From Pseudomonadota bacterium (lineage in GTDB: Bacteria > Desulfobacterota > Syntrophorhabdia > Syntrophorhabdales > Syntrophorhabdaceae): a stretch of 33,004 nt of DNA. Below are positions 1 to 33,004 of this stretch, in pieces. The stretch is taken from the NCBI GenBank assembly GCA_026388315.1, contig JAPLKA010000091.1:1-33004 (forward strand), given 5' to 3'. Positions within the stretch are counted from its first letter, which is position 1. Each line of letters starts with the position of its first letter. The notes below the pieces were generated by a model that ran no database searches, was not told the origin of the DNA, and saw only the letters and a program-made list of their open reading frames with translations. The position numbers were made by a program, and so were the translations under genes.

Positions 1-32
1 CTTGAAACGCTCTCCCTGGTAATGGGAATATA

Positions 33-1199
33 TTATGCTTCTGTACCTATAACCTTCTTTACCATTTCCTCAAATTCATCAAAACTAAAAGGTTTCTTCA
101 GCGCCCCCCGGAAGCCGTAGTCTTTGTAGTGTTCTATCACCGGTTTATCCACGTAGCCCGAGGCAATGATGACCCTGACGGATGGATATTCCTTCAGCAG
201 CTCTTCCATGGCCAACTGCCCGCCCATACCATGGCGTACCGTAAGGTCCAGAATCACCAGGTCAAAAGGGTTGTTCAAGAGAAGGGCCTCTTTGTAGCGG
301 TCAATGGCTTCCTGGCCATCTCCGGTTTCTGTCACCTCGTACCCCAGCCGTTCCAGAAAGGCCCGTTCCAATGCACGGACATGTATCTCATCTTCCATAA
401 TGAGCACCCGGTTCGGGGAAAAAGGCTCCGTTTGCTTTGTCTTCGCCTTGTGCGCCTTCTCAACCAGTACCGGGAGGTAGAGGGTGAATGTGGTTCCTTC
501 CCCTGGTCGGGATGTGGCAGCAATATGACCATCGTGTTTCTTGAGAACTGAATAACAGACTGACAGGCCCAACCCCACCCCCTTATTGGCCCCCATACCT
601 TTTGTGGTAAAGTAGGGATCAAAGATACGGAGAAGGTTTTCTTCGGCGATCCCCGTACCTTTATCGGCAAAGATTATTCTGAGGTATAATCCTTCCTTTA
701 ACGGGAGGCCATCTGAAGATTGTACCTTTGTATTGTGCGCCTGTATTGTGAGGGTTCCCCCTTCGGGCATGGCCTCAATGGCATTCATGGCAAGGTTATA
801 AAAAACCTGCCTGATCTGGTTTTCATCCACTGCGACGGGATACGGGTCCTTTTCAATGTCAAAGGTGACCAGAATACCGGTTCTTTTGACCATCTTCCGT
901 ACTATTTCCTGAAGAACTTCCGAAACATCACTTATCTGCTTGATGGGAAAGCCTCCTTTTGAGAAGGTGATAAGACGGCTGGTAAGATTCTTCGTCTGTT
1001 CGGCAGATTGCAAAGCGGCCCGGAGGAGGGGGTATGATGTATGATCCGCCGGCAGCCCCATCATTGCCAGTTGAACATTCCCCAGGACAACCGTCATGAG
1101 GTTGTTGAAATCATGGGCAATGCCTCCGGCAAGGATGCCTGTTGAAATCATGGGCAATGCCTCCGGCAAGGATGCCAAGGGATTCCATCTTTTGGGCAC
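33..1199 (-). CDS. Hybrid sensor kinase, C-terminal part: kinase core plus receiver domain (frameshifted gene)
   Basis: This is the catalytic part of a PAS/histidine-kinase/receiver protein. It holds the H-box [10 protein letters not shown] (acceptor His about residue 29), an N-box with NAIEAM at 139-144, a G1 box DKGTG at 179-183 and a G2 box GLGLS at 209-213. A receiver domain follows from about residue 263, with acidic residues MEDE at 268-271, the acceptor Asp in VILDL at about 318, and LKKPFS near the end. By family knowledge it would autophosphorylate and pass phosphate to its own receiver or a partner. The first 20 or so residues are read out of frame from a 37-bp duplication, so this is not a natural start. 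The true gene runs from 1692; removing one repeat copy would give about 540 residues in one frame. No DNA-binding output domain is visible. Confidence 0.85.
1103..1176 (-). repeat. Perfect 37-bp tandem duplication in the kinase H-box
   Basis: Bases 1103-1139 and 1140-1176 are identical. On the - strand each copy encodes [12 protein letters not shown]. Because 37 is not a multiple of three, the second copy throws the gene out of frame. Confidence 0.95.
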
Positions 1200-1692
1200 G
1201 GAGAAGTTCCTCCTCCACCTGTTTCTTCTCGGTGATATCTGTCACCATTGTGAGAAAGTAATCTTCGTTGGCGATTTTTATTCTTGTTGAGTTAAACAAT
1301 CCATACCTTACTTCTCCCCCCTTTATCCTCATTTGTAACTCAAGGTTTTCCACGTATCCCTTTTTGTTGAGTTCATTCAGAAAAAGGGCTCTCTGCTCCG
1401 GTGTTATATATTCAACACCAGTAGAGGTATTTCCAATCAGTTCCTCTCGTTTAAGACCCATAATCTTCGAGAATGTCTCGTTTACATCGGTATATCTGCC
1501 TTCCCTGATTGTCGTTATGGCCATAGGGACTGGGCTTTTCAGGAAAGCTACTGCAAACTTCTCTTCGCTTTCCTGGAGCTTTTCCTCTACCTGTATATGT
1601 TCTGCTTCTGATTGTTCCAGTTCTTTGATTCTCTGTTTTAAGGAGGGTATCTCTTCGATTAATCCTGGATATGTTCTGGATGGGTCTTTCAT
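1111..1692 (-). CDS. Hybrid sensor kinase, N-terminal part: coiled coil and PAS domain (frameshifted gene)
   Basis: This is the sensory half of the same kinase. Residues about 14-44 are Glu/Lys/Gln-rich and look coiled. Residues about 45-165 form a PAS/PAC module ([10 protein letters not shown] start, [22 protein letters not shown] end). The reading frame then enters the H-box [12 protein letters not shown] at about 173-184, immediately shifts, and stops after ten unrelated residues. No transmembrane segment or signal peptide is present, so a cytoplasmic sensor is likely. The ligand cannot be told from sequence. The start ATG at 1692 fits a full PAS domain. Unless the duplication is an assembly error, this ORF alone encodes a PAS protein with no kinase core. 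Confidence 0.8.
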
Positions 1693-1828
1693 CTGATGGC
1701 CCCTCTATGGTGATAAATAGTGCCGAGATCTTTCAGAATATTAAGAATATTATAGTAGATATGTAGCTGTGTCAACGCATATCCATGCGAAACACAATAA
1801 ATAACTATGGATTTAGATGTCTTCGCAG

Positions 1829-2977
1829 TCAGGGCCTGCCGGAACACCCCCCGGCGCCTGCAACCTGCCCCTGGTCCTCCCTTGTCTCTGCCTCCTCTAT
1901 GGGCAAAAGTTGCCCTAAGTCCATGATCAGATATCGCGAGGGGTCCAGGTTGAGCTTCTCTATCTTCCTTCTTAATTCGAGTACGGGATAGCCAGGTGGT
2001 TCGGCGCTGATCTGAAACGTTCCCCAATGGGTGGGAATGAAGTATTTTGCATTAAGTTCCCGAAATGCGTCCAGCGCCTCGTCCACATTCATGTGGGCAT
2101 AATACATGAAAGTCCGCGGATTAAGGGACGTAGTAGGAAGAATGGCATAGGTGATGCGGGGGAACACCTTTCCATATTCTTTGTAGCCCGCGAAATATCC
2201 GCTATCGCCTCCGAAGTAAATTGTCATTTCAGGCGTCAGAATCATATAGCTCGCCCAGAGAGTCCTGTTGGTGCCTTGAGTCAGCCGTCTCGACCAATGC
2301 TGGGCAGGGAGACAGACAATCGTAACGCCGTGCCCTAAGTTGGCGTGCTGCCACCAATCCATTTCTTCCACATGATTTTTGCCCATTTCTTCCACATATG
2401 GTTTGAGACCCATAGGCACAATGACTTTGGAAGCATCCGAAAGGGCCTTGATGCTCGGGACGTCCAGGTGGTCGTAATGATTGTGTGAAATGAGCACGTT
2501 CACCTCAGGGGCGATCTCGTTCACTTCCTCTGCGGTGATGGCGGGAGGAGTCACACGTTTGGGAAGTAATGCCCTCTCGGAGAAAATAGGGTCCGTGAGA
2601 ATATAGAGGCCCCGAAGGCGTATGAGAAACGTCGAGTGGCCGATCCAGGCGATGAAGTCGCCGGAAGGCATCGCCTTTATCCGCTCTTTGAGACCGGGGA
2701 TAAAACCGGGTTTGAAGTCCTTCTCTTCCTGAGTATATCGCGTGCGTTCCGAGATGGACATCTTGAGGAACCTTATGAGGCTGCCTTGTGTCCGATCCAT
2801 CCATGGATTAAAATACCTCCCTTCGTGGAAATGCGACCCGTAAAGGCCGGCCGGCTCTTCCTCTTCAACGCTTTGCCTCCAACCTGCCTCGTCGAAAGAT
2901 GTGGGATAATGGACACAGGAGAAAAGACAGAAGAGGAGGATAAGCGCAAGGACTTGTATGCGGGGTCTTGGATTCAT
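1829..2977 (-). CDS. MBL-fold metallo-hydrolase lipoprotein, NAPE-PLD/UlaG-like
   Basis: This 382-residue protein has a metallo-beta-lactamase fold. The metal site is visible: HNHYDH (H165, H167, D169, H170), H227 in PAQHWS, D258 in GGDSG and H317 in PTHWGT. The WIGHSTFLIR and TDPIFSERA stretches are typical of the NAPE-phospholipase D/RomA-like branch, often annotated as outer-membrane or periplasmic Zn hydrolases. The N-terminus is a lipoprotein signal ending LFSC with Cys21, so it is probably membrane-anchored outside the cytoplasm. The substrate is not evident; a phosphodiester or ester of a lipid is suggested only by the family. It stands alone, with 136 bases before the kinase start and about 250 non-coding bases upstream. 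The tail rich in Gln, Gly and Glu after residue 360 is probably non-functional. Confidence 0.85.
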   Translation of the reverse strand: MNPRPRIQVLALILLFCLFSCVHYPTSFDEAGWRQSVEEEEPAGLYGSHFHEGRYFNPWMDRTQGSLIRFLKMSISERTRYTQEEKDFKPGFIPGLKERIKAMPSGDFIAWIGHSTFLIRLRGLYILTDPIFSERALLPKRVTPPAITAEEVNEIAPEVNVLISHNHYDHLDVPSIKALSDASKVIVPMGLKPYVEEMGKNHVEEMDWWQHANLGHGVTIVCLPAQHWSRRLTQGTNRTLWASYMILTPEMTIYFGGDSGYFAGYKEYGKVFPRITYAILPTTSLNPRTFMYYAHMNVDEALDAFRELNAKYFIPTHWGTFQISAEPPGYPVLELRRKIEKLNLDPSRYLIMDLGQLLPIEEAETREDQGQVAGAGGCSGRP

Positions 2978-3228
2978 TCAGTTTAATTATACCTGCTTTA
3001 CCATGAATTGATCAAGTGGCCAGTACTTGACGGGATCGCCTGTGCCACTTCCTGTCTGCCAAGAGGCTTCATGAGGGATTGCCTAATAACCGCTTCCTTT
3101 GCTTTACGGCCTATACGCAATAACTTCGCTTACAAGTCAAGCGCATAGACTTAATTCCATGACTACCGAGTACGGATTAAAAGGGAGTGCGACATTGTCA
3201 AAAACCAGCGGACATAGTAATTTTCATT
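2978..3228. other. Intergenic gap without recognised features
   Basis: The 251 bases between the MBL lipoprotein and the TAXI gene hold no ORF with a plausible start and Shine-Dalgarno site, no clear terminator and no RNA gene that I can see. The promoter of the lipoprotein gene should lie here, but I find no convincing -35/-10 pair. Confidence 0.5.
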
Positions 3229-4563
3229 TCACGCCATCAACTTGGTGCGTACAAATTTAATATGCATGCGTAATTCATAGAATTGATCTGCGAACGAGAC
3301 CGGCATTTTCATCCTGCTCACCGCTTCTTCGATATTGTCGAGTTTTTCAATTAAAGCTTTGCGCCTATCCGGTGTCAGTTGTGCCCCGATATCCCGCTCC
3401 ATCATCATCAGTGCACGGTACCATCGAGAAATGCGCGACTTGTAGCGCCACTTGTATACGGCCGGTATGAGCCGTAATCCTGGCAGAAGCAGCACGAGCA
3501 TAGGCACAAGCACTACTACGATGCGATTCACATGGCTGGCGAACACAAATGGCAGATAGCGGTAGAAGAAGCTCTTTCCCGATTTATAGAATCGACTCGC
3601 GTCGTCGCTTATCCGGATCTCCTGCTCGATCGGTGCGGGGAATTCGCCCCTGCGCTTGATAAGCCCGGGGCCAGAGTGTACTTCGTGCGCAGCGTCGAGT
3701 AATAAATCGGAGATAGCCGGACACAGGTTCTCCCGGGCAATCAATTCAACCGTCGGCGCAAGCAGATAGAAATCCTGGGCAGGTATGTCCTTTCCGAAAT
3801 CTACGGACCCCCTTGGAAGGGTGATCTTATTCAGGTAAGAGATGCGTCGCGTATAAGCGTCAGCCTGGGTAAAGTCGAAGAGCTTGATGCCAGGCGTAAA
3901 CAGAAGCTGGCGTATAAGCTTTGTTGATACAGAATCACCCATCAGAAACACTGCATCAACCTTGCCGTTTAGAATCGCTTCCGCTGCTTTGTCGGAGTCC
4001 ATCTCAAGCAGTTTTGTAGGACCTCCCGGTTTTATGCCGTTGCCTGCGAGCAATGCGAGCGAAAGGGTGTGTGTTCCGCTGCCGATCTCGCCTACTGCCA
4101 CTCTCTTGCCCATTAACTGCGACAGGAGTTTAATATTTGCCCCGCTCCTGTAAAAGACAAAAAGTGGTTCGTATGAAATGCTGCCCAGAGAAACAAGCTT
4201 GTCGGTTTTTATCCCTTTATTTACTCCGCCCTGCACGAATCCTATATCCACCTTTGACGAAGGATCAGCCAGCCTCCTGATATTGCCGACAGAGCCCTCA
4301 GACGGAAGTATCCTGAGCGTTATGCCGTCTCGCCCAAGTATCTTGGCATATCTTTCCGCTATCTTGTGGAACTGGCTTCCATCAGGCCCGCTGGTTATGG
4401 TGATGGTGTTGGGCGGCGCAAGGTAATAAAACAGGAATATGCCGAGCGCGAGAACTACAAAAATCAAGATAATTGCGCTTAATACAGCAGAGCGTCCAAG
4501 CCCGAAAAATTCTGCGAGCATAAACTGGAGTTTGATGAAACCTAATTTTTGATTCATTTTCAT
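3229..4563 (-). CDS. TAXI family TRAP transporter solute-binding protein with C-terminal membrane anchor
   Basis: This 444-residue protein has an N-terminal hydrophobic segment (about 25-47). A TAXI-type binding domain follows: ITSGPDGSQFHKIAERYAKIL, LPSEGSVGNIRRLAD, DIGFVQGG, and VAVGEIGSGTHTLSLALLAGNGI. A second membrane segment sits around 345-370, followed by a basic, helical cytoplasmic tail of about 75 residues. Classical TAXI proteins are free periplasmic binding proteins of TRAP transporters for carboxylates or amino acids. This longer, doubly anchored form with a cytoplasmic tail is a known variant, usually found without a TRAP permease. No permease is present here either, so a sensing or signalling role is as likely as transport. 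The start is supported by GAGGTG about 7 bases upstream of ATGAAAATG. Confidence 0.85.
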   Translation of the reverse strand: MKMNQKLGFIKLQFMLAEFFGLGRSAVLSAIILIFVVLALGIFLFYYLAPPNTITITSGPDGSQFHKIAERYAKILGRDGITLRILPSEGSVGNIRRLADPSSKVDIGFVQGGVNKGIKTDKLVSLGSISYEPLFVFYRSGANIKLLSQLMGKRVAVGEIGSGTHTLSLALLAGNGIKPGGPTKLLEMDSDKAAEAILNGKVDAVFLMGDSVSTKLIRQLLFTPGIKLFDFTQADAYTRRISYLNKITLPRGSVDFGKDIPAQDFYLLAPTVELIARENLCPAISDLLLDAAHEVHSGPGLIKRRGEFPAPIEQEIRISDDASRFYKSGKSFFYRYLPFVFASHVNRIVVVLVPMLVLLLPGLRLIPAVYKWRYKSRISRWYRALMMMERDIGAQLTPDRRKALIEKLDNIEEAVSRMKMPVSFADQFYELRMHIKFVRTKLMA

Positions 4564-4753
4564 GGCCTACACCTCTTCAGATGAGTACTTCTTCCGCCCA
4601 AACGTGTAGGGGGGCATAGGGGACGGTAAATAAATATCCTGCTAAGAGTTATTCCCATGCGCCACCTTTTTCTTTATTATCCTCCAATCCCAAATGCTTT
4701 ACAAGGTGAAATCTATCAATTACCGTTTGAAGCCTTAAATGTTTTGAAGATTA

Positions 4754-5011
4754 CTAAATCTTTCCCGAGTCAAGCACGTATTGATACATGTCCCTATATT
4801 TTTGAAGGTACACAGTATCGAACTTTACTGTCCCGATTACCAGCGGATGGGCTTCGCCGTTGTCCGTTACGGGAATGATGAAGGACATACATCCCGCGCT
4901 ATGACCCGGAGTGGCAACAATCTGGAAGGTCGTATTGCCCACCTTAATCTTCATTCCATCGGTCAGATAAATCATAGACAAGGAAAAACCTATATTTTCC
5001 ATTCGTATCAC
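4754..5011 (-). pseudogene. Remnant of an MBL-fold (B3-like) hydrolase
   Basis: The open frame contains a recognisable central piece of a secreted metallo-beta-lactamase-fold enzyme: LTDGMKIKVGNTTFQIVATP, then GHSAGCMSFIIPVTDNGE, and a Tyr/Asp-rich helix. The metal-binding HxHxDH region that should precede it is absent, and the C-terminal third is cut by a stop. The frame opens at a GTG with no Shine-Dalgarno site, right after an in-frame stop. The flanking 190 bases towards the TAXI gene contain no intact gene. I read this as a decayed gene, not a working 85-residue protein. Confidence 0.6.
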
Positions 5012-5083
5012 AAAGAATTACCGGGCTGTAGATATTCAGCGCGGTACTTGCTGAAAAAATTATAAAATTTGAGTAATTTAGTG

Positions 5084-5089
5084 TATAAT
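5084..5089 (+). promoter_or_regulatory. -10 box placing the start site almost at the ATG
   Basis: A perfect TATAAT lies ten bases before the ATG at 5100, in an AT-rich stretch. No good -35 is found at normal spacing and no Shine-Dalgarno sequence lies between it and the ATG, so the transcript would have a leader of only a few bases or none. Confidence 0.4.
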
Positions 5090-5099
5090 TAGCCCATAT

Positions 5100-5813
5100 A
5101 TGTCACAGGAATTGACCATCCTCATTATTACTGCAGCTTCAATCGGTTTTTTTCATACATTACTGGGGCCGGATCATTATATCCCCTTTATTGTCTTTGC
5201 AAAAGCACGAAAATGGTCCATTATCAAGACAACATGGATTACCTTTCTCTGCGGCGTTGGTCATATCGGAAGCTCTGTTTTGCTGGGCTTTATAGGAATT
5301 GCCGTGGGAGTTGCCGTTACAAGGCTGGAGTTTATAGAATCTTTCAGGGGCAATATCGCTGCATGGGCCTTAATTGCGTTTGGTTTTATGTATTTTGTCT
5401 GGGGATTGCGAAGGGCATTCAGGAACCGTCCCCATGAACACGCGCACGAACATATAGACGGAGATGCCCATGTTCACGAGCATACGCATTTCCACGGCCA
5501 CGTTCACATCCATGATGAGAAGGAAACAAAAAATCTTACACCGTGGATCCTTTTCACGATTTTTGTGTTCGGGCCCTGTGAACCGTTAATACCCATCGTC
5601 ATGTACCCTGCCGCAAAAAACAGTTTCTGGGGTGTACTGCTGGTGACAACGGTTTTTGGAGGGGTAACAATTCTCACAATGCTCGGTATCGTTCTCGTTT
5701 CAGTCCTCGGCATACAATTCATTCCCATGACCAAGCTCGAACGGTATAACCACGCCCTTGCAGGCGCCACAATATTCCTTTGCGGGATAGCAATACAATT
5801 ATTCGGGATATAA
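5100..5813 (+). CDS. Membrane metal transporter, NicO/UreH-like (also annotated as sulfite exporter TauE/SafE-like)
   Basis: This 237-residue integral membrane protein has about six hydrophobic segments. The first helix carries FFHTLLGPDHYIPF, resembling the HX4-5D metal-transit motif of NicO/RcnA/UreH nickel-cobalt transporters. The fourth block holds VFGPCEPLIPIVMYP, a conserved Cys/Pro loop of this group. Between helices 3 and 4 is a cytoplasmic loop extremely rich in His (about 110-138, HEHAHEH to HIH), a typical divalent-metal buffer. I infer movement of Ni, Co or a similar ion across the inner membrane; direction and metal are not decided. It is a single-gene unit, convergent with the DUF2950 gene. 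Confidence 0.8.
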   Translation: MSQELTILIITAASIGFFHTLLGPDHYIPFIVFAKARKWSIIKTTWITFLCGVGHIGSSVLLGFIGIAVGVAVTRLEFIESFRGNIAAWALIAFGFMYFVWGLRRAFRNRPHEHAHEHIDGDAHVHEHTHFHGHVHIHDEKETKNLTPWILFTIFVFGPCEPLIPIVMYPAAKNSFWGVLLVTTVFGGVTILTMLGIVLVSVLGIQFIPMTKLERYNHALAGATIFLCGIAIQLFGI

Positions 5814-5831
5814 AAAAGGGGCGCGTGCCCT
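5812..5831 (-). terminator. Possible intrinsic terminator of the DUF2950/DUF3300 unit
   Basis: Read on the - strand just past the DUF2950 stop, a short GC hairpin (GGGC, loop ACGC, GCCC) is followed by six T. The stem is only 4 bp, so it is weak, but position and T-run fit. Confidence 0.4.
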
Positions 5832-5834
5832 ACC

Positions 5835-6800
5835 CTACTCTGCCTTCTTCCATGTTTTGTCAGGATTAAACGCCTTCATTGCCTGAACGTTCTTTGACGT
5901 ATTTTTACCAAGGTCCTTCTGGTAAACTATACCGTCTTTATTTACGATGAAGGTCATGACGCCCGAATTACCGTATTGTGCAGGATATGCCACCAGTGCA
6001 AACCCGCCGATCATCTTGCCGTTGGCTACATAACTGTATGCCCCTCCCGGAGCATCTTCTCCCTGTTCTTTCAGAATTTTGTAGTAATACCCATGAAAAG
6101 GAACCGGCTTGCTCTTGCCATCTTTTGGAAAGTATCCTTCTTTTGCTGCGCCTGCCATGAAGACCCCCAGCGGGCTTTTTTCCTCGCCTTCTTTTGTCTC
6201 CCAGTATAGACCATCCTTTTTCCCCGGCGCGCTCAGAAGCTTCTGGGCATATTCAAATAATCCGTCGCCATCGTAATCCCTGGGTGCATATTCCAGTTGT
6301 GCATCGACGCAGGTCTTACAAACCTGGATGACGTTTAACTCATTCTTGCCGATCCTCCGTTGAAGAATCTCCTCTTTACCGGCCTTCGTATCGAAACGCC
6401 AGCTATTGCCCTTTTTCACAACCGGAATGGGCATGGGCCAGTCATCGTTACCTACATAGAGTATCGCTTTATTACCATTGACGGTCTCCAGCCTGTTTTT
6501 TTCCTCATATGTCTTGATAAAATTATCACGTCCGGCCTTATCAGCTACCTCATCACCGGAAAAAACAAGGGTTTTGCTGTCAGGACCAAAAATTATCGTC
6601 AACTCTCTGGCATTGTTCGCTTTTATTGCACTAACCATAGCCTTAACTGCTTCATCGGGAGATTTGAAGGTCTTCTGCTTTGGGGTTTTGGCAGAAACAG
6701 GGCAACTGAAGATTAATGCAGCCATGATAACGGCAAAGGTTATTACAAAACCAAAACGATATGCCAAAATGCTCTTTACTTTCGAGGTTACATGCGTCAT
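5835..6800 (-). CDS. DUF2950 family exported protein
   Basis: This is about 321 residues with a signal peptide (basic start, hydrophobic run FVITFAVIMAALIF, cleavage near VSAKT). The body matches the DUF2950 family: FKSPDEAVKAMVSAIKANN, LRRIGKNELNVIQVC-like helix, YAPRDYDGDGLFEYAQKL, a PFHGYYYKILKEQG loop, and a final YGNSGVMTFIVNKDGIVYQKDLG. Function is unknown in the family; an envelope or periplasmic location is expected. I chose the ATG at 6800 because GGAGG lies 8 bases upstream and it gives a clean signal peptide. An in-frame ATG at 6839 also has a good AAGGAG site, but adds an acidic stretch ahead of the signal peptide. It follows the DUF3300 gene closely, the usual partner of this family. 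Confidence 0.85.
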   Translation of the reverse strand: MTHVTSKVKSILAYRFGFVITFAVIMAALIFSCPVSAKTPKQKTFKSPDEAVKAMVSAIKANNARELTIIFGPDSKTLVFSGDEVADKAGRDNFIKTYEEKNRLETVNGNKAILYVGNDDWPMPIPVVKKGNSWRFDTKAGKEEILQRRIGKNELNVIQVCKTCVDAQLEYAPRDYDGDGLFEYAQKLLSAPGKKDGLYWETKEGEEKSPLGVFMAGAAKEGYFPKDGKSKPVPFHGYYYKILKEQGEDAPGGAYSYVANGKMIGGFALVAYPAQYGNSGVMTFIVNKDGIVYQKDLGKNTSKNVQAMKAFNPDKTWKKAE

Positions 6801-6852
6801 ATTCTTTTCCTCCTCAGGTGGTTTTTGATGGGTAATCATATATAACTCCTTA

Positions 6853-8046
6853 TCAACGGCGACCGCCACCACGACTGAATCCACCCCCGCTGCTCCTTTC
6901 CGCTCCTCCGCCAGCCCTTTCAGAACCCATGCTCTGACTGCTTGCACGGCCACGGTCGCTCTCCATCTTTGCCTCGCTGCCACCGCGGTTCATACCATCG
7001 AAGGCGCCGGCAGATCCTTGTCGGCTGTCTCTCTGCTGGCTCTGCGCTTGAGTACCCTTACGATCCTGCATGCCCTGGCGGTCAGCGGCCTGAGCGGACC
7101 TTCCCCTGTCATCCGGGGCATGTCCCCTGTAATCATTTCTTGCATCTGTATTGCCCCCCCGGCCGGGTTGTCCGTATTTCTGCTGTGTATTGCTGTCTCT
7201 ATAGGCAACACCCTTCCGATGGTCCGGGTCGTGCTGCCATTCGCCATGGCCACCACCACCTATTTTATTGGCATAATTATTCCGGTTAATATTATTATTG
7301 ATAGAATTGTTCTGGTTGACATTAACATTCACGTTGCCATGATTCCAGTTGGCGCCTCCCCAGGCATAACCCCAGGCTGCACCAACCGCAACACCGAGCC
7401 CGAAAGATACGGCACTGGCGCCTATCACAGCGCCCGGCGGATAATAAGGATAAGGCGGGTATGCTGGGTACATCCATGGTCCATAAACAACTACAGGATC
7501 ATAGGCAGGCACATAGATTACCTGGGGGCTTGCCGGCTCAATAATAATTGTCTGCGCCTGTGTGGTAACCTTCTGTTGATCCGTGCTTTTTAACATACCC
7601 TGTGCCTGGGCCTTTGCCCTGAGCTTCTGCACAGTATCCATTACACTCTTTTCCTGGACCAGAAATGCATCTCCCAGTTTCTGCGTCCATTCAAGCTTGT
7701 CATTCATCATTGCCAGAACTGACGGAAAGTTTATGAGCGATTTGACACTGGGATCCCAGTTCTGTTTTTCAAGGGCTGCCGTCAACCGATCCCCCTTAAG
7801 GTTCTGGTTTGTCTTTGCCCAGCGGGCCGCTTCAACAATCTCAAGCGGATAGGTAGATGCCATAAAGATCTGCACCAGCAGTGAATCAGGGTAAAGAGCT
7901 ATCGGCGCGAGCATCTGTTCCAGCTCTTCCTGCTTGAACTGAGGGGCTGCCGGTGGCGCCGTATTCTGGGCAAAAGCCCCGAAGGGTATTGCCAGGAGTA
8001 AAACAAGGCCCCACAACAATGTCTGAATAGATACCTTTTTTATCAT
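6853..8046 (-). CDS. DUF3300 family exported protein
   Basis: This 397-residue protein has a signal peptide (residues 1-26, ending AFAQ). The DUF3300 domain (about 38-215) shows EELEQMLAPIALYPDSLLVQIFMASTYP, AARWAK, LINFPSVLAMM, VIYVPAYDPVVVYGPW and a Pro/Tyr-rich PPYPYYPPG segment. It is followed by a Gly/Ala-rich hydrophobic stretch and an Asn-rich run. The last 150 residues are low-complexity Gly/Arg/Ser/Gln and probably disordered. Function is unknown. The stop lies 14 or 53 bases before the start of the DUF2950 gene, depending on its start, so the two are almost surely co-transcribed. The start is followed by a normal Lys-rich n-region. Confidence 0.85.
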   Translation of the reverse strand: MIKKVSIQTLLWGLVLLLAIPFGAFAQNTAPPAAPQFKQEELEQMLAPIALYPDSLLVQIFMASTYPLEIVEAARWAKTNQNLKGDRLTAALEKQNWDPSVKSLINFPSVLAMMNDKLEWTQKLGDAFLVQEKSVMDTVQKLRAKAQAQGMLKSTDQQKVTTQAQTIIIEPASPQVIYVPAYDPVVVYGPWMYPAYPPYPYYPPGAVIGASAVSFGLGVAVGAAWGYAWGGANWNHGNVNVNVNQNNSINNNINRNNYANKIGGGGHGEWQHDPDHRKGVAYRDSNTQQKYGQPGRGGNTDARNDYRGHAPDDRGRSAQAADRQGMQDRKGTQAQSQQRDSRQGSAGAFDGMNRGGSEAKMESDRGRASSQSMGSERAGGGAERSSGGGFSRGGGRR

Positions 8047-8063
8047 GATTTTCCTCTCTTTCT

Positions 8064-8275
8064 ATTTATGGGGCTTGCGCCTGTCCCCGTAAGGGGGTCG
8101 CCCCCTCCAACGGCAAAGCCGTATGGAGCCTCCCCCTCTCGTTCGCGGTGCTCACTAATTATTGCCATTTATGGGGCTTGCGCCTGTCCCCGTAAGGGGG
8201 TCGCCCCCTCCAACGGCAAAGCCGCGACCCGCAAGCGGGTGCCCCGGCCTCCCCCTCTCGTTCGCGGTGCTCACT
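8064..8275. repeat. Two direct copies of a dispersed GC-rich palindromic repeat
   Basis: Copy 1 (8064-8156) and copy 2 (8167-8275) share the first 58 bases exactly (8064-8121 with 8167-8224) and the last 29 exactly (8128-8156 with 8247-8275). Copy 2 has an extra small hairpin arm (GACCCGCAAGCGGGT) in the middle. Internal arms GGGGGTCGCCCCC and CGGCAAAGCCG can fold. The element fills the gap between the SYLF and DUF3300 genes and looks like a REP/MITE-type intergenic repeat. Confidence 0.85.
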
Positions 8276-8287
8276 GGTTACCATGTT

Positions 8288-8995
8288 CTACTTCACTGCC
8301 TTCTTCAGTGCTGCCCGAAGTTCCTCAGAGCCCTTATTGCTCACTTTCTTCTCTACAATGATTTCTACAGGGCTCGCTCCTTTACCGTAATACGCTTTAT
8401 TGAGGCTCTCCCTCACGCCCAGCACTGAACCTTCAAAATTCAGTCCCGCATATAGACCTTTAGATTTGGCAAAGGAAATAATGTCAGCAGTTACAGCACC
8501 TTTAGCTCCTGCGCCTACGGGTCCAACAGCTATTGACGTATCTCCGCCAAGCTTAACAGACGATGTAAAAAGGGAATCAACCGCCTTTTGACTCATAACC
8601 ATCATGATAACCTCTGCCGATTCACCGCCAATCTGAAGTCCGAAGCTTACCGAGCCAATGGTATAAAAGGCAGGTTCGTTCCAATTGCCAGTTTTCGCAT
8701 CTTTTACAACAAGAATACCGGTCCCGCCGGAACCACCGAGGATAAAACCTGCCTTGAGTACCTGCGGATAGATAAGAAGTCCTTTCGCATTTTTCAGATT
8801 ATTCCTGAACCATGAAAAATCTTTGTCTCTTGCCATGCTGGTAAACGTAACCTTTGACCTGTCAACGATATCCTGAGCATCGTCGATATCTGCTGACATA
8901 ATCGGAATTGCAGTAGTAAAAAATAGAGCTGCGGCGAGCAAGGTTGAAACTAAATATAGACTTACCGATGATCTTTTCTGGCTTTTAATTTTCAT
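8288..8995 (-). CDS. SYLF (Ysc84/DUF500) domain lipid-binding exported protein
   Basis: This 235-residue protein has a signal peptide (residues 1-35, hydrophobic run LVSTLLAAALFFTTAIPIMSA). The SYLF domain shows the family's order: FRNNLKNAKGLLIYPQVLKAGFILGGSGGTG, WNEPAFYTIGSVSFGLQIGG, EVIMMVMSQKAVDSL, KLGGDTSIAVGPVGAGA and SKGLYAGLNFEGSVL. SYLF domains bind phosphoinositides in eukaryotes; bacterial exported forms are of unknown role, probably at the envelope. The start is backed by GGAGG 8 bases upstream of the ATG. It lies upstream of the DUF3300/DUF2950 pair on the same strand but is separated from it by the repeat element. Confidence 0.87.
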   Translation of the reverse strand: MKIKSQKRSSVSLYLVSTLLAAALFFTTAIPIMSADIDDAQDIVDRSKVTFTSMARDKDFSWFRNNLKNAKGLLIYPQVLKAGFILGGSGGTGILVVKDAKTGNWNEPAFYTIGSVSFGLQIGGESAEVIMMVMSQKAVDSLFTSSVKLGGDTSIAVGPVGAGAKGAVTADIISFAKSKGLYAGLNFEGSVLGVRESLNKAYYGKGASPVEIIVEKKVSNKGSEELRAALKKAVK

Positions 8996-9089
8996 TGTAA
9001 ATCCTCCTTTGTATTATTAACATTACCACCAATTACAACAAATTACCAACAATTACAAAATTAGCCCTTGACCCCTCGAACCCTTACAG

Positions 9090-9113
9090 TTTCACCTTTC
9101 ACCTTTCACCTTT
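9090..9113. repeat. Heptamer tandem repeat TTTCACC
   Basis: Three perfect copies of TTTCACC plus three extra bases lie between tamB and the SYLF gene. The 70 bases before it are low-complexity AATTAC/ACCAA repeats. Confidence 0.8.
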
Positions 9114-9131
9114 ATCATCCGCCCTCCCCTT

Positions 9132-11858
9132 CTAATCAAATTCGAATTTATAATACAGGTCAACGCCGGTTTGTATACCGGTTTTGCTCTCCACCTCGAG
9201 ACGCTTTGAAAAGGAGTATCTGGCGGTAAAAAGATACTCATCAGTAAACAATGATCGGCCATACGCAACGTAAAGCCCCGGTGCGATGTATTTTCCTACT
9301 GTTGCGAGTGATTTTGTCATTGTTGAGCTTCCCGGGCTTGAGCCTGCGGTGCTTGTCCAGAAACTTCCCGTTGAGCCCACTAAGCCTGTTCCGGTCGTGC
9401 CTCCTGTGCCGGTCCCGCCAATAGTTTTCGTCTCCACTCCAAGGGTATCAATGCCAATCTTATGCATCAATTGATTCTGTGCAGAACCAACCTTATTGCC
9501 GACGAGAAAGGCACCGGCGCCCTGTAGCAGGAGTGATGTCTGGCTTGTCTCACCTTCAACCTTTAAGGGTCTGCCGAGGACAATATAGGAAAGAATATCC
9601 TGCTCCGGCATAAAGGGCTCTGAATACAATTTTACAAGAGGAGATTTCGGTGTTCCTGTTACTGTTATGCCTGCCTTTATCTCATCGAACCTGCCGGGAT
9701 TAACTTTTCTGAGCGCCATAATGTCAAGGGATGCAAGTTCAACCGGCCTGCCTCCGAAAACAATGCTGCCCCTGGTGACATCGAGTTTGGCCCCATAGGC
9801 GTTATAATGTCCCCTGACAATCCTGATCTGGCCATCACCAATAATCCTGTCAATGTTCTGTCCTGAAAGGAGCACCTTTCCGTCTAATTGTATCTCAATC
9901 CCCGGTCCTCTGATCTGCACCTGGTTACCCAGGCTGATCGATATTTGTGTGTCAAAATCGAATGGAAGCGGGTGTTTGACTTTTTGAGGTGCATCAACAA
10001 TGATTATGTCAGGGCTTGTGCGTTTCACCTCTCTGCCCTCACCATAACGTATCAATGCCTCAGGCACTTCTATTGATCCCCGTAATAATACCCGTTTAGT
10101 GTCACCCTCGAAATTAAGATCAGGATTAACCCATACCTGAATTTCCGGCACATAAATCGCCTGAAATCTTTTACCGTTAAGATTCCCTTTATAACGGACA
10201 ATTTTTGAGTCTTTCAGCCAGATCGTTGCAGATCCCTGAATGTTCCCCTGCCCCGAATAAGCCTGAAACGAAGCAATATTGATATGGTCCTGCGCTAATT
10301 CAGCCTCCATCCCCATATCTTTAATATGGATTCCTGCCGTAGGAAGAAAGGCGCCAGCCTTTTCAAGTCGCAACCATCCTTTATAATCCGGAGTTTGCCA
10401 GGTACCGGAACCAGCTACATGGAAGCTTACCTGTCCCTGAGTCTCTTCAATAAGCCCCGGAAAGATAGCACTTACCACACCTTTTTCCCGAATCCTGCCG
10501 CTGCTCTCAAACTTCATAGGGCCATTCGGCTCGATTTTAGCTGGAAGACGTGCCTGCACTGGAAATTGAAACATACCCTTTACGTGTCCATAACTTGGCA
10601 GTACAAAAACAAGATTACCCTTCAGCACAGACTCTTTCCATACGAAGTTCAGATCGACCTTTTCAGTGGAAACAGTAATTAACCCTTCTTTTCTTTTCCA
10701 CAAAAACTGGCCGTTCGAGATCTTCAATTCGCCTGTTGTCTCAAACCTTGATCCGGGCATGAGTTTGCCGGATAACGTTCCCGATAATTGCCCCTTTGTA
10801 TCTATTGACTCCGGCAACCATGGCTTAAAAATACTTATATCGATATTCTGCCATGTACCCGACAACTCTCCCGAGTCCGGCATTTCGGAACGTGCCGGTT
10901 GGTTTGATGTAAACCGTGTCCGGATACTGCCTCCACCGTCAAAACCTGCATCAAATAACGAAGTGAGACCCTTTTCGTCCCATTTCAATGAAGCATCGGC
11001 TTTAGCGATCCGGATTGCAAGAGGACCACTGGTAAAACTACCATTCATTGTGGCATTTCCTGTCATTTTCACCTTGCTGTTCTGAAGCCATTCACTCTCA
11101 AAAGAACCGGAAAAACTGCCTGAAATATTCAATTTGTTCAGCAAGGGATTAATCCGGGAAAGGTTCAGATTTTGCCACTTTGTCCTCACATATCCACGAA
11201 GCGGCTCAAAATTGAGAGAGACTTCAGCATCCAGTCTTTCCGAGGCGCTACCAGTTAAAGAGAAAGAGCCGACGCTGAAATGTCCGGCGCCTATTTTTAA
11301 TGGACAAGAACTTGCAAGACTGAATGGACCGTAATGTGCGTCTACCCCGGCAAGCTGAGTAATGGCGCCCTCCCAGGCATCATTCATATAGCCGCCTGCC
11401 AACGAAGCCTTAACCTTGTTGTCCTGCCAGATTGATATTATTTGAATGGTGTGCTGATGAACTTTGCCGTTTACGTTGATTCCCAATGAGCCGGTTTTCA
11501 CGTCTCCATAGCTGAGATTGTTCGCTTTTATCCTTGCAAAAATGCTGTTCTCGCGGTTGCCATCCAGCTCGGCTTCTATATCTGCAGAACCTATTCTTAC
11601 CTTTCCCGAGGAAATTGAATACCCATTGCCTTTCAATGTACCTGCAAGTTTCCCTTTTTGCCAGCGCGCCCATCCACGAGCCGAAAAGCGCCCCTTTGAA
11701 TCTGGTATAAGCCCTGCAAGATCACTTATCCGTGCCTCATAATTAAGGCGCTCCTCCAGAATACCGCTCGCAGAAAGATCAAAGCCGTCGCCGCGAAGAT
11801 GTAATGCATCAAGATGCAAAATGCCGTTGCGCCAGTTTGCATCGACTCGTCCGCCCAT
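9132..11858 (-). CDS. tamB: Translocation/assembly module TamB, C-terminal part (frameshifted gene)
   Basis: These 908 residues are the long repetitive beta-strand body and C-terminal DUF490/TamB domain of a TamB/AsmA-like protein. The diagnostic C-terminus is present: GDGQIRIVRGHYNAYGAKLDVTRGSIVFGG, then ASLDIMALRKV, ITVTGTPKSPLVKLYSEP, MPEQDILSYIVLGRP and a last beta-strand block ending in FEFD. TamB proteins span the periplasm as a hydrophobic groove, act with TamA and are linked to outer-membrane lipid and protein traffic. The ATG at 11858 is an internal Met, not a natural start; the gene continues in another frame to 13078. A Gly/Thr/Ser-rich insert near residues 790-820 (GTGTGGTTGTGLVGSTG) is unusual but in frame. 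Confidence 0.88.
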   Translation of the reverse strand: MGGRVDANWRNGILHLDALHLRGDGFDLSASGILEERLNYEARISDLAGLIPDSKGRFSARGWARWQKGKLAGTLKGNGYSISSGKVRIGSADIEAELDGNRENSIFARIKANNLSYGDVKTGSLGINVNGKVHQHTIQIISIWQDNKVKASLAGGYMNDAWEGAITQLAGVDAHYGPFSLASSCPLKIGAGHFSVGSFSLTGSASERLDAEVSLNFEPLRGYVRTKWQNLNLSRINPLLNKLNISGSFSGSFESEWLQNSKVKMTGNATMNGSFTSGPLAIRIAKADASLKWDEKGLTSLFDAGFDGGGSIRTRFTSNQPARSEMPDSGELSGTWQNIDISIFKPWLPESIDTKGQLSGTLSGKLMPGSRFETTGELKISNGQFLWKRKEGLITVSTEKVDLNFVWKESVLKGNLVFVLPSYGHVKGMFQFPVQARLPAKIEPNGPMKFESSGRIREKGVVSAIFPGLIEETQGQVSFHVAGSGTWQTPDYKGWLRLEKAGAFLPTAGIHIKDMGMEAELAQDHINIASFQAYSGQGNIQGSATIWLKDSKIVRYKGNLNGKRFQAIYVPEIQVWVNPDLNFEGDTKRVLLRGSIEVPEALIRYGEGREVKRTSPDIIIVDAPQKVKHPLPFDFDTQISISLGNQVQIRGPGIEIQLDGKVLLSGQNIDRIIGDGQIRIVRGHYNAYGAKLDVTRGSIVFGGRPVELASLDIMALRKVNPGRFDEIKAGITVTGTPKSPLVKLYSEPFMPEQDILSYIVLGRPLKVEGETSQTSLLLQGAGAFLVGNKVGSAQNQLMHKIGIDTLGVETKTIGGTGTGGTTGTGLVGSTGSFWTSTAGSSPGSSTMTKSLATVGKYIAPGLYVAYGRSLFTDEYLFTARYSFSKRLEVESKTGIQTGVDLYYKFEFD

Positions 11859-13078
11859 CGAAAAGCTCCGCTGGAATCTGCGTTAACCTTCCCCTTCCAT
11901 TCAGGAATTATTTTAGAAGGGTTGAGGTCCCTGCCCTTCAAGCCTCCTGTGAGATAAAAACCACGAATCCAGGACATCTGCAGGAATCCCTCAAGGGTTC
12001 CATCAAGGAAACCTCCGCTAATTTCTTTTAATTGTATTTGGCTTGAATCACCTTCAAAAGCGCTATTAAGACTAATATTCTTCCATGTATTATCTTCATT
12101 TCTGATATTAATTCCCCCTTTGTAATGTCTGGGGTTGCCCTTTACGTGCATGTTACCGGAAAAGGATGTTTTTATGTTCAATTCTTTTGAAAGGTTAATA
12201 TGGGAAAGTTTAAGCTGCAAATCAAAAATCGATTCGTTAGAAGCAAAATCCAGCATACCATCAATGTGTGCCTCTCCCTGCCGCCCCTTTTCAGTAAGGA
12301 GCATTTCCTTAAATTTAATGGTGTTATTTGTTATGGCAATATTGCCCTTCAAATAAAGAAGGTCTTTGCTGCCTGACATCGCTGTAACGGTAATGGGTCC
12401 TGAAACATGTTCATGGTTCTGCGCCGGCTTTAACTTTATGCTAACAAGAAGGCTTTCAACAGTTCCAACAGGCTCCTGCGCTATTAATTTTACGTTAGCT
12501 GATAATGCAGGGCGGACAAATCCTGCACCTGCACTCCCCTCCAGCTTTCCGAAGGGCAACTCTATTGCTGCGTCTTTCACGGTAAGGGTGCCAAAACGCC
12601 AGAGTATCTCTCCCTGGAAATTCCCTGTTCTTGACTTTTCTTTGTCCTTTGAATAGAAGACCATCCTGTCAAAAGAGAGATTTTTTATACGCCCGCTTAC
12701 CAATGAAAGCCATCCCGGAACCTTTGGCCACACGATGTCCACCAACGCATCGGGATTAAGGTCAACTATCGAAACATCCTGGAATACCGCTTTTTTAAAT
12801 ACTACAGTCCCTGCAGTAAGGTAGGCCGGCTGTAACGAAACCTCCATGGTTTTTACCCTGATTTCCCATCCCGGGAAATTGACCTTTATTCCCTCGATTC
12901 TGAGATTATCTGTCAGGGTGCCCGTTACCCTTCCAATGTCAATTTTCGCAGAAATAAACCGTGTTATCACTGTGAGCACAAAATGGTTGCCTTTGCTTGT
13001 GCCGACCATCCATCCTATTATTGAAGTAACACAAAGAATAATGGCGGCGATTACAGAAAGGATGATCCAGCGCTTCAC
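11726..13078 (-). CDS. tamB: Translocation/assembly module TamB, N-terminal part (frameshifted gene)
   Basis: This is the N-terminal part of the same TamB protein. A single membrane anchor (WIILSVIAAIILCVTSIIGW) is followed by beta-strand-rich AsmA-like sequence (FISAKIDIGRVTGTLTDNLRIEGIKV and similar). Homology runs to about SSGAF and then turns into an unrelated tail, while the next frame continues at GGRVDANW. I take the GTG at 13078 as start: it is followed directly by a Lys/Arg and the anchor, and a run of seven G stands 9 bases upstream. The open frame extends to 13153, but that extension is encoded by a dispersed repeat. Joined, the two parts make about 1315 residues, normal for TamB. 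It follows tamA, its usual partner. Confidence 0.85.
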   Translation of the reverse strand: MKRWIILSVIAAIILCVTSIIGWMVGTSKGNHFVLTVITRFISAKIDIGRVTGTLTDNLRIEGIKVNFPGWEIRVKTMEVSLQPAYLTAGTVVFKKAVFQDVSIVDLNPDALVDIVWPKVPGWLSLVSGRIKNLSFDRMVFYSKDKEKSRTGNFQGEILWRFGTLTVKDAAIELPFGKLEGSAGAGFVRPALSANVKLIAQEPVGTVESLLVSIKLKPAQNHEHVSGPITVTAMSGSKDLLYLKGNIAITNNTIKFKEMLLTEKGRQGEAHIDGMLDFASNESIFDLQLKLSHINLSKELNIKTSFSGNMHVKGNPRHYKGGINIRNEDNTWKNISLNSAFEGDSSQIQLKEISGGFLDGTLEGFLQMSWIRGFYLTGGLKGRDLNPSKIIPEWKGKVNADSSGAFRWADESMQTGATAFCILMHYIFAATALIFLRAVFWRSALIMRHG

Positions 13079-13084
13079 CTGTAA

Positions 13085-13172
13085 ATACCCCCCCAGAAAA
13101 TTCCAAATCCCAAGCACCAAATCCCAAACAAATTCAAATTTCCAAAAGTACACCTGCCTGCCGGCAGGCAGG
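13085..13172. repeat. Dispersed intergenic repeat ending in a 20-bp perfect palindrome
   Basis: The low-complexity phrase built from AATTCCAAATCCCAAG-like units (about 13098-13147) is followed by the perfect palindrome CCTGCCTGCCGGCAGGCAGG at 13153-13172. It sits in the 136-base gap between tamA and tamB. Similar phrases are common between genes in some environmental bacterial genomes. Confidence 0.7.
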
Positions 13173-13214
13173 AATGTTCAAAACAGAACCTGTCATTGGG
13201 ATTTATTCTCATCA

Positions 13215-15002
13215 TTATATCCTGATCCCTATAGTAAAATGTATCCGGAAATCCGGATTGCTCACACCAATCTGACGTGCAAGATCAAGATTCATGGAGC
13301 CTATCGGTGTGTAGTAGCGAATTCCTACTCCTGCGCCCTGCGCAAGGTCCATATTGTTGAAATTGTTAAAGGCATTTCCTGTATCGTAAAAGGCTGCCAC
13401 ACCCCAGTTGGAACCAATAGCCCTCTCCAGTTCAAAATTTCCTACGAGCATATGCTTCCCACCGATCACATCCCCGTAAGCATCAGTGGGCCCCAGGGAT
13501 TTGTATGCATATCCCCTGACGCTGCGGTCACCACCTGCAAAAAACCGGAGAGAAATAGGGAGATCTTCTGTTGATTCGCAGATAAATGTTGTTCCCAGAC
13601 GCCCCCTCACAAGAAAGGAAAAACGGCCGGGCAAACTTACAATCATCTCTCCGCTTGTCAGATACTGGGCAAAGCTTGTGGATGAACCCAGCACTTCGTT
13701 GGTCCCTCGTAATTCCAGGTCATAGTAGTATCCTTTTGTCGGACGCATGAGGTTGTCGTATTGCCGGCTTGAATAGCGGACTCCCGGCAAGACGATAAAG
13801 GCGTTCGTTGTTTGGTCGCCTGCCCAGGAATTTTCTTTTTGCATCCTCAAGTATAACGATCCTAATCGTTCATGACCCAAAGTCCGCACATGCTCCCCTT
13901 CCAGCGATATGACGTTAGTTGTCTGGTCGGAAAGGTTTTCACGTTGAAGCCCGAATGTGAATAAGGTAAAGCTTTTAAAATCTTTTTTGTCAGGAAGAAT
14001 ATACCGGGCTGCAAAACCCTGGAGTTTTTCGCTCAGCCTTATCTCTGTTTCAAATTTATGCCCTGAAGCGAGAAAATTAAAATCGTTATAAATTAATGTA
14101 CCCCTTACCCCCGTATCCGTCCCATATCCGAGGCCAAATTTAAACCGTTTTGGTGGGGATGAAAAAAGTTTAATTTCAATAGGCACACGACTATCCTTAG
14201 CCTCTTCTTTTAATGGGTTTATCGTTACTTCCTTAAAACGGTCAGCACTGATAAGATTAAATTGTGTATTGGCAATTTTTTCATAGGAAAAAACGTCACC
14301 TGATTTGAAATCAAGGAAACGTTCAAGAAAAGCTACCGGGTAGAGAGGCATACCCACAAAGTTAACATCTCCAAAGCGGTATTGTGGACCTGTTTGAAAA
14401 ACGAGATTAATTTCTGACGATAATGTGTCCAGGGCAATCTTAATGGTATGTATAGAAAAATCGGCATCAAGATAACCAAGGGCAATTGCTTTGCTCTTTG
14501 TCAATCCTTTTATCTCTTCGTACTTATCTTGCCGGAGGATATCTCCTTTATGCAGGGGGAACCGGTCAACAAATTCAGTAAGCGCCGGCTCGCGCGAACC
14601 GGCGCCCTCGATATATATTGACACTTTATCAATATATACAGGGTCGCCTTTCGTTACATTGACATGCAACTCATACGGACCTTTTTCAGGCGTTTCCATT
14701 GCAACAGAGATATCCGGTTTGTAATACCCGAAAACTTCGAGGGCATCTCTTACCTTTTCGGGTATCTGACGCTCAAAGCGTGTCAACCATGTCATATCTA
14801 CTTTTCCATCTTTTATTAAACCTTCAGGGAGTTTCAGTGCAGTTTTGACGTTTTGAAGTTCTTCGCCTGATAGCCCGTCAATTGTAACTGTTACTAATGC
14901 CGGTTCATCGGCAGCATATGATAATGTTGCAAAGATACATATACAGAGAACAATAATGTTCCGCTTCAGCAATATAGAAATGCCTCCATCCCGGATTAAC
15001 AT
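13215..15002 (-). CDS. tamA: Outer-membrane assembly protein TamA (Omp85/BamA family)
   Basis: This 595-residue protein has a signal peptide (cleavage near SYAAD) and about three POTRA-like repeats (to about residue 270, e.g. GDPVYIDKVSIYIEG and QYRFGDVNFVGMPLYP). A 16-strand-type barrel follows, beginning near KRFKFGLGYGTDTGVRG. The family-defining lid motif is present as FAGGDRSVRGYAYKSLGP, and the last strand is FRIHFTIGIRI. It would sit in the outer membrane and work with TamB, encoded just downstream on the same strand. The ATG at 15002 has no Shine-Dalgarno site. An in-frame TTG at 14972 has GGAGG 10 bases upstream and starts right before the signal peptide, so the true start may be there. 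Confidence 0.88.
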   Translation of the reverse strand: MLIRDGGISILLKRNIIVLCICIFATLSYAADEPALVTVTIDGLSGEELQNVKTALKLPEGLIKDGKVDMTWLTRFERQIPEKVRDALEVFGYYKPDISVAMETPEKGPYELHVNVTKGDPVYIDKVSIYIEGAGSREPALTEFVDRFPLHKGDILRQDKYEEIKGLTKSKAIALGYLDADFSIHTIKIALDTLSSEINLVFQTGPQYRFGDVNFVGMPLYPVAFLERFLDFKSGDVFSYEKIANTQFNLISADRFKEVTINPLKEEAKDSRVPIEIKLFSSPPKRFKFGLGYGTDTGVRGTLIYNDFNFLASGHKFETEIRLSEKLQGFAARYILPDKKDFKSFTLFTFGLQRENLSDQTTNVISLEGEHVRTLGHERLGSLYLRMQKENSWAGDQTTNAFIVLPGVRYSSRQYDNLMRPTKGYYYDLELRGTNEVLGSSTSFAQYLTSGEMIVSLPGRFSFLVRGRLGTTFICESTEDLPISLRFFAGGDRSVRGYAYKSLGPTDAYGDVIGGKHMLVGNFELERAIGSNWGVAAFYDTGNAFNNFNNMDLAQGAGVGIRYYTPIGSMNLDLARQIGVSNPDFRIHFTIGIRI

Positions 15003-15301
15003 AATTATTACGAATTACGAATATGGTTGAAAGTCCGTCATATTATGAGAGCCCTTGATTCCATGATGAAAATTTTATCATACCAATGCATGAATTACCA
15101 ATAATATAGCGGATGGCAGGGCAGACAGCAGGAACTGAACACCAAAAACAAAAAAATCATTATGATAATTTACACTTTTAGATATATTATACCTATCCAG
15201 ATAAGGACTGCTGCGAATACTATTAAGTAAGTAAATAGAAACTATACAATCAGGGAAAAATTGAAAATGTTCGAGACACGAAACTTATTGAAATCATTAA
15301 G
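15003..15301. other. AT-rich intergenic region, no gene seen
   Basis: Between the tamA start and the tRNA there is no ORF with a credible start. The sequence is AT-rich and no clean promoter or terminator was found, although the tamA promoter should be here. Confidence 0.5.
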
Positions 15302-15376
15302 TGCGCCTGTCGTGACTCGAACACGAAACCTACAGATTAGAAGTCTGTTGCTCTATCCTGATTGAGCTACAGGCGC
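15302..15376 (-). tRNA. tRNA-Arg (anticodon TCT)
   Basis: Read on the - strand the sequence folds as a cloverleaf. The acceptor stem is GCGCCTG with CAGGCGC plus discriminator A, and the D stem is GCTC/GAGC. The anticodon stem ACAGA/TCTGT holds the loop CTTCTAA (anticodon TCT), and the T arm has TTCGAGT between TCGTG and CACGA. The CCA end is not encoded. Confidence 0.95.
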
Positions 15377-15388
15377 ATGAGATTTGTA

Positions 15389-15417
15389 ATTATAGTTATT
15401 TTCCTTTACCATTTCAA
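15389..15417 (-). promoter_or_regulatory. Sigma-70-type promoter of tRNA-Arg
   Basis: On the - strand TTGAAA (15417-15412) and TATAAT (15394-15389) are separated by exactly 17 bases and lie just upstream of the tRNA. Confidence 0.75.
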
Positions 15418-15597
15418 GATAATCATTGCATCAGAGAAAAAAAGAGTTTGGAAGGCGGAAGGATAAAATAGCTGAAAATATGGTGGCTTCTTTCATTATA
15501 CTATTGCAAAAAAAGTAAATGAAGGTTATCTTTTTAAAGTCTACGATATGAATGATTCCGTCAGGAATGAGTTTTCCATAAAATAATGAGGTGAAGA

Positions 15598-15690
15598 ATG
15601 GGTAGTGTTTTAAAATGGAGAAAAAAGAAAATCAGAAAACACAAATATAGAAAATTAAGAAAAAGAACGAGACACCAGCGGAGAAAGTAA
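15598..15690 (+). CDS. Small ribosomal protein bS22-like (AURKAIP1/COX24 domain)
   Basis: This 30-residue, strongly basic peptide starts MGSVLKWRKKKIRKHKYRKL and ends RKRTRHQRRK. The MGSV...KK.RKHK.RKL.RRTR.QRRK pattern matches the AURKAIP1/COX24 (mS38) family, whose mycobacterial member is ribosomal protein bS22 on the small subunit near the decoding centre. The length is normal for the family (about 30-33). GAGGTG stands 4 bases before the ATG, confirming the start. It is easily missed because of its size. It is a free-standing gene between the divergent tRNA-Arg and the phosphofructokinase. The functional link to the ribosome is by family, not shown here. Confidence 0.88.
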   Translation: MGSVLKWRKKKIRKHKYRKLRKRTRHQRRK

Positions 15691-15724
15691 AGATCGCATA
15701 ATCTTCATATTTTCTTCGTCCATA

Positions 15725-15778
15725 TTGCCCATCTTTGGGGTTTCCATGATGCCGTAAAGATGGGCAACCCTTTTGCCC
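15725..15778. promoter_or_regulatory. Two mutually exclusive stem-loops downstream of bS22
   Basis: TTGCCCATCTTT (15725-15736) pairs perfectly with AAAGATGGGCAA (15756-15767), a 12-bp stem with a 19-base loop. The last six bases of the right arm, GGGCAA (15762-15767), can instead pair with TTGCCC (15773-15778). No T-run follows, so it is not a classic terminator. It could end the bS22 transcript or act as a leader structure for the gene at 16037. Confidence 0.5.
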
Positions 15779-16036
15779 CCTTACCTATGTGCCGGTGTCT
15801 GTCCACATTGCTGTCAAGCATTTTGTTTATTGAGCTTGCTGTCATTTTGATACCGGTTTCCACTCCTTTCTCTCCCATGACCGAGGGTTTTTAACGAATA
15901 TCCGTATCACACCGTAGTGTAATCTTTTCGATTCCCTTAATGTCCATTCAAAGCCTTTTGAAATTGAAATATGGGAACCTGTCTTCCTGTTGCATAAAAG
16001 ATATTGCATAAAATGCTTGCAAATAATACAGGAAAA

Positions 16037-17308
16037 ATGCAGAATAGTTGCATTATGGCTAAAGAGACAATCGGTATCATTGTTGGCGGCGGTCCGGCAC
16101 CCGGAATCAACGGGGTCATAAGTTCTGCAACTATAGAGGCTATCAATCAGGGAAAAACAGTGCTCGGAATTATGGGTGGGTTCAAAAACCTCTTCGAAGG
16201 TAACGTGAACTGCGTTTTGCCCCTCACCATTGAAGACGTATCAAGACTGCATGCAACGGGCGGCTCAATACTGCGAACATCTCGCGATGCCCCCGAAAAT
16301 GCAAAAGAGAAATTTAAGATACTCATGGCAACGCTAAAGAAATTAGGTATAAAGTACCTTATTACCATAGGTGGCGAAGGTACTTGCTTCATGGCAAAAT
16401 GGATAGAGATGGAAGGCAGGGGATCAGTAAATGTTGTGCATACACCAAAAACCATCGACAACGATATTCCTATTCCTGGCGGTATCTCAACCTTCGGGTA
16501 CCAGACAGCCCGTCATGTAGGTGTTGAGCTTGTCAGCAACATTATTGAAGATGCCCGGACTATGGGGAGATGGTATTTTATCAGCACTATGGGAAGACAT
16601 ACAGGCCATTTGGCCCTGGGGATCGGGAAAGCCTCAGGGGCTACAATAACACTTATCCCCGAAGAATTCCCGGAGGCTAAGGTATCGATACGCAAAGTAG
16701 CTGACATCCTTACGGGATCAATAATAAAAAGACACACCATGGGAAGAGACTATGGTGTTGTAATAATTGCTGAAGGCATCGCTGAAAGATTCGATATGGA
16801 TGAGCTTGCCAAGTGTGAAAGCGTTGAGAAGGATGAAATAACCGGTAAAATAAGATTGCCCGATATACAGCTTGGCAGGGTCTTAAGAGAAGTGGTGCGA
16901 AATAACCTGCGTACAATCGGTATCGCTTCTCCTATTGTCAGCATGAATATAGGGTACGAATTAAGGGCAGCGCCTCCTATTCCATTCGATATTGAATATA
17001 CGAGAAACCTTGGGTACGGGGCAGTGCGCTACCTTCTTAAGGGTGGTACCGGTGCAATGATCGTGGTATACGAGGGACGCATTATCCCTGTTCCCTTTGT
17101 TGAGATGTTTGATTCAAAGGGTCGGATAAAGATTCGAAAAGTTGATATAAATTCTGAGCTTTATGAAGTTGCAAGGAAATACATGATACGGCTTGAAAAA
17201 GAGGATTTTGAAGGAGATCGCCTTAAAAAACTTGCGGCCACGGCCAAAATGAAACCTGAGGAATTCCGCACACGATTCAATTACATAATCGAAGAACCGA
17301 CCCGTTAA
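16037..17308 (+). CDS. 6-phosphofructokinase
   Basis: This is about 423 residues of the PfkA superfamily, catalysing phosphorylation of fructose 6-phosphate in glycolysis. GIIVGGGPAPGINGVI is the N-terminal phosphate-donor loop, IGGEGT corresponds to E. coli IGGDGS, and PKTIDNDI holds the catalytic TIDND. MGRHTGHLALGIG and IPEEF are substrate-site motifs. At the two positions that separate donors, it has Gly (the 104-type position, ATP-like) and Lys before TIDND (the 124-type position, seen in PPi enzymes and in plant or trypanosome ATP enzymes). I lean to ATP, not firmly. The start is uncertain: the frame opens at a TTG at 16004; ATG 16037 has AGGA close upstream, and ATG 16055 is possible. 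No operon partner is seen. Confidence 0.85.
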   Translation: MQNSCIMAKETIGIIVGGGPAPGINGVISSATIEAINQGKTVLGIMGGFKNLFEGNVNCVLPLTIEDVSRLHATGGSILRTSRDAPENAKEKFKILMATLKKLGIKYLITIGGEGTCFMAKWIEMEGRGSVNVVHTPKTIDNDIPIPGGISTFGYQTARHVGVELVSNIIEDARTMGRWYFISTMGRHTGHLALGIGKASGATITLIPEEFPEAKVSIRKVADILTGSIIKRHTMGRDYGVVIIAEGIAERFDMDELAKCESVEKDEITGKIRLPDIQLGRVLREVVRNNLRTIGIASPIVSMNIGYELRAAPPIPFDIEYTRNLGYGAVRYLLKGGTGAMIVVYEGRIIPVPFVEMFDSKGRIKIRKVDINSELYEVARKYMIRLEKEDFEGDRLKKLAATAKMKPEEFRTRFNYIIEEPTR

Positions 17309-17348
17309 TGCTTTATCCCAAAAGAAGAACAGTTCCTTTTACAATCAA

Positions 17349-18668
17349 TTACTCTGTTTTACCACTTATCTCTTCAGGATTTTTTCTTGAAAAGGGTATA
17401 TAGAATATTTTAATTTTCTCGCTGTCCATACCGAACAATCCGGAGAGGAATTCAAAACTGAATTTACCTTTCTCGTCTTTACATTCTATGAGAAATGCGA
17501 GTCTTGTCCTGTAATTCTCACCGTCATTTTCTGATGCTAAAAGACCGTAGAGGATATTAGCCGAAATTTTATCTTCAGTCTCAATACGTTCATAAAGAGA
17601 GAACAGCGGTCTAATAATTTTATCTGCTTCAGGCGCCCTTAGAGGCACAGGTGAAAGAACGCTGGTTCTCGTTACCCCTCCTTTTTTCCTCACTTCAAAG
17701 AAAGGCCAGACATTATAGAATATACCCTCCTCGTCTTCGATATACCGGTTTAATAATAAAACACGTTTCCTTACAAACCGCTCCTCTCCAGCATAATACT
17801 CCGATTCGTGATACCCGAAAGGCCACAGGAAACCGAACGTTTTATCCTTTTCTTTCCGTTCATTGTAGATTAAGGGAAAAATACTGTACCCTTCTGTTTC
17901 CTTGCCTTTTGTGAAGGAGAAAAAGGGCCAGAGGATATCCCATTTTTCTCTGTCAGGATTCTGCGTATGGGCATAGAATGGAAACATGATATAGTGTGTC
18001 GTCCTTGTTTTTGAGTCGTTTTCAGACCTTAAATAAAAAGGGATAGCATAGAGAGCACGGATGGGGTCATCAGTATCCAGATTTTTGTCATCCTTTGCAA
18101 AAAAGGGCCACAGGAAAAAACCTGTTTTTCTCACCCCTTTCTGCTCCCTGTATCCGGCAAGAGGCCATGCCTTAAATCCTTCAGTGTTCCCCGAATAAAC
18201 AGAGAAAAAGGGCCAGAGGATGTTGTGTTTTGTGCTGCCGTCCTTTTCGATATAACTGTACAGAGGCCACATAAAGAACCCCATTTCATCCCTGCCGAAT
18301 CGATCATACAATTTTCCAAAAAAAGGGAAAAATCCGAAATAACTCCCTTTCGGGGACTTGCCCCTGAATAGGAAGATAAAGGATGAGTCATTGTTTTCTT
18401 CATCGCCTTTCGACATGTAGAAAGGGACGAAGTAGGATTTGTCTTTCGTTATTTTACCGAAAGGATACAGATAGTTATATACCCCGCCGTCCACGGAGTC
18501 ATAGGAAAAAAGAAGCGGGCTGATAACAAGCCGGGTATTGTTATCCTGTTTCTTGTATGAAATAAAGCTGCCGAGATAACGCTTTTCATCATTAAATTCC
18601 CACGACAGGGGCCATAATGCATGGGCTGTTACCGGAAAGAAAAAGAGTAAAAGCAGAAATTTCCACAT
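17349..18668 (-). CDS. Exported WPFF-repeat protein of unknown function, last gene of the mla run
   Basis: This 439-residue protein has a signal peptide (LLLLFFFPVTAHA). I do not recognise a named family. Its body repeats a short pattern, aromatic-Pro-(Phe/Leu) after a hydrophobic strand: WPL at 134 and 168, WPF/WPFF at 152, 187, 247, 282 and 321, with weaker YPF, FPF, VPF, IPF and FPL versions at 69, 82, 115, 210, 230, 264 and 425. Charged, Lys/Asp/Glu-rich turns separate them, so an all-beta repeat or barrel-like fold is plausible. It starts 6 bases after the mlaD stop, which ties it to lipid transport at the envelope, perhaps as the outer-membrane side component. That role is inference from position. 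Confidence 0.75.
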   Translation of the reverse strand: MWKFLLLLFFFPVTAHALWPLSWEFNDEKRYLGSFISYKKQDNNTRLVISPLLFSYDSVDGGVYNYLYPFGKITKDKSYFVPFYMSKGDEENNDSSFIFLFRGKSPKGSYFGFFPFFGKLYDRFGRDEMGFFMWPLYSYIEKDGSTKHNILWPFFSVYSGNTEGFKAWPLAGYREQKGVRKTGFFLWPFFAKDDKNLDTDDPIRALYAIPFYLRSENDSKTRTTHYIMFPFYAHTQNPDREKWDILWPFFSFTKGKETEGYSIFPLIYNERKEKDKTFGFLWPFGYHESEYYAGEERFVRKRVLLLNRYIEDEEGIFYNVWPFFEVRKKGGVTRTSVLSPVPLRAPEADKIIRPLFSLYERIETEDKISANILYGLLASENDGENYRTRLAFLIECKDEKGKFSFEFLSGLFGMDSEKIKIFYIPFSRKNPEEISGKTE

Positions 18669-18674
18669 TAAACA

Positions 18675-19679
18675 CTAAAAGAACATACCGAATATAGTGC
18701 CAAGAATTGTAACGGGCGTCATCTCCTGGATACCTTCTGCCGCCTTCTGAACCTTTTTTACAGCCTTTTCTGTTTCAATAAACAGACTATCGTCTTTTGC
18801 CAATCTTCCCAATGTGCCTTCGCCTTTTTTAATCCCGTCTGTCAGATCTTTTATGTTTGTGATAGTTGCCTTTGCTTCGTCATATATTGCTTCGTCTTTA
18901 ACGAGTTTACCGATAGTCCCCTTGCCCTGTTCGATATCGGCAGAGATGTTTTTGAGGACACTTACCGCTTCTCTGGCATCGTTATATAATTTTTCGTCTT
19001 TCACAAGTAAGCCCAACGTACCCTTCCCTGACTCAACATCTTTTACCATCAGTTTTAACCCGGACATCGTTTCATCTACATTGGAAACAACCCGGCTTAT
19101 ATTGCCTTTGTTTTCTTTTATAAGGTTTTTAAAGTCACCGCTGACCTCCTGAAAATTTTCAATACCCTTCCTTATGTCAATCTTCTCCTTCTCACCTATG
19201 ATGCCTTTTAATTCACCCATCGTCTCACCAAAATTCTTTGCAGCTCCATTCACAGAAGCAAAGAGTTGTTCTAAATCAGGGGCTTCGGCAACATCTTGAA
19301 TTCTTCCGCCCCGGGCCAATATTTTTTGATCATTTCCGGGTGTAATTTCGAGGAATTTATCCCCAAGAATGCCCTGAGATCTAATGGAAATCTTGCTGTC
19401 TACAGGGATTTTCACGCTACCCCTTATGGTGAGCGTTGCAAGGGCTTTAAAACCATCAAGTGAAATTTTTTTAATTTTTCCAATCTCCACACCTGCAATT
19501 TTAACAGGTGTTTTCACGTCAAGCCCGGTTGCATTAATAAAAACAGCGGTAAGCTCATAGCCGTGCTCACTGAAAACTCCATATTTTCCGATTCTGAATG
19601 ACATATAGAACAAAATGAGTATCCCTATCAGAATCATAATGCCTACCTTTAATTCTGAAGAAACCATCCGGTTGCTCAT
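18675..19679 (-). CDS. mlaD: MlaD-like MCE domain protein, substrate-binding subunit of lipid ABC transporter
   Basis: This 334-residue protein has one N-terminal membrane segment (about 12-30). An MCE domain (about 38-115) contains AVFINATGLDVKTPVKIAGVEIGKI, VDSKISIRSQGILGDKFLEI and ITPGNDQ. A helical C-terminal region then carries three repeats of about 40 residues built on G(K/E)GT(L/I)G.LVKDE.LYD.A. Such long MlaD proteins form hexameric rings, and the tail may extend across the periplasm. The start overlaps the end of mlaF by 4 bases (ATGA), so the two are translationally coupled. It works with MlaE and MlaF to move phospholipids between the membranes; direction is not decided by sequence. 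Confidence 0.9.
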   Translation of the reverse strand: MSNRMVSSELKVGIMILIGILILFYMSFRIGKYGVFSEHGYELTAVFINATGLDVKTPVKIAGVEIGKIKKISLDGFKALATLTIRGSVKIPVDSKISIRSQGILGDKFLEITPGNDQKILARGGRIQDVAEAPDLEQLFASVNGAAKNFGETMGELKGIIGEKEKIDIRKGIENFQEVSGDFKNLIKENKGNISRVVSNVDETMSGLKLMVKDVESGKGTLGLLVKDEKLYNDAREAVSVLKNISADIEQGKGTIGKLVKDEAIYDEAKATITNIKDLTDGIKKGEGTLGRLAKDDSLFIETEKAVKKVQKAAEGIQEMTPVTILGTIFGMFF

Positions 19680-20440
19680 ATATCTCCCCCTGTAAAACCT
19701 GGTATTTTTGTTGCATTTAAAAATTCTTTTGTTGCTTCGTTGGTACTCCTCTTAATATCATAGGGGGTACCGTATTCAATGATCTTTCCGTTATAGAGCA
19801 TTGCAACCTTGTCAGCAATTCTGAACATGCCCAGTATATCATGACTTATGACGAGATATGTTTTTTTAAAATATGTCTGAGTTTGCTTAATTAAATCCAG
19901 TATTGTGAGTGAGATAATGGGATCAAGAGCGCTTGTCGGCTCATCAAAGAGTATTATCTCAGGGTCTAATACAAGCGCCCTGGCAAGCCCCACTCTTTTT
20001 CGCATACCTCCTGAAAGCTCTGACGGCATTTTTTCTGAGGAACCTGTTAAACCAACCTGTTTTAACCTTTCCTCAACGGTGCTCATAATCTCATTTTCAG
20101 TCATTTTTGTATGCTCGCGAAGCGGAAAGGCAACATTGTCGAAAAGATCCATTGAGTCAAAAAGCGCTGCCTCCTGAAAAAGCATTCCGAATTTCATTCT
20201 TATGTTGTTCATATCTCTTTCGCTGAGGGTCGTTGTTTCCACACCATCTATCCATATTTCACCGCTATCCGGTTTGATGAGGCCTATAACATTTTTCAGC
20301 AGCACACTTTTTCCACCACCACTCTTTCCAATAATAACGGTTATCTTTCCTGCTTCCACCTCAAGATTTATCCCATCAAGCACCTTCTGCTCACCGAAAC
20401 TTTTCTGTAAATTAATTATTTTTATTGCTATATTGTCCAT
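19676..20440 (-). CDS. mlaF: MlaF-like ABC transporter ATP-binding protein
   Basis: This 254-residue ABC ATPase has all motifs intact: Walker A GKSGGGKSVLL, Q-loop MLFQEAALFDSMDLFDNVAFPL, signature LSGGMRKRVGLARAL, Walker B EIILFDEPTSALDP and the H-loop LVISHD. The EAALFD and RVGLARA wording is typical of the MlaF/Ttg2A branch that powers MCE lipid transporters. The start lies 18 bases after the mlaE stop and the stop overlaps mlaD by 4 bases. No MlaB STAS protein is present in this run. Confidence 0.93.
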   Translation of the reverse strand: MDNIAIKIINLQKSFGEQKVLDGINLEVEAGKITVIIGKSGGGKSVLLKNVIGLIKPDSGEIWIDGVETTTLSERDMNNIRMKFGMLFQEAALFDSMDLFDNVAFPLREHTKMTENEIMSTVEERLKQVGLTGSSEKMPSELSGGMRKRVGLARALVLDPEIILFDEPTSALDPIISLTILDLIKQTQTYFKKTYLVISHDILGMFRIADKVAMLYNGKIIEYGTPYDIKRSTNEATKEFLNATKIPGFTGGDI

Positions 20441-20458
20441 GGCTTCCTAAAGAATAAA

Positions 20459-21238
20459 TCAAAACATCAATGATGTAAGCACATAATCAGAAATCAATAT
20501 AGAGACACTTGAAATAACAACCGCTTCAGTTGTTGATTTTCCTACACCCTCTGCCCCGCCACTTGTATAAAATCCTTTGTAACAGGAAATCAAACTGAGG
20601 ATTATTCCAAAACAGGCTGCCTTTATAAGGCCATTGTAAATATCATCGAGATCCAGATGCTTTATTATTTTGGTGATAAATGCACCCTCATTAATACCCA
20701 GGAGTTTCACCCCCACAATATATCCCCCGAGGATACCAACAAAATCAGATATGATAGTCAATACGGGCAGCATAAAAAATGCTGCTACAACCCTCGGAAC
20801 AACCAGATATTTTACCGGATTAAGGGCCATTACCGTCAAAGCATCTATCTGCTCGGTAACTCTCATTGTTCCAAGTTCTGCAGCCATGGCCGAACCTGCC
20901 CTCCCTGTTACCATAAGGGCCGTAAGCACCGGACCGAGCTCTCTCGTCATACTCAATGCTACCGTTGCCCCAACAAGCCCTTCACCTCCAAACTTTCTGA
21001 AACCGTGATATGATTGAAGGGCAAGCACCATTCCGGTAAAAACTCCGGTAATGATTACAATAACGGAAGAATTTACACCGATAAATTCCATTTGTTTAAA
21101 GATATAGTTCAGCTTAAAAGGCCTTCTGAAGGTTTGATGTACGGTTTCAAGGAACATTGCCCCGATGCTTCCAAGTTCTTTCAAGGCTTCCGTAATTTGC
21201 AAGAAGGGATTGTAATGTATAGGCTTTTTACTGTACAT
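20459..21238 (-). CDS. mlaE: MlaE-like ABC transporter permease
   Basis: This 259-residue permease belongs to the MlaE/YrbE family. Hallmarks are FTGMVLALQSYHGFRKFGGEGLVG, ALSMTRELGPVLTALMVTGRAGSAMAAELGTMRVTEQIDAL and VVPRVVAAFFMLPVLTIISDFVGILGGY. The start overlaps the 3' end of alr by 11 bases, and mlaF begins 18 bases later. It forms the inner-membrane channel of the Mla-type lipid transporter with MlaF and MlaD. Confidence 0.92.
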   Translation of the reverse strand: MYSKKPIHYNPFLQITEALKELGSIGAMFLETVHQTFRRPFKLNYIFKQMEFIGVNSSVIVIITGVFTGMVLALQSYHGFRKFGGEGLVGATVALSMTRELGPVLTALMVTGRAGSAMAAELGTMRVTEQIDALTVMALNPVKYLVVPRVVAAFFMLPVLTIISDFVGILGGYIVGVKLLGINEGAFITKIIKHLDLDDIYNGLIKAACFGIILSLISCYKGFYTSGGAEGVGKSTTEAVVISSVSILISDYVLTSLMF

Positions 21239-22349
21239 AAATTCTTGGAACCCTTTTTGATATTTTACATAGTATTTCGTATGGAATTGTTCCTGTATGT
21301 TCAGCGATCTCGTCTGCTGTTATCGCATCACGAATACCGCTTCCCAAAAGAATAACCTCTTCCCCGACAGTAATATTATCTTTATCTGTTACATCAACGA
21401 GCAGCCAGTCCATACATATCCTTCCTACAACATTACACCGCTTATCATTAATGAGAACTGACCCCTTATTTGAGAGCGACCTGGGATAACCATCTGCATA
21501 GCCAACCGGTATGTATGCAATCCTCGATTTTCTCTCTGTTATAAAAGTTCTCCCGTAGCTGAGTGAGGAACCTGGAGGAAATTCTTTTATAAGCGCTATC
21601 CTGGAGGAAAACTTCATAACAGGCTTTACGTGCAATATCTTTGAAAGGCCTTTCGATGGATAAGAACCGTAGAGTGCAATACCAACACGGATCATATTAA
21701 AGTACGCCTCGGGATATTGTGCTATAGCACCGCTGTTCGCCATATGAATAAGCTCAGGATTAATACCATTCTTTTTGAGAAGCTGTAAAGCTTTATTAAA
21801 GGTTGCTATCTGATTGAAACCATATTCATCCCTGTTTTCAGAGGAAGAAAAATGGCTCATGCAGCCTTCAACTTCTATTTTGCAGGGTTCTTTTATCTCT
21901 CTGATTACAACGGGCAGCTCGTCAGGGTTAAAACCAAGTCTTCCCATGCCTGTATCTACTTTTATATGGATTTTCAGGGTTTCATCATGAGTCAGCGATT
22001 CTTCCTTCAGCCTTTGAAGCATATTGATATCATACACAACGGTTGTAAGCTTGTTTTTATAGAGATATTCAATCTCATCCCATATTAATATGCCGCTCAT
22101 CACAAGTATGGGTATAGTGATGCCATTATTCCTCAACTCTATTCCTTCGTCGGTTGTGGCAACACCGAGATAATTTACACCAAGAGATTCAAGTTTTCGG
22201 GCTATTTCAACTGCCCCGTGACCGTAAGCATCAGCTTTTACTACACAAAGGGTTTTTACATTATGCGGCAATAATATTTTAATCGCCCTGTAGTTCTGGT
22301 CAATCACATTTAAATCTACATATGCCCGGGCTCTCTGGTTGTTTATCAT
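21228..22349 (-). CDS. alr: Alanine racemase
   Basis: This 373-residue PLP enzyme interconverts L- and D-alanine for peptidoglycan. The PLP lysine is K38 in VVKADAYGHG and the opposite catalytic tyrosine is Y265 in SLSYGRTF, the same number as in the well-studied Geobacillus enzyme. VDTGMGRLGF, GYADGYPR and VGRICMDWLLVDVTD are also typical. Its start overlaps the hemL stop by 4 bases (ATGA) and its end overlaps the mlaE start, so it sits in the middle of the long operon. The length is normal for the family and no key residue is missing. Confidence 0.95.
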   Translation of the reverse strand: MINNQRARAYVDLNVIDQNYRAIKILLPHNVKTLCVVKADAYGHGAVEIARKLESLGVNYLGVATTDEGIELRNNGITIPILVMSGILIWDEIEYLYKNKLTTVVYDINMLQRLKEESLTHDETLKIHIKVDTGMGRLGFNPDELPVVIREIKEPCKIEVEGCMSHFSSSENRDEYGFNQIATFNKALQLLKKNGINPELIHMANSGAIAQYPEAYFNMIRVGIALYGSYPSKGLSKILHVKPVMKFSSRIALIKEFPPGSSLSYGRTFITERKSRIAYIPVGYADGYPRSLSNKGSVLINDKRCNVVGRICMDWLLVDVTDKDNITVGEEVILLGSGIRDAITADEIAEHTGTIPYEILCKISKRVPRIYVQ

Positions 22350-23632
22350 GATAATTTTTTAAATATCCTTTCATAGGCTGCAACTGTTTTTGACAGTTCA
22401 TTATCCCCATGGGAAAGTGTAACAAACGAAGCCTCAAATGAACTCGGGGCAAAGAATATCCCCTCTTCAAGCATCAGTTTAAAGAATCTCTCATAGAGGG
22501 TGCGGTCTGCGGAAAGAGCAGAGATGTAATCATGGACATGGTCATCAGAAAAAAAGCCCGTAAACATACCGGTAATACTGTTTATCGTGTATGGAATGTC
22601 ATACTTCAGGGCAATTTCAAGTATGGCATTTTTTAGCTCGTTGCCGTATTTACCTATTAATTCATATACTTGCGAATTATTCTTCAAGTAATTAAGCATA
22701 TATATGCCGGCCCTTACAGCAATCGGGTTTCCTGACAAGGTACCTGCCTGATATACATCTCCGAGAGGTGAAACCCTCTCCATAATCTCCTTTTTCCCGC
22801 CATAAAGACCTATAGGGAAACCTCCGCCGATAATTTTTCCCATACAAGTTATGTCGGGAGTAATGTCGTATAGATGCTGAACCCCGCCGAAGGCAACCCT
22901 GAATCCCGTTATAACCTCATCAAAAACAAGAAGGATATGCTTTTTCCTGCATAACTCCTCAACTTTATAAAGAAAGTCATTTTCCGGCAAAATCACGCCC
23001 ATGTTGCCCATAACAGGTTCTAAAATGATACATGCAATATCCTGATTTTCTTCAACAATATTTGAAACTGAATCGATGTGATTAAAATCGGCTATGTACG
23101 TGTGTCTGGCAAGGTCTTCCGGTATGCCCTTGCTGTCCGGTACGCCAAATGTGGCAAGACCGGAGCCTGCCTTGACGAGAAGGCTGTCCACGTGTCCGTG
23201 GTAGCACCCTCCGAACTTGATAATACCATCCTTTCCGGTAAACCCCCTCGCAACCCTTATGGCGCTCATTGTAGCTTCAGTGCCTGAACTGGTAAGCCTC
23301 ATAAGTTCTATTGACGGGAAAGCGTCTGCAATGAGTTGTGCCAGTTCAATTTCGTAAGGGTGACATGCGCCGAAGCTTGTTCCATCTTCCAGCGCAATTT
23401 TGATTTCATTGATGAGTCCGTCATCAGCATGTCCGAGGATTATTGCACCCCATGAAGCTACATAGTCGAGGTAAGCATTGCCGTCAACATCATACAGATA
23501 TGCGCCCTTCCCTTTTTTTACATAGAAGGGTGTATCATGAACCGATTGAAAAGCCCTTACAGGACTGTTGACACCGCCGGGCATCAGCCTTTGAGCTTCA
23601 TTAAAATATTTTTCTGATTTTTCTTTATTCAT
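22346..23632 (-). CDS. hemL: Glutamate-1-semialdehyde 2,1-aminomutase
   Basis: This 428-residue PLP enzyme converts glutamate-1-semialdehyde to 5-aminolevulinate, the C5 route into tetrapyrroles. Diagnostic segments are RLMPGGVNSPVRAF, SSGTEATMSAIRVARG, the PLP-binding GGCYHGHVD, ILEPVMGNMGV, VFDEVITGFRVAFGG and the Schiff-base lysine K266 in MGKIIGGGFPIGLYGG, followed by YQAGTLSGNP. The length equals that of other GSA aminomutases. The start overlaps the AhbB-like gene by 8 bases, consistent with a shared tetrapyrrole role. Confidence 0.96.
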   Translation of the reverse strand: MNKEKSEKYFNEAQRLMPGGVNSPVRAFQSVHDTPFYVKKGKGAYLYDVDGNAYLDYVASWGAIILGHADDGLINEIKIALEDGTSFGACHPYEIELAQLIADAFPSIELMRLTSSGTEATMSAIRVARGFTGKDGIIKFGGCYHGHVDSLLVKAGSGLATFGVPDSKGIPEDLARHTYIADFNHIDSVSNIVEENQDIACIILEPVMGNMGVILPENDFLYKVEELCRKKHILLVFDEVITGFRVAFGGVQHLYDITPDITCMGKIIGGGFPIGLYGGKKEIMERVSPLGDVYQAGTLSGNPIAVRAGIYMLNYLKNNSQVYELIGKYGNELKNAILEIALKYDIPYTINSITGMFTGFFSDDHVHDYISALSADRTLYERFFKLMLEEGIFFAPSSFEASFVTLSHGDNELSKTVAAYERIFKKLS

Positions 23633-24095
23633 GACTTACCGTCAGTGCAATTTTTTTGAACTCCCTCTTGCTGAAAAACATCCGATAATCTTTTATGCCA
23701 ATTTTTTCTGATATGCGTTGGGCGATATCATTGCATTCCTTCATGCTCTTTCCGTGTATCATGGTGTATATGTTGTACTGCCAGTATCCTCCCCTGTCCC
23801 TTTCGTAGCAGTGACTTACCTCAGAGAAGGAGGCCATTATTTCACCTGTTTTTTCAATATCTTTTTCCGCATTCCACACGACCATTGCATTGTGCGTATA
23901 GGATGCCTTTCGGTGATAGAGGATGGCGGCTATCCGTCTGATAACACCTTCATTTTTCAGATTCCTTAAGCGCTCTATAAGTTCATCCTCGCTTATGCCT
24001 ATCCCCAGTGCGATTTCTTTATATGGATTTTCGGTTAACGGAAAGTCATCAGGTAGTTTTTTTAAGATTTTTTCCACAGTGTCTATCTTACACAT
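23625..24095 (-). CDS. ahbB: Siroheme decarboxylase subunit, AhbB-like (Lrp/AsnC-type fold)
   Basis: This protein of about 156 residues has an N-terminal winged-helix-like half (NPYKEIALGIGISEDELIERLRNLKNEGVIRRIAAIL) and a C-terminal AsnC-like half with VSHCYERDRGGYWQYNIYTMIHG. The wording RRIAAILYHRKASY and the SHCYER...YNIYTMIHG block fit AhbA/AhbB/NirDLGH enzymes, not true Lrp regulators. Those enzymes decarboxylate siroheme to 12,18-didecarboxysiroheme in the alternative heme or heme d1 routes; they keep the fold but are not known as DNA binders. The partner subunit AhbA is not in this window. I use the ATG at 24095; the frame opens at a TTG at 24113, and neither has a strong Shine-Dalgarno site. 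Coupling with hemL supports the tetrapyrrole assignment. Confidence 0.8.
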   Translation of the reverse strand: MCKIDTVEKILKKLPDDFPLTENPYKEIALGIGISEDELIERLRNLKNEGVIRRIAAILYHRKASYTHNAMVVWNAEKDIEKTGEIMASFSEVSHCYERDRGGYWQYNIYTMIHGKSMKECNDIAQRISEKIGIKDYRMFFSKREFKKIALTVSHE

Positions 24096-24158
24096 CAACA
24101 GAGGTCTTTTCAAATGAAAAGTAAGACAAGAGGCAAGGCCTTTTTACTCTCATCCATA

Positions 24159-24187
24159 TTTATATGTAATAACCGCTGGTCTTTTAA
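24159..24187 (-). promoter_or_regulatory. Possible promoter of the ahbB-hemL-alr-mla operon
   Basis: On the - strand TTAAAA (24187-24182) and TATAAA (24164-24159) are 17 bases apart and lie about 65 bases upstream of the chosen ahbB start. The -35 box is weak. Confidence 0.35.
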
Positions 24188-24224
24188 CTTCTCCTTTGCG
24201 GAGGAGCGAGTGCAACACCGCTTC

Positions 24225-25412
24225 TCATGATACGAACCACAGGGCTGTGTCCGTGCTGAAAAACTCCACCAGCGGAATTCCCTGCCCTCCCACAAGCAAC
24301 ACATGTGCATCGGGATAACGATTGCGAAAACGGGTCAAACCCACCGCTTTGCCGCTTCTACCGCTTTTTACTTCGATAGCCCAGATGTCACGCCCTCTGG
24401 ATACGACGAAATCGACTTCATGATCCCCCTCCCGCCAGTAGGTAATAGTATATTCCACCGAATTAAGGTTGTTGCATAGATGTGCGCCTACAGCGTTTTC
24501 CACAAGGCGTCCCCACCAGATCGTATCATCGAGGGAATAGGAAAAGCTTCGCGTAGAAAGGGCGTTCACCAGGGCATTGTTCCAGAGCACCAGCTTCGGA
24601 CTGCTACCGCGCTTACGCTGTAGCCCCCGCGAGAAAAGCTCCAGACCACTGGCAAGAAATGCGTATTCAAGTAGTTTCAGATAGTGGGCAAGTGTGGTGG
24701 TGTTGCCGGCATCATGAAGCTGGCCCAACATTTTTGTGTAAGAAACAAACTGGGCAGGAAGCGTGGCCGCTAAGGCAAAGAGATGACGCAGTAGCACCGG
24801 CTTGGCGACTTTGCTCATCTGCATAACATCCCGCGCCAGAACGGTCTCGATAAGGGAATCGGTAATATAGCGCTTCCATGAAGTCTCGTTATCAATGAAT
24901 GCTGCCGCCCCAGGATAGCCGCCAAAATAGATCCATTGCTCCAGGCTCCAGTTGAAGGCATCGCGGCACTCCAAATACCCCCAATGATTACATCGGTGCA
25001 AAAAGAACCTGCCTGCAAGACTCTCCGACAATCCTTCCTGCATCAACAAAGCGGATGATCCAAGAATCAATACGCGAACCTCCGGGAAAGCGGGGCGACT
25101 ATCCCAGAGAAGTTTGAGGGTTTCGCTCCATCCCCGTACTTTTTGAAGCTCATCGAGAATGAGAATTACCGGAGCACCAGATGCGGTACCGTCGGCAATG
25201 GCCCGGCGCCATTGTGTCTCGATCCAGGTCGTGTCTAAAGGCACAGGGCTGTCGGCAGTGGCATATATCGTGGAAATGTTGATAGACTCTTGAATCTGTC
25301 GGGCGATAGTAGTCTTTCCCACTTGCCTGGGGCCGATCATGGCATGAATAACTGTGGTCGGGTGGGAAAGCTCAGCGTAAAGGGTTGAGAACAAGGAACG
25401 TTGGTACCTCAT
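24225..25412 (-). CDS. AAA ATPase with C-terminal DUF4143 domain
   Basis: This 395-residue protein is of the AAA_14/DUF4143 type. Walker A is GPRQVGKTT (27-35), Walker B is ILILDELQK (D87, E88), and VLILGSSALLM is the sensor-1-like strand. YLECRDAFNWSLEQWIYFGGYPG marks the linker, and the C-terminal nuclease-like fold shows ENAVGAHL, EVDFVV and IEVKSG. The family is widespread in accessory regions and has no settled function. It is a lone gene facing away from the small ORFs to its right. Its promoter appears leaderless, and a perfect 13-bp inverted repeat lies just upstream of the -35 box, suggesting tight regulation. The sequence is complete with no frame break. Confidence 0.88.
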   Translation of the reverse strand: MRYQRSLFSTLYAELSHPTTVIHAMIGPRQVGKTTIARQIQESINISTIYATADSPVPLDTTWIETQWRRAIADGTASGAPVILILDELQKVRGWSETLKLLWDSRPAFPEVRVLILGSSALLMQEGLSESLAGRFFLHRCNHWGYLECRDAFNWSLEQWIYFGGYPGAAAFIDNETSWKRYITDSLIETVLARDVMQMSKVAKPVLLRHLFALAATLPAQFVSYTKMLGQLHDAGNTTTLAHYLKLLEYAFLASGLELFSRGLQRKRGSSPKLVLWNNALVNALSTRSFSYSLDDTIWWGRLVENAVGAHLCNNLNSVEYTITYWREGDHEVDFVVSRGRDIWAIEVKSGRSGKAVGLTRFRNRYPDAHVLLVGGQGIPLVEFFSTDTALWFVS

Positions 25413-25418
25413 AATATG

Positions 25419-25447
25419 CTTATATCACAGTGTTTTGAGTTATGCAA
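25419..25447 (-). promoter_or_regulatory. Promoter of the DUF4143 ATPase, probably leaderless
   Basis: On the - strand TTGCAT (25447-25442) and TATAAG (25424-25419) are 17 bases apart. Only six bases separate the -10 box from the ATG at 25412, so transcription should begin at or next to the start codon. Confidence 0.6.
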
Positions 25448-25448
25448 A

Positions 25449-25477
25449 CAATTTTACTCAATGGTTGAGTAAAATTG
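25449..25477. promoter_or_regulatory. Perfect 13-bp inverted repeat, likely operator
   Basis: CAATTTTACTCAA (25449-25461) and TTGAGTAAAATTG (25465-25477) are exact reverse complements with a 3-base spacer. It abuts the -35 box of the ATPase promoter, as expected for a dimeric regulator site. Confidence 0.7.
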
Positions 25478-25693
25478 CTCAATGACATCTGGCTTCTTTC
25501 ACATGGCATTACGCAATGTAGCGGAATCAGACGGAGGAATGGCTACAACCCTTTATTTCTACTGGCTTTGTGGCGGATTATGGATTTGTAGACACAGTGT
25601 CTACAAATTGCCTGAAGGGGTTTTTAGGGTGGCTGGAGGCGGCAAATTAGTCTGCCAGGATTCAAAATTCAAGGGCAGACCCTTTATCTTTCT
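25478..25693. other. Non-coding stretch with two palindromes
   Basis: The stretch has an open frame on the + strand but no credible start signal. It holds a perfect 25-bp palindrome centred at 25596 and a second hairpin, GTCTGCC (25650-25656) with GGCAGAC (25674-25680). It looks like a dispersed repeat or a regulatory region. Confidence 0.45.
25584..25608. repeat. Perfect 25-bp palindrome
   Basis: ATTTGTAGACAC, a central A, then GTGTCTACAAAT: 12-bp arms, perfectly complementary. It could be an operator or the core of a mobile repeat. Confidence 0.8.
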
Positions 25694-25975
25694 CTAAGCG
25701 GATGGCCCTTTTGGCTTTTTCTCTTCCAGGTAAGATGAATTTTCACCATAATCATGAACTTCTCCTGCCAGGACGACTTCTTCTTGTATGTGAGGAACCA
25801 CGATCTCCTCAGGAGTTATCCATACCGCTTTATTGTCACGCCATACAGCTATGGGATAGCCACGCCGTTTATGCTCAGCCATAACCTCGGCAACGGCTTC
25901 CTTCAACGCCATTTCTGCTTTTATCTCAAGAGGCAGGTCTTTTACGCCTTTCTTCTGTCTTGTTTCCTTTTTCAT
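25694..25975 (-). CDS. Small hypothetical protein, possibly antitoxin-like
   Basis: This 93-residue protein is charged, with a predicted helix (KAEMALKEAVAEVMAEHKRRG) followed by short strands (YPIAVWRDNKAVWITPEEI) and an acidic/basic tail. I recall similar short proteins with the AVWRDGKVVWI wording in accessory regions but know no function. The start is supported by GGAGGT 3 bases before the ATG, which overlaps the stop of the ORF at 25972 as ATGA. The paired small ORFs suggest a toxin-antitoxin-like or regulatory unit; that is inference only. Confidence 0.6.
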   Translation of the reverse strand: MKKETRQKKGVKDLPLEIKAEMALKEAVAEVMAEHKRRGYPIAVWRDNKAVWITPEEIVVPHIQEEVVLAGEVHDYGENSSYLEEKKPKGPSA

Positions 25976-26088
25976 TTTACCTCCGCCAAAGCCAGTATAG
26001 TCCTAAACGTGCTATCATTTATGACCGTCAGTATACCATTTTTCTCATGAGCGATGATACGAGGTTCATTGGTAGAATTGTCAAACAT
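25972..26088 (-). CDS. Very small ORF coupled to the 93-residue gene
   Basis: This 38-residue peptide reads MFDNSTNEPRIIAHEKNGIL and continues TVINDSTFRTILALAEVK. It is unrecognised. The reading frame is open further upstream to a TTG at 26172, but that part is low in coherence and I prefer this ATG. The stop overlaps the start of the next gene by ATGA, and the GGAGGT of that gene lies inside this ORF's last codons, which favours a real, coupled pair. No Shine-Dalgarno site is visible for this start. Confidence 0.35.
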   Translation of the reverse strand: MFDNSTNEPRIIAHEKNGILTVINDSTFRTILALAEVK

Positions 26089-26210
26089 TATCAAGGAATC
26101 GAGGAGTGGCCGATATACATGGAAAAGATTGTGCAAACCTCCTCCCCGCTGGTGTGAGAGCTTGATATACAATGCTTTTTATTCACAATGTCTTCCTCTC
26201 TTAACCTCTT

Positions 26211-26321
26211 TTATATCGGTAGATACTCTCCGCTGCCGATTATGACATGACCTCTGGAGTTGAAGATTGTTCCATCTCCGGCTTCATCGACATAGTAATA
26301 TCTGGTTGTTCCGTCAGTCAT
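26211..26321 (-). pseudogene. Truncated N-terminus of a DUF3800 protein
   Basis: The 36 codons read MTDGTTRYYYVDEAGDGTIF, then NSRGHVIIGSGEYLPI and a stop. YYYVDEAGDG and the following strand match the conserved N-terminus of DUF3800, an RNase H-like family of about 200-250 residues common in accessory regions; the catalytic Asp/Glu are in this piece. The start keeps GAGGAT upstream and a TATAAT at 26341-26346. The rest of the gene is missing, so this is a deletion remnant. Confidence 0.65.
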
Positions 26322-26400
26322 ACGGACTATCCTCTGTGTAATTATATTTTGATACAATTCTTTTTATAACATATTGTAAATCGTTTCTCATTAAGGACAA

Positions 26401-26838
26401 CTATGCATCGGCTAACTTTGTTTTTGTAAGCTCCGTTTTGATTTCATAAGATGGTTGGGCAAAATCATCCTTTTTCTTAATGAGGAGCCACTCTTTTTCT
26501 TTCCCTTTCAGTCCCGTTAATATGAATGCTCCCTTAAGCTTGTTTCCGTTAAGAATGAACTCTATGTGTTTTTTGACCATATCTATAGCAATTGGCGTAT
26601 AGTCACCTGAATCCCAGATGAGAACAGGGCCGGCGCCATATTGTCCATCCGGGATTATCTCCTCGAAAGTACCGTATTCAAGCGGGTGGTCGTCAACCAT
26701 GATGGCAAGCCTTTTATCCTGAGGTGACATGGAAGGCCCCTTTGGAACAGCCCAGGACTTGAGTACTCCATCTATTTCGAGCCTGAAATCGTAATGAAGT
26801 TTTTTGGAATGATGTTCATGGATTACAAAGATCGGCAT
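26401..26838 (-). CDS. Stand-alone LigD-type DNA 3'-phosphoesterase domain protein
   Basis: This 145-residue protein consists only of the phosphoesterase (PE) domain found in bacterial LigD. HEHHSKKLHYDFRLEIDGVLKSWAVPKGPS holds the metal-binding His and Asp residues. MVDDHPLEYGTFEEIIPDGQYGAG, VLIWDSGDY and GAFILTGLKGKEKEWLLIKKKD follow the family order. PE domains trim 3'-phosphates or ribonucleotides at DNA ends for non-homologous end joining. No ligase, polymerase or Ku gene is in the window. I take the ATG at 26838 (MPIFVIHEHH); the frame opens at a TTG at 26856. No Shine-Dalgarno site is seen and a TATTAT lies close upstream, so a leaderless transcript is possible. Confidence 0.85.
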   Translation of the reverse strand: MPIFVIHEHHSKKLHYDFRLEIDGVLKSWAVPKGPSMSPQDKRLAIMVDDHPLEYGTFEEIIPDGQYGAGPVLIWDSGDYTPIAIDMVKKHIEFILNGNKLKGAFILTGLKGKEKEWLLIKKKDDFAQPSYEIKTELTKTKLADA

Positions 26839-26856
26839 GAGTATATAATAACACAA

Positions 26857-27215
26857 CAGGGCGTTTTATTTAAATGTCACAAAGTTTTAGTATATGCAAA
26901 AAAATGGAATGGCCGGAACACTGTTTCCCTCGCTGCTCCGCTACGCTTCCTTACCCTTGCAACGGTTCACATCCATTCGGTCTTCTAACTTGCCGCTGGG
27001 CTTCGAACAAATCAGGCCGGCCCAGACACGGCACTGGCCGCGGGCACATTACTGCTTACCGGCAGGGTGCCCAAGGCATGCTTGAAGTCACGACTCACGA
27101 AAAGTTCTTCCTGCTCATGATTCAAAACATATTATCGCATGTTGTTTGGGCAACAAACCGTCAACGACTGACCCTTGGGGTTTCTCATCTAACGTATGCC
27201 ACATTAATTGTTGAG
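26857..27215. other. Intergenic block with a GC-rich insert-like stretch
   Basis: Between the phosphoesterase and SIR2 genes lies a stretch (about 26900-27100) visibly richer in G and C than its flanks. Open frames occur on the + strand, but none has start signals or family resemblance. It may be a fragment of a mobile element. No terminator with a T-run was found for the SIR2 cassette. Confidence 0.4.
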
Positions 27216-28352
27216 TCACTTCTTAAGGCAGGCCCGAAGCGCCTCATCGATTTCTGGCAAGTATTTGGTCTCGCTATCCATATTTCCAAAATAACCATAT
27301 ATCGCTCGGGTCCAGAAAATTCTATCTTCATCGGGTATGCTCTCCAAAACCTTATATGCATCAGGAGATAACAGCAGAAGTGTCAACTCGTCATTCACCC
27401 GTCTTGCTTTCAGAAGACTAACCAACGCGTCATAGTCGCGGAAGGAGTATCCAATGGCAATTACGAGTTTTGCATGCTCACAACATCGGGAGAAGTAATC
27501 GTAAGCAGTCAAATAGGGCTCCGATGTGGCCACTTTATTACCAGCCGGATAGATGATTGTATTTTGGTATTCATCTGAATCAACGACATCGTACATAGGT
27601 AATGATTGCATGATTTTTCCTGTCGATGTCACGCGCATCCAATTTACTGATCCATGAAGCTTGAAAAGGACAAGCTTCCGGCGCTGAGGCTCGGAACCGA
27701 CGCTAAATGTCTGATCAATCGTTTTCGAAAGCACGGTAAGTGCCTTTGCGAGATCATCTGACTCAGTCTCACCAACCATGGGTGCTCTGATTCGAAGCGT
27801 CTCAAACTCACTGGGGGTCCAAATTGTTTCTCGGCCCCACTCCTCCATACCATCGATGAGATCATAATGACGAGGATAAGCTTGCTCATTACAAAAACTT
27901 TCAATTGCCAAATCATAGTTCGTGGTGAATACAGGCAAGCAGTAGACTGCTGAGTCCACATGGGAGAATATGGTGTCAAATAGAGGTTGATACACCTCTA
28001 TAGTCCTTTTGACATCGATAGTGCGATACTCTCGGATAATAGAATGCCGTATTAAGGATCGTAATCTGGCAGCATCACTCCAGTCTGCCTGGAATGTCGG
28101 TTTGCTTTGGAACACGAATGATGACACGTAGTCTAAGCTCAAAAAAGTCTCAAGATCCCCCATGATCGACTCTAAATCGTGCCCTCTGGCTGATACGAGA
28201 ATTGATAATAAATTAGCAAAATCTCCAGCCTCAGTGTCTTCAATAAGTCTTGTGACAAATTTCTCCATAACAGGTTTCCCAAGAGGAACTGATGCACCAG
28301 CACCGAGAAATAGAATGACAGGTGATTGCGTAATAGTTGTGTTTAGTGGCAT
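27216..28352 (-). CDS. SIR2-like domain protein, third gene of a putative defence cassette
   Basis: This 378-residue protein has a SIR2/Rossmann NAD-binding core: LFLGAGASVPLG (GAGAS 17-21), VFTTNYDLAIE (TTNYD 143-147), KLHGSVNW (231-238, with the catalytic-type His233) and IAIGYSFRDYDAL (GYSFRD 301-306). No zinc-binding Cys quartet of classic deacetylases is present, as in the SIR2-like enzymes of anti-phage systems that destroy NAD. I infer an NAD-consuming effector; hydrolysis is not shown by sequence. About 70 residues of helical sequence after GYSFRD end the protein, with no extra effector or DNA-binding domain. The start has GAGG 6 bases upstream. It lies 60 bases after the ATPase gene on the same strand. 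Confidence 0.85.
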   Translation of the reverse strand: MPLNTTITQSPVILFLGAGASVPLGKPVMEKFVTRLIEDTEAGDFANLLSILVSARGHDLESIMGDLETFLSLDYVSSFVFQSKPTFQADWSDAARLRSLIRHSIIREYRTIDVKRTIEVYQPLFDTIFSHVDSAVYCLPVFTTNYDLAIESFCNEQAYPRHYDLIDGMEEWGRETIWTPSEFETLRIRAPMVGETESDDLAKALTVLSKTIDQTFSVGSEPQRRKLVLFKLHGSVNWMRVTSTGKIMQSLPMYDVVDSDEYQNTIIYPAGNKVATSEPYLTAYDYFSRCCEHAKLVIAIGYSFRDYDALVSLLKARRVNDELTLLLLSPDAYKVLESIPDEDRIFWTRAIYGYFGNMDSETKYLPEIDEALRACLKK

Positions 28353-28412
28353 AGGTTCCTCATGTTTGTTGCCTCTGTAACGGAGTTCTTTGATCTGATC
28401 TGTCTATCCTTT

Positions 28413-30761
28413 TCAATATCGCCAGCGTATCTCACCGCATTTGCACTGAACATATTCACCGCTTTCTGCGTCGGCGAACCAGACCCCCATGCCACATGAC
28501 GAGCATTTAAAACACTCAAGAGCTGTCTCGCAGCTATCCAACAACTTTGCGGCCTCAGCACTTACGAGGTTGAATGTGTGACTGGCTCGGTTAGCCCATG
28601 CGACCAACAGCCTATCTACTTTCTCGAATGCCTCGATCGCATCGGAGTGACCAACATACTTCTTTTCCGCTTTTTTCTGAAAGCATATCTTCCCGTCGGC
28701 CACAAAGCGTTCAAGAAAGTCATGGGCCAACCTTCTATCGTTCTTCTCACCACGCAAGAATGGCAATCTAATCTGCAGTTTCTCAGCAATGAGTGCGAGC
28801 TCGATGTCCATTATTTTCCGCGCGTCATTGCCGGCCGCATCTGGACGCTCTTTCAACAAAGCACGAGCATCATCAAAGGTCGTCGTCCTGTGGGACCAAC
28901 GTATACCAATGTTTGGGGTCTCGTAAGGCAATAGCGTCTTGAAATTCCAATTCTTTCCATCAAGTTGTTGACGAAGTTCGGTGTACCACTCGCGGTCATG
29001 TGTAAAAATTAGGAGATGTCGCTTACCAAAATACTTCTCCAAGACATCGATGATCATGCCTCGGTGATTCCGGTCAAAGCTTACCACTACGTCATCGAGC
29101 ACCAAAAGGTGGTCATTGTGTGACTCTCTCTTAGCCATGGCCAAAAAGATGCAGAGACCAAGACTATTCCGATAGCCTTCGGATAAGGTCAGCCGGGGCG
29201 AATCCTGTTCGATGCCGTGGAATATAAGACCTATGTCGATAGCTTTATCTGTCTCATCCGGAAGATAAAGGTGTACGTCCTTTATTGGTTCGTTCGGATG
29301 TAAGATTGCCCACATATCCCGCACGTCCCCCGAGATATCATCGATTACCATCCGTGAGCGTAACCTGATCTCGTCTCGAATAGCTTGTTCCAGAGAGTTG
29401 ATAAAAGAGATAAGTGCCTCCGCACGAGCTACGGAAGCCGTCTGTTCAGAAATCACAAGCAGGGATTTGGCGGTCTCAACTAGGCCTTTATCAGTTGACA
29501 ACTGCTGAACCTCAACAGGTGCTTCCTTTGAAATAGCGCCCGAGGCATCGATCAAGGGCAACAACTTTTCTTCGATCGTCTTCAAATCTTTTTCTTCACA
29601 CGATGTACGAAGTGCCTCGGCATCGATTTTATCGAGGCATATGAAATTATCTGCCAGTAACCCCTTTTGGCATTCGGCCTTCCATGATTTCACGTCTTCT
29701 TTGTTGAGATTAGTCTTAAGCAACTTTACCGCATCAGATAGATACCCAATTTCACTCTTGCGTTCATCGAAGATACCAGTGATTTTCGTGAGGCGCTCCT
29801 GCTCACCCTTAATGTGTGTGCGAAATACATCCACTGGAATCATCCGGCCACAAGCTGGACATTTTATTTCTTTCTCGTCAACCAGTTTTCCCATGAATGA
29901 AGCCGTTTTTTGAAGGACTTCTATCTTTTCATTGATGAGTGGTTCCACTACTTTCGTGAGCTCGGCATTGGCTGCGCGTATGCTATCGAGATGGCTTTTG
30001 AGGTCGAGCGCAGCTGCGTCCCGCAGTATGAGGTATTGCTTCTGATCTGCTGAGAACTGTGCAATCCGGCTGGTGATCTCGGTAGCCAGCTCTGTGCAGT
30101 GCGACAAAACGTCTTTTGTGGCAGTTTCGCCCGTGCAGTAATTGGAATGAAGATCTTCTATTGTCTTGAATATCTGGTCATCACTGTCGGTGCCGAAAAC
30201 TGACTTTCTCTTTTTTTCGACCTCATTGAGAGTCGCTTTTGTGGCTGTCAGCTTGGACTGTTCCTCAACGAACTTAGCGAGTTGTCTCAAATTCTCTGCA
30301 GCTACCTCCATCCCGTGAAGGCCGAGGAGTGGTAACAAGGCAGAATACTTAGCGCCCTTAGTGTTGTGGATGAATGCAGCAACCTCGTCCTGTCGCAGTA
30401 TTGTGCGTCCATAGTCCCAAGTGTTCATGGCGACGGGGTCGTCACCTAAACTCTTTGCGGAGCCATCTGGATTGATCTGAATTTTGAGTTTAGAGTCGTC
30501 ACTGAAAGTAAACACCAACTCAGTCTTTTCTTCTTTTGGTTTGTGAGTATTAGGAATTGCTCTTTCTTGACGCTTGCCGCTGTACTCGTGAGTCAGGTGC
30601 CCTATTTTCCCCCTGTTGAGTACATACTCGATGGCGTCTACGAAGCATGACTTGCCAGCGCCATTTGCTCCATAGACGACCATAGATTTACAGTCCGAGT
30701 CTAACGCAACTGCATCAGCAGCCCCGCGGAACCACGATAGCTGGATACTCTTGACCCTCAT
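28413..30761 (-). CDS. Rad50/SMC-like AAA ATPase with zinc hook, second gene of a putative defence cassette
   Basis: This 782-residue ABC-type ATPase has Walker A GANGAGKS (31-38), Q-loop ILRQDE (121-126), and two helical coiled arms meeting at a zinc hook CPACG (301-305). The signature is LSEGYRNSLGL (526-536), Walker B HLLVLDDVVVSFD (551-563) and H-loop FTHDREW (His588). Beyond residue about 640 is an extra helical domain with NRASHTF (724-730) and a C-terminal zinc ribbon (C753, C756, C773, C775). The arms are short compared with Rad50. The hook and size recall RloC, but I see no clear anticodon-nuclease triad. I infer a DNA- or nucleoprotein-sensing role. The start overlaps the stop of the preceding small gene by 4 bases, so the two are translationally coupled. 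Confidence 0.87.
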   Translation of the reverse strand: MRVKSIQLSWFRGAADAVALDSDCKSMVVYGANGAGKSCFVDAIEYVLNRGKIGHLTHEYSGKRQERAIPNTHKPKEEKTELVFTFSDDSKLKIQINPDGSAKSLGDDPVAMNTWDYGRTILRQDEVAAFIHNTKGAKYSALLPLLGLHGMEVAAENLRQLAKFVEEQSKLTATKATLNEVEKKRKSVFGTDSDDQIFKTIEDLHSNYCTGETATKDVLSHCTELATEITSRIAQFSADQKQYLILRDAAALDLKSHLDSIRAANAELTKVVEPLINEKIEVLQKTASFMGKLVDEKEIKCPACGRMIPVDVFRTHIKGEQERLTKITGIFDERKSEIGYLSDAVKLLKTNLNKEDVKSWKAECQKGLLADNFICLDKIDAEALRTSCEEKDLKTIEEKLLPLIDASGAISKEAPVEVQQLSTDKGLVETAKSLLVISEQTASVARAEALISFINSLEQAIRDEIRLRSRMVIDDISGDVRDMWAILHPNEPIKDVHLYLPDETDKAIDIGLIFHGIEQDSPRLTLSEGYRNSLGLCIFLAMAKRESHNDHLLVLDDVVVSFDRNHRGMIIDVLEKYFGKRHLLIFTHDREWYTELRQQLDGKNWNFKTLLPYETPNIGIRWSHRTTTFDDARALLKERPDAAGNDARKIMDIELALIAEKLQIRLPFLRGEKNDRRLAHDFLERFVADGKICFQKKAEKKYVGHSDAIEAFEKVDRLLVAWANRASHTFNLVSAEAAKLLDSCETALECFKCSSCGMGVWFADAESGEYVQCKCGEIRWRY

Positions 30762-31012
30762 TCCTTTGCCTTAGTCTCGGGCACCATGTCCAAGATGAGC
30801 TTTTTTGCAATACTTCTGAGCGCAGTGGCTGAAAGCTGGTGTTCACTGAATTCCTCTCGAAGTAGTTCGTGGATGTTTACTAAAACAGCATCAGTTACGA
30901 TACCCAGACCGTGGGCTTTGACGACAGAGGTCGTAATCCAGTCAACACCATTCGACTTCACTTCCCCCCCCCGATATATAGACAAACCTTTTAGGTCAGG
31001 TTCCGCAATCAT
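30758..31012 (-). CDS. 84-residue protein of unknown family, first gene of the putative defence cassette
   Basis: I do not recognise this protein. It has no signal peptide or membrane segment. The first half is mixed (MIAEPDLKGLSIYRGGEVKS); the second is helical and charged (LVNIHELLREEFSEHQLSAT, then ALRSIAKKLILDMVPE). Codons 14-17 include a run of nine G (nine C at 30964-30972 on the + strand), a slippage hot spot. GGGGTGA stands 6 bases before the ATG. Its stop overlaps the ATPase start (ATGA), so it is probably a small partner of the ATPase, comparable in position to the middle components of ABC three-component systems. That comparison is by layout only. Confidence 0.7.
   Translation of the reverse strand: MIAEPDLKGLSIYRGGEVKSNGVDWITTSVVKAHGLGIVTDAVLVNIHELLREEFSEHQLSATALRSIAKKLILDMVPETKAKE
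30964..30972. repeat. Homopolymer of nine C (nine G on the coding strand)
   Basis: The run lies inside codons 14-17 of the 84-residue gene. Gain or loss of one base would break that gene and probably reduce translation of the coupled ATPase. Confidence 0.85.
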
Positions 31013-31283
31013 ACATTTTCACCCCATCTTTGTAAATCAATCGTCGGTGAATCGCTTAATACACATGGCTGGGACGTTGTTTTCTGCACTGGACAACTTG
31101 CAAGTCCTTTCGTCAATCCCTTCGAATAATACCGGAAAAGCAGTCCTCCATTGCCTCCCCCTTACTGTATCCAAGAATACTAACCCCATGAAATGAATAA
31201 TGCAAATGATTTTGTGTAGTGAATCAGGGTTTGACCGGGACATCCTGAATTGCACACCCTCTTGTCTCTGGCGAAAAGGATTT
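31013..31283 (-). other. Gap between regulator gene and cassette
   Basis: This gap should hold the cassette promoter, but I see no convincing -35/-10 pair. Two weak - strand ORFs occur. One of 35 codons starts in an ATGA overlap with the upstream gene (31180-31287, with GGGAGGT before it). One of up to 72 codons ends at 31037. Neither resembles a known protein. Confidence 0.4.
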
Positions 31284-32642
31284 TCATTTCACTACCTCCC
31301 AGTGACCGCCTTTGGCCGGCCCCACGCGACACAGACGGCCTTGCTTGCGCAAACGGGCAATCTGTTTCTCCACTGCACGGGTTGTAATGCCAAGGGTATC
31401 CGCCAGTTCAGGAATGGTCTGCTTTCCATTAACCGAAAGCAACCTGACTATCCGTTCTTCTGTTTTCCCCGAACTTTTCCCCGAACTTTTCCCCGAACTC
31501 TCTTCGGTGATTCTTTCCGGTTCCTTCGGGGTTGAGGTTTTATCGATAGCCTTATCCAGCCCGGCATAAGATGGCCTGTTAAAAGCAGCGGTAAAGATTT
31601 GGGCTACTTCGCTGAATTGTACCGTCGGTTCCTCAGCAAGAATGAGGCGCATTCCTCGCCCCCAAGTCTCGACCATCTGGATACGGCGGAGCAATTCGGC
31701 AACAAGGGGGTTCCGCCTTTTGGAAACATTGCCTTTACGTATTCTGTCAATTGTCAAGCCACCATAAAGCCCACCGGGATTGCGGATTTCGACGCGGTCT
31801 TTGAAAATGGCTATTTGCACATAGTCCGAGTCGCGATAGTCGCGATGACAGAAGGCGTTGATAATTGCCTCGCGCATAGCCGCTACTGAAATTTCAGGCA
31901 CATCCACGCGGTAGAGGCCATCGAGTTTCATGCCGATGTGAATATTCTTGAGAATGTATTTCTGCGCTTCTTCGATAAGCTCCAGAATGTCGCCGGTAAA
32001 ATCGTGACGGTCAATAATTGTTGCCGTATCCGTTGAGGCAAAAACAGCGCAGCGCAGTTGAAGCGTAGGTTTTTTGGCAAAAAAGAGAGGAGCTGCATTG
32101 AGCAATTGTCCATCCTGCATAAGGCTCAGTTTCTCCAGTACATTTGAGACATTGTCCCATGCCAGACCGGTCCGCTTCACAAAGGCCCTTATTTTTCTTT
32201 CATTAAGTTCTTTGATGGAGGTTTTGCAGGGCTCGTTATCCCAGCGGAGCGCCTCGCGGTTTCTCGCAAGGATAAGGTTTTCAAGTTCTTTTGCGGTAAG
32301 GTGTCTATCCTCATCGGCCACGCGCATGTAAGCCCTGTCGTATGCAAAATAGGGTTTTTCCTTCCCTGAAAAGGTTATCTTGATACAGGCCTTTCCGTTA
32401 AGTGTTTCCGGGGTAATCTGGGGGTAAATCCTGGGTTCAATATGCGCTGCAATAGATTGCGAAATATCACGGAGTGTCTTATCATTTATAACAAGACCTG
32501 TTGGTTTGCCGTCATGGGCAACACCAAACCACAGTTCACCTGCTCCATGTTTATTGAGGATTGCCGAGATTGAAATCAAGCCCTCCTTGAGGGAAGCAAG
32601 GCTTTTCTTAAATTCAATCGTTTCGCCTTCCCTAAAGCTCAT
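31284..32642 (-). CDS. AlbA_2 (Schlafen-type) / HATPase / winged-helix regulator-like ATP-binding protein
   Basis: This protein of about 452 residues has three parts. The N-terminal AlbA_2 domain shows EGETIEFKKSL, ISAILNKHGAGELWFGVAHDGKPTGL and KPYFAYDRAYMRVADEDRHLT. A middle GHKL-type ATPase (HATPase_c_4) shows AAMREAIINAFCHRDYRD, VEIRNPGGLYGGL, KRRNPLVAELLRRIQMVETWGRGM. A C-terminal winged helix shows QTIPELADTLGITTRAVEKQIARLRKQG. A linker contains SSGK three times. Family members are annotated as transcriptional regulators or RNA-binding proteins in accessory islands. I chose ATG 32642 because AAGGG lies 7 bases upstream; the frame opens at a TTG at 32648. It lies directly upstream of the ATPase/SIR2 cassette on the same strand and may control it. 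Confidence 0.87.
   Translation of the reverse strand: MSFREGETIEFKKSLASLKEGLISISAILNKHGAGELWFGVAHDGKPTGLVINDKTLRDISQSIAAHIEPRIYPQITPETLNGKACIKITFSGKEKPYFAYDRAYMRVADEDRHLTAKELENLILARNREALRWDNEPCKTSIKELNERKIRAFVKRTGLAWDNVSNVLEKLSLMQDGQLLNAAPLFFAKKPTLQLRCAVFASTDTATIIDRHDFTGDILELIEEAQKYILKNIHIGMKLDGLYRVDVPEISVAAMREAIINAFCHRDYRDSDYVQIAIFKDRVEIRNPGGLYGGLTIDRIRKGNVSKRRNPLVAELLRRIQMVETWGRGMRLILAEEPTVQFSEVAQIFTAAFNRPSYAGLDKAIDKTSTPKEPERITEESSGKSSGKSSGKTEERIVRLLSVNGKQTIPELADTLGITTRAVEKQIARLRKQGRLCRVGPAKGGHWEVVK
31463..31498. repeat. Three perfect 12-bp tandem repeats inside the regulator gene
   Basis: TTTTCCCCGAAC occurs three times in a row and encodes SSGK three times in the linker before the winged helix. 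Copy-number change would keep the frame. Confidence 0.9.
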
Positions 32643-32865
32643 ATCCAATCCCTTTGAGATTCTCCCGAATGATCTTCTCTAATTACACGCCCCTGGCAAA
32701 CTGACCGAGTAACCTTCTGGGGTCAAGTCATGCAATAACACTTTATCAACCCCATCCTCAAGTTTATTTTCCCTAATGCTATCAAACGGGTTGAGGGGTG
32801 TCAATGGTTATTGATGATGAAATACCGGTTACAAAATAGGAGTTCACAAACACTGCCGTTTAAAG
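32643..32865. other. Intergenic region left of the IS end
   Basis: No ORF with start signals is seen. A phrase GGGGTCAAGTCATGCAATAA near 32720 looks like a dispersed intergenic repeat, but only one copy is in the window. Confidence 0.4.
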
Positions 32866-33004
32866 AAAGAGGTACTGTCAACATAATTGTGTAAATTTTT
32901 TATAGAGGGGCAAATTAGGACGTACCTTCCCTATTTTCGTTGTTCTCCAGTTCATCTCCATCTTCAGTGAGATAAATGCCAGGAGCAGGTAACAGGCATT
33001 CTCT
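32866..33004 (-). mobile_element. End of an IS256-like insertion sequence (cut by window edge)
   Basis: The stretch from about 32866 (GGTACTGTCAACATAATTG and following TGTAAATTTT) resembles the terminal inverted repeat of IS256-family elements and contains the transposase 3' end. The other end lies outside the window, so the repeat cannot be matched. Confidence 0.55.
32878..33004 (-). CDS. IS256-like (mutator-type) transposase, C-terminal fragment
   Basis: The last 41 codons of a gene that enters from the right read ENACYLLLAFISLKMEMNWR, then TTKIGKVRPNLPLYKKFTQLC and a stop. The AFISLKMEMNWR...IGKVRPNLPLYKKF pattern fits the extreme C-terminus of IS256/mutator transposases, after the DDE domain. 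Only this tail is visible, so completeness cannot be judged. Confidence 0.6.
   Translation of the reverse strand, partial: ENACYLLLAFISLKMEMNWRTTKIGKVRPNLPLYKKFTQLC

Follow-up and report, generated by a model that had tools for sequence, protein, structure and literature searches.

The exported protein encoded directly downstream of mlaD in the window, by which we mean the whole stretch of 33,004 nucleotides analyzed here, is probably a dedicated partner, on the outer-membrane side, of an MlaEFD phospholipid transporter that spans the envelope. We refer to this protein and its relatives as WPFF, after their repeats. The evidence computed here consists of gene linkage, a near one-to-one coupling with one type of MlaD, mutual exclusion with a domain fused to other MlaD proteins, and a conserved export signal. 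The role as an outer-membrane-side partner of MlaD is well supported by these genomic comparisons.

Organization of the mlaEFD-WPFF operon

The gene order on the minus strand of the window is hemL, alr, mlaE, mlaF, mlaD and WPFF, with an overlap of 4 bases between mlaF and mlaD (Table 1). An earlier sequence-only reading had proposed an open reading frame of 439 residues starting 6 bases past the mlaD stop codon; this frame is real, and both its coordinates and the spacing were reproduced. MlaE was identified in NCBIfam with a score of 287.9 bits versus a cut-off of 212.2 (TIGR00056), and the MCE domain of MlaD in Pfam with 78.4 bits versus 25.1 (PF02470). Against the MlaD equivalog TIGR04430, the protein scored 126 bits, slightly under the cut-off of 135. 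The best match of MlaF had an E-value of 4e-64, which is likewise under the cut-off of the matching model (NF008809). By gene content, with a MlaE permease, a MlaF ATPase and the MCE domain of MlaD found together, the operon encodes a MlaEFD transporter.

Table 1. Features of the mlaEFD-WPFF region, in positions of the window.
Feature	Position	Strand	Description and basis
WPFF gene	17349..18668	-	439 codons, ATG start, exported
Putative signal peptide, WPFF residues 1-17 (...TAHA)	18618..18668	-	Type I-like; sequence and family survey
mlaD	18675..19679	-	334 aa; hydrophobic helix at the N-terminus, then an MCE domain, a long helical stretch and a hydrophobic tail at the C-terminus; Pfam, alignment, low-confidence model
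MlaD C-terminal tail TPVTILGTIFGMFF	18678..18719	-	Feature co-occurring with WPFF; profile and alignment
Three G(K/E)GT(L/I)G repeats of MlaD	18777..19028	-	Repeat count
mlaF	19676..20440	-	ATPase subunit; best match NF008809, below the NF008809 cut-off
mlaE	20459..21238	-	Permease subunit; TIGR00056
Phosphofructokinase gene	16004-17308	+	Convergent with WPFF

Beyond the phosphofructokinase gene, as seen from the mlaEFD-WPFF cluster, are tamA and tamB (11726-15002, minus strand). The tamB gene of the window (9132-13153, minus strand) is apparently split into two overlapping frames, 11726-13153 and 9132-11858, in a frameshift-like manner, which appears to be either an assembly error or a real break. 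In a relative of the same genus (locus L031), tamB is a single frame up to the end of the locus. Adjacency to tamA and tamB was observed in the window and, among the relatives, in a single one of the same genus; linkage to the TAM genes as a general trait was rejected, with no tamA match in 15 wider relative loci. In Veillonella, mla phenotypes are described as suppressed by tamB mutations (PMC10665443).

Distribution of WPFF and conservation of gene order

A search with the single sequence identified WPFF in 33 of 60 genomes, counting that of the window. Loci were returned for 30 of these, and in every one of the 30 WPFF follows mlaD on the same strand, even in relatives with as little as 29% identity. 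In many loci from the same family, the mlaD stop and the WPFF start are only a few bases apart. A profile search was performed on a phylum sample, a single draw of 297 genomes from the phylum of the window, many of them incomplete and with shared ancestry among them. WPFF was found in 95 of these genomes, distributed over 25 families, and mlaD was directly upstream (same strand, less than 600 bases) in 75 of the 95. The order mlaD-WPFF, whose conservation had been put forward as a check on the partnership, is thus conserved in other genomes.

Another eight genomes displayed a different linkage to mla genes; WPFF precedes mlaE in some of these, and is 4.7 kb from mlaD in one (G067). No mla linkage was seen within the stretch read in the remaining 12 genomes, of which three represent contig edges and nine belong to families f30 (seven genomes) and f40 (two genomes). 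The linkage is ambiguous in one of the eight (G272), where an 808-codon frame joins MlaD and WPFF (L074); its junction is masked by N letters, and the fusion was rejected as a claim.

Two irregular copies were observed. The WPFF gene of G028 (L026) contains internal stops and is matched in two pieces, as might result from gene decay or from misassembly; the neighboring mlaD frame is closed and has kept its tail. G170 has another WPFF-like frame (L099:4704-5531), partial and 276 codons long, with no mla gene detected in the 10 kb stretch that contains it. None of 14 pattern matches in viral contigs was a WPFF relative, and no WPFF match was found in plasmids.

Coupling of WPFF to a tail-type MlaD

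The WPFF-linked MlaD proteins are long, with open frames of about 260–430 codons in the loci read, and they end in a hydrophobic tail with the consensus E-x-T-P-(I/V)-(T/S)-x-L-G-T-x-x-G-x-F-F. The proline of the tail and three repeat glycines were invariant in 31 MlaD examples. Ahead of the tail, a G-x-G-T-L-G repeat was present in one to six copies in 83 of 84 MlaD frames and absent from one. This copy number varies between genomes, and possibly tunes the length of a periplasmic needle.

A profile of the 60-residue MlaD end was built from WPFF-linked mlaD genes only, and is therefore tuned to these proteins. With the matches sorted by E-value, tail-reaching matches were obtained in at least 95 of the 297 genomes, 94 of them nearly full length and one (G272) partial. 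Among the matches listed, 93 genomes contained both the tail-type MlaD and WPFF, two contained only WPFF, two only the tail, and 200 neither (Fisher p about 3e-72, ancestry ignored). All four mismatches are located at contig edges. WPFF is 60 and 243 bases from a contig edge on the upstream side in the two genomes without a tail match (G062 and G248, respectively). As for the two genomes with only the tail, a 92-codon piece of WPFF runs off the contig after mlaD in G201, and the contig begins at mlaE in G083; two genomes of the same family as the latter have WPFF upstream of mlaE.

The coupling includes nine genomes in which the two genes are apart. In 24 genomes that lack WPFF, 17 of which are relatives at the level of genus, family or order, 30 MlaD frames out of 45 matches were read, and the tail was absent from all 30. 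Chemistry aside, this coupling shows a functional partnership, as judged from genome sequences.

Export and membrane anchoring

The description of the protein as exported agrees with both the window and the family. The N-terminus of the window protein is hydrophobic and ends in AHA ahead of LWP. We surveyed the N-termini of 108 WPFF members, of which seven were skipped because they were cut, masked or had a core start that could not be placed. A hydrophobic N-terminal segment was present in 99 of the 101 members scored, suggesting that export is conserved. A lipobox pattern was found in 26 of the 101, of which some were doubtful by eye, while a few likely ones were missed; anchoring in a membrane is likely in some lineages.

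The outer-membrane end of Mla systems in the phylum

MlaC was identified in 169 and MlaA in 152 of the 297 genomes in the phylum sample. Either protein was present in 21 of the 95 WPFF genomes, including the window's own, as compared to 153 of the 202 others. The exclusion is weaker by family than by genome, since MlaA or MlaC was found in some WPFF genome of 9 of the 25 WPFF families. Both situations occur within a single genus (g154): G229 carries MlaC and MlaA but no WPFF, and G292 carries WPFF but neither MlaC nor MlaA. PF03886, which we take to be the PqiC family, was found in 143 genomes, namely 27 of the 95 with WPFF and 116 of the 202 without. Because 21 and 27 of the 95 WPFF genomes also contain these proteins, WPFF is not a simple replacement of MlaA/MlaC or PqiC.

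The window's own genome contains a single MlaC and a single MlaA match, both on contig C81, where they belong to a separate mlaE-F-D(161 aa)-C-A cluster. Two more MCE genes are located on C94 and C49, each with a PF03886 gene at most 0.8 kb from the MCE match; these are the two PF03886 matches of the genome, and none is on C91. Thus, with WPFF, MlaC/MlaA and PF03886 twice, each of the four MCE loci has a nearby candidate partner for the outer-membrane end. The earlier remark that neither MlaA nor MlaC is visible is correct for the window but not for the organism, in which the cluster on C81 is a canonical mlaEFD-C-A cluster.

Six genomes without WPFF, MlaA and MlaC contained MlaD frames of 463–642 codons with a C-terminal domain of approximately 190 residues. 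By architecture and description only, this fused domain resembles the barrel of Veillonella parvula MlaD. A profile built from the six genomes, all from the phylum of the window, matched 52 genomes of 19 families; in the six, the domain was seen to be joined to the MCE domain, and most other matches were in frames of similar length. No genome and no family shared the fused domain with WPFF (95 genomes, 25 families). MlaA or MlaC was also present in 14 of the 52 genomes. The 123 genomes that lack both MlaA and MlaC comprised 74 with WPFF, 38 with the fused domain and 11 with neither.

Sequence and fold of WPFF

The window protein had been described as containing about 15 aromatic-Pro-(Phe/Leu) motifs, a number that falls between the counts obtained with a strict and a loose definition. 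We counted 12 strict motifs, as compared to a mean of 1.0 and a maximum of 7 in 10,000 shuffles, and 17 hydrophobic-Pro-hydrophobic motifs, one of which is within the signal peptide (mean 3.7 and maximum 11 in 10,000 shuffles). The motifs are spaced by 16–22 residues across residues 114 to 282, and the repeat unit consists of a short greasy segment with a proline at its center, followed by a charged turn.

That no family is recognized holds for Pfam, NCBIfam and PDB sequences, where the protein gave no matches. A profile of 29 WPFF members gave no match to PDB sequences, and the 29 members matched only four weak, scattered families in Pfam, each in at most two members. Among the 29, no match was found to MlaA (PF04333) or MlaC (PF05494) at E-values up to 0.1, or to PF03886 (ABC_trans_aux). 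No title or abstract start among the papers listed names the family, in a search with subscription journals and preprints outside its scope. An AlphaFold2 model of WPFF from four sequences had a pLDDT of 31, which is uninformative because MlaD at equal depth reached only 37, although the fold of its MCE domain is known. A prediction of WPFF as soluble and outside the envelope, named earlier as a possible refutation, was not obtained.

Could WPFF be an integral outer-membrane beta-barrel, that is, the Veillonella-type MlaD barrel encoded as a gene of its own? The two would occupy the same slot, never both in one genome, and a barrel fused to a long MlaD is described as a precedent (PMC10665443). 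Moreover, approximately 23 short hydrophobic strand-like segments of 6–10 residues can be placed by eye in WPFF, many of them centered on aromatic-Pro-(Phe/Leu). However, we consider this explanation doubtful. A comparison of the WPFF profile with the fused-domain profile, which represents this phylum and not the Veillonella sequence, gave a hhalign probability of 0.1% and no similarity. The WPFF sequence shows no alternation. The autocorrelation of hydrophobicity at lags 1 and 2 was +0.38 and +0.31 for WPFF, unlike both the fused MlaD domain (0.00 and 0.03) and TamA (-0.12 and 0.07, a single sequence). No peak was seen at 160–180 degrees, a weaker measure that separates the controls poorly, as the single-sequence fused domain is also peakless. 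The loops on the two sides, with strands placed by eye, are equally long (9.1 and 8.5), and the lipobox pattern seen in 26 of the 101 scored members also argues against a barrel.

Co-variation was analyzed in 103 of the 108 WPFF sequences (effective number 84), and was higher between sequence-adjacent strand segments than between distant ones. The antiparallel and parallel registers were close (0.94 versus 0.87) and not separated, turn centers were not significantly above strand centers (p 0.10), and no first-last signal was seen. Because both faces of the greasy segments are hydrophobic, the loops are equal and the autocorrelation differs from that of TamA and the fused domain, we do not call WPFF an ordinary outer-membrane barrel. 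Of the original suggestion, an outer-membrane partner for MlaD, the partnership is upheld by gene order, export signal and tail-type coupling; the place of WPFF at the outer membrane is putative, and the sequence pattern is unlike that of an ordinary barrel.

A soluble periplasmic lipid carrier, shuttling from MlaD to the outer membrane in the manner of MlaC, is improbable. It would agree with the strand segments being greasy on both faces and with the anticorrelation to MlaC, which was found in 19 of the 95 WPFF genomes versus 150 of the 202 others. However, the lipobox pattern in part of the members points to anchoring, none of the 29 members matched PF05494, and a shuttle would be needless if MlaD is long enough to span the periplasm. 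It is very unlikely that WPFF has some other function in the envelope and only shares the operon: alr and hemL in the cluster are unrelated to lipid transport and some WPFF genes in f30 and f40 are away from mla genes, but the coupling to the tail-type MlaD persists in genomes with the genes apart, which shared transcription cannot explain.

Proposed mechanism

As established for MCE proteins, MlaD assembles into a hexameric ring on the MlaE-MlaF transporter. For the dedicated partner that we consider probable, MlaE and MlaF would power the transfer at the inner membrane, and the long MlaD, to judge from known MCE proteins, would form a hexamer with an MCE ring, extended by a helical needle across the periplasm. 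The approximately 180 residues of helix predicted in a low-confidence model of MlaD could be enough for this crossing. We infer that the hydrophobic C-terminal tails would dock on WPFF, which would be exported either by its signal peptide or, for certain lineages, probably in the form of a lipoprotein. Placed in or on the outer membrane, WPFF would receive or deliver phospholipid through greasy, beta-rich surfaces, and would take the place held elsewhere by MlaC and MlaA, by the MlaD-fused barrel, or by PqiC/MpcA. More tentatively, WPFF may cap the MlaD needle with a new beta-rich fold, whose strands, greasy on both faces, would form a hydrophobic conduit or groove for the MlaD tails and close the lipid path from the inner to the outer membrane.

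Comparison with known systems

The nearest published arrangement to the WPFF operon is Brucella MpcEFDA, which as described also combines a MlaEFD-type ABC transporter with a helical needle on the MCE protein and a partner encoded last (PMC12436622). This partner, MpcA, is a PqiC-like outer-membrane lipoprotein proposed to cap the MpcD needle, in a system described as having no MlaC homologue (PMC12436622). Unlike MpcA, reported as a PqiC homologue (PMC12436622), none of the 29 WPFF members matches PF03886. By analogy to MpcA, the best reading is that WPFF, as a new and unrelated protein, would fill the outer-membrane slot in a trans-envelope MlaEFD system.

The Veillonella parvula system is similar in that MlaEFD is described as operating without MlaA and MlaC, with a long MlaD that reaches the outer membrane (PMC10665443). 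There, a C-terminal domain of MlaD itself provides the outer-membrane part (PMC10665443), whereas WPFF is a separate, unrelated protein. According to the same source, most MlaD are of the long form, only some 10% of MlaD sequences have a predicted barrel, and most long MlaD are without a barrel; one possibility it mentions is that yet-unidentified proteins aid in barrel folding (PMC10665443). The canonical Mla system of E. coli (MlaFEDB, MlaC, MlaA) shares MlaE, MlaF and the MCE domain of MlaD, but has a short MlaD, the shuttle MlaC and the lipoprotein MlaA, as does the system on C81 in the window's own genome. In E. coli PqiABC, a periplasm-spanning MCE protein also meets an outer-membrane lipoprotein (PMC10897342). 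It differs in that PqiA is described as lacking an ATPase domain and PqiB as having three MCE rings (PMC12436622), and in that PqiC is an octameric toroid (PMC10897342).

WPFF represents an unnamed family that is near one-to-one with one type of MlaD in 25 bacterial families, and the 14-residue MlaD tail provides a concrete target for mutation. The family is relevant to how the many long MlaD proteins without a barrel work at the outer membrane. If WPFF is indeed a fold that caps the needle, it would mean that an outer-membrane end of Mla was invented independently in this family, and would explain how a long MlaD without a barrel reaches the outer membrane in the phylum of the window.
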